Below are positions 1 to 64,000 of a stretch of DNA of 64,000 nucleotides, piece by piece (position 1 is the first letter of the stretch; the number at the start of each line of letters is the position of its first letter). Source of the stretch: an uncultured Bizionia sp. Its GTDB lineage: Bacteria > Bacteroidota > Bacteroidia > Flavobacteriales > Flavobacteriaceae. Made by a program: the position numbers and the translations under genes. The stretch is taken from NCBI GenBank assembly GCA_947496215.1, contig CANMCF010000016.1:1-64000 (forward strand), given 5' to 3'. A model generated the notes under the pieces. That model was given only the letters and a program-made list of their open reading frames with translations. It was not told the origin of the DNA and ran no database searches.

Positions 1-41
1 CTCCTCCGAAAAAATTGTCACATCGAAATGAGTTATTGCAA

Positions 42-233
42 ACAACGGTCTCGTGTATGAAATGTAGCGTGTAAAAAGACACTAATTTTTCGGATTAACA
101 CAGAGCCGAATTTTTATATTTTGTTTTAATTTTTCTCTTTTTAAAAACCAAATTAAAAATTTGGTGGACTTTTTAAATATACACAAACCTTTCGGTTAAG
201 CACTTATTAGCTATGTTTTATACACCGTGTTGT
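42..233. repeat. Structured non-coding element with imperfect terminal inverted repeats
   Basis: The left arm at 42-60 reads ACAACGGTCTCGTGTATGA. The right arm at 216-233 ends in TATACACCGTGTTGT, whose reverse complement begins ACAAC and shares the GTGTAT core with the left arm. Inside are further inverted repeats, TTCGG/CCGAA near 90-110 and CCAAATT/AATTTGG near 149-166. No ORF is present. The element lies directly downstream of the minus-strand gene that ends at 243. It could be a MITE-like or cassette-recombination element; that role is inference from shape, and I can cite no match. Nothing is recognisable in bases 1-41. Confidence 0.5.
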
Positions 234-242
234 AAGTAGTAT

Positions 243-1058
243 TTATTCAGTTCCTAATTTAATAACTACTTCTTCCATAGTGTAATGAACAAACTTTTTT
301 CCCAATTCAGTTAATTCATACTGTTTTGTGTTATCAAAGGCAGACGTTAGAGTATTTGACTTAGAACTCCTTCTTGATGTTTTTTGGAAAGTTCCGTCAT
401 AATTTGTTGCTCTGTGTTGTCTAATTATTCCTCCTGTACTTAAATCTCTAATTAGTAACTTATAAAGGTCGGCTTCCATTGAATCCTCTCTGGCATATGT
501 CCCATTTAGAGAATTCCATATTTCTCCTCTCGTTGCTCCAGGGTTTTTATAAATTTCCTTGATAACTAAAAAATGAGTTTCATTATATGTTCTAATCCAA
601 TCTATGAAAAGTTGTATTAAGTCATCTGCTTTTATATCAGTAGCGCAAGCATTTGTCAACAGTTTTCTAATGTATTCTTTTTTATCCAAAGTTTCCGCAT
701 TGTCCCACTCTTTAAAGCCTTTTCGAACGAGAGTCAAATATTCTTCACTTTCCATTCTGTCGTGAACATCTTCTCCTGCATTATCTAGTCTTTCGTGAAT
801 TTGATAAATAGTATAATACAGTTGTTCAATTTTCTTTTGATGTTCTTCAAGCCAAATTCTTTCTAAATCATTTATTTTGCCCTGTTCTTTTTCCGCGTGT
901 AGAGCAGAACTGGCAGCAATTGCTCCACCTATCCAAGGAATACTACCCAAAACAGCAGCAGCGAAACGTCCCTTTCGAGTTTTCTTTCCTTTTTTGTCAA
1001 TTTTGGAAAGCTCGTCTTTGACTTTTTCGATTGCTTCTTTTTTAATCAGATTGCTCAT
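243..1058 (-). CDS. Uncharacterised protein, hydrophobic N-terminus and winged-helix-like C-terminus
   Basis: This 271-residue protein has no function I can name. After a basic N-terminus there is a Gly/Ala-rich hydrophobic stretch (about residues 35-55, containing GSIPWIGG) that could insert in or touch a membrane. A charged helical middle follows. The C-terminal third (RGEIWNSL, LIRDLSTGGIIRQ, ELTELGKKFVHY) reads like a winged-helix fold. An ATG 14 codons downstream of the longest possible start is chosen, because the extra residues are translated from the conserved upstream repeat. The gene stands alone with its own upstream repeat and sits next to an OLD-like nuclease. A role in phage defence or stress is possible but unproven. 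Confidence 0.6.
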   Translation of the reverse strand: MSNLIKKEAIEKVKDELSKIDKKGKKTRKGRFAAAVLGSIPWIGGAIAASSALHAEKEQGKINDLERIWLEEHQKKIEQLYYTIYQIHERLDNAGEDVHDRMESEEYLTLVRKGFKEWDNAETLDKKEYIRKLLTNACATDIKADDLIQLFIDWIRTYNETHFLVIKEIYKNPGATRGEIWNSLNGTYAREDSMEADLYKLLIRDLSTGGIIRQHRATNYDGTFQKTSRRSSKSNTLTSAFDNTKQYELTELGKKFVHYTMEEVVIKLGTE

Positions 1059-1136
1059 TTTTCGGGTATTACTTACAACTATTATATAAGTGCATTGCAC
1101 TTATTTATCTTATATGTACAACTATCTTAATACTAT

Positions 1137-1260
1137 AAGCAAACGTATAAAATGTAGGGAAGTAACGTTTACTGAAAACCATAAAGCATAATTGTTTTTT
1201 ATGGTATTACCAAAAGTAGTAAATCTTTTATCAATTAAGAATACGTACTCCTACGTATTT
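1137..1260. repeat. Upstream repeat, copy 1 (direct repeat with 2913-3037)
   Basis: About 120 bases match 2913-3037 with only a few substitutions and one single-base indel. The repeat ends 79 bases upstream of the start codon of the 271-residue gene on the minus strand. It carries inverted repeats: AATACGTA-ctcc-TACGTATT, ACCATAAA/TTTATGGT, and AAACGT/ACGTTT. On the minus strand it contains two matches to the Bacteroidota -7 box (TACGTTTG and TACTTTTG). Just outside it, at 1087-1105, the palindrome ATAAGTGCA-TTGCACTTAT has a longer counterpart beside copy 2. It probably supplies the promoter of the downstream gene. Confidence 0.75.
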
Positions 1261-1327
1261 CTAGTATTGCTCTTGTTCGAAACGCCACAAGTAAATACTA
1301 GCGGGAGCGGGCGGTGCACAGTTTTTT

Positions 1328-2803
1328 TTATGCGAACTGAGCTTTTAAAAAGTCTACTATTTTATCAATACTAGTCTTATCATTTTCTGTAAGATATTCA
1401 ACAACCATCTCAATAATTTCAGTTCTGTCTTTGTTTCTTGCTCTTAATTCTTTGTCAATCCTAGAATACAATTTTTTTCCATTATTATCATTTTCAAAAT
1501 CTTTTGAGCTACGGTATTCGTCAATTATCTCGTTTAAGCTTACTTGATGAAAAACAAAATCATTGAGATGACGAAATAGCTTGTGGTCAACGTTATCAAA
1601 TAATTTTGATTTTAAATATTTTTCTAGACTTTCAATAGGAAGAAAGTTTAGAGGAATATTATTAGCGATATTGTTTTTTGATATATATTTTTTGGCTTGC
1701 TCTTTAATATCAGCATCGAGAACGAGACTTATACTTGAAGTTTTGCCTACCAAATTACTTGATACTACCTCTTGTGCTAAGTCAATAACATTGGTAAAGC
1801 CTCCACAGGGTAATATGTAAATTAGTTTATTTCCCCAAAGAGAATTTTGTCTTAATAATCTTTTAATAATCTCTTTAGCTAAATCATCTTCTACTAGTAT
1901 TATGTAATCATATCCAGTATGGTCATAAAGCATTCTTGTCGCATAAGCAGGATAACAAGGGTTTATTAGTTCAAGTGAATGGTCGCTATGTCTATCGAGA
2001 AAGAAAATATTATCTGGCTTAATGGAACTAATTAATTCTAGGGAATGAGTTGAAAAATAAACTGAATAATTAAATTGTTTCGAAATCTCTTTTAGAAATA
2101 CGACTAATCGTTTTAATGATGAAGGATGTAATGCAAGCTCCACCTCGTCTAAGAGCAGGATGCAAGGCGTATCTATCGTTTTTCTATCCGTGTTTCTAAT
2201 ATTAAGAGAATTTAAAATACTAATCAGTAAATTTTCGCCAGTTGACATATGAAATTGACTGACTTTTTTTCCGTGAATTTCATAATAAAATATATCTCCG
2301 TAGAATTTTGCAATATGGCTAATTGATGATGGATTAACTCTAAAAAGTTTTTCATAGAAACCTTTATTATTATGAAGAATTAAACCCAAGTTTTCTCTAA
2401 TAAACTCAGGTGCTTTTTTCAAATAGCTATCGTTAATTCGGTCTAATTTTCTAAGGTTGTTATAATTAGTATTCCTGAATCTGTTTCCAAATATTAAACT
2501 TCCTTCATAAAAACCTTTTAAATCAATATGTCCGTTTTTGGAACTATACCATTTACCGTAACTGTTTTTTTTATAAATTTTGGAAGCTCCATCATATTCA
2601 AAACTGATAAAAGCCTCCTTATCAGTTTTTCCAAAATAATCCTTCATTGTCATATTGAAAAATACACTTGATGCACAAGTCGCTACCGTACTTTTTCCAG
2701 CACCATTTTGTCCAGTTAGTGCATATAATCCTTTATCGACTGGTAATTCTATTGTTAGGTTTTCAATAGATTTTATTTTGTTGATGGTCATTTTTAATTT
2801 CAT
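1328..2803 (-). CDS. OLD-family-like ATPase with C-terminal TOPRIM nuclease domain
   Basis: The 491-residue protein has a Walker A motif GQNGAGKST at residues 31-39, an ABC-type signature near 186-191 (MSTGEN), Walker B ILLLDE at 215-220 and a switch histidine in STHS at 251-254. A TOPRIM domain follows, with the acidic residue in LVEDD at about 303-307 and the DAD pair at 363-365. This layout is that of OLD-type ATP-dependent endonucleases, several of which act in phage defence. No second gene is coupled to it, so it is not an obvious two-gene system such as Gabija or PARIS. It has its own copy of the upstream repeat. Its specific function here is inferred. Confidence 0.8.
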   Translation of the reverse strand: MKLKMTINKIKSIENLTIELPVDKGLYALTGQNGAGKSTVATCASSVFFNMTMKDYFGKTDKEAFISFEYDGASKIYKKNSYGKWYSSKNGHIDLKGFYEGSLIFGNRFRNTNYNNLRKLDRINDSYLKKAPEFIRENLGLILHNNKGFYEKLFRVNPSSISHIAKFYGDIFYYEIHGKKVSQFHMSTGENLLISILNSLNIRNTDRKTIDTPCILLLDEVELALHPSSLKRLVVFLKEISKQFNYSVYFSTHSLELISSIKPDNIFFLDRHSDHSLELINPCYPAYATRMLYDHTGYDYIILVEDDLAKEIIKRLLRQNSLWGNKLIYILPCGGFTNVIDLAQEVVSSNLVGKTSSISLVLDADIKEQAKKYISKNNIANNIPLNFLPIESLEKYLKSKLFDNVDHKLFRHLNDFVFHQVSLNEIIDEYRSSKDFENDNNGKKLYSRIDKELRARNKDRTEIIEMVVEYLTENDKTSIDKIVDFLKAQFA

Positions 2804-2912
2804 TCCCTAAATTATGTTGCTTGGTTTAAATTGTACACAACTATTATATAAGTACAAGTGCACTTGCACTTATATTCCTTATGTATAACTCGTTTAAATA
2901 TTATCTATATAC

Positions 2913-3037
2913 AAGCAAACGTATAAAATGTAGGGAAGTAACGTTTACTGAAAACCATAAAGCCTAGATTGTTTTTTATGGTATTACCAAAAGTAGTAAA
3001 TCTTTTACCAATTAAGAATACGTACTCCTACGTATTT
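2913..3037. repeat. Upstream repeat, copy 2 (direct repeat with 1137-1260)
   Basis: This copy lies upstream of the OLD-like gene, in the same position and orientation as copy 1 relative to its gene. It keeps the same inverted repeats and the same TACGTTTG and TACTTTTG boxes on the minus strand. Between it and the start codon, around 2850-2875, is a near-perfect palindrome beginning ATAAGTACAAGTGCAC. That palindrome is longer than its counterpart near copy 1. Confidence 0.75.
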
Positions 3038-3078
3038 TAATACTTTCCAGTACTTAACCAGTAAAGGTTTTTTAGAGC

Positions 3079-3110
3079 AAAAAAAGCTCCCAAGATGTTT
3101 CTTGGGAGCT
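3079..3110 (-). terminator. Intrinsic terminator of the small membrane protein/lipoprotein unit
   Basis: The 11 bp stem AGCTCCCAAGA/TCTTGGGAGCT has a 4-base loop. On the minus strand it runs into seven T residues. It lies 17 bases past the stop of the 42-residue gene. Confidence 0.85.
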
Positions 3111-3126
3111 TTCAAAGTTTTGTGAA

Positions 3127-3255
3127 TTATGAGTTGATGTTCTTCCGCTTTCGCATTAGCCTGTAAATTATAAATACGACAGCCACGAGCCCTAATATTT
3201 GCAACAACTGCCACACAAACAACCCAAAACTAAAATCCTCTATTATGGTTTCCAT
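3127..3255 (-). CDS. Small single-pass membrane protein, 42 residues
   Basis: An ATG ORF of 42 codons encodes a short acidic N-terminus, one hydrophobic segment (about residues 10-31, including LLQILGLVAVV) and a basic tail (RLMRKRKN). This is a typical N-out, C-in single-pass topology. It starts 20 bases after the stop of the upstream lipoprotein gene and is followed by a strong terminator, so it is probably the last gene of that transcript. Similar tiny membrane proteins are common in flavobacteria, but I know of no assigned function. An overlapping 69-codon frame in the same region lacks any protein-like features and was not chosen. Confidence 0.6.
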   Translation of the reverse strand: METIIEDFSFGLFVWQLLQILGLVAVVFIIYRLMRKRKNINS

Positions 3256-3275
3256 CGTTTATATTCTTTTTTAGT

Positions 3276-3872
3276 TTATATAAGCTTTATTATCCCTCCC
3301 GATTTATATGCTCCAGTAGAGAGGTTGTAACATAAGACAATTGAATAATGTTCTATTTTGGTTGGATCTTTTGCTGAGAAAGCTCCTGTCCCAGATTTGA
3401 AATCTCCATCTATCTGAATGCTTACCCTATCTGTTGAATGATCATAAAAGACATACGGATCATCTATGGCATAATCGGGAGTCCAACCTTGAAGTTTCAC
3501 CTCTCCTTCAATTGAAGATGCAACTGTCTTTATTGATATGCAATTTCCTGTAAGATTAGACGCCATATATGTCGTAGTCGTCTTCAAGAAGATTCCGTTG
3601 GTAACATCCAAATTGAAAATTCTGGTATCTATTCTTTCAATACCTTTTACCTCAAGGCTACCGTCTATAGATTCATCAATCTTTGAATTTTCACAATAAA
3701 CATCTATTAAAGGCTTGGTTCCTTTCATTTCAAACTCACTTATCTTTGTAGAAGATATCACTTCCATAGAGTTATGAGGAGTTTTGTCGTCTCTTTTGTT
3801 TTGACAACTAGAGCATAATACGTAGAGGAAAAAAAACATAAAAAACACCTTAAAGACTTTAATTGCTTTCAT
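3276..3872 (-). CDS. Lipoprotein homologous to the C-terminal domain of its neighbour
   Basis: This 198-residue protein has a lipoprotein signal peptide ending in LCSSC at about residue 23. Residues from about 70 to the end align with the C-terminal 150 residues of the lipoprotein encoded at 4078-5493. Shared anchors are DTRIF, an NDPYV/DDPYV motif with a following Y(N/D)H, a V(R/S)I(E/Q)(V/I)(E/D)G strand, and a closing Y(D/N)L(T/S)TG(E/A)Y. The domain looks all-beta. The gene is AT-rich. The pair therefore contains a duplicated exported domain of unknown function, carried once as a free lipoprotein and once as the tail of a larger protein. Confidence 0.7.
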   Translation of the reverse strand: MKAIKVFKVFFMFFFLYVLCSSCQNKRDDKTPHNSMEVISSTKISEFEMKGTKPLIDVYCENSKIDESIDGSLEVKGIERIDTRIFNLDVTNGIFLKTTTTYMASNLTGNCISIKTVASSIEGEVKLQGWTPDYAIDDPYVFYDHSTDRVSIQIDGDFKSGTGAFSAKDPTKIEHYSIVLCYNLSTGAYKSGGIIKLI

Positions 3873-4077
3873 AAATTTTGTTTAGCTTAATTCAATTGTA
3901 CTACTTCCTTGATATTATTTTTTTTTTACAACTACAAATTGATAGCTTCATCTATTCTTTCAAAGGATGATCTTTTATGTGTTATCATTTATTTCGATTG
4001 AGCTTGAAAGGTACTTTATTATTCTTCAATTTGCTATCTAATTTTAAAGAAATGGAAAATCGTTTCAATCTTGAAAA

Positions 4078-5493
4078 TTAGTCGTTAGTATCACGAGTTA
4101 TTTCTCCTTCAATATATTCTCCTGTAGTCAAATCATAATACATCACAATAGACAATTGCTCTACCACTCCCACTTTGTTTTCCATAAGTAAAGTCTTAGC
4201 GCCTAATCTTAAATTTCCTTCCACCTCTATTCTAACTCTATTCAATTGATGATTATAGGTTACATAAGGATCATTTGGTGCATCATCTGAAGTCCAAAAA
4301 TGGAAAGTGGTATTCCCTAAAAGACTAGAATCAACTCTATGTACTATCACACACTCCTCTGGAAAAGTAGGCATCATATACCTTGTTCGTATTTTCATAA
4401 ACAACTCAGGTTCTTCGGCTAGTCTAAAGATTCGGGTATCTCTCCTCTCCTCTCCAATTTCTTCAACACTTCCTTCCGAAGTCACATTGGTTATAAGGTC
4501 TTCAAAGTGATCGTCGACATCTTGTATGGTATTGAAAAGCATAACTTCATCATCTGAGACATCACAAATCGGAACAACATTTCCAGTACCAAAAACAGCC
4601 TCAAATTGACTTAAGACATTTGCATCAATTGAAGGACAATCATCAACATCCTCTATGCAATTTTGAGTACAAGTAACAGGCGAGGTTGAGCCATTGGTAT
4701 CGGATGGTCCCGAACCACTACCGTCATTGGGGTTTCCGTTGGGATTTCCATTGGGATTGTTCGTGTTGTCTCCAGCACCGCCGCCGTCATCGCAAGGTAC
4801 TATGGTAGGTGTGAGCACATAACCGCCGCTGGTCGCCATCTGGTTGACATCTCCCCAGTAGTCGCAATCGTTTCCATCGGTATAGTCGTGCTGTCCACTG
4901 GCGCAGGAATTCCCAGCTTGGTACACGTAGTAGTTCTCATAGCAATTGCCGTTGTAATAGTATTTTCCCAACACGTCGCCAGAGATGTCATCGAGAGCGA
5001 CAAATGCAATCTTACCTTCCACGTCTACGATCTCCCTGTTGTTCAAGGCTTCTATCTCCAATGGTGTCAAGTCGTATTGTACCAAGGACACATCGTAGGT
5101 ACCATCGTCCTTTTCCACCATGAACAGGTTTTCCAGCAAGCCATTGTCCTCGTCTCGGTACACGCCAAAGGTGTAGGTTTTGGTCCTGCCATCGTCTATT
5201 GCCTTGGCATGGGTGGTGTTTATGGTAAAGTCGTAGGTGGCGTTGTATATGTCCCTGTTGGCTGTGCCTTCCTTTATCTTCTTCTCCACGACATCGATGC
5301 CTCGCAGCAATTGGCGATTCTTGTTTATGTCCGCTTCGTACAATCGTGTTATCTGTAGATTTTTGTCTAAAGTCTTAAATGTGTCTTGTGATGTTATGGT
5401 TGCATCCTCTTCCTTTTGGCAGTGGAATAGTATGGTGGTGGCTAGGCATAGCAATCCCATTGCCATGTATCGTTTCAATTTATGGTGTCTCAT
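4078..5493 (-). CDS. Mosaic lipoprotein with variable C-terminal domain
   Basis: The 471-residue protein begins with a lipoprotein-type signal (ILFHC, about residue 25). A conserved-looking alpha/beta N-terminal region runs to about residue 235 and includes a Cys-rich patch. A low-complexity linker follows, rich in Gly, Asn and Pro (NPNGNPNGNPN). The C-terminal domain (about 275-471) is shared with the lipoprotein at 3276-3872. The DNA for the N-terminal part and linker is clearly GC-richer than the DNA for the C-terminal domain, with the change near 4680. That suggests domain replacement by recombination at the linker. Function is unknown. Surface exposure is likely but inferred. Confidence 0.65.
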   Translation of the reverse strand: MRHHKLKRYMAMGLLCLATTILFHCQKEEDATITSQDTFKTLDKNLQITRLYEADINKNRQLLRGIDVVEKKIKEGTANRDIYNATYDFTINTTHAKAIDDGRTKTYTFGVYRDEDNGLLENLFMVEKDDGTYDVSLVQYDLTPLEIEALNNREIVDVEGKIAFVALDDISGDVLGKYYYNGNCYENYYVYQAGNSCASGQHDYTDGNDCDYWGDVNQMATSGGYVLTPTIVPCDDGGGAGDNTNNPNGNPNGNPNDGSGSGPSDTNGSTSPVTCTQNCIEDVDDCPSIDANVLSQFEAVFGTGNVVPICDVSDDEVMLFNTIQDVDDHFEDLITNVTSEGSVEEIGEERRDTRIFRLAEEPELFMKIRTRYMMPTFPEECVIVHRVDSSLLGNTTFHFWTSDDAPNDPYVTYNHQLNRVRIEVEGNLRLGAKTLLMENKVGVVEQLSIVMYYDLTTGEYIEGEITRDTND

Positions 5494-5581
5494 TGTTTTT
5501 ATGGTTTGTTTGGTTACCTACTCTATTGTTTTTAAAAGACTTTTCGGTTGCCGTCTTTGCTTGCTGGCCAGCAATTGTTTT

Positions 5582-5992
5582 TTATGATCGTTTCAATTTG
5601 CATCTGCACGATGGGTTTTCCAAGGTCTTCAATGCAGTTGTTCTTTTCATATTTTTGAATAGTCCCATATTTTTCTGTAAAAATAGGATGGTGTCATTGT
5701 TCAAATTCTCCAACAGCTTCCTATACTCCTTCTGGAAGACCATCACCCTCAAATTCAAGTCTCGCTTTGCCACGGTATGACAATTGGCGATGTCCTCCAA
5801 GTCCAATGGCTTGTCGGGTTTCCTTATGAGTAGCTTGAAAGGGGGCTTTTCATCCAAGTAGGACAAGGCTCCCAATAGATCTTTGGTTAGGACAATCTCC
5901 ATGTTTGGATGCGATTGTTCCAAATGCAACTTCAAGTTGTTCCTGTAATGGGCGTCCTCGCTACAGATGATGCATTGTATCGGTTCTTTCAT
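5582..5992 (-). CDS. Receiver-like protein of unknown function
   Basis: This 136-residue cytosolic protein begins IQCIICSEDAHYRNNLKLHLE and alternates strands and helices like a response-regulator receiver. However, the expected phosphoacceptor region reads KLLIRKPDKP, without the usual aspartate at the end of a hydrophobic strand. It is encoded 88 bases upstream of the mosaic lipoprotein on the same strand and may share its transcript. The base composition is GC-richer than the region to its left. The receiver assignment is a fold-level impression only. Confidence 0.45.
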   Translation of the reverse strand: MKEPIQCIICSEDAHYRNNLKLHLEQSHPNMEIVLTKDLLGALSYLDEKPPFKLLIRKPDKPLDLEDIANCHTVAKRDLNLRVMVFQKEYRKLLENLNNDTILFLQKNMGLFKNMKRTTALKTLENPSCRCKLKRS

Positions 5993-6437
5993 TTTTGTTG
6001 CTTATTCTTTGGCTTCCAGCTGTTGGCCGTTGGCTGCTGCGGTTGTTTATCATTGATTAATTTTGAACTCCTGACCTCCAAATCCCCCTCTCTGAAGTAC
6101 TTCCAAGCATTGAATGGATGGTCGTCACCCCTAAATTCAGGGTCAAGACCCCTTGGCGAAGTCCTTTTATGCTATCCTTTATGGAGGTGGAGCCTTAAAT
6201 TGAGGGCTATCCTCCCTAAAATCACCCCTGTCTGCCCATTTGGTATGGCTTCCAACTACCAATTCAAAGGTTAGAAGGGGTTGCCCTAGCCTTGCAAGGG
6301 CTATGGGCAGGGATGACAAGGGGGCATACAATGCTTGGGAGGGTCATTTCCATGCTTGCAAGCATGGAAACGAGGCCTCCAACTACTGGTGCCAAGGATG
6401 CATACCCATTCGTTCTAGGGTTGATGTCGTTGATACA
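5993..6437. other. GC-rich 445 bp region without a credible gene; 24 bp perfect palindrome at 6347-6370
   Basis: Short frames occur on the plus strand, but none has protein-like composition. The notable feature is a perfect 24 bp palindrome at 6347-6370 (half-site TTTCCATGCTTG). It has no T-run, so it is not an ordinary terminator. A purine/pyrimidine-biased word series (GTTGGCCGTTGGCTGCTGC) occurs near 6022-6043. No promoter was recognised. Confidence 0.5.
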
Positions 6438-6932
6438 TCAGGCGGACGTCTCGTTCTCGCCGTTCCCATTGGTCTTGGAACCCGTCTTGCTGAACAGCAC
6501 CTTCATGTCGCTATACACGGCTTGTGCACCGGGTTCGTTCTCACCTGCCAGAAAACGGATCATGCGGTAGAAACTAAGGGCGTTGGTATAGTTGTCGTGA
6601 TCCAACAGGGTCTTGGTGTCTATGAGCTGTTGTGAGAGGTTTTCCAACAACTGCACGCGGTTTTCTATGTGTTGTCTGGCGCTGTAGTCCTTGTCGAACT
6701 CGATCTTGTCCAAGAAATTGGGTACCCAATTGGGGTGTTGCTCCATGTAGTTCTTCGCCTTGTCTACGATGAGCTTGTTCTGGTTGGCTATGCGTCCGTA
6801 TTGTTGGCGCTGGTCCGTGGTCAGGTTTACCGTCTTGCCCACAAGCACTTGCTGTATGCCTGCCAGGTGGGTGTCCAGTTGTGTCAATTCGTCTTCGGTG
6901 AAGCTTACGCTTATCAAGTTTTCTAATGCCAT
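6438..6932 (-). CDS. Conserved Bacteroidota protein of unknown function
   Basis: This 164-residue soluble, mostly helical protein starts MALENLISVSFTEDEL. I recognise it as similar to a widespread family in Bacteroidota whose members begin with the same MAL(E)xL(I/V)(S/T)VSFT pattern and are about this length, with no known function. The internal ATG is preferred over the longer frame because family members begin there and the 16 extra residues look non-coding. The gene is transcribed alone, divergently from the TPR/AraC regulator, with 199 bases between the two start codons. Confidence 0.65.
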   Translation of the reverse strand: MALENLISVSFTEDELTQLDTHLAGIQQVLVGKTVNLTTDQRQQYGRIANQNKLIVDKAKNYMEQHPNWVPNFLDKIEFDKDYSARQHIENRVQLLENLSQQLIDTKTLLDHDNYTNALSFYRMIRFLAGENEPGAQAVYSDMKVLFSKTGSKTNGNGENETSA

Positions 6933-7016
6933 GTATTGGTGTTTTAAAGTGTGAAGTGTTGTCGGTTGTCGACAGAACAAATGTAATGGCGGGGTTTGGT
7001 GGTTTGCAAGGGAAGT

Positions 7017-7042
7017 ATATCGAAATTCGCGAATTTCGATAT
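7017..7042. promoter_or_regulatory. Perfect 26 bp palindrome upstream of the TPR/AraC regulator
   Basis: The palindrome has half-site ATATCGAAATTCG. Its core CGAAATTCGCGAATTTCG recurs, with one change, directly after the regulator gene at 8813-8840. It lies about 60 bases upstream of the regulator's -7 box. That is a plausible activator or operator position for either divergent gene. Confidence 0.55.
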
Positions 7043-7102
7043 GAAAATTTATAAGTCAGGGCTTCTTTTTTGGCAAGTTTTTTTTCGTTAATCAAAAAGA
7101 CT

Positions 7103-7110
7103 TACATTTG
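7103..7110 (+). promoter_or_regulatory. -7 box TACATTTG of the TPR/AraC regulator
   Basis: TACATTTG is an exact match to the Bacteroidota TAnnTTTG box. No good TTG box stands at the expected spacing upstream, so an activator may be needed. Because transcription should begin near 7117, the translation start is placed at the ATG at 7132 rather than at the TTG or ATG at 7108-7113. Confidence 0.45.
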
Positions 7111-7131
7111 ATGTATTCAGCTATACTATTA

Positions 7132-8817
7132 ATGAACATTTCCAATCCCTCATCTTGTTTTTTTCACAATAGTCTTATAAGACTATTCTTTTGCTTTAGC
7201 TATTTAACATTTTCTCAAAATGTAAAAGAAATAAAGATAATAGACTCTCTATCTTTATTGGATTATAATATTTTGAACACAAATATTAAAAGTAATGATT
7301 CACTACTAGTAGCAAATAGTTTAAGGGCTTATTTACATAAAGCAGAAAGACATTCAGATACGTTAAAAACTTATAGGGCATTCCTTTTATTGTATAAACA
7401 ACAAAATCACATTAAATATTTAGATAACATTATTGGCTTGTTACATAAAAGCAGTCCTAAATTTAACAAACAACTATCCATAGCCTATTTTGGAAAAGGG
7501 AGGTATTTTTACAGAAGGCACCAATTTAATGAGTCTCTTAAAAATTACTTAAAAGCAAACGAATTATTACCTGGTTTTGACATAGATATGAATATCGGGT
7601 TGATTAGAAACCGAATAGGAGAATATGATGAGGCGTTAAGATCATTTCAAAGGATAAAAAACACAAGTAGAGAAAAATTAAGTGATAGTGACTGGTTATG
7701 GCTATTATTTGCTTTGGCAGATACACATAGAAATTTAAAAGATTGGGATTCAACAAATTTCTATGTCAATTTAGGTCATAAAGAAGTGACCCGTACAAAT
7801 CTATTTGAGCGCAAACCTTATTTCACCCTTATGCAAGGAGCCAATTATTATGGAGCTCAAAAATATCACAAGTCTATAGATAGCATGCTTTCTGTCTCTA
7901 ATGATTTTATTGATAATAAAGATCAAGCCAATTTAATGTTCAACTATTATTTTATAGGAATTAGTGGTTATGAATTAGGAAGAAAGAAGCTTTCATTAAA
8001 CTATTTTAAAAAACTAGACTCTCTATACATTATTACGAACCATTTAGAGCCTGAGTTTAGAAAAGCATATGAGATTCTTATAAGCGAAAGCTCAAAGAAT
8101 GAGGACCTAAACAACCAACTAAAATATGTTAGTCGTCTTCTTGGCATTGATAGCATTTTAACTAAGGATTATAGGCTTTTGGCAAAAAGCATCTATCAAA
8201 AATATGACTCGCCAAAATTATTAGCCGAAAAACAAAAATTAATTAAGCAAATAAGCAGACAAAACTCTAAAACCTATTCTTGGTTAATAGTGTCACTTCT
8301 ATCTGTTTTTATCTTAGGATTAATAGTTGTTTATTTTATTAAACAGAACTCTAAAAACAAAAAGAAGTTTGAACGGTTATTACAAAATATAGAAAAAAGA
8401 GAAACCGAAGGAAAAGCAAAAAAGACCTTAACAAAAAAGGATGAAAAATTAAACATCAACCCAGAAGTCGTTAATATGGTTTTGAAAAAAATAGATAAAT
8501 TCGAAAAAGAGAAAAAGTTTATCAAATCAGACATAACCCTTAATAACTTGGCACGGCAATTTGACACTAACTCTAAATATTTATCGCTAATAATTAAACA
8601 TTTCAAACATAAAAGTTTCTCTAATTATATAAATTCGCTTCGCATTGAATATGCTATGGTGGAGCTTAAAAACAACAATGAGTATAAAAAATATACTCTT
8701 AAGGCAATAGCTAATCAATTTGGATTTAATTCCACTGAATCTTTCTCATCAGCATTTTTTAAAAGGACAGGGTTAAAACCTTCCTACTTTTTAAAGGAAT
8801 TATGGCAGAAAACATAA
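7132..8817 (+). CDS. TPR-transmembrane-AraC hybrid regulator
   Basis: The 561-residue protein has a signal-like N-terminus ending near FSYLTFSQ. A long tetratricopeptide-type helical region (about 30-370) follows, then one membrane segment (about 382-405, WLIVSLLSVFILGLIVVY), a charged linker, and a C-terminal AraC-type double helix-turn-helix (about 450-560, with SKYLSLIIKHF and IANQFGFNSTESFSSAFFKRTG). Such hybrids in Bacteroidota are thought to sense through the periplasmic TPRs and bind DNA through the AraC domain. The gene is very AT-rich compared with its left neighbour. It precedes a subtilase lipoprotein, its likely partner or target, and is flanked by matching palindromes. Confidence 0.8.
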   Translation: MNISNPSSCFFHNSLIRLFFCFSYLTFSQNVKEIKIIDSLSLLDYNILNTNIKSNDSLLVANSLRAYLHKAERHSDTLKTYRAFLLLYKQQNHIKYLDNIIGLLHKSSPKFNKQLSIAYFGKGRYFYRRHQFNESLKNYLKANELLPGFDIDMNIGLIRNRIGEYDEALRSFQRIKNTSREKLSDSDWLWLLFALADTHRNLKDWDSTNFYVNLGHKEVTRTNLFERKPYFTLMQGANYYGAQKYHKSIDSMLSVSNDFIDNKDQANLMFNYYFIGISGYELGRKKLSLNYFKKLDSLYIITNHLEPEFRKAYEILISESSKNEDLNNQLKYVSRLLGIDSILTKDYRLLAKSIYQKYDSPKLLAEKQKLIKQISRQNSKTYSWLIVSLLSVFILGLIVVYFIKQNSKNKKKFERLLQNIEKRETEGKAKKTLTKKDEKLNINPEVVNMVLKKIDKFEKEKKFIKSDITLNNLARQFDTNSKYLSLIIKHFKHKSFSNYINSLRIEYAMVELKNNNEYKKYTLKAIANQFGFNSTESFSSAFFKRTGLKPSYFLKELWQKT

Positions 8818-8840
8818 CGAAATTCACGAATTTCGTTATG
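8813..8840. promoter_or_regulatory. Near-perfect 28 bp palindrome after the regulator gene
   Basis: Its half-site CATAACGAAATTC matches its partner except at the central pair. It overlaps the regulator's TAA stop codon and repeats the core of the palindrome at 7017-7042. It lies about 115 bases upstream of the promoter-like element of the subtilase gene and lacks a T-run. A regulator binding site is more likely than a terminator. Confidence 0.55.
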
Positions 8841-8931
8841 TTAAGCTCCTTATAACTTGCCAAATAGAGCGGCTATCACTTTATTTGAACACCTTTACAT
8901 ATACTGATTAATGCAGATTATCGTCCCTCCC

Positions 8932-8961
8932 TTGGAGTATTTCTATAAAACATAATCTTTG
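8932..8961 (+). promoter_or_regulatory. Putative promoter of the subtilase gene
   Basis: TTG at 8932-8934, an 18-base spacer and TAATCTTTG at 8953-8961 resemble the Bacteroidota promoter, with one extra base in the -7 box. The start codon at 8976 follows closely. Confidence 0.35.
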
Positions 8962-8975
8962 GTGATCAATTTTCA

Positions 8976-10640
8976 ATGAGAAATAAATATTTACAGATGA
9001 ATAAATTCTATGCAATGTTACTCATCTTCTTTCTTCAATGTAAGAAAGAAGAGGTTTTTAAATCAATAGGATATATTAATAGAAGGGAAATAATCAATAA
9101 TGATAATGTTATTCATGATGAAAGTTGGTTTAATAAAGATGCTTTGGAAGATTCTATTCCTGGACTAAGTCTTTTAAGAGCTGATAAAACTATTTTAAAC
9201 ACTAAAAGAGGTGAGAAAGTTATAGTTGCTGTAATTGATACTAAGTTTGATATTAATCATTTCCTTTTAAAAGATTTCATTTGGAAAAACCCCAAAGAGA
9301 CATTAAACCATAAAGATGACGATAACAATGGTTATGTAGATGACATCTATGGTTGGAATTTTATAGGTAATAATCAAGGAGAAAATGTGGTAAATGCCAA
9401 TTATGAGTCTGTTAGGATTTTACGATATTACCGTGGTCGTTTTGAAAACAAAGATTCAACCCAAATAAAAAACAAAGAGAGGTTGCATTATGCTACATAT
9501 ATAAAGGCAAAAGACCAATTAAAATCTAAACTAATTTTAGCCTCAAGACAAAAAGAACGCTCAAACAAAATAAGAGATAAATATGTTGAAGCCAGAAATG
9601 CTTTAAAATCGTATTTCCCAGATTATAATTATACTACAGGCATTTTAGAATCAATTGATACTACTCAAAATCCTCATCTCATTCCCTATATAAATGAAAT
9701 TAGAGAAGTCATAAAATGGAAAGAATCTGATGAAATGATTATTTCTCTTAATAAATCTTATACTAATGATTTAGACAAAAGGTTGAATATTGCCTTCAAT
9801 GAGAGAGCTCTAGTTGGTGATAACCCAGATGATATAAATGATTCGATTTATGGTAATAATAATGTTTTTAGTCTACTCAAAACATTTAATCACGGAACAC
9901 GTGTTTCAAGTACAATAACAAGTGTCTTTAATAATCATAAAAGTCAATTGAAAATTATGCCCCTTTCTGTTGTTCCCTCTGGAAATTTTCAAGATAAAGA
10001 TTTGGCTCTTGCCATACGTTATGCAGTAAATAATGGTGCTAAGGTTATCAATATGAGTTTTGGAAAGGAGCTTTCTTTACATAAAGAGTGGGTTTTTGAT
10101 GCCATTAAGTATGCAGAAGAGCATAATGTACTACTAATAAACGCCTCAGGAAACAGCTCTAAAAACATTGATATTCAAGGAAACACCTATCCAATAGATA
10201 CTGATAATGATAGACAAGAGATAGCAGATAATTTCTTATGTGTGGGTTCCTCCACATTTCACTTAAACGAAAATTTAAAATCTAGAATTTCTAATTATGG
10301 TAAAAAAAATGTTGATGTCTTTGCCCCAGGGGAAAACCTCCATTCCGCTTTACCTTTTAATAAAACCCGTAAAGATAGTGGTACATCATTAGCATCAGCC
10401 TTAACCTCAGGAGTTGCCGCATTGATTTTCTCATACTACCCTAATCTAACAGCAAGCCAAGTAAAACACATCATTATGGATAGTGGTGTGGAATACACCT
10501 TTCCTGTAAAGACACCAACTAGAAAAGACAAGGATAAAATGACCCCGTTCAACGAGCTATCCAAATCTGGCAAGATAGTAAATACCTACAATGCCTTGAT
10601 AATGGCAGATAGCATTTCCAAGAAAAAGAAATCAAAATAG
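8976..10640 (+). CDS. S8 family (subtilisin-like) serine peptidase, putative lipoprotein
   Basis: The 554-residue protein has a short hydrophobic N-terminus ending in FFLQC (residue 22), consistent with a lipoprotein. The catalytic triad is visible: Asp88 in VIDTKFD, His306 in NHGTRV, and Ser471 in SGTSLAS, with the oxyanion Asn392 in SGN. About 218 residues separate Asp from His, much more than in classical subtilisins. That insert holds a charged, helical segment (about 140-275). A second ATG at 8997 would give an even shorter lipoprotein signal. Its substrate is unknown. The genes on either side are an AraC-type regulator and another exported peptidase. Confidence 0.85.
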   Translation: MRNKYLQMNKFYAMLLIFFLQCKKEEVFKSIGYINRREIINNDNVIHDESWFNKDALEDSIPGLSLLRADKTILNTKRGEKVIVAVIDTKFDINHFLLKDFIWKNPKETLNHKDDDNNGYVDDIYGWNFIGNNQGENVVNANYESVRILRYYRGRFENKDSTQIKNKERLHYATYIKAKDQLKSKLILASRQKERSNKIRDKYVEARNALKSYFPDYNYTTGILESIDTTQNPHLIPYINEIREVIKWKESDEMIISLNKSYTNDLDKRLNIAFNERALVGDNPDDINDSIYGNNNVFSLLKTFNHGTRVSSTITSVFNNHKSQLKIMPLSVVPSGNFQDKDLALAIRYAVNNGAKVINMSFGKELSLHKEWVFDAIKYAEEHNVLLINASGNSSKNIDIQGNTYPIDTDNDRQEIADNFLCVGSSTFHLNENLKSRISNYGKKNVDVFAPGENLHSALPFNKTRKDSGTSLASALTSGVAALIFSYYPNLTASQVKHIIMDSGVEYTFPVKTPTRKDKDKMTPFNELSKSGKIVNTYNALIMADSISKKKKSK

Positions 10641-10691
10641 ACGTTTTATCATAAAATAAATAACTCAATTATTTTATATCGGTAGCATATA

Positions 10692-10733
10692 TGGCAAACA
10701 GGCCACCCGGACTACCAATTGAAAGAAAAATAA
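10692..10733 (+). pseudogene. 3' remnant of an S9 peptidase gene
   Basis: The 14 codons read WQTGHPDYQLKEK-stop. They match the last codons of the intact S9 peptidase downstream (WQTGHPNYQLKE-stop at 12924-12962) with few base changes. Upstream of the TGG the similarity stops and there is an in-frame TAG. This fragment is therefore probably the tail of a lost tandem copy of the S9 gene, cut off where the AT-rich subtilase block begins. Confidence 0.7.
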
Positions 10734-10739
10734 CCACCT

Positions 10740-12962
10740 TTGAAAACTAAAACCATACAAGAAAAACCAAAGTTAATTTATCTGTATTGTCTCCTAGGCG
10801 TACTGCTTTGGAATTGCAATAACAACAATGTGCAAGACACTGTCTTTACTCCTCCAGAAATAAATGGTCTGCGTGTGGAGGATAGCTATTTTGGTAAAAA
10901 AATTACAGACCCCTATCGTAACTTGGAGGACTTAAAGGACTCCTCCATTGTCAATTGGTATAAGAAACAAACCAATTATGCCAATACTCTATTGGACAGC
11001 ATTAAAGGCAGAGATACGTTAATAGAGCAATTATATGAGATAAACAACAGGAAATCTTTTTTCTTAAAGCGTCAATTCATAACAGAAAATGATACTCGGT
11101 TCTATTTGAAGAAACTTGCAGGAAAATCGTATAAACTTTATTATAAAAAAGCCACAGACAGCTTGGAAACGTTGTTGTTTGACCCTAAAACTTATAAAGA
11201 GGAAACAGAAAACAAGTATTACATAAACTACATAAAACCCAGTTGGGACGAAAAATATATTGTGGCTTCCTTGACGTATTCTGGAAAAGAACACTCCGAA
11301 CTAGTCATTATAGATGTAGCAAAACAAAAACAGTTGCCACAAACCATAACAAACGCATGGCCTTCCTCCTTCCTAGGTGTCAATTGGTTGCCAGACAACA
11401 GTGGATTTACGTATTTGCACTTCCCGGAAACCACCCCAGATCATCCAGACTTCAAAAAAAATAGCCAAAGTGTTTTGTATACCCTTGGACAAGACCCCAA
11501 ACAGCTAAACTATATTTTTGGAAATAAAACACATCCACAATTAAACATCAATGCCAAAGAAAAACCCACCACCAAGATTAAATATGCCAATGACAAGTAT
11601 ATAGTTGGCTATATATCTGGTGTGGATAACTATTGGTCAGCTTATTATGCCAAAATTGAATACATAAAAGCAGGACTGTTAAATTGGAAACCATTGTTTA
11701 AAAGTGAAGACAAGGTAAAGACCAGTCGCGGCATTTTCAAAGGCGACGACTATATCTACATGACCAACAAGAACGCGGAAAACTTCAAATTGGCGTCTGT
11801 AAATACAAATGCCTTGAATTTTGATGACCCGACCGTCTTATTCGAAGAAAAAGAAGATGAAGTCATAAAAAGCTTCAGGGTAACCAAAGACGCCATATAT
11901 GTCGTGACGAGCAAATATGGCATAGAAGCCCAACTATACAAAATAGACGGCAATGAAACTCAAAAACTGGAATTGCCAAAAAAAGCAGGTCGAATAGATT
12001 TGGCAGCAAAATCGGTTAACTATGATGATATGTGGATAACCATCAGCGGTTGGATTAGTGATGACGAACGTTATGTGTATGATGTGGAGACCAATACGTT
12101 CGAAGAAGCCAATTTTACGGACGACAGTGTTTTTCCTGAGTTCGAAAATATGGTTATGGAAGAAGTTCTGGTTCCTTCTCATGATGGCATACAAGTTCCT
12201 TTATCAATAATCTACAACAAAAACATCAAGAAGGACAGCGACAATCCTACGTTCTTTTTTGGCTACGGCGCCTATGGTGACAACATAAGCCCCGTATTTT
12301 CGCCTATTTTCTTGAATTTTGTAAGAGAAGGAGGTGTCTTATGCTATCCACATGTAAGAGGTGGTGGTGAAAAAGGAGATGCTTGGCATCAGGGAGGTTT
12401 CAAGACCACAAAGCCCAATACCTGGAAGGACTTGATAGCGTGTACCGAATATATGATCGATCAAAAATACACATCCAAAAACAAGACTGCCATATATGGA
12501 GGTAGTGCTGGTGGTATCATGGTAGGTCGTGCCATGACCGAACGTCCGGATTTATTTGCCGCAGTCATAACAAACTCGGGGGCGCTAAATGTTGCTCGCA
12601 TGGAAAGTGAAAAGGCTATTGGAGGAAGCAACTACAAAGAGTTTGGTACCATCAAGGATTCTACGGAATGTATGGCCTTGTTGGAAATGGATGCATATTT
12701 ACATATAAAAGATAGCGTGGATTATCCTGCCACTTATTTGACTGTAGGAATGAACGACCCTAGGGTCGTACCTTGGGAATCCGGTAAGTTCGCGGCGCGT
12801 ATGCAGCAAGCCAACGCATTGAAAAAGCCAATATTGCTTCATGCGGATTTCGATACAGGACACAGTGGTGGTTCAGGTATGAAATTCTATAGGGAATGGG
12901 CCAATGTGTTTTCATTTGTATTTTGGCAAACAGGCCACCCAAACTATCAACTGAAAGAATAA
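10740..12962 (+). CDS. Prolyl oligopeptidase family (S9A) serine peptidase, lipoprotein
   Basis: The 740-residue protein has the N-terminal propeller and C-terminal alpha/beta hydrolase layout of prolyl oligopeptidases and the usual length. The catalytic residues are Ser589 in GGSAGG, Asp673 in MNDPRVVPW and His708 in DTGHSGG. The start is TTG: an in-frame stop lies just upstream, and the first residues give a lipoprotein signal ending LLWNC near residue 26, which a later ATG would remove. It should cleave proline-containing oligopeptides in the periplasm or at the cell surface. A remnant of a second copy lies immediately upstream. Confidence 0.88.
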   Translation: MKTKTIQEKPKLIYLYCLLGVLLWNCNNNNVQDTVFTPPEINGLRVEDSYFGKKITDPYRNLEDLKDSSIVNWYKKQTNYANTLLDSIKGRDTLIEQLYEINNRKSFFLKRQFITENDTRFYLKKLAGKSYKLYYKKATDSLETLLFDPKTYKEETENKYYINYIKPSWDEKYIVASLTYSGKEHSELVIIDVAKQKQLPQTITNAWPSSFLGVNWLPDNSGFTYLHFPETTPDHPDFKKNSQSVLYTLGQDPKQLNYIFGNKTHPQLNINAKEKPTTKIKYANDKYIVGYISGVDNYWSAYYAKIEYIKAGLLNWKPLFKSEDKVKTSRGIFKGDDYIYMTNKNAENFKLASVNTNALNFDDPTVLFEEKEDEVIKSFRVTKDAIYVVTSKYGIEAQLYKIDGNETQKLELPKKAGRIDLAAKSVNYDDMWITISGWISDDERYVYDVETNTFEEANFTDDSVFPEFENMVMEEVLVPSHDGIQVPLSIIYNKNIKKDSDNPTFFFGYGAYGDNISPVFSPIFLNFVREGGVLCYPHVRGGGEKGDAWHQGGFKTTKPNTWKDLIACTEYMIDQKYTSKNKTAIYGGSAGGIMVGRAMTERPDLFAAVITNSGALNVARMESEKAIGGSNYKEFGTIKDSTECMALLEMDAYLHIKDSVDYPATYLTVGMNDPRVVPWESGKFAARMQQANALKKPILLHADFDTGHSGGSGMKFYREWANVFSFVFWQTGHPNYQLKE

Positions 12963-13012
12963 AAACAACCAATGCCCTTTTACATAAAAGGGCATAACTA
13001 AAAAACAAGACA

Positions 13013-13183
13013 ATGGACAACATCGCTACATTGGGAATTTTGGCAATCGTATGGGCAATCGTAAAGGTGCTAGGCATAATTACACTCTTTTACCTCTTTC
13101 TCAAAATATATAAAACAGGAATGTATTATTTAGAATTAAAAACAAAATACTTGGAACAAAAAATGGGCTTGGACAACGATTAG
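13013..13183 (+). CDS. Small single-pass membrane protein, 56 residues
   Basis: An ATG ORF of 56 codons follows the S9 peptidase stop by 50 bases. It encodes a hydrophobic segment at about residues 5-30 (LGILAIVWAIVKVL, GIITLFYLF) and then a charged tail (KTKYLEQKMGLDND). Composition and topology are those of a real small membrane protein. No function is known. A hairpin-forming sequence (GCCCTTTTACATAAAAGGGC) lies between it and the peptidase gene. Confidence 0.5.
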   Translation: MDNIATLGILAIVWAIVKVLGIITLFYLFLKIYKTGMYYLELKTKYLEQKMGLDND

Positions 13184-13395
13184 TTGTCCATGCTCATATC
13201 ATTGGAAAACAAGCAATGAACGAGACCAGAACTCCAACCATGTGCCATGGTCTCCTCACGCCATCCCTTCCCGGACAATTGCAACGAAAACATTTTTCAC
13301 CTCATTTACAATAGAAGACATCAAAAGACGTTTTACACGTCTATGACCTAATAATTTTAAAAACAGGCTTCATCAACCAAACCATTAATACCATT

Positions 13396-13444
13396 CATTA
13401 AATTATCTTTTACCTTCTAACATTAAATTATCATTACCCTCTAA
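13396..13444. repeat. Two tandem copies of a ~25 bp AT-rich unit
   Basis: The unit begins CATTAAATTATC and ends TCTAA. The two copies are adjacent and differ at a few bases. They lie directly before the start codon at 13454, so they form part of the leader or promoter of the following gene. Nothing else is recognised between 13184 and 13396 except an inverted repeat GAGACCA/TGGTCTC at 13222-13254. Confidence 0.5.
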
Positions 13445-13453
13445 ATTAAAAAC

Positions 13454-15787
13454 ATGCATCAATCAAAATTACTTGCGGTACTCCTCGTACTGTTCACCCT
13501 TGGTTTCTACGCGCAGGAAGCCCCATTGCTAAACAAGTATGCCAACTATTTCGAGCACAAGCAGGAAACCATCTATACCCAATTGAACAAGTCCAATGTC
13601 CTGGCAAACGAAAACCTGTGGTTTCAATCCTACATCTATTTCAACCAGGAATCCGCACCCTATGCCAGTACGACCAATGTCTATTACAACGTCTACGATG
13701 CCTCTGGGCACTTGGTGGACCAAAAGGTCTTCAACGCCAAAGACGGTACCGTCACCGGGCACATTGCCATAGACGACAAGTACGCCACCGGAGTCTATTA
13801 TTTGAAGACGACCACCAACTGGATGCGAAATTTCAACGTGGACAATTCCGATCTCAAGACCTTTGTCGTCAATGCGGAAACGACCGCTTCGGAACAATCC
13901 ACCACGGGAGTGGACGATTTGACGATCACACCGGAAGGTGGCAGCTTGATAGCAAATACCTACAACACCATTGGCATAAGGATTGGAAACAAGTTGGATT
14001 TCAAAAAGACAAGGGCTGTCATGAAGAACAGCAATGGGGAAACCGTCGGCTTTGCCTCCATAAACGAGCACGGGTTGGGAAAGTTCGGTGTCACATTGGC
14101 CAAAAACGAGGATTATACCGTAAGCGTCCTCCACGATGGCAAGGAGATCTCATCCCAAACCATTCGCGGCATAAAGCCAAATGGGGTAAACCTCACCCTA
14201 AACAACAAGGCGGACAAGGTGCTCCTCACCTTCCGGACCAACCCCGCGACATTGAAGACCTTGGTTGGCAAGACCTACTCGCTTTACTTCCATAGGGATG
14301 GAGAGATAAACGTCGCCTACATCGATTTCAATGAAAACGTGTTGCAATACACGATCCCCCTATCCAGATCGGATCTCATGAGCGGGATGAACATCCTCAC
14401 GTTGTTGGATGAGAAGCATACACCGGTATTGGAGCGCATGCTATTCAACCCCATCGATGCCAAGGTCGGCCAATTGGGTACCGTAGCCGTGAAAAGACAC
14501 AGGGATTCTACCACCTTGACCATACAAACCAATGTAAGGGCTGGGGCAGACAACAACTTTAGTGCCTCCATCCTACCCGCGGATACCAAGAGTGCCAATT
14601 TCGAGGACAACATAGTCACGAAACTCCTGCTGTCCCCTTACCTGACATCCGCCTTGGATGGCTACGGCAACCATTTGGGTGATTTGGGCAAGAAGGCCAT
14701 GTACGACCTGGACCTGCTCCTAATCTCCGAAGGCCCCAGCAAGCAATCCTGGAACGACATCATTTACAGGCCACAAGGCATTGTCCACCCGTTCGACACG
14801 GGATTCCAGATAAAGGGGAAGCTGAACAAGACCAAGTACGACAAGACCAACACATTGGAATTGATTTCGCCCATAAATGGCTTGACCATAAAAAGCCGTT
14901 TGGCCAAAGGCAATCTCTTCGCTTTCGACAACCTGTACCTCAACAAGGATTCGGCGATAAACTTCATTTTGAGGAACAGTAGGAACAAGACCTTGAAGGT
15001 ACATCCCTACTACAACTTCTTTCCCAAGCCCATCGTGGATTCCTTGGATGTGAAGGTAAAGTCCGAGACATTGACAATTCCCGAGATCAGCCAAGTTCAA
15101 AACCTGGAACATTTCATAGTAGATGAAAACACCGTGGAGTTGGAAGAGATAAGCTTGGAGGTAAAGAAGGTAAAGAAACCAAGGAACAAACCCACGGGGT
15201 TCCATGATTCGGACAAGGTGGACATCCCGGAAAGTGCCAACCAATTCCAACTGGTAACGGATTTCATAGCCCAACACGGGTTCGATGTCTCAAACTCCGG
15301 AGGCAACGTAACCATATTGTCCAGAAGGGCCAGAAGCACAAGCCGCATTTCCCCACTCGTATTCCTGGACCACGCCCCGATAAACAGCAACTTGCAACAA
15401 ATAACGAACATGAGGCTTTTTCAAGTGGAGGAGATCTTCATTTCCAAAACCGGATCCGGTCTGGGGGCTGGCGCAGCAGGAGGTGCCATAAGCATCTTCA
15501 CCAAGTTGGACTCGGGCAGCCTAAGGCAAAGTTTTTACAAGACCTTCGAGATCGCCTTCGGCTTTGATGCCCAGAAGGCATTTGAAGCCCCTTTCTATAC
15601 GTCCACCGATTCCGAGAACTACAACTTCTATGGTGTAATAGATTGGAAACCTACCTTGAAGGCGGACAAGGATGGTTTAATCTCCATCAAGATTCCCAAC
15701 AACAAGAAAGAAGTAAGACTCTCCATAAATGGCATGGATGAAGACGGCAACCTGTACCACCTCACCAAGACCGTGACCTTGGAATGA
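13454..15787 (+). CDS. Large secreted protein with MG2-like and TonB-plug-like domains
   Basis: The 777-residue protein has a signal peptide (cleavage near FYAQ, residue 21). Its N-terminal region resembles the MG2-type beta-sandwich domains of a common Bacteroidota exported family (QLNKSNVLANENLWFQSYIY). Several more beta domains follow. Near residues 640-680 there is a TonB-receptor plug-like segment (LVFLDHAPINSNLQQI to GAAGGAISIFTK), but no beta-barrel follows. It is presumably periplasmic or outer-membrane associated, and its function is unknown. The gene is GC-richer than the peptidase genes upstream, stands alone, and ends in a strong terminator. Confidence 0.65.
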   Translation: MHQSKLLAVLLVLFTLGFYAQEAPLLNKYANYFEHKQETIYTQLNKSNVLANENLWFQSYIYFNQESAPYASTTNVYYNVYDASGHLVDQKVFNAKDGTVTGHIAIDDKYATGVYYLKTTTNWMRNFNVDNSDLKTFVVNAETTASEQSTTGVDDLTITPEGGSLIANTYNTIGIRIGNKLDFKKTRAVMKNSNGETVGFASINEHGLGKFGVTLAKNEDYTVSVLHDGKEISSQTIRGIKPNGVNLTLNNKADKVLLTFRTNPATLKTLVGKTYSLYFHRDGEINVAYIDFNENVLQYTIPLSRSDLMSGMNILTLLDEKHTPVLERMLFNPIDAKVGQLGTVAVKRHRDSTTLTIQTNVRAGADNNFSASILPADTKSANFEDNIVTKLLLSPYLTSALDGYGNHLGDLGKKAMYDLDLLLISEGPSKQSWNDIIYRPQGIVHPFDTGFQIKGKLNKTKYDKTNTLELISPINGLTIKSRLAKGNLFAFDNLYLNKDSAINFILRNSRNKTLKVHPYYNFFPKPIVDSLDVKVKSETLTIPEISQVQNLEHFIVDENTVELEEISLEVKKVKKPRNKPTGFHDSDKVDIPESANQFQLVTDFIAQHGFDVSNSGGNVTILSRRARSTSRISPLVFLDHAPINSNLQQITNMRLFQVEEIFISKTGSGLGAGAAGGAISIFTKLDSGSLRQSFYKTFEIAFGFDAQKAFEAPFYTSTDSENYNFYGVIDWKPTLKADKDGLISIKIPNNKKEVRLSINGMDEDGNLYHLTKTVTLE

Positions 15788-15814
15788 TGCCCGATCATGC
15801 ATTTGATGAAGAAA

Positions 15815-15848
15815 AGCCTTCACCTGAAATTCAGGTGAAGGCTTTTTT
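15815..15848 (+). terminator. Intrinsic terminator after the MG2/plug-like gene
   Basis: A stem of at least 13 bp (AGCCTTCACCTGA/TCAGGTGAAGGCT) is followed by six T residues. On the other strand it runs into a mixed T/C tract and may also stop the convergent gene that ends at 15893. Confidence 0.9.
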
Positions 15849-15892
15849 CTTGCAAGGATGCGATCTTGCTTCTATTTGGAAATGAAACGAAA

Positions 15893-16264
15893 TCAATCCT
15901 TTTTCTTGTCCTCTTTTTTATGGTCATCCTGTACGGCTTCGTCTCTGTACTTGCAACACGGGTGTATCCCATCGTATGCTTCGTCGGTTGCCTTCAACTC
16001 CTTGGTGTCATGTCCTACCGCCACGATGCTTTGCGATATGGTCTCCAAGTTGGTCTTGCGGGCATCGTAGATGAGTTTCAATTCGTGGGTCTTCACGTTC
16101 CATACCGCCGACTTCACGCCTTTGGTCTTCAAACTTGCCTTTTCGATGCGTTGCTTGCACATCATGCAAACACCATCCACCTCCAGGGAGGCTCTTTCGT
16201 TCTTGTTTTGTGCAAATGTTGCCGTACCTATCAGTAACATTGCCAATATCATAAATCTTTTCAT
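15893..16264 (-). CDS. Periplasmic heavy-metal-associated (HMA) domain protein
   Basis: The 123-residue protein has a signal peptide (cleavage near ATFAQ). An HMA fold follows with the metal-binding motif GVCMMCKQRIEKA. A second cysteine pair (HPCCKYRD) and an acidic/basic tail with DDHKKEDKKKD end the protein. It should bind a soft metal such as Cu(I) in the periplasm. The TonB-dependent receptor gene lies 143 bases upstream on the same strand. Together with the genes to 19946 it forms a metal-handling cluster. Confidence 0.8.
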   Translation of the reverse strand: MKRFMILAMLLIGTATFAQNKNERASLEVDGVCMMCKQRIEKASLKTKGVKSAVWNVKTHELKLIYDARKTNLETISQSIVAVGHDTKELKATDEAYDGIHPCCKYRDEAVQDDHKKEDKKKD

Positions 16265-16407
16265 CTGTTTGTTGTTTTATATCTGTTATCTATGACATTC
16301 ACATGATCATGAATGTTTCATCATTCTATTTTTTCCATCAGGCCAGACGCAGTTGCGACCTGACATCCATCAAACTCCTCACGACTGCGTTCGGGAGGCA
16401 TTTTCCC

Positions 16408-18651
16408 TTACTTTATCTTGTATCGCAACCCGGCGTAATAACTGGTTCCAAATATCGGGCCATATACGAATGTGGTATCAAAATTCGAACCAAAGGGATC
16501 GTCCGCCCCGAGAATGGGGTTTTCCTGCTTTGTGTTCGTCAAGTTCTCCGCTCCTAAATATACTTCAAATTTTGGAGAAAACACCTTGGTCACTTGCGTG
16601 TTCAACGTGGACACGGTTGGAGAACGTTCCGGCAATCGGTATTGCATGGGGTTGCTTTCCGTGGACGAGAACCGCTGTGTTCCCAACCAATTGTAGGTGG
16701 CGTCGAACTTCCACTGCGATCCTTTTTCCTCATGCAACGGTGTCTCATAGGATGCATTCGCGAATATCCTGTGCTTTGGAGTCAAGGGTTTCTCCAACTT
16801 GCCGGATTCGTACTGCGTCTTCACATCGTAGTGCTTGTAGGCTAGACGCAGATCGAAATGTTCGAAGGCATTGTAGTTGAACTCGAATTGAAAGCTATTC
16901 GCATAACTGTCTCCATCCAGGTTGTAAAAATGCACTTCGCCTGGGGTTTCATAATCCACCACCACCTGGTTCTGGAAATCGGTGACATAATAATCCAAGG
17001 TGACATCCGCCTTTCTTCCAAAAAGGTTGAAGCCCTGTAGGAAGGATATGCCATAGTTCCACGCAATCTCTGGATCCAGTCCGTAGATTTCTCCATTGGC
17101 ATTCGAGACGTTGATGATGCGACCCGTGGAAAACAACTTCTGGTTTTCCGCAAAGATGTTCGCGCCTCTCTTTCCGCGCCCCACAGAGGCCCGCCAAGCC
17201 GATTTTTCCCAAGGCGTGTAACGCAAATGCAGGCGAGGTGTCACGAATGTACCCAATGCGCTGTGGGTATCCAATCGTATTCCTGCCGTGAGGTTGAGCT
17301 TGTCCAAGTCATCGTAGTTGTACTCGAAGAAGGCACCTACCCCACTTTCCGCCCTTTCGATGTCCAGGTCGTTCACCAACTCGTCGTAGTTGTCGAAGGT
17401 GTAACCAATCCCAGTTTTTATCTTATGTCGGGAATCGCTTATTATGGAATTGTAGATCACGTTGGCATAGCCGCTGCTGTGGACAATGTCGTAGGCATTG
17501 AACCCGAAGTAGGAATCTTGCCTATGGTTGCTGTAGGCAGCTTGCACACCCAAACTCTGGTAGGGGATCTCTGGATTCACATACCCCAGCTTGGCTGAGA
17601 TCTCGTAACGCCTCGTGTCTATCTCGCTCCCCCAGGCGTTCGTCGTGAACTTGTCCACATCCGGGTCGAAATCGATTTGTCCCGCCTGCTTTTCGTCGCC
17701 AAGGTACTTCAGGTTCAAGAAACTCACGAAGCCTTTTTCCGCATTGGTGTATTGCCAACGGTTCATCACGTTGATCTGTCTTGCCAATGGCAAGTCCAGA
17801 AAGGAATCCTTGTTCCTGTCGAACTTCTCGGATCGGGAGTTCCCATGAAGATACAATCCTGTGCTCCACCTGTCGCTTACCGGGGTGTTGAGATGCGTAT
17901 TCAATTCCACCCTTCCATTTGCAGCCCCATAGGCATTTACGAATAGCTTGTCGTCGGTTGTGGGTTTCACCAACTCGGCATTGATCTGTCCCGCAATGCT
18001 CTCATAGCCATTGACCACGCTTCCCGCTCCCTTTGTTATTTGTATGCTCTGTACCCAAGTCCCTGGGATGAAGCTCAACCCGAATGCCTGGGATGCCCCG
18101 CGGATGGATGGAATGTTTTCCGTGGCAATCAATATGTACGGACTCGTTAGTCCCAGCATCTTTATCTGTCGTGTTCCCGTAACCGCATCGGCAAAATTGA
18201 CATCGATGGAGGGATTGGTCTCAAAACTTTCCGACAGGTTGCAGCAAGCTGCCTTCAACAGTTCATCGCTACTTACCGTTATTATGTTTTGGGCTTGCAG
18301 GTAGGATTTTGCGGTTGCTTGCTTTCTGGCCGTTACCGTGACCTCGTCCAAGTTGCTTGTCGATTGCAACCAATGTTGGATCGCCTTTGGACTGGCAACG
18401 GTTATCGTATCCGTCTTGAAACCGACGTAGCTTACCACCAACTTCGAGTATTCCTCTTTATATGGCAAACTGAAATCGCCTTCAAAGTTGGTTACGGTTC
18501 CTATATTCGTGTTCAACCAGTACACGTTGGCGCCTGGCAGACCCGTCTTTTCATTTTTTGGATTTGCTTCCAAGATGGTTCCTGTCAATGTCTCTTGAGA
18601 CCACAGGACCATTGGTAGCACCATTGATAATATATATAGTGTTTTTTTCAT
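16408..18651 (-). CDS. TonB-dependent receptor, probably for metal or metallophore
   Basis: The 747-residue outer-membrane receptor has a signal peptide. An N-terminal carboxypeptidase-regulatory-like domain (about 22-95) follows, then a plug domain (about 100-240, with ITKGAGSVVNGYESIAGQI), then a beta-barrel ending in YAGLRYKIK. The plug carries an unusual Cys-Cys pair (KAACCNLSESF) where most receptors have none. Its neighbours are two HMA-domain proteins and a Cys-rich small protein. A copper or related metal cargo is therefore likely by context, but is not shown by the sequence. Confidence 0.85.
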   Translation of the reverse strand: MKKTLYILSMVLPMVLWSQETLTGTILEANPKNEKTGLPGANVYWLNTNIGTVTNFEGDFSLPYKEEYSKLVVSYVGFKTDTITVASPKAIQHWLQSTSNLDEVTVTARKQATAKSYLQAQNIITVSSDELLKAACCNLSESFETNPSIDVNFADAVTGTRQIKMLGLTSPYILIATENIPSIRGASQAFGLSFIPGTWVQSIQITKGAGSVVNGYESIAGQINAELVKPTTDDKLFVNAYGAANGRVELNTHLNTPVSDRWSTGLYLHGNSRSEKFDRNKDSFLDLPLARQINVMNRWQYTNAEKGFVSFLNLKYLGDEKQAGQIDFDPDVDKFTTNAWGSEIDTRRYEISAKLGYVNPEIPYQSLGVQAAYSNHRQDSYFGFNAYDIVHSSGYANVIYNSIISDSRHKIKTGIGYTFDNYDELVNDLDIERAESGVGAFFEYNYDDLDKLNLTAGIRLDTHSALGTFVTPRLHLRYTPWEKSAWRASVGRGKRGANIFAENQKLFSTGRIINVSNANGEIYGLDPEIAWNYGISFLQGFNLFGRKADVTLDYYVTDFQNQVVVDYETPGEVHFYNLDGDSYANSFQFEFNYNAFEHFDLRLAYKHYDVKTQYESGKLEKPLTPKHRIFANASYETPLHEEKGSQWKFDATYNWLGTQRFSSTESNPMQYRLPERSPTVSTLNTQVTKVFSPKFEVYLGAENLTNTKQENPILGADDPFGSNFDTTFVYGPIFGTSYYAGLRYKIK

Positions 18652-18688
18652 TTTTTTTCGTCTCGTGAAAACGCATGTCGCGTTTAAT

Positions 18689-18711
18689 TTATAATCAAGT
18701 TACAATTATAA
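18689..18711. promoter_or_regulatory. Inverted repeat upstream of the TonB-dependent receptor
   Basis: TTATAAT, a 9-base spacer and ATTATAA form a symmetric site in the 86 bp gap upstream of the receptor gene. A second short inverted repeat, AACGC-atgtc-GCGTT, lies at 18670-18684. Either could bind a metal regulator. No regulator gene is in the cluster. Confidence 0.3.
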
Positions 18712-18737
18712 GATTTCCGACTTTCTGAAACGGGGAA

Positions 18738-19439
18738 TCACCCCAACAACATGATGGTGGCCATCACGATCATGATCGTATTCTCTATGAAGGTGGCCTT
18801 GGTCATCGGTAGTTTCAATGCTGTTCCCAAGCATGCGCATTTAATTGCCTTTTTGCTTAACAGGGTTCGTGTCACGCCAACGGTTGTTATTCCCAAGATG
18901 ACAATGGTGGCTACCAATGCCAAGGGAATTTGCACGCGCAACAGAAATAAAAGCCCCAAGGCGACTTCGATGAAAGGGTAGATTGTCGCATAGGCAGGAA
19001 ATGCCTTTGCCAATGGATCGTACATTCTGAAGGATTCCGGGAATCCTTTTAGATCCAACAACTTGAAAAAACTGAATACGATGTAGAACAAGCCCATGAA
19101 GTCCAGCATGAATGCATTCCAATCCCAGGATTTGTAATGCAACCCGATTGCCGCCATCGAGATGTAGGCAAAGATCAGGAACAATGGTTTGAGTTGCTTC
19201 AACTCGCTCTTGGTGGTACCATCCAAATTGGCCATGTCCAAATCGGAAATGGCATATTTTTCAGGTAAGACGCTTTGAATGTACTCCGATGGCAATGGTT
19301 TCTCCGAATGGACACTGACACTCCGTTTCTTCAAATCGACCTCGACCTTGTCGACCCCCCTTAAATTCGATATTGCTTTTTCTACCGAGGACTTACAACC
19401 GTTACAAGTCATTCCTGCAACTTCATATGTATGTTTCAT
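18738..19439 (-). CDS. HMA domain fused to MauE/DoxX-like membrane protein
   Basis: The 233-residue protein begins with a cytosolic HMA domain (AGMTCNGCKSSVEKAI, residues 8-23). It continues as a four-helix MauE-type membrane domain (about 85-233) with the characteristic KCACLGTALKLPMTKAT segment. MauE proteins are linked to disulfide or redox handling in the periplasm. The fusion to a metal-binding domain suggests metal delivery or metal-linked redox chemistry. It is immediately upstream of the receptor gene on the same strand (86 bp gap). Confidence 0.82.
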   Translation of the reverse strand: MKHTYEVAGMTCNGCKSSVEKAISNLRGVDKVEVDLKKRSVSVHSEKPLPSEYIQSVLPEKYAISDLDMANLDGTTKSELKQLKPLFLIFAYISMAAIGLHYKSWDWNAFMLDFMGLFYIVFSFFKLLDLKGFPESFRMYDPLAKAFPAYATIYPFIEVALGLLFLLRVQIPLALVATIVILGITTVGVTRTLLSKKAIKCACLGTALKLPMTKATFIENTIMIVMATIMLLG

Positions 19440-19529
19440 TGTATTTGTTTTGATTGGTTCAACCCTTTTGTTTCAGCCTTTTGGCATTGCTTGAAAATGA
19501 TCAAGCAGAAATCTTGAAGGAATTGTTTA

Positions 19530-19946
19530 TCAAATCAAAAAGACATCGTCCAACAACTGTATGTCGAAGATGAGATTGGGAGGTGAGTAATCTTTATGGG
19601 GAATTATTTGCTTTGGCAAGCTTTCATAAAGCGTGGCAAATGAATATATGAATGACGAGATGAACAGCTTGCTCCCAAACTCCAAGTCGTCAAAGCCGTT
19701 TGTCTTCAACTCGTCTTGTCCTTCCACAACCGCTATCTCATCCTTGCAACAACTCTTTTCCATGGCCACCACCTTGCTGGATTCCCCTTTTTCCATTCCA
19801 CACTTTCGTGCTTCGGAAAAGATGGAGGCATCTATCAGGACTTTTCCGCAATAATGCTTTTCGACAGTCAAAGATACCGTCGAAAACAATACTAGAAGCG
19901 CTAGGCCCATAGAAAAAAACCGATGTAGGATTTGTTTCATCACCAT
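19530..19946 (-). CDS. HYC_CC_PP-type small exported protein
   Basis: The 138-residue protein has an N-terminal signal or anchor segment (MGLALLVLFSTVSL). It carries the three hallmarks of a Bacteroidota family: HYC (KHYCGK, about residue 31), a double Cys (SCCKDE, about residue 66) and a late double Pro (YSPPN, about residue 125). These residues suit metal binding. Family members are usually found beside heavy-metal transport genes, as here. The upstream ATG/GTG/ATG string leaves the exact start uncertain by two codons. Confidence 0.75.
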   Translation of the reverse strand: MVMKQILHRFFSMGLALLVLFSTVSLTVEKHYCGKVLIDASIFSEARKCGMEKGESSKVVAMEKSCCKDEIAVVEGQDELKTNGFDDLEFGSKLFISSFIYSFATLYESLPKQIIPHKDYSPPNLIFDIQLLDDVFLI

Positions 19947-20024
19947 ACAAATTTACAAAAAAAGAATGGCCAATGGTCATTTTATAAAATGATTAACACA
20001 AAAATCCCTTTCCAACTGTTTGGT

Positions 20025-20453
20025 CTACACGCCCTTCCTGTGATAATAGAAGGCCGGAAGCAAGAGCAGGAGAATCAATGGTTGAATCAAAAAACGCCTG
20101 ATGTTGAAAAACATATAATAGTCTTCTTGCCTTGGATTGGTCACGAAATACAGGAACAACACGATGAGGATGCAATAGCCTACTGCATAGATGAGGATGG
20201 AAAACCTCACGATGCTCCTATCCTTGAAGAACACATATAGTATGGCCAAGGATATTGCGGTGTTCAACACATAGCGAAGGCTTGTGAAAAACGTTAGTTT
20301 CAAAACCTCCTGCCTTGGTGAATCCAAGTATAGGTAGTCGTTTTGAAAAAAGGTCAGGTAGGGATCGTAGAACAACTTGGTCTCGAACAGGCGTATCAAG
20401 GCCAGCAAGGCAAACAACAGGAACAACCAGACATATTTCTTGTATTTACCCAT
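20025..20453 (-). CDS. Exosortase F system-associated protein
   Basis: This 142-residue polytopic membrane protein has four hydrophobic segments. It overlaps the 3' end of xrtF by 8 bases and is translationally coupled to it. It matches my knowledge of the small membrane partner that accompanies XrtF in flavobacteria (tract FFQNDYLYLD and late RRFLIQP). Its biochemical role is unknown. A 16 bp palindrome (TCATTTTATAAAATGA) at 19977-19992 follows the gene. Confidence 0.75.
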   Translation of the reverse strand: MGKYKKYVWLFLLFALLALIRLFETKLFYDPYLTFFQNDYLYLDSPRQEVLKLTFFTSLRYVLNTAISLAILYVFFKDRSIVRFSILIYAVGYCILIVLFLYFVTNPRQEDYYMFFNIRRFLIQPLILLLLLPAFYYHRKGV

Positions 20454-21003
20454 TGTTCCTGTTCTTGCTTATGTTCGAAAATTTGTTGACCCATAGCATC
20501 CACAACAGGAAGACCATGCCATAGATGATGGCTGGGAATATCACGGTATGCAATACCTCGCTCCGCCAAGGGTAATGATATAGCCCTATGGACAGGATGA
20601 CGATTCTAAACAGGTTTGCCACGTACAACACCACGCCACCTATCAACGAGAAGAAGATGGTCGTCTTCAATTTCCCTGAAAAGGCGATGACGAATGAGAT
20701 GAACAATATGATGACACTTACGGAATTGCATCCCTCTATCACCCTTGCCAAATATTTCCCCCTTACCAGCAACTTCATGGAGGGCTCGTCCGGATGCGGG
20801 GTGACCTCGGACACATAGCCCACGGCATTCAACAAGCGTTCCGTTTGGTTCGCCACCACGTTGGTTATGTAGTCCGGATAGCACCCAGTCCCTTTCGATG
20901 CATCCAAATACGCCTTGTAGCACAAGGACAATACGATATAAACCAACAAAAATGTAAGGATGAACCTTAATACGGACTTATATTTTATCAAAAGTGTTTT
21001 CAC
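20446..21003 (-). CDS. xrtF: Exosortase, XrtF type
   Basis: The 185-residue membrane protein has the exosortase/archaeosortase core. Catalytic Cys is in EGCNSVSV (residue 92), the conserved Arg in NLFRI (133) and the conserved His in EVLHTV (152), each at the edge of a membrane helix. Exosortases cleave and attach proteins that carry a C-terminal sorting signal. A GTG start is proposed because it yields MKTLLIKYKS, the expected N-terminus. The longer frame would begin with TTG and add 12 polar residues. No substrate with a matching C-terminal tripartite signal was recognised in this window. Confidence 0.82.
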   Translation of the reverse strand: MKTLLIKYKSVLRFILTFLLVYIVLSLCYKAYLDASKGTGCYPDYITNVVANQTERLLNAVGYVSEVTPHPDEPSMKLLVRGKYLARVIEGCNSVSVIILFISFVIAFSGKLKTTIFFSLIGGVVLYVANLFRIVILSIGLYHYPWRSEVLHTVIFPAIIYGMVFLLWMLWVNKFSNISKNRNNG

Positions 21004-21094
21004 TGGGCGATCCCGAATCAAGATGTTAAATTTATACAAAATAAAGGGTTGAAATTACGTCTTTTTAAATACTTTTACCAAAATATTTACAGCT

Positions 21095-21553
21095 ATGATT
21101 TTTGAAACCCTCAAACCACGAATCGATTCTGCACTCTCAAATGCCAACAACTCATTAAATGACAGCCTTTTGCAAATCTGCGAATTGCTCGAAGCGAACG
21201 TGGATCATTACAATTGGGTAGGTTTCTATTTCAAGAACGGGGACAAGAACGAGCTGAAATTGGGGCCTTACGTCGGGGAGCCTACGGACCACACCATCAT
21301 CCCCTTTGGAAAGGGCATTTGCGGGCAAGTAGCCGTAAGCAATGAGAATTTCGTGGTTCCGGATGTCGCTGCTCAAGACAACTACATCGCATGCAGCATC
21401 TCCGTGAAGGCGGAAATCGTCATCCCGATTTTCATAAATGGGGAAAACGTTGGGCAAATAGACATCGATTCGGATACCGCAGATCCCTTTACGGAAGCAG
21501 ACGAACGCTTTTTGGAATATGTTTGCAAAAAGGTGGCGGAATATCTATCCTAG
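21095..21553 (+). CDS. GAF domain protein, free methionine-(R)-sulfoxide reductase-like
   Basis: The 152-residue protein is a single GAF domain of the fRMsr (YebR/MsrC) type. It keeps NWVGFYF, GKGICGQ, and YIACSISVKAEIVIPI followed by GQIDIDSD. Two of the three cysteines important in the E. coli enzyme are present (in GICGQ and IACS). The first is replaced in PTDHTIIPF. It may reduce free methionine-R-sulfoxide with the remaining pair, or be a sensor. It is divergent from xrtF across 91 bases. A TTG-type box near 21053 and TACTTTTA near 21071 could form its promoter. Confidence 0.75.
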   Translation: MIFETLKPRIDSALSNANNSLNDSLLQICELLEANVDHYNWVGFYFKNGDKNELKLGPYVGEPTDHTIIPFGKGICGQVAVSNENFVVPDVAAQDNYIACSISVKAEIVIPIFINGENVGQIDIDSDTADPFTEADERFLEYVCKKVAEYLS

Positions 21554-21761
21554 TCTACCATTTAGGTTTCAAAGAATCCTTTATGCGAAAACGACTTCAA
21601 AGCTTTTGCTTTGACTCTAGACAGGCATCCACCTAAACAACTGTCTATCTTACGAATAGGATAGCCCCATTTTTTCCACTTCATTTTTCAAGGATGGAGG
21701 CACACTCGATCTTCCTTTGTTGATAACTCGAATCTTTAGTTGAAAAAATCAACGATTTTAT

Positions 21762-21793
21762 TGCTTTATAAATTTGGCAATTCATTACATTTG
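21762..21793 (+). promoter_or_regulatory. Promoter of purH
   Basis: TTG at 21762-21764, a 21-base spacer and the perfect -7 box TACATTTG at 21786-21793 match the Bacteroidota consensus. The ATG follows at 21817. The rest of the gap from 21554 holds nothing recognised. Confidence 0.6.
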
Positions 21794-21816
21794 ACGGCTT
21801 ATTAATACAACTACCA

Positions 21817-23349
21817 ATGAGCAACAACAAAACAATTAAATCTGCATTGATTTCCGTATTCAGCAAGGATGGTCTAGAGCCAATCGTACGTGAACTGGAT
21901 GCACAAGGTGTAGCCATATATTCTACAGGCGGCACTGAAAAATTCATTAACGATTTGGGCATAAAGGTAATTCCTGTGGAAGATGTCACTTCCTATCCAT
22001 CTATCTTGGGTGGTCGAGTAAAGACATTGCACCCAAAGGTCTTCGGAGGTATCCTGAATCGTCAGAACCATGATGGGGATGTTGCAGAGATGACCGAATT
22101 CGACATTCCGCAAATAGATGTTGTCATTGTCGACCTATACCCTTTTGAAAAGACGGTGGCTTCTGGTGCTCCAAACCAGGACATCATAGAAAAGATTGAC
22201 ATTGGTGGTATCTCATTGATTCGTGCAGCAGCCAAAAACTATGCAGATGTGATATGCGTGTCTTCAGTCGACGATTATGCAGAGTTCTTGGAATTGATCA
22301 CCGACAAGAAGGGTGATTTGTCCGAAGACGATAGAAAGGCCTTTGCTGCAAAGGCATTCAACGTATCCTCTCACTATGATTCCGCAATTTTCAATTATTT
22401 CAACACGAACGATGCCATCACCGCATTGAAGGTGAGCGAAAACAAGGGAAAAGTATTGCGTTATGGTGAAAACCCACACCAGAAAGGTTTTTTCTTCGGA
22501 AACTTCGATGAAATCTTCACAAAACTCAACGGTAAGGAACTTAGTTACAACAACCTATTGGATGTTGATGCTGCCGTAAACTTGATGGATGAATTTAAAG
22601 ACGATTCACCTACGTTTGCGATCTTAAAACACAACAATGCCTGTGGATTGGCCCAAAGAGACACATTGCATGAAGCATACGTGGACGCTTTGGCTGGAGA
22701 TCCGGTTTCTGCCTTTGGAGGTGTATTGATCTCCAATTCCGAAATAGACTTGGAAACGGCCACGGAAATCCACAAATTATTTTGTGAAGTAGTCATTGCA
22801 CCTTCTTTCTCCGCTGATGCCTTGGAGCTTTTGAAAGGAAAGAAGAATAGAATCCTTTTGATATTGAATGATGTCGAACTCGCTCAAAAAACGGTTAGAA
22901 CTTGCTTGAATGGGATATTGGTACAAGATAGAAACAATGTCACGGACACCAAGGACAAGGTGACCAATGCAACGACAACGGCTCCTACCGATGAAGAATT
23001 GGACGACCTGATCTTTGCTTCCAAGATATGCAAGCATACCAAATCCAACACCATAGTACTTGTGAAAGGAAGGCAACTATGTGCTAGTGGAACAGGACAA
23101 ACCAGTCGTGTAGATGCCTTGAACCAAGCCATACACAAGGCACAATCCTTCAATTTCGACCTGAAGGGAAGCGTCATGGCCAGCGATGCCTTCTTCCCAT
23201 TCCCGGATTGCGTGGAGATTGCGGACAAAGCAGGAATTTCTGCTGTAATCCAACCTGGTGGATCCATCAAGGACCAATTGAGCATAGACTATTGCAATGA
23301 CAACAACGTATCCATGGTATTCACTGGAACGCGTCACTTCAAACACTAA
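21817..23349 (+). CDS. purH: Bifunctional AICAR transformylase/IMP cyclohydrolase
   Basis: The 510-residue protein catalyses the last two steps of de novo IMP synthesis. The N-terminal MGS-like cyclohydrolase domain runs from about 5 to 195 (ALISVFSKDGL, STGGTEKF, GGRVKTLHPKV, DLYPF). The transformylase domain includes LKHNNACGLA, SAFGGV and the ending GSIKDQLSIDYCNDNNVSMVFTGTRHFKH. Length and order are normal. The gene is monocistronic, with a consensus promoter and a strong terminator. Confidence 0.97.
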   Translation: MSNNKTIKSALISVFSKDGLEPIVRELDAQGVAIYSTGGTEKFINDLGIKVIPVEDVTSYPSILGGRVKTLHPKVFGGILNRQNHDGDVAEMTEFDIPQIDVVIVDLYPFEKTVASGAPNQDIIEKIDIGGISLIRAAAKNYADVICVSSVDDYAEFLELITDKKGDLSEDDRKAFAAKAFNVSSHYDSAIFNYFNTNDAITALKVSENKGKVLRYGENPHQKGFFFGNFDEIFTKLNGKELSYNNLLDVDAAVNLMDEFKDDSPTFAILKHNNACGLAQRDTLHEAYVDALAGDPVSAFGGVLISNSEIDLETATEIHKLFCEVVIAPSFSADALELLKGKKNRILLILNDVELAQKTVRTCLNGILVQDRNNVTDTKDKVTNATTTAPTDEELDDLIFASKICKHTKSNTIVLVKGRQLCASGTGQTSRVDALNQAIHKAQSFNFDLKGSVMASDAFFPFPDCVEIADKAGISAVIQPGGSIKDQLSIDYCNDNNVSMVFTGTRHFKH

Positions 23350-23407
23350 CACCCATACTTCGCTGATTGTGTTGCACATATGATCACGAAGCCTTGAACA
23401 TATTTCA

Positions 23408-23438
23408 AAAAGCCCCAGTATTCACTGGGGCTTTTTTT
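23408..23438 (+). terminator. Intrinsic terminator of purH
   Basis: The stem AGCCCCAGT/ACTGGGGCT, with a 4-base loop, is followed by seven T residues. Confidence 0.92.
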
Positions 23439-23612
23439 ATGCTTTTTCCTAAAAAAACAAGGTTGTGCAACATCTAAATCACAACCTAGAAACGTAAATA
23501 ATTCAGCATTAAAAATTTATACCATAACTAAATACAATTAACTCCATTTTTTTCCTTAGTTTTATTACTTTTACACACTCTTATTAATAACTTCTATAAT
23601 TACACATAAAGT

Positions 23613-24641
23613 ATGGGATTTTTTGACTTCCTAACCGAAGAAATCGCAATAGATTTAGGTACGGCAAACACACTTATTATTCATAATGACAAGGTTGTGG
23701 TAGATGCGCCCTCCATTGTTGCTCGCGATCGTGTTTCGGGGAAGATAATCGCCGTTGGACAGGAAGCCAACATGATGCAAGGAAAGACACATGAGAACAT
23801 CAAAACGATCAGACCTCTAAAGGATGGGGTAATTGCCGATTTCGATGCTTCCGAACAAATGATAAGCATGTTCATAAGAAACATCCCTGCGTTGAAGAAG
23901 AAGTTGTTTACCCCAGCCTTGCGCATGGTCATTTGCATCCCTTCAGGAATCACAGAAGTGGAAATGCGTGCGGTAAAGGAAAGTGCAGAACGTGTTAATG
24001 GAAAAGAAGTCTACCTGATTCATGAGCCCATGGCTGCTGCAATAGGTATAGGAGTGGACATCATGCAGCCAAAGGGAAACATGATAGTAGACATAGGAGG
24101 TGGTACCACCGAGATTGCCGTGATAGCCCTAGGAGGCATCGTTTGTGACAAATCCGTAAAAATTGCGGGTGATGTCTTTACAAACGACATCATCTACTAC
24201 ATGAGAACACAGCACAACTTGTACGTCGGGGAACGTACTGCCGAAAAAATAAAAATTCAAATAGGTGCTGCCACCGAGGACTTGGATCTTCCACCAGAGG
24301 ACATGAGCGTGCAGGGGCGTGACCTGTTGACAGGAAAGCCAAAGCAGGTTCAAATATCCTACAGGGAAATCGCCAAGGCCTTGGACAAATCCATATTGAG
24401 AATCGAGGATGCCGTGATGGAAACCTTGTCTCAAACCCCTCCAGAATTGGCTGCCGACATATACAACACAGGAATCTATCTTGCCGGTGGAGGATCGATG
24501 TTACGTGGTTTGGACAAGCGATTGTCCCTAAAGACAGATCTTCCCGTATATATTGCAGAGGATCCATTACGTGCTGTAGTTCGTGGAACTGGCATTACTT
24601 TGAAAAACATTCCCAAATACAAAAGTGTATTGATAAAATAG
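23613..24641 (+). CDS. mreB: Rod shape-determining protein MreB
   Basis: The 342-residue actin-like protein forms membrane-associated filaments that guide lateral wall synthesis. It shows the actin-family nucleotide motifs DLGTANTLI (about residue 13), VDIGGGTTEIAV (about 158) and AGGGSMLRGLD (about 292). It is the first gene of a five-gene rod-shape operon. The AT-rich 170 bp upstream contains TTACTTTTAC, a weak -7 box. Length is standard. Confidence 0.97.
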   Translation: MGFFDFLTEEIAIDLGTANTLIIHNDKVVVDAPSIVARDRVSGKIIAVGQEANMMQGKTHENIKTIRPLKDGVIADFDASEQMISMFIRNIPALKKKLFTPALRMVICIPSGITEVEMRAVKESAERVNGKEVYLIHEPMAAAIGIGVDIMQPKGNMIVDIGGGTTEIAVIALGGIVCDKSVKIAGDVFTNDIIYYMRTQHNLYVGERTAEKIKIQIGAATEDLDLPPEDMSVQGRDLLTGKPKQVQISYREIAKALDKSILRIEDAVMETLSQTPPELAADIYNTGIYLAGGGSMLRGLDKRLSLKTDLPVYIAEDPLRAVVRGTGITLKNIPKYKSVLIK

Positions 24642-24654
24642 CCTCTAATACCGT

Positions 24655-25476
24655 ATGCAACAAATAGTAAATTTCATAATTAGAAATAAAATATTTCTAC
24701 TGTTTCTGTTACTATTTTCAGTGTCTCTTTTATTTACCATACAATCACATTCCTACCATAGGAGCAAGTTTATAAATTCTGCCAATTTTTTAAGTGGTGG
24801 AGTCTACAATACCTCCAACAACATTAGTGACTATTTCGATCTAAAGGAGCAAAACAAAATATTGCAAGAAGAAAACAATAGGCTCAAATCCATCCTTTTC
24901 AACAAGGAGGCTGCATTGGATTCCGCGTATGTGGACAGTTCTTCCTTCAGCAGGAAATATAAATTCACACCTGCTCAAGTAATCAAGAACAGTTACACCC
25001 AAAACAACAATCTATTGACCATAAACAGAGGCTCAAAAGATAGCATCAAACAGGATTTGGGGGTCATCACCTCAAAAGGAATCCTAGGCATCATAGAAAA
25101 CACCAACAACGACTATGCTACGGTTCTATCCGTATTGAATACCACGAGTCGCATTAGCGCCCAACTGAAAAAGACCAACCATTTTGGAAGTCTGGCTTGG
25201 AATGGTCTTTCCGAAAAATACGTGCAATTGACGGAGATTCCAGAAATCGCTCCAGTTGCCAAAGGTGACACCATAGTAACTTCTGGACGTTCGGACATCT
25301 TTCCAAAAGGGATTCCCATTGGAACTGTAAAAGATTTCAAATTGGATGGTGCAGAGAATTATTATGAGATAGAAGTAGCCCTATTCAACGACATGACCAA
25401 CATCGAACACGTCCATATCATAGAAAACAAGGATGCCGAGATCATCAAAACTCTAATAGACAAGGCCAATGAATAG
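24655..25476 (+). CDS. mreC: Rod shape-determining protein MreC
   Basis: The 273-residue bitopic protein has one N-terminal membrane helix (about 12-30), a coiled coil (about 60-90, EQNKILQEENNRLK) and the two-lobed periplasmic beta domain (KGILGIIENTNNDYATVLSV, GDTIVTSG, FPKGIPIGTV). It links MreB to the wall-synthesis enzymes. It begins 13 bases after mreB and overlaps mreD by 8 bases. Confidence 0.94.
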   Translation: MQQIVNFIIRNKIFLLFLLLFSVSLLFTIQSHSYHRSKFINSANFLSGGVYNTSNNISDYFDLKEQNKILQEENNRLKSILFNKEAALDSAYVDSSSFSRKYKFTPAQVIKNSYTQNNNLLTINRGSKDSIKQDLGVITSKGILGIIENTNNDYATVLSVLNTTSRISAQLKKTNHFGSLAWNGLSEKYVQLTEIPEIAPVAKGDTIVTSGRSDIFPKGIPIGTVKDFKLDGAENYYEIEVALFNDMTNIEHVHIIENKDAEIIKTLIDKANE

Positions 25477-25978
25477 CATTTTATCCGTACATACGGTTAG
25501 GTTTCTTGTATTGATCTTGGCACAAGCACTCTTGCTGAGCCATATTAATTTCCTAGGTTACATCAATCCATTTCTATATATATTGTTTGTCGCCTTGTAT
25601 CCTGTAAAGAACAATAGGATGCTATTTCTCTTCCTAAGCTTTCTTTTGGGATTGTCCGTGGACATGTTTTTGGATTCCGGGGGCATGCATGCAGCCGCCA
25701 CGCTTACCATTGCCTTTATCAGGCCTGCTGCCTTGAAATTTAGCTTTGGGACCGTTTACGATCACCAATCCATAAAATTCGACTCTGTGGACCTTGGGCA
25801 AAGAATTGTTTATTTTGCCATTTTGACCGTCATACATCACTTCATTTTATTTTCGCTTGATATTTTTAACTTTTCCAAGATAATTTTAGTACTTAAAAAC
25901 ACGTTATTCTCTAGTATATTTACTATAATCCTATGTGTTTTAATTTCTATAATTTTCAGTCGCGCCAATAAAAAATGA
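25469..25978 (+). CDS. mreD: Rod shape-determining protein MreD
   Basis: This 169-residue polytopic inner-membrane protein has about five hydrophobic helices and the conserved small-residue stretch LLGLSVDMFLDSGGMHAA. Sequence conservation in MreD is low, so the call rests on size, topology and its position between mreC and mrdA. It overlaps mreC by 8 bases and mrdA by 4, indicating translational coupling. Confidence 0.88.
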   Translation: MNSILSVHTVRFLVLILAQALLLSHINFLGYINPFLYILFVALYPVKNNRMLFLFLSFLLGLSVDMFLDSGGMHAAATLTIAFIRPAALKFSFGTVYDHQSIKFDSVDLGQRIVYFAILTVIHHFILFSLDIFNFSKIILVLKNTLFSSIFTIILCVLISIIFSRANKK

Positions 25979-27879
25979 GAAAAATATTACTTTTCCTTTC
26001 TGTCATACTAGTAGGCATAGTGTTTTCTGCAAGGCTGTTCTATTTGCAAATATATGCTTCGGACGTCTATAGCCCGTATGATGACAATGCCATTAGAAAG
26101 GTTTATGATTACCCAAAACGAGGCTTCGTATATGACAGGAATGGAAAGCTTTTGGTTGCCAACCAGCCATCATACGACGTCATGGTGATTCCAAGGGAAG
26201 TGGAGCCTTTGGATACCCTGGAATTTTGTTCGCTCCTGAAAATAGACAAGGAACAATTCATAGCCAAATACAACAAGGCAAGACGTTACTCACCAAGGTT
26301 ACCCTATGTTTTCGTATCCCACTTGTCCAAAGAGGACTATGCCGTACTTCAAGAAAAAATGCGCAAATACGATGGGTTCTACATCCAAAAGAGATCGTTG
26401 CGACAATACGAAACGACCATTGGCGCCAACGTTTTGGGGGATATAGGGGAAGTAAACAATGCCGACCTCAAAAAAGATCCTTATTACAAAATAGGGGATT
26501 TGACTGGAAAGCAAGGCGTGGAAGCTTCTTACGAAAAGACGTTGAGAGGACGAAAAGGCATCAAATTCATTCAAAAAAACCGTTTCAATCGAGACATTGG
26601 CCCATACAAGGATGGAACATACGACACCTTGCCCAAATCAGGAAAGGACATAAAGATAACCATAGATGCAGAATTGCAAGCCTATGGAGAAAAGCTCATG
26701 CAAAACAAGCGTGGCGGCATCATTGCCATAGATCCCAGCTCTGGAGAGATACTCACCATGGTGTCCGCCCCAACCTATGACCCCAATGATCTGGTAGGAA
26801 GGAAGCGCTCGAAAAACTTCACAAGGTTGTTCAAGGATTCCATAGCCAATCCTTTTTTCAATAGAAGTCTCCAAGGAGTCTACGAACCTGGTTCGCCTTT
26901 TAAACTGATGAATGCCTTGATTGCATTGCAAGAGGAAGTCATCACACTAGATGAAAAGATAACTTGTTATCGTGGTTACAAATATGCAGGTGAATTCATG
27001 GGTTGCCACTGTACTTCTGGAACACGAAATGACTTGATAAGAGGGATACAGGAATCGTGCAATGCCTATTTTGCAACGACCTACAGAAGAATTTTGGACA
27101 AACCCAAAAATGCCTCCAAAGGAATAGATGTTTGGAGCGAACATGCCAAAAGCTTCGGTTTGGGCAACTTCTTGGACAACGACCTGTACGTTGGTCAAAA
27201 AGGGAGAATCCCCAACAGAGCCTATTACAAATCGGCCTATCCAAACACTTTTTACTCCACCTATACCATATCGAATGCCATTGGACAAGGCGAGGTGGCA
27301 ACCACCCCCATTCAATTGGCCAACATGATAGCGGCAATAGCCAATAGGGGTTATTATTACACACCTCACATCATAAAGTCCATTGAAGGCGAAACGCTTC
27401 CAGAACAGTTTACGACAAAGAAACACACTTCCATAGACAAAAAACACTTCGAACCTGTCATTGAAGGCATGTTGCAAGTGTACAAGAAAGGAACCGCCAA
27501 ATACTTGCAGGTTGATGGCATTGAAATTTGTGGTAAGACCGGTACTGTGGAAAACTTCGCCATCATAGATAGTGTCAAGACACAGTTGACAGATCACTCC
27601 ATCTTTGTCGCCTTTGCTCCAAAGGACAATCCAAAGATCGCCTTGGCCGTCTTTGTCGAAAACGGATATTATGGGAATCGCTTTGCAGGAAAAATTGCAA
27701 GTCTGTTGATTGAAAAATACATAAGGGGAGAGATCACGAGAACCGATATGGAAAAGTGGTTGTTGACACATAGTTTGGAAAACGAATATGCCAAGGCACA
27801 TTCCGGACTTCCCTTCAAAATAAACAGAGAAACCCAATTACAAGTCATACCACTGCCTGAAGATGAGACAAACCGATAG
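25975..27879 (+). CDS. mrdA: Penicillin-binding protein 2 (transpeptidase)
   Basis: The 634-residue class B PBP has an N-terminal membrane anchor (about 5-22), a pedestal domain (RGFVYDRNGKLL) and a C-terminal transpeptidase domain. The active-site motifs are SPFK (in YEPGSPFKLMNA, about residue 308), SCN (in QESCNAYF) and KTG (in CGKTGTVEN). It cross-links peptidoglycan during elongation with RodA. It overlaps mreD by 4 bases and rodA by 17. Confidence 0.96.
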   Translation: MRKILLFLSVILVGIVFSARLFYLQIYASDVYSPYDDNAIRKVYDYPKRGFVYDRNGKLLVANQPSYDVMVIPREVEPLDTLEFCSLLKIDKEQFIAKYNKARRYSPRLPYVFVSHLSKEDYAVLQEKMRKYDGFYIQKRSLRQYETTIGANVLGDIGEVNNADLKKDPYYKIGDLTGKQGVEASYEKTLRGRKGIKFIQKNRFNRDIGPYKDGTYDTLPKSGKDIKITIDAELQAYGEKLMQNKRGGIIAIDPSSGEILTMVSAPTYDPNDLVGRKRSKNFTRLFKDSIANPFFNRSLQGVYEPGSPFKLMNALIALQEEVITLDEKITCYRGYKYAGEFMGCHCTSGTRNDLIRGIQESCNAYFATTYRRILDKPKNASKGIDVWSEHAKSFGLGNFLDNDLYVGQKGRIPNRAYYKSAYPNTFYSTYTISNAIGQGEVATTPIQLANMIAAIANRGYYYTPHIIKSIEGETLPEQFTTKKHTSIDKKHFEPVIEGMLQVYKKGTAKYLQVDGIEICGKTGTVENFAIIDSVKTQLTDHSIFVAFAPKDNPKIALAVFVENGYYGNRFAGKIASLLIEKYIRGEITRTDMEKWLLTHSLENEYAKAHSGLPFKINRETQLQVIPLPEDETNR

Positions 27880-29137
27880 ACATTTCAAATTTGATTGGGT
27901 TACCATCTTGCTTTTCTTCGCATTGGTGATCTTTGGTTGGCTCAACATATTGTCGGCATCCCAAACTGGGGACGCCATAGAGTATTTGAACTTTTCGAAC
28001 CCATATAGCAAACAACTCATCTTCATAGGTTTGACCTGTATTTTGATTTTACTGGTCCTTTCCATAGATGGAAAGTTTTACGAACGTTTTTCCAGTGTCA
28101 TATACATCGTAGCCTTGCTCTTGTTGGTAGGTGTCCTCTTTCTGGGAAAGACCATAAATGGAGCGACCTCATGGTATGCAATAGGTTCAGCGACCTTGCA
28201 ACCTGGTGAGTTTGCCAAGGCTGCAACTGCTCTGGCCATAGCCAAATACATTAGCGATTTGAACACGGACATAAAAAATGTCAAGGATCAAGTTCAGACC
28301 TTCATAATCATCCTTATTCCCGCAGTGTTGATCTTATTGCAAAATGACACAGGAAGCATGTTGGTATATGGCGCCTTCTTTTTCGTATTGCATAGGGAAG
28401 GGTTGCCAAAGGACTATTTGTACATCATTCTTTTCATCGCCATCGTTTCGGTCTCTGCCCTAAAATTCGGAGCATTGCCAACAGTGGTGGTTTCCGGACT
28501 GTTTTTATCTGCCTTCTATTTCTTCCGAAGAAAAAAGATGAAAATCATCCAACCCATTAGTCTATTGATACTTTGCCTCGGCTTGTCCTTTAGCGTACAA
28601 TTCTTCTACAACAACATATTACAACCGCACCAACAGGATCGTATAAGCTTATGGTTACGTCTGGAAAAGGACCCTGCCAAGCTAGAGAGAATGAAAAAGA
28701 CCTTCGCTTACAACCTCAATGAATCCGAAAAGGCCATCAGCTCTGGAGGATTGAATGGCAAAGGTTTTCTACAAGGTACCAGAACGACTGGGAAATTCGT
28801 ACCGGAACAACATACGGACTACATATTTAGTACGGTGGGGGAAGAATGGGGGTTTATCGGTAGCTTCATGGTCGTTCTCGTCTTCACCTTGCTAATTCTA
28901 CGTGTCTTGCATCTTGCCGAGCTCCAAAAATCGCAATTCAGTCGGGTATATGGGTATTCCGTAGCAGCCATATTCTTCATCCACTTCATGATAAACATAG
29001 GGATGGTCATGGGGTTGATACCGACGATAGGAATCCCTCTACCCTTTTTCAGCTATGGAGGCTCTGGGCTTTGGGGGTTCACAATTCTATTGTTCATCTT
29101 CATAAAATTGGATTCCAACAGAATTAACGAATGGTAG
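27863..29137 (+). CDS. rodA: Peptidoglycan glycosyltransferase RodA (SEDS family)
   Basis: The 424-residue polytopic SEDS protein polymerises lipid II for the elongasome. Family landmarks are NILSASQTGD in the first loop, the large extracytoplasmic loop containing GGLNGKGFLQGTRT and FVPEQHTDYIFSTVGEEWGFIG, and the late PTIGIPLPFFSYGGSG. It overlaps the end of mrdA by 17 bases and ends the rod-shape operon, followed by a terminator about 75 bases downstream. Confidence 0.96.
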   Translation: MRQTDRHFKFDWVTILLFFALVIFGWLNILSASQTGDAIEYLNFSNPYSKQLIFIGLTCILILLVLSIDGKFYERFSSVIYIVALLLLVGVLFLGKTINGATSWYAIGSATLQPGEFAKAATALAIAKYISDLNTDIKNVKDQVQTFIIILIPAVLILLQNDTGSMLVYGAFFFVLHREGLPKDYLYIILFIAIVSVSALKFGALPTVVVSGLFLSAFYFFRRKKMKIIQPISLLILCLGLSFSVQFFYNNILQPHQQDRISLWLRLEKDPAKLERMKKTFAYNLNESEKAISSGGLNGKGFLQGTRTTGKFVPEQHTDYIFSTVGEEWGFIGSFMVVLVFTLLILRVLHLAELQKSQFSRVYGYSVAAIFFIHFMINIGMVMGLIPTIGIPLPFFSYGGSGLWGFTILLFIFIKLDSNRINEW

Positions 29138-29211
29138 ACAAAAGTCACAAACGGTGAATGTATAGGATACCTTACGCATCGATTTAGAAGGACAAGTATG
29201 ACTTCAACTGG

Positions 29212-29238
29212 AAAAAGGCACTTGAACAGTGCCTTTTT
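29212..29238 (+). terminator. Intrinsic terminator of the rod-shape operon
   Basis: The stem AAAAAGGCACT/AGTGCCTTTTT, with a 5-base loop, ends in a T-run. It should also function on the opposite strand. Confidence 0.85.
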
Positions 29239-29579
29239 CAAGGATAATCAATACAATCTAATCATGAACTTGAATTTTCAATTATCCTTTTTCCCATAAC
29301 TCGCCTTTTTCATTGACGACAATGGGTTTCATCCTTCAAATTTAAACAAGAGATAGTTAATAAAGTGTTAGCAATCTAACACTAACGAAAAAAACATTGC
29401 CTGAAATCGGAATTTGGTGTGAACTTCGATTAATTGAAAAAATCAAGATGGAAAAAGAAAAATGAGTAACCTACCTCTTGAGATTGACTCATAAAGGATT
29501 GATAGCAACAACAATTCGATCAAAGGGTTCGAGGAGTCTTAAAAGTCCATTGGCTATTTCAACCTCACAATCAAATCGT
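29239..29579. other. Gap between the rodA terminator and gldC without recognised genes
   Basis: AT-rich sequence lies between the convergent rodA and gldC genes. A hairpin GTGTTAG-caat-CTAACAC at 29365-29382, followed on the minus strand by a T-rich tract, may help end the gldB-gldC transcript. No protein-like frame was seen. Confidence 0.4.
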
Positions 29580-29912
29580 CTATTTTTTAAGTTCTAGCTT
29601 TTCGGCAAAGTAATCACAGAAGTCTTTCATCGTAGCTGTCATCTTCTCATCTTGGGTGGCTCTGTTGAATGTATCGCTCATCGCTACCAGCGTTTGATGA
29701 AAAAAGACTTTCATCTCATCTACCGGCATGTCTTTTGTCCATAGGTCTATTCTCAACGATTCCTGTTTCTTGGAGTCCCAAACCGAAAGCATCATCGCTT
29801 TTGCCTCTTCATCGTTTATCCCTCCATCTTGAGCGGTCCAACTCAGTTGTTCCGGAATACGATTCTCATCCAACTCGACATTGAGTACAATCTCAGATTT
29901 TATGTTTGCCAT
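29580..29912 (-). CDS. gldC: Gliding motility protein GldC
   Basis: The 110-residue soluble protein matches GldC in length and sequence (N-terminal SEIVLNVELDENRIPEQLSW, and LRIDLWTKDMPVDEMKVFF). GldC is a cytoplasmic protein required, directly or indirectly, for flavobacterial gliding. Its ATG overlaps the final base of the gldB stop region, so the two genes are translationally coupled. Carrying gldC suggests gliding ability but does not prove it. Confidence 0.93.
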   Translation of the reverse strand: MANIKSEIVLNVELDENRIPEQLSWTAQDGGINDEEAKAMMLSVWDSKKQESLRIDLWTKDMPVDEMKVFFHQTLVAMSDTFNRATQDEKMTATMKDFCDYFAEKLELKK

Positions 29913-30874
29913 TATCTACGGGGTTTAAATTTTGCTTTGTTAAAAATGTTTTCTGTGGTTTCATTCAGCATTTCCTGCAATCCTACATCATTGTTTTCCA
30001 TATAGGACCTTACTATCTGCCAGCCTATGTATTGACCTATTCTCCCAGGGGATTCGCCATCAATCTCCTCTAGATAGAATTTTGAGAAAGGTGCTGGATT
30101 TATAAAGCGATTAGGTAGCTTGGAATCTGTACTGTAGAGTAATTCCCTATCCACGAAATAACGCCAAATGTATTCTTCATTCGCTTTTGCCCAATCCAGC
30201 TCTTCTTCTGTATAGCTTATTTTTTCGGCATCTGTCTTGAACGGAATGACCTTATCGTTGAAATACAACAATTTCCCTGCATATATAAACTCATCAAGCA
30301 AGGTCTTTCGTTTGGATTGGTAACTGTATATTTGAGCGTACTTCATAGCCATGTCGACCACGATTTGCCCCCGTTTCATGTTACTTCTGATGTAATTTTG
30401 AATTCCTTCGTAAAAATGGTGCTCCTCTCCCAAGTAGGTATCCAAGGATATCAATGCAATCGTATCTGTTATTATCACTTTGTTTCTATAATCCACTGAG
30501 GAAGTCGTCGTGATTACTCGAGGAGCTTTGAAGGCTTTGAAGTAATATTTCAAATGCTTGAAAAGATCTTCGATCTCCAGTTCTTCTTTTGCAAAGGTCT
30601 TGAATTGCTTTCTTGTTTCCTCGTATAGTTCCAATTGCAATGTGTCTTGTTTTTGGGCGATCCAAAAGGAGTCCTTGTATTTTTTTGGAAACATGAAAGG
30701 AAACGTTTCCTTTAACTTGGCCAACTCATCGACGGACGCGTCTGCAAAGGCTAGATCAAAACGTTCCACGACAAAATCGACTTCCATTTTTTCTATTTCT
30801 GCAACTTCCTTGCTTTCCTTCTCACAAGAAAATATGACAAAAGCCATTAAAAAGTAAAAAATGTATAATTTCAT
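29912..30874 (-). CDS. gldB: Gliding motility lipoprotein GldB
   Basis: The 320-residue protein has a lipoprotein signal (FVIFSC, Cys at about 17). It then has the helical body typical of GldB, with RFDLAFADAS near 37 and a late PGRIGQYIGWQIVRSYM. GldB is a membrane lipoprotein needed for gliding and type IX secretion-related functions. It is the first gene of the gldB-gldC unit and is divergent from nadE, the arrangement I know from other flavobacteria. Confidence 0.93.
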   Translation of the reverse strand: MKLYIFYFLMAFVIFSCEKESKEVAEIEKMEVDFVVERFDLAFADASVDELAKLKETFPFMFPKKYKDSFWIAQKQDTLQLELYEETRKQFKTFAKEELEIEDLFKHLKYYFKAFKAPRVITTTSSVDYRNKVIITDTIALISLDTYLGEEHHFYEGIQNYIRSNMKRGQIVVDMAMKYAQIYSYQSKRKTLLDEFIYAGKLLYFNDKVIPFKTDAEKISYTEEELDWAKANEEYIWRYFVDRELLYSTDSKLPNRFINPAPFSKFYLEEIDGESPGRIGQYIGWQIVRSYMENNDVGLQEMLNETTENIFNKAKFKPRR

Positions 30875-31055
30875 CCTCTATGATTTATTGTTCTTCGAAT
30901 ACTTGTAACGCATTTTAGGGTTACCTTATTTTGCGATGAAAAGAACACTTCGCATATTTCATGCAAACTAGACTGCTCTTAATTTTCATACTTAAGGTGT
31001 TTCTTTTATTTTTGTTTGGCAAAGGTACTATTCTTTGTGTTAAATCCTTTATAAA

Positions 31056-31844
31056 ATGCAAACAGAAAAAGTTGTCGATCATATAGTAAATTGGCTAAAA
31101 GACTATGCCATGAACGCCAAGGTAAATGGTTTTGTCGTCGGTATCTCCGGAGGTATAGACTCTGCTGTAACATCCACGCTTTGTGCCAAAACGGGACTAG
31201 ATCTATTGTGCATAGAAATGCCTATTCATCAAGCCAAGAGTCATGTTTCCCGAGCCAACGAACACATAGACCAATTAAAGAAACGATTTGAAAATGTTGC
31301 GGAAGCCAGAACGGATCTCACCCCCGTATTTGAAGAATTCAAAACTGAAGTCTCACTGGAAGGCAAACAAGCAATCGTGGATATGGCTTTGGCAAACACC
31401 CGAGCTCGTTTGCGAATGACCACCTTGTACTATTACGCTGGCCTGAAAGGCCTGTTGGTTGCAGGCACTGGTAACAAAGTAGAGGATTTTGGTGTTGGCT
31501 TTTATACCAAATATGGAGATGGTGGTGTAGACTTGAGCCCGATTGCAGATTTATTGAAGTCCGAAGTCTATGCCATTGGCAAGTTCCTCGAGGTTCCCGA
31601 TTCCATAATGAATGCTGCTCCAAGCGATGGTCTGTTTGGAGATGCCAGAAGTGACGAAGATCAAATAGGAGCTTCTTATCCCGAGTTGGAATGGGCAATG
31701 AAAATGAATGACGAAGGGCATACCGAAATGGACTTTGATGGAAGAAAAAAAGAGGTCTTCAAAATATACAAACGTTACAATGATTCCAATAAGCACAAGA
31801 TGATCCCCATCCCTATTTGCGAAATCCCCAAAGATTATAAGTAA
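31056..31844 (+). CDS. nadE: NAD synthase, ammonia-dependent
   Basis: The 262-residue protein makes NAD from deamido-NAD, ATP and ammonia. It has the ATP pyrophosphatase loop GISGGIDSAV (about 29-38), the TLYYYAGLKGLLVAGTGNKVED region and a late APSDGLFGDARSDEDQIG. It lacks an N-terminal glutaminase domain, so ammonia is the expected nitrogen source. It is divergent from gldB with 181 bases between them. Confidence 0.95.
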   Translation: MQTEKVVDHIVNWLKDYAMNAKVNGFVVGISGGIDSAVTSTLCAKTGLDLLCIEMPIHQAKSHVSRANEHIDQLKKRFENVAEARTDLTPVFEEFKTEVSLEGKQAIVDMALANTRARLRMTTLYYYAGLKGLLVAGTGNKVEDFGVGFYTKYGDGGVDLSPIADLLKSEVYAIGKFLEVPDSIMNAAPSDGLFGDARSDEDQIGASYPELEWAMKMNDEGHTEMDFDGRKKEVFKIYKRYNDSNKHKMIPIPICEIPKDYK

Positions 31845-31847
31845 TAG

Positions 31848-31877
31848 TTGAATATCTTATCAAAATTGCTACCTTTA
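31848..31877 (+). promoter_or_regulatory. Promoter of the response regulator gene
   Basis: TTG at 31848-31850, a 19-base spacer and TACCTTTA at 31870-31877 fit the Bacteroidota pattern, with a final A instead of G. It begins 3 bases after the nadE stop codon. Confidence 0.45.
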
Positions 31878-31942
31878 CGACGCTATTTAATTTATCTATT
31901 TATGGTTGCATTAAGCAATCATATCTTAAAAACTTATTAATT

Positions 31943-32581
31943 ATGATCAAACTATTAGTAGTTGATAAACATCCTATCGTAAGAAAGGGGTTGGAGCTGA
32001 TATTTGACGTTTCACAAGAGATTAAATTTATGGGAAGCGTAGGAGACGGCGAATCAATTTTCGATTTTATTCAAAAAACCCCCGTAGATGTTATCATAGC
32101 AGAAATCGACCTTCCTAAGCTTAATGGAATCACAGCTTTGAGACGTTTGAAAAAAGAGTTCCCAAAAACCAAAGTCATTATCTACAGCGAACAACCTGAA
32201 TCTGTTTACGCTGTAAGCGCCTTAAAGGCTGGAGCTAGAGGATTTGTCCCTAAAACGGCAGACATCCTAACCCTTAAAGAAGCGATTGTAAAAGTAATAC
32301 ATGGTGATGTCTACTTGAGCAACGAGTTAACCAAACGGTTGGCCTTGGGAACAAAATCCAACAAAACAAGTCCCTTTTACAAAAAACTATCCACAAGAGA
32401 AGTAGAGGTGTTGAAACTATTGTCTTCAGGAAGACGCAATAAGGAAATTGCAGAAGAATTGAACATCAATGAAAAAACGGTAAGTACCTATAGAGCTCGC
32501 TTGATGAAAAAACTGAATGTTACAAATTTGATTGATTTGGTAAACCAAGCAAAACAATTGGAATTACAAAACACGATTTAG
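31943..32581 (+). CDS. NarL/FixJ-type response regulator with glutamate at the phosphoacceptor site
   Basis: The 212-residue protein has an N-terminal receiver domain and a C-terminal LuxR-type helix-turn-helix (LSTREVEVLKLLSSGRRNKEIAEELNINEKTVSTYRARLM, about 148-190, in two parts). The acid pocket is reduced (VDKHP instead of VDDHP). The phosphoacceptor position is Glu54 in VIIAEIDLP, where Asp is normal. Thr/Ser at the switch (IYSEQ) and the Lys (FVPKTA) remain. It may be locked in an active-like state or act without phosphorylation. No kinase gene is adjacent. Its 3' end overlaps the convergent dnaG by 18 bases. Confidence 0.88.
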   Translation: MIKLLVVDKHPIVRKGLELIFDVSQEIKFMGSVGDGESIFDFIQKTPVDVIIAEIDLPKLNGITALRRLKKEFPKTKVIIYSEQPESVYAVSALKAGARGFVPKTADILTLKEAIVKVIHGDVYLSNELTKRLALGTKSNKTSPFYKKLSTREVEVLKLLSSGRRNKEIAEELNINEKTVSTYRARLMKKLNVTNLIDLVNQAKQLELQNTI

Positions 32582-34522
32582 TTTTCTAGAAAGTAGCATC
32601 TTAAGACCATAATAGTCTTTTACTTCTTCTAGTATATTTTTATTTACTTCATTTTTTCGTTCTAAGGTTTGCTCCTTGAAACCAATTACTTTTTGGTCTA
32701 TGAGGTGACATCTTAAACTTAAAATGGTTTCGCTTACGAGTTGCGCTACGGTTTCTTGTTTGGCTTTTGGAAAAATATCCTTTCTTTCCCAGTCCGACAA
32801 GGCATGGCGCTCATCGTCCATTAAAATGGACGTGACTTCCTGTGCCATGTCCTGATCTATGACATTGATGAGATTGTCCAACTGGAAATCGGGATCTTGG
32901 TTAAGTATTTCTATGATTTTATAGTAGATGTTTTTGAATTGAGGGTTGGAAAACTCCATTTCATCATCCTGAAGGTCCAAAAACACTTTTTCAAAAACCT
33001 TGGCTTCATGTATTATAGGCTCTAGAACAAGTTCTCCCTTTTCATTTTCCTTTAACACCAAATCTTCGAAATCCTGTGTTTGGTTTCCATAAAGCAACAA
33101 CACCTCTATGATCTTCCGTTCCAGAACATATTGTACATCTACTTTCTTTACCGGTTGCTTGTGCTTTATTACATCGAAGGCCTTCTGTTCTCTTTGTGCC
33201 TCTTTGCTGCTAGCTTCGGTTTCCTTCTTGTCTATTTGGGCCAATGTGGTGAAAAGCACTTCTTCTCCTATATCCATTATCCTTGCACACTCTTGGATGT
33301 AGACTTCCTTCTTGATGCGATCTGGAATCTTGGAGATGCTATTGATGATGTCCCTGATGGTTTCGGCTTTCCTTATCGGATCGTTTTTTGATTCTTCATA
33401 TAGGACAGATGCCTTGAATTGGATGAAATCCTTTGCATTTTCCTCCAAGTACAAAGTCAATTCCTCCAATGTATTCTGCTTGGCAAAACTGTCTGGGTCC
33501 TCTCCTTCTGGAAAGGTACAGACCCTCACGTTCATCCCTTGTTCCAAAATTAAATCGATCCCTCTAAGCGAAGCTCTCATTCCAGCTGCATCCCCATCGA
33601 AAAGCACCGTGATGTTTTTTGTAAGCCTATTTATCAATCTTATTTGATCACTAGTCAAGGCTGTTCCTGAGGAAGACACCACATTGCTAACTCCTGTTTG
33701 ATTAAACTGGATGACATCCGTATAACCTTCCACCAAATAGCAATTGTCTTCTTTCGCTATGCTTTGTTTTGCATGGTAGATTCCATACAGGACTTTACTT
33801 TTATAATAGATTTCACTTTCTGGGGAATTCAAATACTTCGCAGCTTTCTTGTCATTGGTCAGGATACGTCCTCCAAATCCCAAGACACGCCCACTCATGC
33901 TCTTTATCGGAAACATGACGCGCCCCTTGAAACGGTCAAAATGCTTTTCTCCTTTTACGATGGACAACCCTGTACCTTGCAAGTACTCCAACTTGTACCC
34001 TTTCTTTATGGCTTCGTCCGTAAAGGCACTCCATTCGTCCAAAGAATACCCCAAATCGAATTTTTTTATTGTTTCTTCTGTAAAACCACGTTCCTTGAAA
34101 TAGCTTAACCCTATGGATTTCCCTTGGTCGGTCTTATGCATTATGGTTTGAAAATACGTGTTTGCATATTCGCTCACCAAATACAAGCTCTCCCTTTTGT
34201 CTGCTGCTTCCTTTTGCTCATTGGATTGCTCGGTCTCCTCTATCTCTATATTGTACTTCTTGGCAAGATATTTTATGGCTTCTGGATATGTAAAATGCTC
34301 GTGTTCCATTAAAAAAGCAACGACATTCCCTCCTTTCCCACTGGAAAAGTCCTTCCAAATCTGCTTTACTGGCGACACCATGAAGCTTGGTGAACGTTCA
34401 TCGCTAAAAGGGCTTAACCCCTTGAAACTACTTCCCGATTTTTTCAGCTGGACGAAATCACCTATGACTTCCTCCAAACGAGCAGTTTCGAATACTTGAT
34501 CTATGGTTGACTTAGCTATCAA
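32564..34522 (-). CDS. dnaG: DNA primase with degenerate zinc-binding domain
   Basis: The 652-residue protein has an N-terminal zinc-finger-like domain (1-95), the catalytic TOPRIM core (about 255-340, with YLVEGYTDVIQF, VLFDGDAAGMRAS) and a helicase-binding C-terminal region. The N-terminal domain keeps the fold pattern (FKGLSPFSDERSPSFMVSP, then GKGGNVVAFLMEHE). The usual Cys and His ligands of the CHC2 finger are replaced: CPFH becomes SPFS, and the second Cys pair is lost in KDFSSGKGG. From memory, other flavobacterial primases share this. It primes replication with the DnaB helicase. Confidence 0.95.
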   Translation of the reverse strand: MIAKSTIDQVFETARLEEVIGDFVQLKKSGSSFKGLSPFSDERSPSFMVSPVKQIWKDFSSGKGGNVVAFLMEHEHFTYPEAIKYLAKKYNIEIEETEQSNEQKEAADKRESLYLVSEYANTYFQTIMHKTDQGKSIGLSYFKERGFTEETIKKFDLGYSLDEWSAFTDEAIKKGYKLEYLQGTGLSIVKGEKHFDRFKGRVMFPIKSMSGRVLGFGGRILTNDKKAAKYLNSPESEIYYKSKVLYGIYHAKQSIAKEDNCYLVEGYTDVIQFNQTGVSNVVSSSGTALTSDQIRLINRLTKNITVLFDGDAAGMRASLRGIDLILEQGMNVRVCTFPEGEDPDSFAKQNTLEELTLYLEENAKDFIQFKASVLYEESKNDPIRKAETIRDIINSISKIPDRIKKEVYIQECARIMDIGEEVLFTTLAQIDKKETEASSKEAQREQKAFDVIKHKQPVKKVDVQYVLERKIIEVLLLYGNQTQDFEDLVLKENEKGELVLEPIIHEAKVFEKVFLDLQDDEMEFSNPQFKNIYYKIIEILNQDPDFQLDNLINVIDQDMAQEVTSILMDDERHALSDWERKDIFPKAKQETVAQLVSETILSLRCHLIDQKVIGFKEQTLERKNEVNKNILEEVKDYYGLKMLLSRKLNRVL

Positions 34523-34732
34523 TTTTGATTGGTTTTTAGACTAAAGATAGAATTTTTAAATGGCTTTCCAATTTGCACTTAATACTCCGTAAATGTAATA
34601 TAATTCAACTTCTCTTGAAAGTGTTAAATGTTGATGAGTTCTGCTTTAATGAATTCATACTTGACCTTTCCATAATACCACGTTAAAAATCAATTGGTAA
34701 GATGGTAATCCCAAAATAAAATAATCGCAATT

Positions 34733-34762
34733 AAAAAGCCTCTACAAAATTCTGAAGAGGCT
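34733..34762 (-). terminator. Terminator of the outer-membrane protein gene
   Basis: The 7 bp stem AGCCTCT/AGAGGCT is followed on the minus strand by five T residues. It is 27 bases past the stop at 34789. The remaining gap up to dnaG (34523-34732) holds no recognised gene. Confidence 0.7.
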
Positions 34763-34788
34763 TCATGTTTTACTAATTCAATTTTTGA

Positions 34789-35859
34789 TCAATCAAGATC
34801 CACACGCAATCCCAATGAGAGATTGTTTTGTTTCACATTATTGTCTTTGAAGGTTTCAGACAAGTCGTATTTTGCATAGAGGCTCACATCTCCAACACCT
34901 ATGTAAGCTCCGATACCATAAACGAAGGGGTTAACGTTGTAGTTCTGTTTTATTTTTTGCTTGATGCGTTCTCCACCTTCCTTGTACCATAACTTTTGCT
35001 TTGCCCCAAGATTGAATCCTCCATATCCACCAATACCGACTTTGAACTTATCCCAGGTATTAAAACGAATACGATCTTTCTTTTCCACCTTTTCTGAAGG
35101 ACCAAACTCAAAGTACAAAGGGAAAACCAAATTGGTAGTTCTAAATTTTGCTTGTTTTAAATCCGATGGGAATTGCTCTATGGTGGTGACATCTCCATTC
35201 TGCACGAAATATTTGTTATCCTTTAAATCATATTTGTTCCATTGAAAGGAAAACCCATACTTTACTCTTGCAAAATTGGAATCCTTGAATATCCTCGTCT
35301 TCCAATTCCATCCCAACTCGAAAAACCCAGATCCGCCAATCTTATATGGAGAATCCCCTAGGCTTTGCCCATCGGCTATGGCATTATTCAATCCAAAGGC
35401 CAATACCAAGTCATTGCTTGTTCGAATATCGTATTTCACTGGTTTCTTTGTAGTATTTATTGAGATTCCGGTAAAACTATCTTCATCTCCAAAGGTAATT
35501 CCGAATTTCACTTTTTTGGAATCTCTATCGTAATTGAGATTGTTTCTTTCATAGAATTCTCTTTTGTTTACAAGTATTGCTATTCTATTCTCAATGTTCT
35601 GTGCTCTTTTTTTAGCAGCTGCCTCTTTTAACGCAGCTGCTTCTTCATATGTTATTTCCTTTTTGGCCACCCTTTCATTGATAGCCTCCACTTCCTTCTT
35701 CAAAGCTTCTTTTTCGCTTGCCCTGATTTTTGCCTTCAAGGCTTCTACTTTTTCCAATTTATTTTCCTTGGACTCTGCTTGTAACGTATCTTGCCCCATC
35801 ACATTCGTGACATAGAGACTTAAGAGAAAAGCGATGAGATACTGGGTAATTGTTTTCAT
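34789..35859 (-). CDS. Outer-membrane beta-barrel protein with N-terminal coiled coil
   Basis: The 356-residue protein has a signal peptide (cleavage near VMGQ, residue 22). A charged Lys/Glu/Ala-rich coiled coil (about 28-100) follows, then a Tyr/Gly-rich beta-barrel (about 110-356) ending in NLSLGLRVDLD, a typical barrel terminus. It lies 108 bases downstream of the anti-sigma gene on the same strand and may belong to that ECF regulon or operon. The precise function is unknown. Confidence 0.6.
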   Translation of the reverse strand: MKTITQYLIAFLLSLYVTNVMGQDTLQAESKENKLEKVEALKAKIRASEKEALKKEVEAINERVAKKEITYEEAAALKEAAAKKRAQNIENRIAILVNKREFYERNNLNYDRDSKKVKFGITFGDEDSFTGISINTTKKPVKYDIRTSNDLVLAFGLNNAIADGQSLGDSPYKIGGSGFFELGWNWKTRIFKDSNFARVKYGFSFQWNKYDLKDNKYFVQNGDVTTIEQFPSDLKQAKFRTTNLVFPLYFEFGPSEKVEKKDRIRFNTWDKFKVGIGGYGGFNLGAKQKLWYKEGGERIKQKIKQNYNVNPFVYGIGAYIGVGDVSLYAKYDLSETFKDNNVKQNNLSLGLRVDLD

Positions 35860-35967
35860 GATTGTTCGTTTTTGGATACCGAATATGCTTCAGTATAAAT
35901 TAATATTGACTTATTTATTGATGAATTGTTTTATGGATTTTACTACTTTGTGGTAAGCTCTTTGAAG

Positions 35968-36750
35968 TTAATCGTTCCGTTCGGCAACATAAGATTTGAC
36001 GGAGCGATAACCATCTTTCACCGTTTTTAGAAGCTTGTCTCTAAAAGACTCTTCCAAATCGTCTTCGACTTCATTCAACAGATCGTTGTAATCGAGGTTT
36101 TCTTTACTTGTCACTCTTGATCCCTTTGTAGCCATACTTTGTTCCGCCCGCTTTAAAAGCGCATCGATATCACTATCGGTAACTGTATTTTTATTTTCTG
36201 CCACCTCAATTAAAACGGTCTCGATCTTATTGTTGTTTTGTTTCTCATTATTGGCCACTAACTCATTGGAAATAGCATCTTCTTCTACTTTATCCTCCAT
36301 CTCTTCTGTAATTTCATTTCTTCTTCGCCCTTCTTTTCCTTCAGTATTTACCTTAGCCAAATATTGCACATCTACTCCCTTTTCATTAAGTTTCTCTTTT
36401 TCTTCTTTATTTTCCACATCGATGGATGTCTCTATTTTTACCAAAGATTCATTTCTCTCTTGATTAACACTATTCAACTCCACCTTGTTTTCTTCGGGCT
36501 TTGCAACATCTTCTGTATTTACCACTGTCGTTGTGCCATTTGTCTCACCGTAATTGAAATACCCATTCATCACAAACAAGATTCCTATGACGCTTGCAGC
36601 TACTCCTAGCCACCAGTACCCTTTTCTATTTTGCTTTTTATCCTCTGCCTCCAATTGTCGAGATAGTTTGTCCCAAGCATTGGCAGATGGCTCAATGGTT
36701 CTTTTTTCGAGCTTCTCTCTTATATCTTCTTCAAATTTAATTGGTGCCAT
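35968..36750 (-). CDS. Putative anti-sigma factor
   Basis: The 260-residue protein has a cytosolic N-terminal segment (KFEEDIREKLEKRTIEPSANAWDKLSRQLE), one membrane helix (about 47-64, WWLGVAASVIGILFVMNGYF) and a long, highly charged periplasmic tail rich in Glu, Lys and Asn. It overlaps the end of the ECF sigma factor gene by 14 bases. Position and topology indicate the cognate anti-sigma factor, although it lacks an obvious zinc-type anti-sigma motif. Confidence 0.7.
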   Translation of the reverse strand: MAPIKFEEDIREKLEKRTIEPSANAWDKLSRQLEAEDKKQNRKGYWWLGVAASVIGILFVMNGYFNYGETNGTTTVVNTEDVAKPEENKVELNSVNQERNESLVKIETSIDVENKEEKEKLNEKGVDVQYLAKVNTEGKEGRRRNEITEEMEDKVEEDAISNELVANNEKQNNNKIETVLIEVAENKNTVTDSDIDALLKRAEQSMATKGSRVTSKENLDYNDLLNEVEDDLEESFRDKLLKTVKDGYRSVKSYVAERND

Positions 36751-37300
36751 AACTCGATGTATTTAAATCGTTAATCTTTTGCTGAAGCATCTTCCTTGCT
36801 TTGAATAGTTGCGATTTGGAAGTTCCCAAGCTTATGTTTAGCATCTCTGCTATTTCTTGATGCTTGTACCCTTCTATTGCATACATTACAAAAACCATCT
36901 TATAGCCTTCTGGCAATGCATCTATCAATTGTTGTATTTGGTCTACTTCTATTTCCGTTTGTATGTTGTTTGTGTAATCATTGTGAATTTCCACTTCCTC
37001 CACTGAAAACTCCACTTTCTTTTGCTTCCTTAAAAAGGAAATGGATTCTCTTACCATTATCCTTCTTATCCAACCTTCAAAACTTCCTTCCCCCTTAAAG
37101 CTCTTCAAATTGGAAAAGACTTTGAAAAACCCGTTGAGCATCACCTCCTCTGCATGTTGCACGTCTTTGATGTAGTAGCGGCATACACTCAACATCTTTG
37201 GCGCATGCAGCTCGTACAATATGTGCTGAGCTTCACGATTGTTTTTGATGGCTCTCTTTATGAGCTTGGCTTCGTTTTTATATAATTGAATTACTTTCAA
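36737..37300 (-). CDS. ECF-type RNA polymerase sigma factor
   Basis: The 187-residue protein has the sigma region 2 (about 25-95, with AEEVMLNGFFKVFSNLKSFKGEGSFEGWIRRIMVRES in the usual order) and region 4 (about 125-180, with LPEGYKMVFVMYAIEGYKHQEIAEML and SLGTSKSQLFKARKML). It should direct RNA polymerase to promoters controlled by an envelope signal through the coupled anti-sigma factor. Confidence 0.92.
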   Translation of the reverse strand: MKVIQLYKNEAKLIKRAIKNNREAQHILYELHAPKMLSVCRYYIKDVQHAEEVMLNGFFKVFSNLKSFKGEGSFEGWIRRIMVRESISFLRKQKKVEFSVEEVEIHNDYTNNIQTEIEVDQIQQLIDALPEGYKMVFVMYAIEGYKHQEIAEMLNISLGTSKSQLFKARKMLQQKINDLNTSSYGTN

Positions 37301-37377
37301 AAAAGCGATAGTTTTAGTCTTCTATTTACAAAGACGCAAAAGTTGTGCTAATGGTTGCCTTGAGTCTTAAAAAAAAA

Positions 37378-38355
37378 TTATTTTTTTCTTTCGATAACGT
37401 AATTCACCATCAATTCCAATGAAGATTTGTATTCGGAACTTGGGAATTCATTTAGTATTTGCAAGGCTTCGGATTGAAAGTCCTTCATTTTTGACACTGC
37501 ATAATCCAATCCTCCATTGCTTTTCACAAAATCGATGACTTCGTTGACCCGCTTTTTGTCCTTGTTATGGTTCTTTATGGAATTGATAAGCCATTTCTTA
37601 TCCTTTTTACCGCAATTGTTGAGTACATGAATCAAAGGCAAGGTCATTTTTTGCTCTTTGATGTCTATCCCCACCGGTTTCCCAATGCTCTTGGATCCGT
37701 AATCGAATAGGTCGTCCTTTATTTGAAAGGCCATTCCTATGAGTTCTCCAAACTTTCGCATGGATTCCACCTCTGCCCCATCCGGTTTTACGGATGCGGC
37801 TCCCAAACTACAACAAGCAGCAATGAGCGTTGCTGTCTTTTGGCGAATTATATCGTAATAGATGGCCTCCGTTATGTCCAGTTTCCTTGCTTTTTCTATT
37901 TGAAGCAATTCGCCTTCACTCATTTCCCTTACTGCAACGGAAATGATCTTCAGCAAATCGAAATCGCCATTGTCTATGGATAACAACAATCCTTTTGAAA
38001 GTAGAAAATCACCTATGAGTACGGCTATCTTGTTTTTCCATAGTGCATTTATGGAAAAGAATCCTCGACGTTGATTGCTATCATCCACGACATCATCATG
38101 TACCAAAGTGGCAGTATGAATCAGTTCTATTACCGATGCTCCTCTATAGGTACGATCCACAACTTCCCCGTTGGATACCATCTTGGCAACCAAAAAGACG
38201 AACATAGGTCGCATTTGCTTTCCTTTCCTGTTTACGATGTAGTGTGTGATGCGATTTAACAAGGCAACTTTGGAAGACATAGCCAAACGAAACTTCTTTT
38301 CGAAAAGTTCCATTTCGTACGCTATGGGTTGTTTTATTTGTTCGGTTATTTTCAC
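37378..38355 (-). CDS. Polyprenyl diphosphate synthase
   Basis: The 325-residue trans-prenyltransferase condenses isopentenyl units. The first Asp-rich motif is DDVVDD (in HTATLVHDDVVDD, about 85) and the second is KDDLFDY (about 216). GKQMRPMFVFL and GKPVGIDIKEQKMTLP are also present. It probably makes the long side chain of menaquinone, the usual role of this enzyme in Bacteroidota. That product length is an inference. A run of nine T residues follows its stop codon on the minus strand. Confidence 0.9.
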   Translation of the reverse strand: MKITEQIKQPIAYEMELFEKKFRLAMSSKVALLNRITHYIVNRKGKQMRPMFVFLVAKMVSNGEVVDRTYRGASVIELIHTATLVHDDVVDDSNQRRGFFSINALWKNKIAVLIGDFLLSKGLLLSIDNGDFDLLKIISVAVREMSEGELLQIEKARKLDITEAIYYDIIRQKTATLIAACCSLGAASVKPDGAEVESMRKFGELIGMAFQIKDDLFDYGSKSIGKPVGIDIKEQKMTLPLIHVLNNCGKKDKKWLINSIKNHNKDKKRVNEVIDFVKSNGGLDYAVSKMKDFQSEALQILNEFPSSEYKSSLELMVNYVIERKK

Positions 38356-38398
38356 AGGTTTAGCAAATATAACACTTCGTTAAAATAAAAAAGAAATT

Positions 38399-39439
38399 TT
38401 AGCTCTTATTTGCCAATTGCCCACAAGCCGCATCGATATCCTTTCCTCGGCTCCTACGGACATTGACAACAATTCTGTTTTTTTCCAAATGGTAGATGTA
38501 GTCGTCTATGGCTTTGCTAGATGCTTGTTGAAATTGCCCATCATCTATGGGGTTGTATTCTATGATGTTTACTTTGCATGGTACGTATTTACAGAAACGT
38601 ACCAATGCATCTATGTCCTTTTGAGAATCGTTGATCCCATCCCATACCACATATTCGTAAGTTATCTTGCGTTGTGTCTTCTCATACCAATACTCCAATG
38701 CTTCTTTTAGATCTTTGAGAGGAAAAGTTTCGTTGAAAGGCATTATTGTCGTTCTTACCTCATCTATCGCAGAATGCAAGGATACAGCCAAATTGAACTT
38801 CACCTCGTCATCTGCCATCTTCTTTATTATCTTTGGCACTCCAGAAGTAGAAACAACGATTCGCTTTGGGGACATCCCCAATCCTTCCGGGGATGTTATT
38901 TTGTCTATGGCCTTGATTACATTGTTGTAGTTCATGAGTGGTTCTCCCATTCCCATAAACACAATGTTGCTCAAAGGTCTATTGAAATACAGTTTGCTTT
39001 CTTTGTCTATGGCCAATACTTGATCGTAGATTTCATCTGGATTCAAATTACGCATTCGCTTCAATCTTGCTGTCGCACAAAACTTGCAATCCAAACTACA
39101 CCCAACTTGACTAGATACGCAGGCCGTTGTTCTGGTCTCGGTGGGAATCAATACCGATTCCACGATCAATCCATCATGCAGGCGTACTGCATTTTTTACG
39201 GTACCGTCATTGCTTCTTTGCATCGTGTCCACCTCTATGTGGTTTATCACAAAGTTATCTTCCAGCATTTGCCTTGTCTGCTTGGACAGATTCGTCATGT
39301 CCTCAAAAACATGGGCGCCTTTGTTCCAAAGCCATTCGTATACTTGATTACCACGAAAAGCTTTATCTCCCTCTTTTTCGAAAAAGGCCCTTAGCTGGTC
39401 TTTTGTCAATGCCCTGATGTCTTTTTTCTTGATTGCCAT
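38399..39439 (-). CDS. rlmN: Dual-specificity RNA methyltransferase RlmN
   Basis: The 346-residue radical SAM enzyme methylates C2 of A2503 in 23S rRNA and of A37 in some tRNAs. The cluster motif is CSLDCKFC (in SQVGCSLDCKFCATA). GMGEPLMNYNN and the late Cys in the DIDAACGQL tail, needed for the methyl-transfer mechanism, are present. The internal ATG giving MAIKKKDIR is chosen. The 11 residues of the longer frame are hydrophobic and not family-like. It lies 43 bases upstream of the polyprenyl synthase gene on the same strand. Confidence 0.95.
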   Translation of the reverse strand: MAIKKKDIRALTKDQLRAFFEKEGDKAFRGNQVYEWLWNKGAHVFEDMTNLSKQTRQMLEDNFVINHIEVDTMQRSNDGTVKNAVRLHDGLIVESVLIPTETRTTACVSSQVGCSLDCKFCATARLKRMRNLNPDEIYDQVLAIDKESKLYFNRPLSNIVFMGMGEPLMNYNNVIKAIDKITSPEGLGMSPKRIVVSTSGVPKIIKKMADDEVKFNLAVSLHSAIDEVRTTIMPFNETFPLKDLKEALEYWYEKTQRKITYEYVVWDGINDSQKDIDALVRFCKYVPCKVNIIEYNPIDDGQFQQASSKAIDDYIYHLEKNRIVVNVRRSRGKDIDAACGQLANKS

Positions 39440-39519
39440 AAGTCTTGCAAAAATAGTGAAACAAATACCCAATTACGAATTATATCATATCCATAATGTT
39501 TCATCTATGTTTCAATACT

Positions 39520-39557
39520 AAAAAAACCTTGATTCAATTTATGTCATGAATCAAGGT
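39520..39557 (-). terminator. Intrinsic terminator of queA
   Basis: The stem ACCTTGATTCA/TGAATCAAGGT, with a 10-base loop, is followed on the minus strand by a T-run. It lies 33 bases past the queA stop codon. Confidence 0.85.
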
Positions 39558-39589
39558 CTTGTATGTTTTCGTTTCGAATTTATTGATGT

Positions 39590-40639
39590 TTAGATAATTA
39601 ACATCGCATCTCCATAACTGTAAAATTTATATTTTTCCTTTACCGCTTCTTCATATGCCCTCAATATGAAATCATGACCTGCAAAGGCTGATGCCATCAT
39701 CAACAATGTTGATTTTGGTGTATGAAAATTGGTAATCATTGCATTTGCTATGCTAAATTCGTAAGGTGGGAATATGAACTTGTTTGTCCAACCATCGATC
39801 TCGTTCAATGTTGAATTCGATGACACTGCACTTTCCACTGCTCGCATGGCCGTAGTACCAACTGCACAAATTCGCCTTCTGCTTTTCAAGGCTGCATTTA
39901 TCGTCTCAACCGTCTTTGGTCCTATGAACACTTCCTCACTATCCATTTTGTGTTTGGATAGATCTTCCACCTCTACTGGGTTGAATGTTCCCAAACCGAC
40001 ATGTAATGTCACCTCGGCAAAATCCACTCCTTTAATCTCCAAACGCTTCAATAGGTGCTTGGAAAAGTGTAATCCAGCCGTGGGTGCAGCAACAGCTCCT
40101 TCTTCCTTTGCAAAAATGGTTTGGTAACGATCTTCATCTTCCGGCTCGACATCTCTTTTTATGTATTTAGGTAGTGGAGTTTCTCCCAATGTCTTCAATT
40201 TATCACGAAACTCCGTATAAGATCCATCGTAAAGAAAACGCAATGTTCTTCCTCTTGATGTCGTATTGTCTATTACTTCGGCTACCAAAGTCTCATCATC
40301 TCCAAAATACAGTTTGTTACCTATTCTTATCTTACGAGCTGGATCTACCAAAACATCCCAAAGGCGCTGTTCTTCATTTAGCTCCCTCAACAAGAACACT
40401 TCGATTCTAGCTCCTGTTTTCTCCTTGTTTCCGTATAAACGTGCTGGAAACACCTTCGTGTTGTTGAGAATCATTACATCATCTTCATCAAAATAATCGA
40501 TAAGATCCTTAAACTGCTTGTGTTCTATGGTTTGTTCTTTTCTATTTAAAACCATTAAGCGAGATTCGTCCCTATGCTCTGATGGATATTCCGCCAATAG
40601 CTCTTCTGGTAACTCGAATCCAAAGTTTGATAATTTCAT
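39590..40639 (-). CDS. queA: S-adenosylmethionine:tRNA ribosyltransferase-isomerase
   Basis: The 349-residue QueA builds epoxyqueuosine in tRNA by transferring the ribosyl group of SAM. Family motifs include [22 protein letters not shown] at the N-terminus (in two blocks), [32 protein letters not shown] and [20 protein letters not shown]. Length is normal. The start codon lies inside the first copy of a 28 bp direct repeat. Confidence 0.95.
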
Positions 40640-40757
40640 TTGCTAGTTGTTTAATTATTTTTATCGGTCAAATGGTGCATTCAATGGTATGTTATTGCTA
40701 ACATAAATACCTTTTATATGATTGAATGGTTCATTTGCTAGTTGTTTAATTATTTTT
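40635..40757. repeat. 28 bp direct repeat, copies at 40635-40662 and 40730-40757
   Basis: The unit begins TTCATTTGCTAGTTGTTTAA and ends ATTATTTTT. Both copies are identical over 28 bases and 95 bases apart. The first copy spans the queA start codon and leader. The second repeats that start region upstream without a coding sequence behind it. It looks like a short local duplication. The rest of the 258 bp gap up to aroA holds no gene. Confidence 0.7.
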
Positions 40758-40897
40758 TAGTTGTTGAATGACTCTACCTTCCTTTGTAATTACATCCCCT
40801 ATAAATTATAAAGGAACCATTCTACACAATTTATTTTTAGAAAGTTGCAAATATACAATCTCGAGATAGGCGTTGTCAAGTAAATGACTGATTATTA

Positions 40898-42130
40898 TTA
40901 ATCAAACTGAAATCCAATTGCTTTGAGGTCTTCCCAAAATGCAGGATAAGATTTTGACACCACTGCCGAATCTTCAATGACAATGGGCACCTTCAAAGCC
41001 AAAGGTGCAAATGCCATAGCCATTCTATGATCATTGTAAGTTGCTATGGAAATATTTTCATTTATTGTTTTTGAGGCTGACAAATGCAATGCATCCTCTG
41101 TTATCTCGACAACACCTCCCAATTTTTCTATTTCGGCCTTCAAAGCTTCCAACCTATCCGTTTCCTTGATCTTGAGCGTATGCAACCCTTTCAACTTGCA
41201 CTCCTGCCCCAAAGCAAACGCCGTCACGGAAATAGTCTGAGCTATGTCCGGTGAATTTGCCAAATCGAAATCTATCACCATTTCATTATCGATCACTCTC
41301 GATTTGGTCAACATTATGCTGTTTTCTCCAAATGTAGTTTCTACTCCAAAATCTTTATATAATCTTGCCAAAGCGGAGTCGCCTTGCAAGCTGTTTTTCT
41401 TGTATGATGACAATTCGATGCTCGTACCGACCTCGGTCAAAGCAACGATCCCATAGAAATATGATGCCGACGACCAATCGGATTCCACAACCAATCCTGT
41501 AGGATGCTCAAGATTTTCGATTCTAGGCTTTACCGTAATTACGTTATCTGAAAAATGAGTCTCTATCCCTATTTGATTCAAAAGGCTCAATGTCATTTCA
41601 ATATATGGAACTGATGTTATCTTTCCTTCCAAACTCAACTCCAAACCGTTTTCCAATTTGGCGGCAATCAATAACAATGCTGATATGTATTGACTACTTA
41701 CGTTGGCTTTTAAGTTAACCTTATGTTTTGTTATCTTTTGTCCTTTTATCAACAATGGTGGGTAACCTTCATTTTCCTTGTAGCTTATGCTTGCTCCCAA
41801 TTGATTTAGTGCATCCACCAAAATCTTGATTGGACGCTCTTTCATCCTTTTAGATCCCGTAAGTTCTATTTCCCTTCCTTCTTGGGTTGAAAAGAATGCC
41901 GTTAAAAAACGCATTGCTGTTCCTGCGTGATGAATGTCCACCAGATTGGAATCCGACGTCAATGCCTTTGTCATCAATTGGGAATCATCGGAGTTCGATA
42001 CGTTTTCAATTTGAAGTTTGGGAAACAAGGCTTGTAGCAATAACAACCTATTCGATTCACTTTTCGAACCAGTGATTGTAATTTTTGATTGTCGATTGTC
42101 GATTGTCGATTTTTTAATGTGTAGGCTCAT
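40898..42130 (-). CDS. aroA: 3-phosphoshikimate 1-carboxyvinyltransferase (EPSP synthase)
   Basis: The 410-residue enzyme makes EPSP in the shikimate pathway. Key segments are ITGSKSESNRLLLLQAL (substrate site), HHAGTAMRFLTAF, LKIKETDRLEALKAEIEKLG and YNDHRMAMAFAPLAL. It is slightly short, as is typical for Bacteroidota. Codons about 8-14 are built from a 7-base tandem repeat, an unusual place for one. It follows the MazG-like gene by 16 bases on the same strand. Confidence 0.94.
   Translation of the reverse strand: MSLHIKKSTIDNRQSKITITGSKSESNRLLLLQALFPKLQIENVSNSDDSQLMTKALTSDSNLVDIHHAGTAMRFLTAFFSTQEGREIELTGSKRMKERPIKILVDALNQLGASISYKENEGYPPLLIKGQKITKHKVNLKANVSSQYISALLLIAAKLENGLELSLEGKITSVPYIEMTLSLLNQIGIETHFSDNVITVKPRIENLEHPTGLVVESDWSSASYFYGIVALTEVGTSIELSSYKKNSLQGDSALARLYKDFGVETTFGENSIMLTKSRVIDNEMVIDFDLANSPDIAQTISVTAFALGQECKLKGLHTLKIKETDRLEALKAEIEKLGGVVEITEDALHLSASKTINENISIATYNDHRMAMAFAPLALKVPIVIEDSAVVSKSYPAFWEDLKAIGFQFD
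42087..42110. repeat. Heptanucleotide tandem repeat inside the 5' end of aroA
   Basis: The unit GATTGTC occurs three times, followed by GAT (24 bases). A gain or loss of one unit would shift the aroA reading frame. Confidence 0.8.
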
Positions 42131-42146
42131 GAGAAAATTTCTCTTT

Positions 42147-42473
42147 TTATTTTAATTTTTGGTTGTTTTGGTGTCTATCATGATCACGCTTTGTCTTCAG
42201 GTCTAGTTTCTTGTCAAACGCCTCTTGTAGGTTTATCCCTGTCTGGTTAGCCAAACATAGCACCACAAACATCACATCGGCAAGCTCCTCTCCCAAATCT
42301 TTGTCTTTATCGCTTTCCTTCTCACTCTGTTCACCATATCTTCTTGCGATTATACGAGCGACTTCACCAACCTCTTCCGTAAGTTGTGCCATATTGGTCA
42401 GTTCATTAAAGTAACGAACGCCATGTTCTTTTATCCAGTTGTCCACTGCCAACTGCGCATTTTCAATGTTCAT
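42147..42473 (-). CDS. MazG-like nucleotide pyrophosphohydrolase
   Basis: The 108-residue protein belongs to the all-alpha NTP pyrophosphohydrolase superfamily. The metal-binding acidic motifs are EEVGEVARI (about 30) and EELADVMFVVLCLANQTG (about 62-80). Such small enzymes hydrolyse non-canonical or excess nucleotides. It overlaps the membrane hydrolase gene upstream by 11 bases and precedes aroA. Confidence 0.88.
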   Translation of the reverse strand: MNIENAQLAVDNWIKEHGVRYFNELTNMAQLTEEVGEVARIIARRYGEQSEKESDKDKDLGEELADVMFVVLCLANQTGINLQEAFDKKLDLKTKRDHDRHQNNQKLK

Positions 42474-42984
42474 TGTTTTTTCTTTTAAAATGTAAAAATA
42501 ATAAAACCAAGAGGCATGGAATAGCGATATACTTTAATTCGCTAAAAATAACTTGCAATCCCCATTCGGAGAAAAACTTACTGACACCTATGGGAGATAC
42601 CCTTATGACTTTAAATGGTAGAAAAAAGCGTTCATAGCTAAACGGAATTAAAAACCCAACACCTTCTCCTCCTGTGGTCAAAGCATCCAAAACACCATGG
42701 GATATTGTTGATAGGGAAAGTACCAAAAAGAAGATGATTTTTCTTTGCTTACCGAATAATAAGGCCAACAGACCTCCCCAAAGCATGGCAAATACAATCG
42801 AATGTGTAAATCCCCTATGCCCCAAAGGATGCAAATATGGGATGCCAAAGTTGAATGCCAAGACGTCCATATCTGGAAGTATCGCCGATCCCATTGCCAG
42901 GAAAAGCAATAACTTGCTAGTTTTGGAACTTGCAACCTTGGCTATCGTATAACCGACCAAACCATGTCCAAACAATGATGCCAT
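42463..42984 (-). CDS. YdjM-type membrane-bound metal-dependent hydrolase
   Basis: The 173-residue protein has about four membrane helices and the conserved polar motifs of the YdjM/LexA-binding-inner-membrane family: HGLVGYTIAK at the N-terminus, SAILPDMDVL, HRGFTHSIVFA and HGVLDALTTGG. These His/Asp residues probably bind a metal. Catalytic activity is inferred from the family. It lies 12 bases downstream of the second DUF3857 gene. Confidence 0.82.
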   Translation of the reverse strand: MASLFGHGLVGYTIAKVASSKTSKLLLFLAMGSAILPDMDVLAFNFGIPYLHPLGHRGFTHSIVFAMLWGGLLALLFGKQRKIIFFLVLSLSTISHGVLDALTTGGEGVGFLIPFSYERFFLPFKVIRVSPIGVSKFFSEWGLQVIFSELKYIAIPCLLVLLFLHFKRKNNEH

Positions 42985-42996
42985 CCTTTAACTTTG

Positions 42997-45012
42997 CTAT
43001 TGCTTCTTCAATACGATTTTTTCTGCTTGCTTTTCATGGGACATTTCAAAAAACTTCTTGAATTCCAAATATTCTTCCGGCAAAATCAAAGTCTTGTTCA
43101 AATCTGTTATTACGGACACTTGTATTGTTTCTCCTTGTTCTCTTATGATATAAGAGAACTCTCCTTCGGTTCCGTTGAATTGGACTTTTGTGTTTTTAGG
43201 CAATGATTCTACAACATAACCTTCCGGTATCTTTAAATAAACTGCATATTTGCTATACGTCGGGTAAATGAAATCTATTGGATAAATCCTTGTTTCTTGC
43301 TTGAAAGGGTTTTCTTCCGAAGCCAAAAACAAAAGTGGGGATATGTACAGTTTGTCTCCTATCTCCTCTATTGCATTGTCCAACTTGAAATCGTAAGTGT
43401 AATTTATTGGTTTGCTCAACTCTTTCTTGTTTTTGACATCCAGGTTCGTAATCTCTATGTTTCCTTTGTCCTTTTCATAGTTTGACACAATGGTTTCTGT
43501 TTTGGAATCGTGGTAACGTTCTCTATAGTTCAATGCCAAATAATCCGTAAGGTGCTTCTTTATCTTACCAGAAATAGAAAGGTCGTCGGCAATGTTCACA
43601 TTCATGAAAGATATCGTTTTGGATTTCTTTTTCGGTGTTAGGTCTATCCAAGCCGAAGTTCCTTGCTTTCTCACGATTCTACCTTGCCAGTTTATCGTTT
43701 TTTCCAACAATATGTTGGGCGCTCCATAGGTGTTGACCCCATCCAACAAAACAATGTCATTGGGAACCTCTATTGCAGCTATGACATAGTTAAACCCACT
43801 AGTGGTTGGAAACAGGGGAATCCCATTGGATCTCGTGCTCAACAATACTGGACTGGCATTCAATCCTGCATGGCGTAACATCGCCACCAACATCAAATTA
43901 ATTTCTGCCACATTACCCACTCTATCCTTATAGGCCTTTTTCACACCATCGTTGACTCTATAACCTACATACTTGTTCCATTTTATTTTAGATCTGACGA
44001 AATCATATATCAATGCTACTTTTTTGATTGGATCATCAACTCCATCGAGTAGTGCATTCACATCACTTTCAAAATACTTGGTCTTCCCTAGTTGCCCTCC
44101 AAAGGATTCACTCTCATTTATCGTCTTTGAAACTTGCTCCCAACTTGTCGAATAGTTCTTGATTTCTCTATTTGGACCATTGTATGCTGCATATTCCCAT
44201 ACCAGTTTTGCTCTATAGATGTCCAGTTCCTTAACAAAAGATTCTTCCTTCAACGCAGGAACGTTTGTTTCATCTACCACCGTTTTGAATTCCTTGAATT
44301 CCCAATCTGAATAATCTCTATTTGAATTTATCTTCCCCATACCTCCTGAAGTACGTGACTTGCTTACCAGTGTTTCTTTTCTATTAACCTGCGTATCCTC
44401 TATTTTTGGAAAATAGATCGCTTTGGGGTTTTGTAGTTTATTGAATACAAAGAATTCTGGAATTTTGACATTGATATCGAGTTTTTTTATTGGGATCGTG
44501 TATTGCAAATCGATGTCATCGATTTGTATGTATGGTGATTCTATGCGATATCTGAACTCTATGACACAACCTTCTTTGACATTGGGCATCGTGAATGTCT
44601 TAGTCGCCCAGTATTTATTGTTTTTTTCCTCGAATATACTTTCCTTCTTGATCTTCGTCTTTTTGACTTTACCATCTTCTAGTGTGTATGTATAGGCAGA
44701 CAAGTTCAAAAAATCCTCGCTCTTCGAACTGGATCTATCATATAATCTCACCTTTTTCGTGGCCCAACCAAACCCTTCCTTGTTATATATCTTTATACGT
44801 TCTTGCACTTCTCTAACTTGCCTGAAACCATCACCGCTCTTATACTCATAAGCTATGGTCTCCTTCTTGTATAGAACAACAGCATCTGCTTCTGGATCTT
44901 CCGCATAACTCTTTTCCATCAACTCTTCCTTACTCACTTTTCCAAACTTGTAGTTTTGTGAAAAACCAATGCTGGATATTAATATAAATACAATTACTAC
45001 TGCTTTCCTCAT
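42997..45012 (-). CDS. DUF3857/transglutaminase-like protein lacking the catalytic Cys
   Basis: The 671-residue exported protein has a signal peptide (IGFSQ, about 19), an N-terminal DUF3857 beta domain (about 60-210) and a transglutaminase-like fold (about 270-400). In the latter the normal GDCK(A/D) is replaced by GNVAEIN, and the His-containing strand reads GFNYVIAAI. It should therefore be catalytically inactive. It is a tandem paralogue of the next gene upstream (2-base gap). Substrates are unknown. Confidence 0.85.
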   Translation of the reverse strand: MRKAVVIVFILISSIGFSQNYKFGKVSKEELMEKSYAEDPEADAVVLYKKETIAYEYKSGDGFRQVREVQERIKIYNKEGFGWATKKVRLYDRSSSKSEDFLNLSAYTYTLEDGKVKKTKIKKESIFEEKNNKYWATKTFTMPNVKEGCVIEFRYRIESPYIQIDDIDLQYTIPIKKLDINVKIPEFFVFNKLQNPKAIYFPKIEDTQVNRKETLVSKSRTSGGMGKINSNRDYSDWEFKEFKTVVDETNVPALKEESFVKELDIYRAKLVWEYAAYNGPNREIKNYSTSWEQVSKTINESESFGGQLGKTKYFESDVNALLDGVDDPIKKVALIYDFVRSKIKWNKYVGYRVNDGVKKAYKDRVGNVAEINLMLVAMLRHAGLNASPVLLSTRSNGIPLFPTTSGFNYVIAAIEVPNDIVLLDGVNTYGAPNILLEKTINWQGRIVRKQGTSAWIDLTPKKKSKTISFMNVNIADDLSISGKIKKHLTDYLALNYRERYHDSKTETIVSNYEKDKGNIEITNLDVKNKKELSKPINYTYDFKLDNAIEEIGDKLYISPLLFLASEENPFKQETRIYPIDFIYPTYSKYAVYLKIPEGYVVESLPKNTKVQFNGTEGEFSYIIREQGETIQVSVITDLNKTLILPEEYLEFKKFFEMSHEKQAEKIVLKKQ

Positions 45013-45014
45013 AA

Positions 45015-46913
45015 TTAATTGATTCTTTTTAATGCTATTTTAGACTTGTCGTGCTTTACTATCTTTAAATGGAAATCCCTGAATCCGGAATAGTCTTCCT
45101 TTTTGTATTGGCCTTTGTTCATAATCAATGTTCTCTTGTAAACAAGTAGGTTATCGGATTTTTTTTCAATGGAAACAGAATACTCCCCAAATTCATTTTT
45201 TATGGAAACTGGCTTCATCAAAGCTTCTATCTCCAATGTTTCTGGCAACGTTATCTCATATTCGTCGACATCCGTGTAACCCCTATCTACCTCAAAAGCC
45301 ATTTTTCTATTTTTATATCTTGGGGGAGCATATGTTTTCTTATTGAACATATTGGGCGCAAACAATATTCTACCTCCAACTTTTGAAGCATACTTACTGG
45401 CTGCAACATCCACCTTTTCAGTAAAAATGATGTCTTCCTTATTGTTGTCAAGGGCTATGGCAAGTACTTCCAAATTGTTTATGTTATCAAAATATTCCTT
45501 GTAATACAAGCTTTTACCTTTTTCATCCTCATCTTCAATTCTATTATAATGATCATATTGTGTCCCTTCGGATGCTATTTGTACTTGAGCAGAAATGCTA
45601 CCATTTTCATCAAGATTCACCTTGGCATTCGTAGTTTGCAAATTCCCTTTCGTTTCATACACTTTCGTATGAATTATTTTGCCTCCCTCGGGAGTAATCA
45701 CCAATGCATCCCTGTCGTCCGTAAAATTGGCATTGTACCCGAACGGGCTTGTTTGACTGGTACATTCCAACCAGACATAATCTTCTTCGTTAGGTATCGC
45801 CAATATGACATGATTGCCTTCTGTTGCCGAGAACTCCTTGTCAATGTTTCTCAAATTGTCATCTCCATAAATAACGGTATAGTAAGACTCCACATTTACC
45901 TCATCCAGCAACGCTTTGGTGTAATTAGTCAAAGCTTTGCAATCTCCATAGCCCAACCTATCCACATCGCTTGCCAACATTGGCTTCCACCCTCCAATCC
46001 CAACTTGAACACTGATGTATCTGGTTTTGTCCTGCATATACTTATATATCAATTTCGCCTTTTCCATATCGGTTGTTTCATTTTTTGTCAAGAATTTCAC
46101 CTCGTCTTTGACCGCTTGTGGCAACTCTTGCGTATCCGACACCAATTTGTCGTTCATCCATTTCCCAAAGTCAGTCCAATTCGTGTTTACTCCATCTACT
46201 CCTTCCATCACGAATTTGGTCAAGGCCACTCTTAAAAAAGGAGCATATGTCTTGAATGCTGGCGCATAGGCCTCGCCTTTTATTGCTTTCAAGTTTTTAG
46301 CCAGATAATCGAACTCACCTATTTCTTCTATTCCATAATTTTCAAAATTCGTAGTCTTGACCTTTAAATCCACTCCCGATGTATTTATGATCTTATAACT
46401 TGCATTTTCCGTGCTCACATAAAACCCTTCAATTGGTCTCCATCCTGGAACAAAAGCTGTTGACTTGTACTCGATTTCTTTTTCCAAGACTACAGTGTAT
46501 GGATAGTTGATTGGGGTATGATTTAGGTATTTGATCCTACTATCCGAATATAGCGTCCCTCCGGAGACAGCACTGACATCCTCAAACTCCTTCTTCTTCA
46601 CCTTCTTTATTTCCTTTCCAAAGGCGTTGTATATGACAGCTTCCAATTTCCTTATGTTTATGTTGTTGTCATAGTGCACCACTGCTCCTATGTCCGAGTT
46701 GCCTGCTTCGCTTAGAACTGTAACTATTCTTTTGCTTCTATGCAACAACCTATTGTGAGCCTTTACTTCTATGAGGTTGTCATACAAACGCACCACAGCA
46801 TTTGCATTTTCCTTCAAATCATCATCTATGGTCAATGCCAGTAATTTTTCTTGAGAATATGTGGTAAGGAAAATGAGTGTGAAAGCTATGCTTAGCGAAG
46901 TCTTTATTTGCAT
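45015..46913 (-). CDS. DUF3857 and transglutaminase-like domain protein
   Basis: The 632-residue exported protein has a signal peptide (TTYSQ, about 21), a DUF3857 domain and a transglutaminase-like domain. The domain has a visible catalytic set: Cys in LGYGDCKALTNY, His in EGNHVILAI and an acidic residue in VWLECTSQTS. A C-terminal beta domain (DUF2569-like position) ends the protein. Only 2 bases separate it from its inactive-looking paralogue, so the two are probably made together and may act as a pair. Confidence 0.87.
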   Translation of the reverse strand: MQIKTSLSIAFTLIFLTTYSQEKLLALTIDDDLKENANAVVRLYDNLIEVKAHNRLLHRSKRIVTVLSEAGNSDIGAVVHYDNNINIRKLEAVIYNAFGKEIKKVKKKEFEDVSAVSGGTLYSDSRIKYLNHTPINYPYTVVLEKEIEYKSTAFVPGWRPIEGFYVSTENASYKIINTSGVDLKVKTTNFENYGIEEIGEFDYLAKNLKAIKGEAYAPAFKTYAPFLRVALTKFVMEGVDGVNTNWTDFGKWMNDKLVSDTQELPQAVKDEVKFLTKNETTDMEKAKLIYKYMQDKTRYISVQVGIGGWKPMLASDVDRLGYGDCKALTNYTKALLDEVNVESYYTVIYGDDNLRNIDKEFSATEGNHVILAIPNEEDYVWLECTSQTSPFGYNANFTDDRDALVITPEGGKIIHTKVYETKGNLQTTNAKVNLDENGSISAQVQIASEGTQYDHYNRIEDEDEKGKSLYYKEYFDNINNLEVLAIALDNNKEDIIFTEKVDVAASKYASKVGGRILFAPNMFNKKTYAPPRYKNRKMAFEVDRGYTDVDEYEITLPETLEIEALMKPVSIKNEFGEYSVSIEKKSDNLLVYKRTLIMNKGQYKKEDYSGFRDFHLKIVKHDKSKIALKRIN

Positions 46914-46981
46914 TTAAGTAGTTTAAGTGGTAAATATATGTGCATTCAATTGGTAGATTGTTACAAATTTCACCGTTATAT

Positions 46982-47434
46982 TTATTCTTTGTTTTTAGAA
47001 TCGATGATTATGGTCACTGGCCCATCGTTTAACAAGGCGACTTTCATATCTGCTCCGAACTCTCCTGTTTGAATTGACTTCCCCAAATCCAATTCTATCT
47101 GCTTCACAAAGGATTCATACAACGGAATTGCTATTTCTGGTTTTGCTGCCTTGATATAGCTTGGCCTATTCCCTTTTTTGGTGCTGGCGTGCAATGTAAA
47201 TTGACTTACGACAATGACGTCTCCATCAGTTTCCATGATCGATTTGTTCATCACCCCATTTTCATCTCCAAAAACGCGAAGGTTCTTTATCTTGTTGGAC
47301 AACCAATTAATGTCTTCCTTGGTATCCTCAACAACTACTCCCAATAAAATCAAAAGTCCACCTTCTATCGAGGCTACTTTTTTATTGTTTATGGTTACAC
47401 TGGCATTTGCCACTCTTTGGACAACTACTTTCAT
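46982..47434 (-). CDS. dtd: D-aminoacyl-tRNA deacylase
   Basis: The 150-residue enzyme removes D-amino acids (and glycine from tRNA-Ala) from mischarged tRNAs. Both active-site signatures are visible: SQFTLHA (about 78-84) and NDGPVTIIID (about 137-146), with GxPSY in KKGNRPSYIKAA. It lies 29 bases downstream of rsgA. Confidence 0.95.
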   Translation of the reverse strand: MKVVVQRVANASVTINNKKVASIEGGLLILLGVVVEDTKEDINWLSNKIKNLRVFGDENGVMNKSIMETDGDVIVVSQFTLHASTKKGNRPSYIKAAKPEIAIPLYESFVKQIELDLGKSIQTGEFGADMKVALLNDGPVTIIIDSKNKE

Positions 47435-47463
47435 CCCTATAAATCCCTTTGATTAAGTTAATG

Positions 47464-48414
47464 TCATTCTTTATCCCAGATGTCGGTTCTATAATGTTGC
47501 TCGTCTCCTTCTATTATCTGTTTGTAACTGTTGTACCTTGATGCAGCTACCTCGTTCTTGTCCAGAGCCTTTTTTACAGCACATTTTGGTTCTTCCAAGT
47601 GCAAGCAATTATTAAATTTACAATCTTGCTTCAGTGCAAAGAACTCAGGAAAATAATCTCCTATTTCCTCCTTTTCCATATCCACCACCCCAAAACCTTT
47701 GATACCAGGTGTGTCTATTATTTTGGCATTGAAACTCAAATCGAACATTTCTGCAAATGTCGTTGTATGTTGCCCTTGCATATGTTGAGCGGAGATTGCT
47801 TTTGTCTTCAAATCCAAATTGGGCTCTATGCTATTCACCAAAGTAGATTTACCAACGCCAGAATGTCCAGTAAACATACTTACCTTCCCTTCCATCAAGG
47901 CTTTCACCTTCTCTATGTTTTCCCCTGTCTTTGCAGAGATATCGATGCATTCATACCCTATCTCACGATAGACGTGAGCAAGGTATTTTACTTCCATCAT
48001 CGTCTCTTCATCATACGCATCTACTTTATTGAAAAGCAATATCGTCTTTATGGAGTAGGCTTCCGCAGTTACCAAAAACCGATCTATGAAGCTTGTAAAT
48101 GTAGGAGGATTGTCTATGGTAACCAATAAGAATACTTGATCTATGTTGGATGCTATGATATGCGTTTGCTTGGATAGATTCACAGATTTACGAACGATGT
48201 AATTCTCTCGATCATGAATATTGTTGATAACCCCTGTTTCTTGATCACTCTTGGTATCTAAATCAAAATCCACAAAATCTCCAACAGCAATGGGATTGGT
48301 GCTTTTTATTCCTTGCAATCTAAATTTACCTTTTATACGGCATTCGTAAATTGCTCCTAATTCGGTTTTAACGGTATACCAACTCCCCGTAGATTTATAT
48401 ACTAATCCTGTCAT
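47464..48414 (-). CDS. rsgA: Ribosome small subunit-dependent GTPase A
   Basis: The 316-residue circularly permuted GTPase helps mature the 30S subunit. It has an N-terminal OB domain, the permuted GTPase motifs NKVDAYDE (G4) before the P-loop TGHSGVGKSTL (G1), DTPGIKGFG (G3) and a C-terminal zinc motif CKFNNCLHLEEPKC. It is the first gene of a minus-strand group with dtd. Confidence 0.96.
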   Translation of the reverse strand: MTGLVYKSTGSWYTVKTELGAIYECRIKGKFRLQGIKSTNPIAVGDFVDFDLDTKSDQETGVINNIHDRENYIVRKSVNLSKQTHIIASNIDQVFLLVTIDNPPTFTSFIDRFLVTAEAYSIKTILLFNKVDAYDEETMMEVKYLAHVYREIGYECIDISAKTGENIEKVKALMEGKVSMFTGHSGVGKSTLVNSIEPNLDLKTKAISAQHMQGQHTTTFAEMFDLSFNAKIIDTPGIKGFGVVDMEKEEIGDYFPEFFALKQDCKFNNCLHLEEPKCAVKKALDKNEVAASRYNSYKQIIEGDEQHYRTDIWDKE

Positions 48415-48459
48415 TCATTTGTTTATAATGCAAAATAACGATTTTTATACCGAATTATC

Positions 48460-49128
48460 TCAACCTACAATTGCTTTTTTGGTAGGCAACCTCTTTCCAT
48501 CTACCATTGTATTAACAATATACATTCCAGTAGGGTACGGAGACAAATCTATTTCCAACCGTTTATTTCCATTTCGAAAACTCTTGATTAGAATCATTTG
48601 ACCTAAAATATCGGTTACTTGCACCTCTACTTCTCCATACCTTCTATGCAAATTCAACGTAAAAACACCTCTTGGTGATGGATTTGGATATAATTTCAAC
48701 CCGCTGGGACTATAGACTTCTTCATTTGTCTTCACATCTTTTCCCAAAACACTACACTCAATATTGCACCCTATTGAAAAACAACTTGTAGTCAACCTAC
48801 ACCCTTTGAGTTTAGTTGCGACAATGACGACTTCATCCAAAGCCATATTGCTTTCCAGAATAACAGCCAAGCCTCTTTGTTCATCTATTGTCACATATTT
48901 TGTTTCGAATCCAACATGGGATATTGATAGCTCGTCGTTCTTTTTGGCGGTTATCTCAAAATAGCCTTCATTGTCTGTTACCGTACCTTTCTGACTTTCA
49001 TTGATCAGGATATTGACATCGGGAAGCACTCCGGCATCATCAGATACAATTCCAGTGATTGTAGTTTGCGACATCATTGTATTGGTGCTACAGATTAAAA
49101 TGAGTAAAAAAGATAAAATATGTTTCAT
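48460..49128 (-). CDS. Carboxypeptidase-regulatory-like protein with type IX sorting domain
   Basis: The 222-residue secreted protein has a signal peptide (TMMSQ, about 21), a carboxypeptidase-regulatory-like domain (about 22-95, ending in LDEVVIVATK) and a short Cys-rich linker with five cysteines in 17 residues (CRLTTSCFSIGCNIECS). A C-terminal T9SS type A sorting domain (about 145-222, LKLYPNPSPRGVFTLNL and ending KKAIVG) completes it. The first half resembles the start of a TonB-dependent receptor without its plug. It should be exported and processed by the type IX secretion system. Confidence 0.78.
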   Translation of the reverse strand: MKHILSFLLILICSTNTMMSQTTITGIVSDDAGVLPDVNILINESQKGTVTDNEGYFEITAKKNDELSISHVGFETKYVTIDEQRGLAVILESNMALDEVVIVATKLKGCRLTTSCFSIGCNIECSVLGKDVKTNEEVYSPSGLKLYPNPSPRGVFTLNLHRRYGEVEVQVTDILGQMILIKSFRNGNKRLEIDLSPYPTGMYIVNTMVDGKRLPTKKAIVG

Positions 49129-49468
49129 GTTCTTATTGGTTTAGTTTGTCTTCCAAAACTATCACATATCGAAATCTCTCAAAACAGGCAATGAGCGAAC
49201 AATCGATTTGATTGAGTGAAAGCACTCTAAATGTCATAAATGATAGAATCCAAAGTTGTTATCATTATAAAATCTATTACTCTTAGTGGATTCTCTCAAC
49301 TATGACTTCCATAGTCAACACTATGAATTACTGAAGGAGGAGTTTGCATTTGCAAAATGCACCTATTTAGGATGAAGGAAGTAAAGACACATTCATTGCC
49401 TGGCATATGTTTGAGAGAACAAAATAATCTTCTTCATATTCACAACTCTACATCTGCCATAGCATTCT
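49129..49468. other. 340 bp gap without recognised genes
   Basis: Both flanking genes read leftward. The gap is AT-rich, with a small inverted repeat GCATTTGC-AAAATGC near 49348-49362. No protein-like frame or clear terminator was found. Confidence 0.4.
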
Positions 49469-50167
49469 TTAGTTTTTGTCTTCGCTTGCATTTTGATTAA
49501 TATATTTCCCCACGACGATGGCAGTGATGACAACCAAATATATTTGCCCCATCAAACCAATTAAAATAGCCGCCTTGTGTGCCAATGGAGTGGCTGGGTA
49601 CACGTCTCCATAGCCTATGGTCAACAATGTCACATAGCTAAAGTACATTAACCCTTCTGTTATGGATTGTGCTCCTTTCGTCAAGATTCCATGAAAAGAC
49701 TCCGGGTGTCCCATTTCTATGCTTATGCAAATGAAAAAACCAATGAGTCCCAACGAGACATAACCACTGACAAGTCCGAAAATAACATTCTTATTTACAT
49801 TCTTCGCTTGCCATACTTGTTTTATGATTTGGAATGTAACTACGACGTAAAACAAGAAATACGTTGCAATTCTAATAAATTTGAAAGTTTTTCCTTCATT
49901 TCCATCTATTAGGCTGGATCCCAAAACAATACTTGTGATGGCAAGTAGTCCCACAAAAAACCACATTAACTTCCTGTTATGGGATATCAATAAAATTCCT
50001 GTCAATACATTGATCTGAAATAAAATTGGAGATAGTACAGCATCGAACAATTGAGGTGTAAATATCAACGACCCGAACAATATTGTAATTTGACTGAAAA
50101 AGAAAAGTTCAAATCTGTTTATGTATAGTTTTTGTAACATCTTATGAATACTAGTTAATGGCATCAT
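49469..50167 (-). CDS. Potassium-type ion channel
   Basis: The 232-residue membrane protein has about six hydrophobic helices. A single pore motif TIGYGD (in LLTIGYGDVYPATPLAHKA, about 190) is the potassium selectivity filter. The pore helix is preceded by YFSYVTL. No regulatory domain follows, and the protein ends soon after the last helix. The start is uncertain, since Met1, Met2 and Met10 are all possible. Confidence 0.82.
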   Translation of the reverse strand: MMPLTSIHKMLQKLYINRFELFFFSQITILFGSLIFTPQLFDAVLSPILFQINVLTGILLISHNRKLMWFFVGLLAITSIVLGSSLIDGNEGKTFKFIRIATYFLFYVVVTFQIIKQVWQAKNVNKNVIFGLVSGYVSLGLIGFFICISIEMGHPESFHGILTKGAQSITEGLMYFSYVTLLTIGYGDVYPATPLAHKAAILIGLMGQIYLVVITAIVVGKYINQNASEDKN

Positions 50168-50200
50168 AAATATAAAGATTATTTAATCTGAAAGGCTATG

Positions 50201-50227
50201 AAAAAACCTCACAACTTGTGAGGTTTT
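50201..50227 (-). terminator. Terminator of the aromatic amino acid operon
   Basis: The stem AAAACCTCACA/TGTGAGGTTTT with a 3-base loop is followed on the minus strand by T residues. It lies 32 bases past the end of the DAHP synthase gene. Confidence 0.85.
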
Positions 50228-50258
50228 CATTTTTATATCGATCAAATCAAAAACTTGC

Positions 50259-51341
50259 CTATCCTTTGATTATTTTCTCCTGATGGTTGATGGATTCCTG
50301 GTGAATGGCTTTGAACATCTTGAGTATGAATTCCTCACTCAATCCTTTTTGTTCTCCTTCAAGCACCATCTTTCCTAAGATTTCATTCCAACGCTTACTC
50401 TGTAAAACAGCAACGTTTCTCTGCTTCTTGAGAGCTCCTATGCCATCGGCTACCTTCATACGCTTTCCTATCAAGTCAATGATTTGGTTATCGACAACAT
50501 CAATTTGCGCTCTAAGGTTATCCAATTCGTTGTTATACTCTGCCTCGGGATCAGTTTCTTTTCTAATACGCAAATCCTTCATCATTTGTACCAATGTCGT
50601 TGGTGTTACCTGTTGAGCAGCATCACTCCAAGCATTGTCTGGATCCGTGTGTGTCTCTATCATCAATCCATCGAAATTCAAATCCAAGGCCGTCTGGGAT
50701 ACATCGAAAACCATATCGCGTTTACCCGTAATATGCGAAGGGTCGTTAATTAAAGGCAAATCTGGGAATCTATTTTGAAATTCAATTGCCAATTGCCATT
50801 CAGGAATGTTTCTGTATTTTGTTTTTTCGTATGTAGAAAACCCTCTATGTATGGCTCCCAGGTTTTTAATCCCGGCAGTATACAATCTCTCAATTCCTCC
50901 CAACCACAATGCTATGTCTGGGTTTACTGGATTCTTTACCAGTACCGTCTTGTCTGTTCCTGCCAATGCATCAGCCAATTCTTGCATTATAAAAGGGCTA
51001 ACCGTAGAGCGTGCTCCTATCCACAACAAATCGACATCATGCTCTATTGCCAATTTCACGTGTGCAGCATTGGCTACCTCGGTGCAGGTTTTCATTCCTG
51101 TTTCCTCCTTTACCTTTTGTAGCCATTTCAAACCTAAGGCTCCTACACCTTCAAACATTCCAGGGCGTGTTCTTGGCTTCCAAATACCAGCTCTAAAGTA
51201 GCTTACGTCCGTGTTTTTGAGCTCATGGGCAATTTTCAGTACTTGTTCTTCTGTTTCAGCGCTGCAAGGTCCAGCGATAACTAATGGGTGGTCTAATTTT
51301 AAATCGTCTAACCACGTTCTCATTTCTTTTTTATTTTCCAT
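50259..51341 (-). CDS. Bifunctional DAHP synthase/chorismate mutase
   Basis: The 360-residue fusion has an N-terminal type I-beta DAHP synthase (1-260: VIAGPCSAET, FRAGIWKPRTRPG, LPLINDPSHITGKR, METHTDPDNAWSDA as MIETHTDP). A C-terminal AroQ chorismate mutase follows (about 270-355: ELDNLRAQIDVVDNQIIDLI, KRMKVADGIGALK). The C-terminal placement of the mutase is the arrangement known from Bacteroidota. There the mutase also serves as a regulatory domain. It is the last gene of the operon led by pheA, 25 bases after tyrA. Confidence 0.95.
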   Translation of the reverse strand: MENKKEMRTWLDDLKLDHPLVIAGPCSAETEEQVLKIAHELKNTDVSYFRAGIWKPRTRPGMFEGVGALGLKWLQKVKEETGMKTCTEVANAAHVKLAIEHDVDLLWIGARSTVSPFIMQELADALAGTDKTVLVKNPVNPDIALWLGGIERLYTAGIKNLGAIHRGFSTYEKTKYRNIPEWQLAIEFQNRFPDLPLINDPSHITGKRDMVFDVSQTALDLNFDGLMIETHTDPDNAWSDAAQQVTPTTLVQMMKDLRIRKETDPEAEYNNELDNLRAQIDVVDNQIIDLIGKRMKVADGIGALKKQRNVAVLQSKRWNEILGKMVLEGEQKGLSEEFILKMFKAIHQESINHQEKIIKG

Positions 51342-51366
51342 CTTAATCTATTTTACCCTTTCGGGT

Positions 51367-52221
51367 TTAACTTATTCCGTTTAATATTTGTTTTATATAA
51401 TTGGTATCTTTCATTTCGTTGTAGACTCCATCAAAATCATCCTTTTCCATCATTTCCTTGAACTGTGTCAGGTTCGTTATGTAATCTTCCAAGGTTTCGA
51501 TCACATTTTCTTTGTTCTGTTTGAAAATGGGCGTCCACATGGCTGGAGAACTTTTTGCCAAACGTACCGTTGATTCGAATCCACTACCTGCCATATCGAA
51601 GATGTCACGTTCATTCTTTTCCTTTTCTATAACCGTCTTACCCAACATGAATGAGCTTATGTGTGATAAATGCGACATATATGCAATGTGCTTGTCATGG
51701 GACTCTGGATTCATATAACGCATTCGCATTCCAATTTCCGAGAACAGTTTCAATGCTTTTTCTTGAAGCTTGAAAGCCGTCTTCTCAACTTCGCATACAA
51801 TGTTCGTCTTATGTTCGAACAAATCATGGATGGCAGCCTTGGGTCCGGAAAACTCAGTTCCTGCTATTGGATGCATCGCCAAAAAGTTTCTACGCTTTGG
51901 ATGGTTTTCCACTATTTTGCAAATATCGAGTTTGGTAGAGCCTACGTCTACTACCAATCCAAAATCCGAAATGGTGTCCAAAACCTTAGGCAAAAGTCTA
52001 GTTGTGGCGTCAACTGGAATCGACAATATTACCAAATCCGCATTGTCCAAATCATTTAAAGTCGCCTTGTCATCTATGACTTTCAGTTCTATAGCCTGAT
52101 TTAAATGATCTTCACTATTGTCTATCCCATAGATGGTTACTTCTGGTCTTTTTTCTTTAATGTCCAAAGCCAGACTTCCTCCTATTAAACCAACGCCTAT
52201 TATGTATATGTTCTGTATCAT
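51367..52221 (-). CDS. tyrA: Prephenate dehydrogenase
   Basis: The 284-residue protein converts prephenate to 4-hydroxyphenylpyruvate for tyrosine synthesis. It has an N-terminal Rossmann motif GVGLIGGSLALD (about 8-19), VVDVGSTK and the active-site region MHPIAGTEFSGP (about 116). There is no ACT or mutase domain. Its start overlaps the end of the aminotransferase gene by 4 bases. Confidence 0.93.
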   Translation of the reverse strand: MIQNIYIIGVGLIGGSLALDIKEKRPEVTIYGIDNSEDHLNQAIELKVIDDKATLNDLDNADLVILSIPVDATTRLLPKVLDTISDFGLVVDVGSTKLDICKIVENHPKRRNFLAMHPIAGTEFSGPKAAIHDLFEHKTNIVCEVEKTAFKLQEKALKLFSEIGMRMRYMNPESHDKHIAYMSHLSHISSFMLGKTVIEKEKNERDIFDMAGSGFESTVRLAKSSPAMWTPIFKQNKENVIETLEDYITNLTQFKEMMEKDDFDGVYNEMKDTNYIKQILNGIS

Positions 52222-53360
52222 ATCCTTGCTATTGCCTCTTTAATCGATTCGCTTGAAGCACACAGTGAAAACCTCACATAACCTTCTCCTTTAGTTCCGA
52301 AGACTGTTCCTGGAGTTATGAATATGTGATTTTCGATTAACAGTTTGTCTATGAATTCTTCCGACTTCATCTTTGGTGGCAACTTGGCCCAAACAAACAA
52401 TCCATTGGTATCCTTGTCGAATGTACAGTTTAACCTCCTCGCCAACTCCCATACATGCTCCCTCCTTTCCTCATAGATATCATTCAAATTCTCAAACCAG
52501 TTCTTTGAACACTTCAATGCTTCGATTGCTCCCTTTTGAATACCGTAGAACATTCCAGAATCCATATTGCTCTTCACTTTCAACACAGCATTCAACAGGG
52601 TTTGGTTTCCTAAAACCATTCCTACTCTCCAACCTGCCATATTGAAGGTCTTGCTTAAGGAATTCAATTCCAAACAGATTTCCTTTGCTCCTTTTATGCT
52701 TAAAATGCTCAAAGGCTCATTATTTAGAATGAAGCTATATGGGTTGTCGTTTACCAACAAAATGTGGTGCTCTTTGGCAAATGCTATTAAATCTTCAAAG
52801 ATCTTTTTGCTCGCCTTTGCTCCTGTTGGCATATGTGGGTAGCTCAACCACATTAATTTAACCTTGCTTAAATCTAACTTCTCCAACGCTTCAATGTTTG
52901 GGCACCAACCATTCGCCTCGTCCAAATCATAAAATACCGGCTCTGCTTGCATCAACTTTGTTACAGAAGTGTATGTCGGGTACCCAGGGTTAGGGATCAA
53001 CACTTCGTCTCCTTTATTCAAGAATGCCATGGAAATATGCATGATTCCTTCCTTGCTTCCCATTAATGGAAGCACTTCCTTTGTTGGATCCACTGACACT
53101 CTAAAACGTTCAGAATAAAACTCCGAGATGGCATCTCTTAATTCTGGCAATCCTTGGTAACTTTGGTATTTATGGGCATTGGCTTCCTTAAAGCTGTTGG
53201 TTATCGCAGTTATTACCTCTTCTGGTGGTTGCAAGTCTGGACTACCAATGCCTAAATTGATAATTGGATGCCCTTTAGTCTTTAATGTATTTACTTCTTT
53301 TAATTTCTTAGAGAAGTAGTATTCCTCGACACTTTCTAGTCTTTTAGCTACTTCTATCAT
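52218..53360 (-). CDS. Aminotransferase class I/II, probably aromatic amino acid
   Basis: The 380-residue fold-type I PLP enzyme has NLGIGSPDLQPP near the start, NPGYPTY, NDNPYSFIL and the PLP lysine in SLSKTFNMAGWRVG (about 233). Its position between pheA and tyrA, with 4-base overlaps on both sides, suggests that it transaminates phenylpyruvate and hydroxyphenylpyruvate. Sequence alone does not exclude other specificities, such as LL-diaminopimelate-type aminotransferases. Confidence 0.88.
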   Translation of the reverse strand: MIEVAKRLESVEEYYFSKKLKEVNTLKTKGHPIINLGIGSPDLQPPEEVITAITNSFKEANAHKYQSYQGLPELRDAISEFYSERFRVSVDPTKEVLPLMGSKEGIMHISMAFLNKGDEVLIPNPGYPTYTSVTKLMQAEPVFYDLDEANGWCPNIEALEKLDLSKVKLMWLSYPHMPTGAKASKKIFEDLIAFAKEHHILLVNDNPYSFILNNEPLSILSIKGAKEICLELNSLSKTFNMAGWRVGMVLGNQTLLNAVLKVKSNMDSGMFYGIQKGAIEALKCSKNWFENLNDIYEERREHVWELARRLNCTFDKDTNGLFVWAKLPPKMKSEEFIDKLLIENHIFITPGTVFGTKGEGYVRFSLCASSESIKEAIARI

Positions 53361-54184
53361 TTTTTCGTGTTTTTGTATTCTCCCAGAACCTTGAATTCCG
53401 TTGCCATTATCTTCATTATGCTTTTTGCTTTTTCATAGTCTTCATAGTCATTGAAAGTAATATCCACAAAGAAGGAATATTTCCAAGGCGTCTCTATTAT
53501 TGGTAGGGATTGTATCTTGGTCAAATTCATCTTGCAATCGCTCATCACATTCAATATTGTAGCCAAGCTTCCTCTTTTGTGATCCAATTCGAATTTTATC
53601 GAGGCCTTGTCAATTTCCACTTCTGGAATTCTTGGCTTGCTTCTTTTTACAATGACGAATCTGGTTTCGTTGTGTTTTATGGTTTGTATGCTTTCTTCAA
53701 GAATGTCCAATTCAAAAATTTCGGATGCCAAACGACTAGCTATTGCTGCCACATTTTCAATCCCATCTTTCTTAATTCGTCTGGCAACATCTGCTGTATC
53801 TATGTCTTCCACCAATTTGATATGTGGGTACCTCTTGAAGAATTCTTTACATTGTAGCAATGCCATAGGATGGGAATGTACTTCCTCTATATCATCGATA
53901 CTTTGATTTGGCAAAGCCATCAAGTGATGTTGAATATCCAAATAATGCTCCCCAACGATGTGTAGGTCATTGTTGTCTATCAAGGCATAGTTGGGAATAA
54001 TGGAACCTGCTATGGAGTTCTCAATCGCCATTATTGCTGCCTCCGTCTCATGATTCAGTAATTTGGCCACAGTCAAATCAAAAGACAAACACTCGTTCAC
54101 CAGTACATCGTTTCCAAAATAATCTTTGGAGACAATATGATGAAAAGACCCTTTTACGCCTTGTATTGAAACTGAATTTATCAT
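53357..54184 (-). CDS. pheA: Prephenate dehydratase
   Basis: The 275-residue protein makes phenylpyruvate from prephenate. The dehydratase domain (1-180) has QGVKGSFHH, ENSIAGSI and the catalytic NETRFVIV. A C-terminal ACT domain (about 190-275) follows. In the ACT domain the usual Phe-binding ESRP motif reads QSLP (in NLTKIQSLPI), so allosteric control may differ. The gene heads the aromatic operon and is preceded by a leader peptide and attenuator, which indicates control by aromatic amino acid supply. Confidence 0.94.
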   Translation of the reverse strand: MINSVSIQGVKGSFHHIVSKDYFGNDVLVNECLSFDLTVAKLLNHETEAAIMAIENSIAGSIIPNYALIDNNDLHIVGEHYLDIQHHLMALPNQSIDDIEEVHSHPMALLQCKEFFKRYPHIKLVEDIDTADVARRIKKDGIENVAAIASRLASEIFELDILEESIQTIKHNETRFVIVKRSKPRIPEVEIDKASIKFELDHKRGSLATILNVMSDCKMNLTKIQSLPIIETPWKYSFFVDITFNDYEDYEKAKSIMKIMATEFKVLGEYKNTKK

Positions 54185-54206
54185 ATTTTCTTTCTATTAA
54201 AAATGC

Positions 54207-54254
54207 TATAAACAAAAAAAGTCTCGATATATATCGAGACTTTTTTTGTTTATA
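54207..54254 (-). terminator. Attenuator: perfect 48 bp palindromic terminator in the pheA leader
   Basis: Each half-site has 24 bases and contains AAAAAAAGTCTCGATAT. The RNA hairpin with its U-rich 3' side is a strong intrinsic terminator. It sits between a promoter-like element and pheA, ending 23 bases before the pheA start codon. It therefore acts on transcription entering the operon, not leaving a gene. Part of the stem, GTCTCG, can alternatively pair with CGAGAC at 54280-54285 inside the leader ORF. Confidence 0.8.
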
Positions 54255-54266
54255 ATGTTGTTTAAA

Positions 54267-54344
54267 TTACATACACAGCGTCTCGTTCTTTTCGTTAAAA
54301 AAGAAATAAAACCAGCTAAAATATGTATTTACGTTTGTGTTCAT
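54267..54344 (-). CDS. Aromatic-rich leader peptide of the pheA operon, 25 residues
   Basis: A 25-codon ATG ORF ends 12 bases before the terminator hairpin. Codons 8-16 read YFSWFYFFF, eight aromatic residues of nine, followed by NEKNETLCM and TAA. Such a run is diagnostic of a ribosome-mediated attenuation leader. When charged Phe, Tyr or Trp tRNA is scarce the ribosome should stall there. That leaves CGAGAC (codons about 20-22) free to pair with the terminator's left arm and lets transcription continue. The mechanism is inferred from architecture. Confidence 0.8.
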   Translation of the reverse strand: MNTNVNTYFSWFYFFFNEKNETLCM

Positions 54345-54382
54345 TATTTGTTTCTGCACAGGCAGACATCTATTTTATGATG

Positions 54383-54413
54383 CTAAAGTAATTAATAAAT
54401 TAACAAATCAAAA
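54383..54413 (-). promoter_or_regulatory. Promoter of the pheA leader and operon
   Basis: On the minus strand TTTTG, an 18-base spacer and TACTTTAG fit the Bacteroidota promoter with one mismatch. Transcription would start near 54376, about 32 bases before the leader ATG. Confidence 0.5.
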
Positions 54414-54480
54414 TACTAAAGCTTAATTTTTAATGTTTTTAATGTTTTTAATGAATATTTAAAGATTTACAAGCATCCTA

Positions 54481-54509
54481 TTGTTTAAATTACAGAATGT
54501 GTATTTTTG
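54481..54509 (+). promoter_or_regulatory. Promoter of gldA
   Basis: TTG at 54481-54483, an 18-base spacer and a perfect TAnnTTTG box (TATTTTTG, 54502-54509) precede the ATG at 54525. This placement rules out the TTG at 54507 as the translation start. Confidence 0.6.
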
Positions 54510-54524
54510 AAGAAAGATTTTAAG

Positions 54525-55418
54525 ATGTCCATAAAAGTAGAAAACATAACAAAGGTTTACGGTTCACAAAAAGCTTTAAACAATATCTCTTTTGAAGTTG
54601 AAAAACCTGAAATCGTAGGTTTTCTAGGCCCCAATGGAGCCGGAAAGTCCACTATGATGAAAATTTTGACCACTTTTATAAGCCCCTCCGAAGGAAAGGC
54701 ACAAGTGAACGGGCATCTCATCTCCACAGAATCGAAGTTGGTACAAAGAAGTGTTGGCTACTTGCCTGAACACAATCCCTTGTATCTAGAACAATATGTA
54801 CGTGAGTATTTAGCATTCAACTCCTCTGTTTACAATATTGGAAAATCCAGAGTGGAAGAAGTCATAAAACTTACGGGGCTCACACCTGAGGCTCATAAGA
54901 AAATTGGACAGCTCTCCAAAGGTTATAGACAACGTGTTGGATTGGCAAATGCCTTGTTGCATGATCCTGAAGTATTAATCCTAGATGAGCCTACCACTGG
55001 TTTGGATCCAAACCAATTGGTGGATATCAGAAACCTCATCAAGACCATCGGGAAGGAAAAAACAGTATTCCTATCTACACACATCATGCAAGAAGTAGAA
55101 GCCATGTGTGATCGTGTCATCATAATAAACAAAGGTAAAATCGTTGCCAACAAAAAACTGACAGAGTTAAGAGAAGGTCAAGATCAAATAGTGGTAGTCG
55201 AATTTGACTACCGCGTTGAAGAAGCTTTTTTACTTAGGCTTCCTAATGTCAAGAGTGTAAAAAACACATTTGATTTCATTTACGAAATCACATTTTCCAC
55301 CACCAAGGACATGCGTTCCCATGTTTTTGATTTTGCCCACGATAATAAGTTGAAAATCTTACAACTCAATCAAAAAAATGCTAGCTTGGAAAGTATGTTC
55401 AGGGATTTGACATCCTAA
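54525..55418 (+). CDS. gldA: Gliding motility ABC transporter ATP-binding protein GldA
   Basis: The 297-residue ABC ATPase has Walker A GPNGAGKST (about 37), the signature LSKGYRQRVGLA (about 133), Walker B VLILDEPTTGLD and the switch His in LSTHIM. With GldF and GldG it forms an ABC transporter required for gliding. Those partners are not adjacent here, which is usual. The start is set by the promoter and by the family N-terminus SIKVENITKVYG. Two small membrane protein genes follow closely. Confidence 0.92.
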   Translation: MSIKVENITKVYGSQKALNNISFEVEKPEIVGFLGPNGAGKSTMMKILTTFISPSEGKAQVNGHLISTESKLVQRSVGYLPEHNPLYLEQYVREYLAFNSSVYNIGKSRVEEVIKLTGLTPEAHKKIGQLSKGYRQRVGLANALLHDPEVLILDEPTTGLDPNQLVDIRNLIKTIGKEKTVFLSTHIMQEVEAMCDRVIIINKGKIVANKKLTELREGQDQIVVVEFDYRVEEAFLLRLPNVKSVKNTFDFIYEITFSTTKDMRSHVFDFAHDNKLKILQLNQKNASLESMFRDLTS

Positions 55419-55460
55419 TTGAAGGAAATAAACTCTGCTCGTTGTAAAATTCGGTTTCTA

Positions 55461-55814
55461 ATGAAAAGACTTCTTTTTTTACTCTCTATCGTCATACTCC
55501 CTTTTGCAATAGTCATAATTGTCAATGAAGCAAGCATAAAACCCAGCACAATTGCAAACAAGGAGTATTGTACTAGAGCTTGCCATAACCAAGGTTGTCC
55601 ACACTTTAACAAAAAATGCCTAGACAAAGGCAATCAATCTTTTGTCACAAGGCATTTTGACAGTTACAAAAAAAATATTGGCTGGTTAAAAAACAACCCT
55701 TTAAACTTAAGCTATGTTGAAATAAACCTCTTGATGTATGTGATCCTATTTCCAATAATTTCAGTTTTGCTTTTATGGAGGTTAATTAGAAGGAGTTCTC
55801 CAATTGTCGACTAG
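55461..55814 (+). CDS. Small two-helix membrane protein with Cys-rich loop
   Basis: The 117-residue protein has an N-terminal membrane helix (LLFLLSIVILPFAIVIIV), a periplasmic loop with EYCTRACHNQGCPHFNKKC (four Cys and two His) and a second helix near the C-terminus (YVEINLLMYVILFPIISVLLL). The Cys/His spacing could bind a metal. The ATG after a non-coding TTG frame is chosen. It lies 42 bases after gldA and 5 bases before the next small gene, so all three are probably co-transcribed. I recall similar proteins in flavobacteria, with unknown function. Confidence 0.65.
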   Translation: MKRLLFLLSIVILPFAIVIIVNEASIKPSTIANKEYCTRACHNQGCPHFNKKCLDKGNQSFVTRHFDSYKKNIGWLKNNPLNLSYVEINLLMYVILFPIISVLLLWRLIRRSSPIVD

Positions 55815-55819
55815 GAAAC

Positions 55820-56020
55820 ATGAAAGAGCTCATAGATGACATATATTGGTATTTCACTGATTTCTGTATCAATGCAGCCAACCTAATTGGCATTACCTAT
55901 GTGGAATTCAATTTTTGGTTATTCGTTGTATTATTCCCTTACATCATCATAACACTAATACTCATAAATGTATTTAAGAATAAGGCTCTTGCCTTATATA
56001 AAAATATTATTCGAAGATAA
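55820..56020 (+). CDS. Small membrane protein, paralogue of the preceding gene's C-terminal helix
   Basis: The 66-residue protein has one main membrane helix. The stretch ITYVEFNFWLFVVLFPYI matches LSYVEINLLMYVILFPII at the end of the preceding protein, so the two share a module. It lacks the Cys-rich loop. Its 3' end overlaps the convergent GIN-domain gene by 14 bases. Function is unknown. Confidence 0.6.
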   Translation: MKELIDDIYWYFTDFCINAANLIGITYVEFNFWLFVVLFPYIIITLILINVFKNKALALYKNIIRR

Positions 56021-56753
56021 CACGACCGTCGAACAATTCAGAAACGGTTACCGTTGGCGGTGTATTCGTAACAATTACATTTCCAGTACTTACCAGTTCC
56101 GCTGTTAATGAAACTTGGGGGTTTACAATGATATCGTTGGTTCCACGATGAAATATGGATACGTTGTCGACAATTAGATTTCTACCTTCGAAACGCCCAT
56201 CTCCAGAAGCATAATTTATTCTAATGTTCGTTGCCGTGCCACCAATGTATGTAGTCGTCAAATTGTTTATCACGACTATGAGATTTATGGAATTCACCTC
56301 AACATCAAAGATACCTACGTTATAGAAGTCCCCTGAAAAGTCTTCCGACAACAAATCCAAATCATCATAGTTGAGCACACCTTCGCTTCTAACGGTCAAC
56401 TGGCTACTATTTCTTATTTCAGTAAGATTTGGTGCACTCACATACACTTTTGTCAAGCCATAATCTCTAGTCAAATTACAACCATTGTTATCTGTTAGGC
56501 TTAATCTTCCGTTCTCGACCTTCACATCTATTTCATCCATTAAAAACTCCCCAGTCTCAACAATGACACTTTGCTCGAGAGCATCTGTGACAATGAGTTC
56601 TATGTTTTTAAAAACTGTGATTTTCGTAAAGTCGGCTACTCTAAATTCCTTTTGAAGGATGTCTCCAGAATTTTGAAAACAATCTGGTGCGTTTTTATTG
56701 TTGCAACTTGTTGTCAATAGAGCTATTGTTAGTATGTATATTATTCTTTTCAT
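56007..56753 (-). CDS. GIN-domain (DUF2807) lipoprotein
   Basis: The 248-residue protein has a lipoprotein signal (LTTSC). A right-handed beta-helix-like GIN domain (former DUF2807) follows, recognised by the N-terminal pattern FRVADFTKITVFKNIELIVT and repeated Asn/Asp-Leu-Thr strands (APNLTEIRNSSQLTV). Such proteins are common putative auto-transporter adhesin-like lipoproteins of Bacteroidota; their role is unknown. The second Met is chosen because it gives the better signal peptide. Confidence 0.8.
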   Translation of the reverse strand: MKRIIYILTIALLTTSCNNKNAPDCFQNSGDILQKEFRVADFTKITVFKNIELIVTDALEQSVIVETGEFLMDEIDVKVENGRLSLTDNNGCNLTRDYGLTKVYVSAPNLTEIRNSSQLTVRSEGVLNYDDLDLLSEDFSGDFYNVGIFDVEVNSINLIVVINNLTTTYIGGTATNIRINYASGDGRFEGRNLIVDNVSIFHRGTNDIIVNPQVSLTAELVSTGNVIVTNTPPTVTVSELFDGRVIFE

Positions 56754-56814
56754 TCTTATTGCCAATGAAAATGGACTTTTAATTTATTGTTTAAAATACA
56801 AAATTGTTCTCTTT

Positions 56815-57909
56815 CTACAGTCTTACTCCAATTCCAAACTCAACAGCTTCAGCTTTTGCGCCGTGAGACTTTAAGGTCAATGCCCCAAAGAACCGATCTC
56901 CAAAATAGCGTTTCAAACCAATACGATTATATACTTGCCCTTCGAAATCGAAAGGGTAGTAGACATAATATCCCAATTGCGTTATCAAGGAGGTTTTGCT
57001 TATGAACAACTCATGCCCCACAAATACCCCTACCCTCTTGTAATCTTCATCTCCACTTACATCATCCAAAGGAAATGCTACCGAATTATAACGAATATGT
57101 TGTTTCAAGAAATTTGAAAAGAAGACATCTGCCCCCAATTGTATAGCCGATTTCCTATTCAATCGTTTATCGGCATACGCGGAAACGATGTAAAATGCAT
57201 ATTGTCCCGAATTGATGACATCACTCTCATTGACCCCAGCTCTAAATGCAAAATTATATTTCATCTTTTCAGTAAATTCCTTGCCTTCGGTAGATGCAAT
57301 GTATTCTGGTTGGTTTTCCGCATCAAGTACATAATTGACACCGAGATTTAATGCAATGCTGTTTATAGAACTATTTGGAGCCTTGACATTGGCATTGGAA
57401 TAATGAATTAAAGAGATTCCTGCTTGTATTCCGAAATCTTTGAAAAGGCCTTCCTTTTTATAGTTCAGCATGGCATAGGTAGAACTCAACAAATGTGTGC
57501 CAAAGGCATTGTTCCTAAAATTATCCTTCTTGTCGTATGGGTTTGTATTGTATGCCAAACCTTGCCCAATCCTGAACATTAGATTTCGTTTGAAGAAGTA
57601 AAAATTATAGTGCGCATAAACACCAAAATTTTGATCTAAGAATTCATTGTCGAAGTTTTGGTAAATAAATGAAGCTCCATAATCTGGGTAGTTAAAACGA
57701 CTTTCCCAAGCTTTCTTTCCAAATGTCTTTTGGTTGTAACTTAAAATGACACCGGTTGGGTGACCAGTGATCAAATGCGAAATGTCCGAATTGTGCTCTG
57801 TGACATTCCCATAGAAGAAATTTACACCCAAGGTAAACGGATCTTTTTCTTCTTGCCCTGTTGATAGCATACAACAAAACAAGAAAATACAACTTAAAAA
57901 ATACTTCAT
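56815..57909 (-). CDS. Outer-membrane acyloxyacyl hydrolase/PagL-like protein
   Basis: The 364-residue protein has a signal peptide (CMLSTGQ, about 18) and an outer-membrane beta-barrel ending in VEFGIGVRL. Segments such as FGTHLLSSTYAMLNYKKEG, GISLIHYSNANVKAPNSSIN and ALNLGVNYVL resemble the lipid A 3-O-deacylase (PagL-like) family. The putative catalytic His-Ser pair lies in LIHYSNA. It may remodel lipid A. The call rests on motif resemblance. Confidence 0.7.
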   Translation of the reverse strand: MKYFLSCIFLFCCMLSTGQEEKDPFTLGVNFFYGNVTEHNSDISHLITGHPTGVILSYNQKTFGKKAWESRFNYPDYGASFIYQNFDNEFLDQNFGVYAHYNFYFFKRNLMFRIGQGLAYNTNPYDKKDNFRNNAFGTHLLSSTYAMLNYKKEGLFKDFGIQAGISLIHYSNANVKAPNSSINSIALNLGVNYVLDAENQPEYIASTEGKEFTEKMKYNFAFRAGVNESDVINSGQYAFYIVSAYADKRLNRKSAIQLGADVFFSNFLKQHIRYNSVAFPLDDVSGDEDYKRVGVFVGHELFISKTSLITQLGYYVYYPFDFEGQVYNRIGLKRYFGDRFFGALTLKSHGAKAEAVEFGIGVRL

Positions 57910-58301
57910 GCATTAATTCAATTAGGCTGCAAAAGTAAAATAAATAAAATAGAGTCGTTAGACTTCTTTGTCTTTCATTATAATTATTCCTATAATATTG
58001 TCGATTCATATATGTTATTGTTCAATATCAACTATGATGATTAACCTTCTACATTGGAAACGAGAAATCGCTTTGTCGCTAATTCTAGTTAACTCATCGA
58101 TAACATCGAACAAAAAATGCTGACGTGAAATATTATACGTATTTAAAAAAAAAAAAACATTTTACCGATAATCCATATTGCTTTGTCGATTATTGGCAAA
58201 TAATATTAGTTCGCACTCAACATTCTCATAGGGACAACTAAATTAGCTTATTCCCTAACACTCTACTAGCTTACTTAGCCTTTAACGAAAGTAACTAAGT
58301 C
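57910..58301. other. 392 bp divergent intergenic region with A13 tract and inverted repeat
   Basis: This region separates the PagL-like gene (minus) from the polysaccharide operon (plus). It contains a run of 13 A residues at 58145-58157 and an inverted repeat CCGATAATC/GATTATTGG at 58166-58194. No convincing consensus promoter or ORF was found. Confidence 0.5.
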
Positions 58302-58664
58302 ATGCAAAAACAGATTCTCATTATAAACAATAATGTTGGTGTTTCATATTTACTAGCAAAAATACTGAAATCACCAAAAGTTGAGATCATAGTTAAAAAC
58401 TCCTATGAGGATGTAACTGAGATTGTAAAAAAGCAATGTTTTGACCTTATTCTTACAGATGCTTTAATTGATGGCACTTTCATGTTTGAATATATAGAAG
58501 AACTTAGGTTTAATTGTCCTAACACACGCATAATTGTTATGTCTGAGATGGGACAGCAAACCATTAAAAATAGCCTAAAAGCAATGGGGATGGATTATTT
58601 TGTTTCACTTCCTTTTAATCCAATTAAGATAAAAGAACGTGTATCTAATTATTTATATTTATGA
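58302..58664 (+). CDS. Degenerate single-domain receiver protein
   Basis: The 120-residue receiver domain keeps the phosphoacceptor Asp53 (DLILTDALIDG) and the switch Ser81 (VMSE). The acidic pocket is neutral (IINNN, residues 8-12), and the conserved Lys before Pro is Leu103 (FVSLPF). Phosphorylation would be impaired, so it may act as a protein-interaction module. It overlaps the next gene by 4 bases and is the first gene of the putative polysaccharide operon. Confidence 0.8.
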   Translation: MQKQILIINNNVGVSYLLAKILKSPKVEIIVKNSYEDVTEIVKKQCFDLILTDALIDGTFMFEYIEELRFNCPNTRIIVMSEMGQQTIKNSLKAMGMDYFVSLPFNPIKIKERVSNYLYL

Positions 58665-59485
58665 GTTTATTAATTGTAATATACATTGTGATTTTTTCGT
58701 TCTTGCTTTCCTTGGTAATCTTATGGCTTGCTACAATTGGGTATATTATAAAAAACAAGAAAAAAGAAAAGCTATATATACAACTGGAACAAGGAATTAT
58801 TGAAGGTTTGGCACATAGTTTCATTGACGATTCAATTGACGAAACAGAAAATACAAAAAAACTTATAGCATATATCAAGGACAATAACATTAGCTTTTGG
58901 GACTCCGCTGATGTCTTTATGAAAGTTAACCGCTTCATTAAATTCTCCAACAATGAAAATTTAAAATTCATTTTTAATTCCTTGGGATTAGAAAAGATGC
59001 TCAAAGAAAAAATAAAAACCAATGATTGGTATGTAAAAACTAAAGCCATATGGATGACTTACGAATTTGGCATTTGTGACAACAACACCAGACTAATTAC
59101 CCCTTATAGAAATGATGACATTACATTAATTAGAAGAGAATCCCAAATTGCCTTGGTAACATTTCTAGGCTGGAAAAGTTTAACTTTCTTACCTTATGTT
59201 ACTAGGCCAATGTCTTTGTGGCAACAAATACGCATTATCGAAAAACTACACGAAACAGAAGAAAAACTGGACATTTACCATTTTGAAAAAGCATTGAAAT
59301 CTGAAAACGAAATAGTTAAAGAATTACTTATTAGAGTAATAAAAAGCTTTAAACTTCATAAATACAAGTACTATGTCACAAAACAACTATATTCAAAAAA
59401 CAGCAATTTAATCAAAGTCGCACTAGAGGCTTTAAATGAATTTGCGCCTGAAAGCATTGAATTAAAACAAATTGAAATAAGTTAA
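58661..59485 (+). CDS. Membrane-anchored HEAT-repeat-like protein
   Basis: The 274-residue protein has an N-terminal membrane helix (about 3-28, IYIVIFSFLLSLVILWLATIGY split by aromatic residues). A cytosolic domain of consecutive short helices follows (DWYVKTKAIWMTYEFG, DDITLIRRESQIALVTFLGW, SENEIVKELLIRVIKSF, NSNLIKVALEALNEF), typical of HEAT repeats. It may scaffold the receiver and the glycosyltransferase. It is encoded 5 bases before the glycosyltransferase gene. Confidence 0.7.
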   Translation: MSLLIVIYIVIFSFLLSLVILWLATIGYIIKNKKKEKLYIQLEQGIIEGLAHSFIDDSIDETENTKKLIAYIKDNNISFWDSADVFMKVNRFIKFSNNENLKFIFNSLGLEKMLKEKIKTNDWYVKTKAIWMTYEFGICDNNTRLITPYRNDDITLIRRESQIALVTFLGWKSLTFLPYVTRPMSLWQQIRIIEKLHETEEKLDIYHFEKALKSENEIVKELLIRVIKSFKLHKYKYYVTKQLYSKNSNLIKVALEALNEFAPESIELKQIEIS

Positions 59486-59490
59486 ATCTT

Positions 59491-60948
59491 ATGTATCATT
59501 TCTTTAATTCCACTATAGAGTTCTTCTTTTTATGCTATGGCATTTCCATATTTACAATATATTTCTTTCTAGTTTTCTTTGCAAGAAAAGCAATCATAAA
59601 AAATAAAAAAGAAGCTGTTTTTTTAGATGTAAGTTTTATTAAAAGAGCAGACAGCCTACCTACGATTACCTTAATTGCTCCTGCGTACAATGAAGGGATG
59701 ACAATTGTAACAAATGTACGATCACTATTATCAATACAATATCCATTCTACGAACTAATAATTTCTAATGACGGCAGCAAAGACGATTCTTTAGAGCAAT
59801 TAATTAAAATATTTGAACTAGAACCCATCCCCTTATTTGAAAGTGCAAGAGAAATCGATACCTCGCTCGTTAAAACCATATATAAGAGTATAAATCCCAA
59901 ATACTCAAATTTAACAGTCATTGACAAAGAAAATGGAGGACGTGCAGATGCACTAAATTATGGTATTGCATATGCCAAATCCAATCTTATCTTATGTACT
60001 GATGCAGATTGCATAATCGAGCAAGACGCTCTACTTAAGATGGTGAGACCCTACCTAGAAGCTTTAGATGAAGAGGTGATAGCTTGCGGTGGAGCCATAG
60101 GCATTGCAAATGACTCCATCATTAAAAATGGGATTTTAAAAGAAATTAAAACACCAAAAAAATTACTTCCAAGAATACAGGTAGTAGAATATATCCGTTC
60201 TTTTTTATTAGGTAGAATGGCCTGGGGGCAAATCGATGGCTTGATGCTTGTCTCTGGTGCCTTTGGATTGTACCCAAGGAATAGATTGCTTGAAGTAGGA
60301 GGATTCGATGTTAAATCCATAGGTGAAGATCTTGAACTCTGCATTAGATTGCGTAGACATATGGAAGATTTAAAGCTTAAATACAAAGTTGTATATATCC
60401 CTGAAACTTTATGCTGGACTGAAGCTCCACAAACATTTAAGGTTTATAAAAGTCAACGAGACCGATGGGCACGAGGTTTGTGGGACACCATGGTTAAACA
60501 TAAAGGATTGTTTTTAAATAAAAAATATGGGAAAATGGGGAAATTATTTTTCCCTTATTGGGTTTTCTTTGAATTAGGAGCCCCAATTGTTGAGTTTTTA
60601 GGGATGCTATACATTCTTCATCATATATTTATTACTGGTATGAATTGGCCAGTAGCCATTTCCCTAGCTATTGCCGTTTATCTTGCAAGTTGTGTTTTTT
60701 CAACAATAGCTGTATTGATGTATTGTACAAATTATAACCATTATTCAAAACCAAAGATGATTTTCAAATTATTGACAGCTGCCTACGTTGAGCCTTTTTA
60801 CAGTCACCCTGTAATGTTATATGCACAATTAAAAGGGTTCGTTAAAAAAATATTCAATATAGATACAGGTTGGGGAACAATGACGCGTACAGGCTTCAAT
60901 GAAGAAGGAGACAATAATAAAACTGATTCATCAGTAAAAGACATTTAG
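59491..60948 (+). CDS. Processive family 2 membrane glycosyltransferase
   Basis: The 485-residue protein has an N-terminal helix pair (about 10-35), a cytosolic GT-A domain and C-terminal helices (about 350-430). Motifs are APAYNEG, SNDGSKDDS, the metal-binding TDADC (about 170), GED (about 275) and QRDRW (about 330). This is the D, DxD, (E/D)D, Q-x-x-R-W set of polysaccharide synthases such as PgaC, cellulose and hyaluronan synthase. It should polymerise and translocate an exopolysaccharide. The sugar cannot be predicted from the sequence. Confidence 0.88.
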   Translation: MYHFFNSTIEFFFLCYGISIFTIYFFLVFFARKAIIKNKKEAVFLDVSFIKRADSLPTITLIAPAYNEGMTIVTNVRSLLSIQYPFYELIISNDGSKDDSLEQLIKIFELEPIPLFESAREIDTSLVKTIYKSINPKYSNLTVIDKENGGRADALNYGIAYAKSNLILCTDADCIIEQDALLKMVRPYLEALDEEVIACGGAIGIANDSIIKNGILKEIKTPKKLLPRIQVVEYIRSFLLGRMAWGQIDGLMLVSGAFGLYPRNRLLEVGGFDVKSIGEDLELCIRLRRHMEDLKLKYKVVYIPETLCWTEAPQTFKVYKSQRDRWARGLWDTMVKHKGLFLNKKYGKMGKLFFPYWVFFELGAPIVEFLGMLYILHHIFITGMNWPVAISLAIAVYLASCVFSTIAVLMYCTNYNHYSKPKMIFKLLTAAYVEPFYSHPVMLYAQLKGFVKKIFNIDTGWGTMTRTGFNEEGDNNKTDSSVKDI

Positions 60949-60979
60949 CACATATGCTATCAAAAACAACACAAATCAA

Positions 60980-62221
60980 ATGAAAGAATTAATTATGATA
61001 ATCATGACAATTGTTGGTGTAGGTTTTTCATATGCACAAAACACAAAAGTAAATACTGATTCCCTTTATTATCAAGCCAAAGAGCTACATTCAAAAAAAA
61101 AGTACAAAGCTGCTCTAGTCAAAGTCAACGAAGGCTTGTTAATAGCTCCTGAATATATTGACATTCGGGTATTGAGAATTAGAATTTGTCAACAATTAAA
61201 TAAATTTAATCAAGCATCAGAGGATTTATACACCCTTATTAACACCAATACATCTCTAACATACAGAAATCTAACATTTCAACAAATTGCAATAGCCAAG
61301 ACAAGAAAAGAGTTAACAACATTTATTGCCAAAACTTCCTCGTTTTATGCAAATAACATTGATTACACCTTATTTCAAGCAGAAGCCTATTTAAGGCTCA
61401 ATGATCGTACCACTGCTAAATCATTGATGAAAAACATCGGAAATACATCTTTAAATAAAAATCAAAAGTACAGATACAGACAAATAACAAAGCAACTCAA
61501 CAAAAATCAAATCGGCATTTACCATGAGTTTTTAAGTTTTTTAAATGAATACCCTCAACAAAAAACTTGGAACACCACTAGATTGGAATACCTTAGATAT
61601 ATTGGTGTGAACACGGTAACTGCTAGAGTTAGCTATAGCAATAGATTTGTGGATGACGCCATTCTCTATGAGTTAGAATCATATCCTGTTTTTTCAAAGA
61701 AAAGCTATGGCTTCATTAATCTAAGCACTTCCAAAAAAACTGATTTCTTTCAAAGTTTTGGCATAAGAGCTTCCGTTTTTTACACTGTAACTAAATGGAT
61801 AGAAGTAGAAGGTGGTTTTAGACACCTCAATTACCGACATGCAGACTTCACATCATATGTTTTTGGATTAACATCCTACCAAAACAAATTTTATTTAAAT
61901 GCTCGTGCTTTTATTGGTCCCAAAGTAGAAAACACCCTTGTACAAAATTACCAATTGAACATTCGTTATTACTTCAAAAACAACGAAGACTATGGCTATT
62001 TAAGAATCGGCACAGGAATTTCTCCTGATGAATCCACACGTTTCACACAGATAACAGAAAACCCTAGTTTAAATTCCCATTATTGTACACTAGGGATCTC
62101 AAAGTCTTTAGGCTACAAATATAATTTAATGGGAAGCGTTGGATATTTAAATGAAGATTTGCAAAACAATGGAACTGGGAACCAAATTAGTTGCTCTATT
62201 GGATTGAAATATAGTTTTTGA
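60980..62221 (+). CDS. TPR and YaiO-type outer-membrane beta-barrel protein
   Basis: The 413-residue exported protein has a signal peptide (VGFSYAQ, about 20). A TPR-like periplasmic region follows (about 25-185, starting SLYYQAKELHSKKKYKAALVKV in two blocks). A C-terminal YaiO-family barrel (about 195-413: TARVSYSNRFVDDAILYELES, NLNARAF-type strands, and the end QISCSIGLKYSF) completes it. The domain order resembles PgaA-type exporters (TPR plus pore). With the glycosyltransferase it probably forms the outer-membrane exit of a synthase-dependent polysaccharide pathway. Confidence 0.8.
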   Translation: MKELIMIIMTIVGVGFSYAQNTKVNTDSLYYQAKELHSKKKYKAALVKVNEGLLIAPEYIDIRVLRIRICQQLNKFNQASEDLYTLINTNTSLTYRNLTFQQIAIAKTRKELTTFIAKTSSFYANNIDYTLFQAEAYLRLNDRTTAKSLMKNIGNTSLNKNQKYRYRQITKQLNKNQIGIYHEFLSFLNEYPQQKTWNTTRLEYLRYIGVNTVTARVSYSNRFVDDAILYELESYPVFSKKSYGFINLSTSKKTDFFQSFGIRASVFYTVTKWIEVEGGFRHLNYRHADFTSYVFGLTSYQNKFYLNARAFIGPKVENTLVQNYQLNIRYYFKNNEDYGYLRIGTGISPDESTRFTQITENPSLNSHYCTLGISKSLGYKYNLMGSVGYLNEDLQNNGTGNQISCSIGLKYSF

Positions 62222-62332
62222 TTATCTCGAAATACTAGCTCACTCATAATAATTAACGGTTTTGAACTATTCTTCTATTTCCATTGAATGGTAGCTAACT
62301 AGTTTTAATATAGCTTTATGAGTTCTCCAAAA

Positions 62333-63229
62333 CTATGCCTCATCAAACAACGACGAAGACAAGTACCTGTCTCCTCTATCACAAACAATGGCTACTACGA
62401 CACCTTCCTCAATGGTTTCAATAAGCTTCAAGGCTGTGGCTACTGCTCCCCCACTACTCATTCCTGCAAAAACACCTTCTTGCTTCGCCAGTTTTTGCGT
62501 CATTGCCTTTGCTTCTTCTTCACTCACTTCAATAACCCGATCGACTTTGGAACGATCAAAAATCGTAGGCACATAATCTGGGGACCATTTCCTAATGCCT
62601 GGTATTCTCGATCCATCTTCAGGTTGCGCTCCTACTATGGTGATTGCTTTGTTTTTTTCTTTCAAATAAGTCGATGTTCCCATTATTGTTCCCGTAGTTC
62701 CCATTGCAGAAACGAAATGTGTCACCTTGCCATTGGTATCCTTCCAAATTTCCGGCCCCGTAGTTTTGTAATGGGCTTTCCAATTGTCTTCATTTTCAAA
62801 TTGGTTCAATAACAAGTAGCCTTCCTCGTCCCTCATACGAAAGGCAACATCTCTTGATCCTTCTATTCCTATATCTGAAGGTGTAAGTATGACCTTTGCT
62901 CCATAGGCTTGCATTGTCTTTACGCGTTCTTCGGTTGAATTCTCTGGCATTACCAAAGAAATGTCTAGCCCGAACAGTTTAGAGACGTAAGCCAATGCAA
63001 TTCCCGTATTTCCGCTTGTCGCTTCAACCAAACGCCCTCCTTTTTTTATGTCTCCCCGTTTTAAGGCCTCGGCCACCATATTGTATACAGGCCTATCTTT
63101 TACACTTCCTCCAGGATTGTTGCCTTCTAATTTCAATAGAAGCTTCACATTCTTTTTGGAAACCAAGCTTTCTGCTTCTATCAAGGGCGTGTTCCCAATT
63201 TGACCTAATATTCCTTTTTCTTTCGACAT
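62333..63229 (-). CDS. cysM: Cysteine synthase (O-acetylserine sulfhydrylase)
   Basis: The 298-residue PLP enzyme makes cysteine from O-acetylserine and sulfide. The N-terminus ILGQIGNTPLIE, the PLP lysine in GNNPGGSVKDRP (about 45), the loop EATSGNTGIALA and the late GMSSGGAV are present. The start is the ATG overlapping the cysE stop (TAATG). The longer frame would overlap cysE by 75 bases and adds non-family residues. The cysM rather than cysK designation rests on overall resemblance. Confidence 0.92.
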   Translation of the reverse strand: MSKEKGILGQIGNTPLIEAESLVSKKNVKLLLKLEGNNPGGSVKDRPVYNMVAEALKRGDIKKGGRLVEATSGNTGIALAYVSKLFGLDISLVMPENSTEERVKTMQAYGAKVILTPSDIGIEGSRDVAFRMRDEEGYLLLNQFENEDNWKAHYKTTGPEIWKDTNGKVTHFVSAMGTTGTIMGTSTYLKEKNKAITIVGAQPEDGSRIPGIRKWSPDYVPTIFDRSKVDRVIEVSEEEAKAMTQKLAKQEGVFAGMSSGGAVATALKLIETIEEGVVVAIVCDRGDRYLSSSLFDEA

Positions 63230-63990
63230 TATTTCTTTGAGCTTATCTTTATTTCCGATTGATAGGTTACCAATGCATTTTCTGGTACAGATTGTGTTAT
63301 CCATACATTGGCTCCTATAGTACTATTTGCTCCTATTACGATATCACCTCCCAGTACCGTTGCGTTGGCATAGATGGTAACATTTTTTTCTATCGTGGGG
63401 TGTCGTTTGGTCTCAGACAAACTTTTCTTTACTTGCAACCCTCCCAAAGTCACACCTTGGTATATCTTCACGTTTTCTTTTATTATTGCTGTTTCTCCAA
63501 TTACGATACCAGTTCCATGGTCTATGAAAAAAGAGCTTCCAATGGTTGCCCCTGGATGAATGTCTATTCCTGTTATCCCGTGTACATATTCGCTCATCAT
63601 TCGAGCTATCACATAGGCTTTGAGTTTGTACAAAGCATTGCTCAATCTATATATGGCTATGGCATGAAACCCAGGATAGGCAAGATATACCTCATCAAGG
63701 CTTTTGGTCGCAGGATCGTTTTGTTCTATTGCCAAGGCATCCAGATTCAATTTGTCCCTGATTTCTGGAAATTGACTTTTGAACATCTCCCATAATATCT
63801 TGGCGTTTTTGATTTCCAAGGATTTTGTTATGTTGAAAAACAAATCCTTGATGGATTCATTATGTTTCCTACTGTATTCCTTGTCAAACAGTGCATAAAA
63901 AAGCTTTTTAGTAAATTTCTTTACATCATCTTTTAAACAAACCTTATAACTTTTAACGGCTATTGCTTCTTCTTTTGAAAGCATATTCAT
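63229..63990 (-). CDS. cysE: Serine O-acetyltransferase
   Basis: The 253-residue protein makes O-acetylserine, the substrate of the adjacent cysM. A helical N-terminal domain (1-125) precedes a left-handed beta-helix of hexapeptide repeats (GIDIHPGATIGSSFFIDHGTGIVIGE, in two parts). Catalytic His and Asp residues are in DIHPGA and IDHGTG. Its stop codon overlaps the cysM start by one base, so the two are translationally coupled. The start lies 10 bases from the window edge, so promoter elements are not visible. Confidence 0.92.
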   Translation of the reverse strand: MNMLSKEEAIAVKSYKVCLKDDVKKFTKKLFYALFDKEYSRKHNESIKDLFFNITKSLEIKNAKILWEMFKSQFPEIRDKLNLDALAIEQNDPATKSLDEVYLAYPGFHAIAIYRLSNALYKLKAYVIARMMSEYVHGITGIDIHPGATIGSSFFIDHGTGIVIGETAIIKENVKIYQGVTLGGLQVKKSLSETKRHPTIEKNVTIYANATVLGGDIVIGANSTIGANVWITQSVPENALVTYQSEIKISSKK

Positions 63991-64000
63991 TTTTTTGGTT

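Follow-up and report, generated by a model that had tools for sequence, protein, structure and literature searches.

The window, by which we mean the whole stretch of 64,000 nucleotides that was analysed, carries on its minus strand a gene cluster whose enzymes serve phenylalanine, tyrosine and the trunk that their pathways share. A preliminary description had named pheA, an aminotransferase, tyrA and a DAHP synthase/chorismate mutase as coupled genes, and family searches place all of them downstream of the leader considered below. The aminotransferase gene and tyrA overlap by four bases, the fusion gene follows tyrA after 25 bases, and the C-terminal third of its product is matched by several chorismate mutase models. 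The divergent neighbour is gldA (54507, plus strand; NCBIfam TIGR03522, 452.8 bits against a cut-off of 402.6). The features of the operon and of the gap before it are as follows.

50259–51341, minus strand: DAHP synthase fused to chorismate mutase (PRK12595, 192.5 bits, under the cut-off of 279)
51367–52221, minus strand: tyrA, prephenate dehydrogenase (PRK08507, 392.2 bits, above the cut-off of 295)
52218–53360, minus strand: class I aminotransferase, with a 4-base overlap with pheA
53357–54184, minus strand: pheA, prephenate dehydratase (best family PRK11898, 183.7 bits, under the cut-off of 219)
54207–54254, no strand assigned: perfect 48-base palindrome enclosing the terminator stem, from an inverted-repeat scan
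54214–54228, minus strand: segment 4, ATCGAGAC, together with the T tract of the intrinsic terminator
54233–54240, minus strand: segment 3, the terminator left arm GTCTCGAT, common to both alternative helices
54241–54279, minus strand: inner part of the antiterminator hairpin, from folds and a reshuffling test
54267–54344, minus strand: leader peptide ORF of 25 codons, MNTNVNTYFSWFYFFFNEKNETLCM, with its ATG at 54344 and its stop codon ending at 54267
54280–54285, minus strand: segment 2, antiterminator strand CGAGAC, within leader codons N-E-T
54297–54323, minus strand: regulatory codons 8–16, Y F S W F Y F F F, whose 3′ portion doubles as candidate segment 1
54383–54413, minus strand: promoter-like TTTTG (54413–54409), 18 bases, and TACTTTAG (54390–54383), from the sequence

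The gap had been described as holding a promoter-like TTTTG with a second site 18 bases on, a 25-codon ORF whose codons 8–16 read YFSWFYFFF, and a perfect 48-base palindromic terminator with the start of pheA 23 bases beyond it, and all of these are there: the ORF agrees base for base, the promoter-like pair stands upstream of it, the palindrome runs from 54254 to 54207 on the minus strand, and pheA starts at 54184, at the distance given. Of the 1254 ORFs of 8–45 codons that begin with ATG on either strand of the window (each nested start counting as one), the leader ORF alone has at least seven aromatic residues within nine codons. The palindrome, with 24-base arms, is the longest perfect inverted repeat of the window in a scan for perfect arms of at least 14 bases and loops of 0–8 bases, the next having arms of 17. 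Its T tracts point both ways, and it could also stop transcription towards gldA.

Related loci were gathered by scanning genome contigs with PheA, and the best 80 of 465 loci (PheA identity 70–93%), most of them titled Flavobacteriaceae or with genera that we take to belong there, form the near set. In 79 of these best 80 an aromatic leader stands before pheA; the eightieth (L023), cut by a contig end, shows the tail and terminator only. A script recovers the whole leader in 76 of the 80, the others being L043, likewise cut, where the aromatic run lacks a start codon, and L021 and L022, where a repeat insert separates a leader further upstream from pheA. These last two are Gelidibacter loci, and repeats between attenuator and pheA displace the attenuator to about 430 and 540 bases from the gene in L021 and L022, respectively, and to about 900 bases in the more distant L157. 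The window and the 76 loci make up the 77 leaders treated below, with L021, L022, L023 and L043 outside the set. The preliminary description had called for an alignment of the pheA upstream regions of related flavobacteria and had held that loss of the aromatic run beside a conserved terminator would tell against it; in the alignment the aromatic-rich short ORF and the terminator are both conserved, and they are kept together. The commonest run among the near leaders is T-Y-[YF]-[NS]-W-F-Y-F-F-F, and Trp codons occur in 64 of the 77 leaders (a set that includes the window); among the 61 divergent rows introduced below, 34 have one.

The promoter-like sites share in this conservation. TTG and TAnnTT[AT]G, which we take to be sites of the Bacteroidota promoter type, stand at similar spacing upstream of the ORF in 73 of the 77 leaders, window included, and the remaining four have the second site alone. 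That second site lies 18–27 bases before the ATG, or closer in the band, in 61 of the 73 (counted among the twelve commonest distances), and the distance is 45–49 bases for the window and a handful of its close relatives. A transcription start downstream of the terminator had been named as an observation that would undo the attenuator; on the comparative side, the promoter motif stays 5′ of the ORF throughout these 73 leaders.

The elements of the proposed switch are more uniform still. GTCTCG is segment 3 in all 77 leaders, window included, GAG[AG][CT] follows the run in all 77, the gap between the two is 37–40 bases in 70 and 36–48 in all, and at least six T stand in the eight bases after the core stem in every one. 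The base 5′ of GAG is C in 64 leaders and A in 13, among which at least two are probably misplaced, and the outermost pair is thus sometimes lost, while changes in the five-base core keep pairing by way of G-U. The left arm, which has to take part in two helices, is invariant across the 77 leaders, and both of its partners vary; many relatives have a G-U pair in the terminator stem where that of the window is a perfect palindrome. In nine leaders (L009, L018, L019, L026, L028, L030, L052, L062 and L077) the stop codon comes 1–3 codons past the aromatic run, and all nine retain GAG[AG]C untranslated. The last three aromatic codons (codons 14–16 of the window) are TTC TTT TTT in 73 of the 77, a fixed synonymous choice that fits UUUC:GAGA pairing in a helix between segments 1 and 2.

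In 34 of the 77 leaders the terminator stem ends at most 14 bases before pheA, which leaves no room for a promoter between them, so that transcripts of pheA must pass the terminator. This bears on the proposal that the palindrome is a plain bidirectional terminator between gldA and pheA and the aromatic ORF a coincidence, a proposal that draws on the perfection of the window palindrome, its T tracts in both directions and a plus-strand match of 50 bits to the search model R1 described below. The flanking genes are divergent, however, and neither runs into the palindrome; the stem sits within 14 bases of pheA in those 34 leaders; and an aromatic leader and a covarying antiterminator are kept beside it, all of which leaves the proposal extremely improbable.

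The preliminary description had noted that CGAGAC (54285–54280), just past the aromatic run, repeats a piece of the terminator right arm, which lets it pair with the left arm, GTCTCG (54240–54235). Both points hold, and the proposed pairing covaries in divergent loci. A fold of the leader RNA for competing structures, also suggested there, yields an antiterminator hairpin that competes for the terminator left arm. As an antiterminator, the pairing of leader tail and left arm stands; six base pairs as its full extent do not, for a larger hairpin folds in many near relatives. In the 50 of the 77 leaders taken into alignment A1 and the folds, the hairpin from segment 2 to segment 3 has −8.2 to −17.4 kcal/mol and is in many cases three-tiered (CGAGAC:GUCUCG, UUGUAU:AUAUAA and AAUUUAU:AUAAAUU), and a script detects the outer helix in 48 of the 50 nascent leaders, the printed folds showing it in the other two as well. 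The inner tiers are weaker in the window, where the antiterminator totals −11.8 kcal/mol. For the window RNA between 54385 and 54185 the folding energy is −52.7 kcal/mol (z = −6.96 relative to shuffled sequences), contributed largely by the terminator.

Covariation was sought in more distant members of the family. Sixty further family loci were fetched, of which 59 hold pheA, 38 of these having been chosen for an R1 match, and so biased, and 21 without one. A leader is present in 57 of the 59 and in 19 of the 21; in L175 and L178, among these divergent family loci, pheA is present and no leader was found. Segment 3 now takes the forms GTCTCG, GTCCCG, GTTCCG, GTCCTG, GCCTCG, ACCCGG and others, and segment 2 tracks it, as in CGAGAC/GTCTCG, CGGGAC/GTCCCG and CAGGAC/GTCCTG. 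The test set of 61 rows consists of 56 from the family, L146 and L164 being the same place, and five from other families (L141, L144, L145, L147 and L148), chosen by R1 match. Across these rows the duplex of each tail with its own left arm has a mean of −10.2 kcal/mol against −7.46 (sd 0.257) after reshuffling, with none of 2000 reshufflings as good, and own pairing beats the foreign mean in 53 of the 61 rows and fails to do so in eight. Reshuffling leaves shared ancestry in, a concern that is lessened, and only that, by a version with one row per distinct arm (30 rows), which gives −10.38 against −7.28 kcal/mol, again with 0 of 2000 as good. Control stretches of the same length gave no signal: of 2000 reshufflings, 1411 did as well for the stretch 5′ of the ATG, 503 for the one within the run and 1263 for the one 3′ of the terminator. 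In the same type of test on 61 rows the inner halves of the antiterminator pair at −4.48 against −3.57 (0 of 2000), the run pairs with the tail (1:2) at −9.72 against −7.95 in the 61 divergent loci (0 of 2000), and the 5′ part of the leader shows no excess pairing with the tail (144 of 2000 as good).

These duplex energies replaced an earlier test of six-base complementarity on account of the crude choice of core in the latter, which scored 102 of 137 sites for own arms, 395 of 2603 for foreign and 528 of 6850 for shuffled ones. It took in 137 of 152 loci, leaving aside those without pheA in view (L142, L143, L149, L151, L152 and L172) and those without a leader or stem by script (L002, L023, L043, L054, L150, L157, L175, L178 and L187); L150 is the window again, and L157 and L187 show leader and stem on reading.

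The strong conservation of the peptide among near relatives might suggest a functional small protein, with the RNA features incidental to it. In the divergent loci it is mainly aromatic richness that the peptide keeps, though, and the nine leaders that stop early still keep the RNA downstream; spacing and pairing, moreover, are features of RNA. We accordingly give a small protein only the faintest probability and return to attenuation.

How a translating ribosome would act on these helices was modelled by folding the nascent RNA up to segment 3 with the ribosome masking from 13 bases before to 15 bases after the first base of the P site. For the window this predicts the antiterminator with a probability of 0.61–0.79 while the A site is at codons 1–2 and of 0.985–1.0 at codons 3–16, codon 16 being the last aromatic one; the value drops to 0.026 at codon 17 and is 0 over the codons that remain, the stop codon included. 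Over the 77 leaders it averages 0.967 on aromatic codons (leader minimum 0.00) and 0.000 at the stop codon, and the first blocked codon comes 1–3 codons after the last aromatic one in 75. A footprint shorter by two bases moves this to 1–3 codons, mostly 3, in 72 leaders, with three never blocked, and one longer by two bases to 1–2 codons in 75. In the other two of the 77 the antiterminator is blocked in the model already on the run (minimum 0.00), which is taken for the effect of a misplaced segment 2, a GAG look-alike standing just upstream as in L005 and L050.

When no ribosome is placed on the RNA, the model still favours the antiterminator, with a probability of 0.71 for the window and of 0.73 on average for the 77 leaders (below 0.5 in 18), so that an untranslated leader would often read through. 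The protecting 1:2 helix, which is supported by covariation, appears weak by its modelled energy, and this is the main loose end. Once the whole leader RNA is folded, the terminator has the lower energy wherever the ribosome was placed (at codon 11, −35.2 against −20.0 kcal/mol for the antiterminator), and the switch must therefore be kinetic, with the antiterminator acting before segment 4 is made.

Taken together, we consider it very probable that a ribosome-mediated transcription attenuator controls the pheA–aminotransferase–tyrA–DAHP synthase/chorismate mutase operon, a reading built, by comparison of sequences, on the aromatic leader ORF, the terminator, the mutually exclusive pairings, their spacing and the upstream promoter motif, from which we infer the start site, the stalling, the kinetics and the response to amino acids. 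The Trp/Phe-style attenuation first proposed was right in kind, and conservation, covariation and spacing now back it. RNA polymerase would start upstream of the leader ORF with a ribosome trailing it. A shortage of charged tRNA for Phe, Tyr or Trp would stall the ribosome within codons 8–16, and the free leader tail would pair with the terminator left arm once this is made, letting the polymerase continue into pheA; when charged tRNA is plentiful, the ribosome would reach the stop codon and mask the tail, and the terminator would form. Given that the enzymes of the operon act in the phenylalanine and tyrosine branches and in the common trunk, each of Phe, Tyr and Trp makes sense as a signal.

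The pheL–pheA system of Escherichia coli likewise has a Phe-rich leader peptide, alternative hairpins and a terminator before pheA. The run described here differs in having Tyr and often Trp codons, and genes for tyrA and DAHP synthase are part of the same operon. The trp leader of E. coli has segments 1–4 with pairings 1:2, 2:3 and 3:4, of which 2:3 and 1:2 are supported here by the reshuffling tests; the apparent weakness of the 1:2 protector in the window, and the frequent read-through predicted of an untranslated leader, set the two apart.

To follow the spread of the element, the model R1 was built from 50 leaders. It matches 136 of 199 genomes of the family, all of them with pheA, and thus 136 of the 178 that bear pheA, and none of the 20 listed without it (Fisher p = 7e-12). 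Of 144 matches in the family, 116 sit upstream of a listed pheA on the same strand and eight lie elsewhere, one of these being the window palindrome read on the plus strand (50 bits). For the remaining 20 the place of pheA is absent from the list; 19 of these were fetched (a match in G186 lies outside the fetched set) and all hold pheA, 18 with a leader in the 500 bases scanned and one, L157, with its leader about 900 bases off behind repeats. A strong second match of 113.7 bits (G048:C240:8625–8755) occurs in a genome whose listed pheA is on contig C91; it may reflect a mixed assembly or a second copy.

At the level of the class R1 matches only 10 of 247, two of them family members, and a detector for an aromatic leader with a strict terminator was used instead on 60 pheA loci of other families. 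It passes 17, namely 15 of 43 from the order or class, covering ten families, and 2 of 17 from beyond the class, and fired on 2 of 1800 dinucleotide shuffles of the 60 upstream regions. The order and class sample comprises 42 of 57 out-of-family pheA genomes plus G541, and the other-class sample 17 of 95 pheA-bearing genomes. A leader-like ORF without the strict terminator can be seen by eye in 12 of the 43 failures (L221, L225, L226, L228, L229, L235, L237, L240, L250, L251, L252 and L261), which are left uncounted. As a separate observation, the PheA proteins of L261, L266 and L272 (genomes G452, G492 and G547, of other classes) are 41–43% identical to that of the window, against 30–40% in the other-class genomes listed, and each of these loci has an aromatic leader, that of L261 without the strict terminator, which suggests that pheA may have been transferred along with its attenuator.

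Leaders of the same kind precede other amino acid genes. In the genome of the window, trpE is preceded by MNTTLNNTWWWSSRKNKFVN and a terminator (L274, G000:C5) and hisG by MTFIQLHHHHFHSGNRAS and a terminator (L277, 1187–1304, G000:C1), the trpE leader holding WWW and the hisG leader HHHHFH. In a search of 31 genomes, its own included, hisG was found in 20, with at least four His in nine codons in 18 and HHH in the other two (L277–L297), and a terminator follows the His leader in all 20. The trpE gene was found in 22, where the leader of the best copy reads WWW in 20 and WW in two (L274, L298–L319); the best stem follows the Trp leader in 15, often as AAGGCTTGTC-loop-GACAAGCCTT, and in the other seven either no stem was found or one lies further upstream. 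A second trpE-like gene of the window's genome (L275/L320, G000:C8; 58% identical) has no Trp-run leader. Folds of the trp leader gave no clear antiterminator, and the claim there extends to leader and terminator. Judged by these sequences, the codon run of the leader fits its pathway in the pheA, trpE and hisG cases alike.

The same codon runs weigh on the possibility that the element is a riboswitch that binds tRNA or a metabolite, whether a T-box or another type, or an antiterminator under protein control, with the ORF secondary. The long antiterminator hairpin, whose inner part could bind a protein, and the poor termination predicted for an untranslated leader would suit such a device. Searches of the window and 10 of the 80 near loci, however, returned no T-box or other cis-regulatory family of Rfam at gathering score, weak sub-threshold matches mostly covering the palindrome and the Phe_leader family (RF01859) reaching 24.6 bits, below its gathering threshold of 55; and codon runs follow the pathway before trpE and hisG too. 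We hold such a device to be very unlikely, if a shade less so than the two alternatives discussed above.

For attenuation by a translating ribosome, a broader picture has in our estimate about an even chance of being correct as a whole: an ancestral layer of attenuation in Bacteroidota with dedicated His, Trp and aromatic switches, in which the pheA leader would be a single sensor answering to a stall at any Tyr, Trp or Phe codon and metered by the ribosome footprint, the spacing between the last aromatic codon and the antiterminator strand matching the reach of the ribosome's leading edge. If true, transcription and translation would be closely coupled in Bacteroidota, which mostly start translation without Shine-Dalgarno pairing, and the pheA leader would offer a ready reporter for such coupling in the group. 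The phyla taken to have runaway transcription, as given in the accessible part of one account, do not include Bacteroidota (PMC13323073), an absence that agrees with coupling.

A comparative study of attenuation by Lopatovskaya et al. (2010) reportedly exists and may overlap with the present findings. The window attenuator is partly anticipated in print, for the portion of a 2021 report available to us describes, for Flavobacteriaceae, clues to leader-peptide attenuation before amino acid operons and 5′ elements that are conserved ahead of pheA and of hisG, the pheA case including Flavobacterium psychrophilum (PMC9723704); its pheA section, in that portion, names no peptide, codons or antiterminator, and that element is presumably the same as the window leader. 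No covariation analysis of the pheA leader element was found in the literature searched, most subscription journals lying outside it. The present analysis adds covariation support for the antiterminator, occurrence outside the family, the accompanying Trp and His leaders and, possibly, a sensor of three amino acids. A covariation-backed attenuator that a strict detector also finds in ten further families of the class, and that has Trp and His counterparts in the relatives sampled, would establish attenuation as a usual means of controlling amino acid genes in the group, and the leaders give annotation a set of conserved small ORFs.

Other reports touch on this at more distance, each being cited for the part of its text that could be seen. 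A 2010 study stated that leader-peptide systems, the ermC type aside, had been shown only in Proteobacteria and Actinobacteria before its own His leaders of Firmicutes (PMC2965389), and nothing bearing on the pheA leader element appears in the corresponding parts of two further papers (PMC4833913; PMC8305728). Short ORFs reminiscent of leader peptides occur in long 5′ ends of Bacteroides thetaiotaomicron mRNAs (PMC7366714). The motif uORFC-13-1 before aroF in Acholeplasma was proposed to hold a Phe-coding uORF beside a terminator (PMC8632094), and a similar sensing role was proposed for a pair of Phe- and Tyr-containing uORFs at genes of the shikimate pathway (PMC6429828). By description, these uORFs resemble the window leader as proposed Phe/Tyr sensors at genes of the aromatic pathway, and they differ from it in standing before other genes, uORFC-13-1 also in another phylum.
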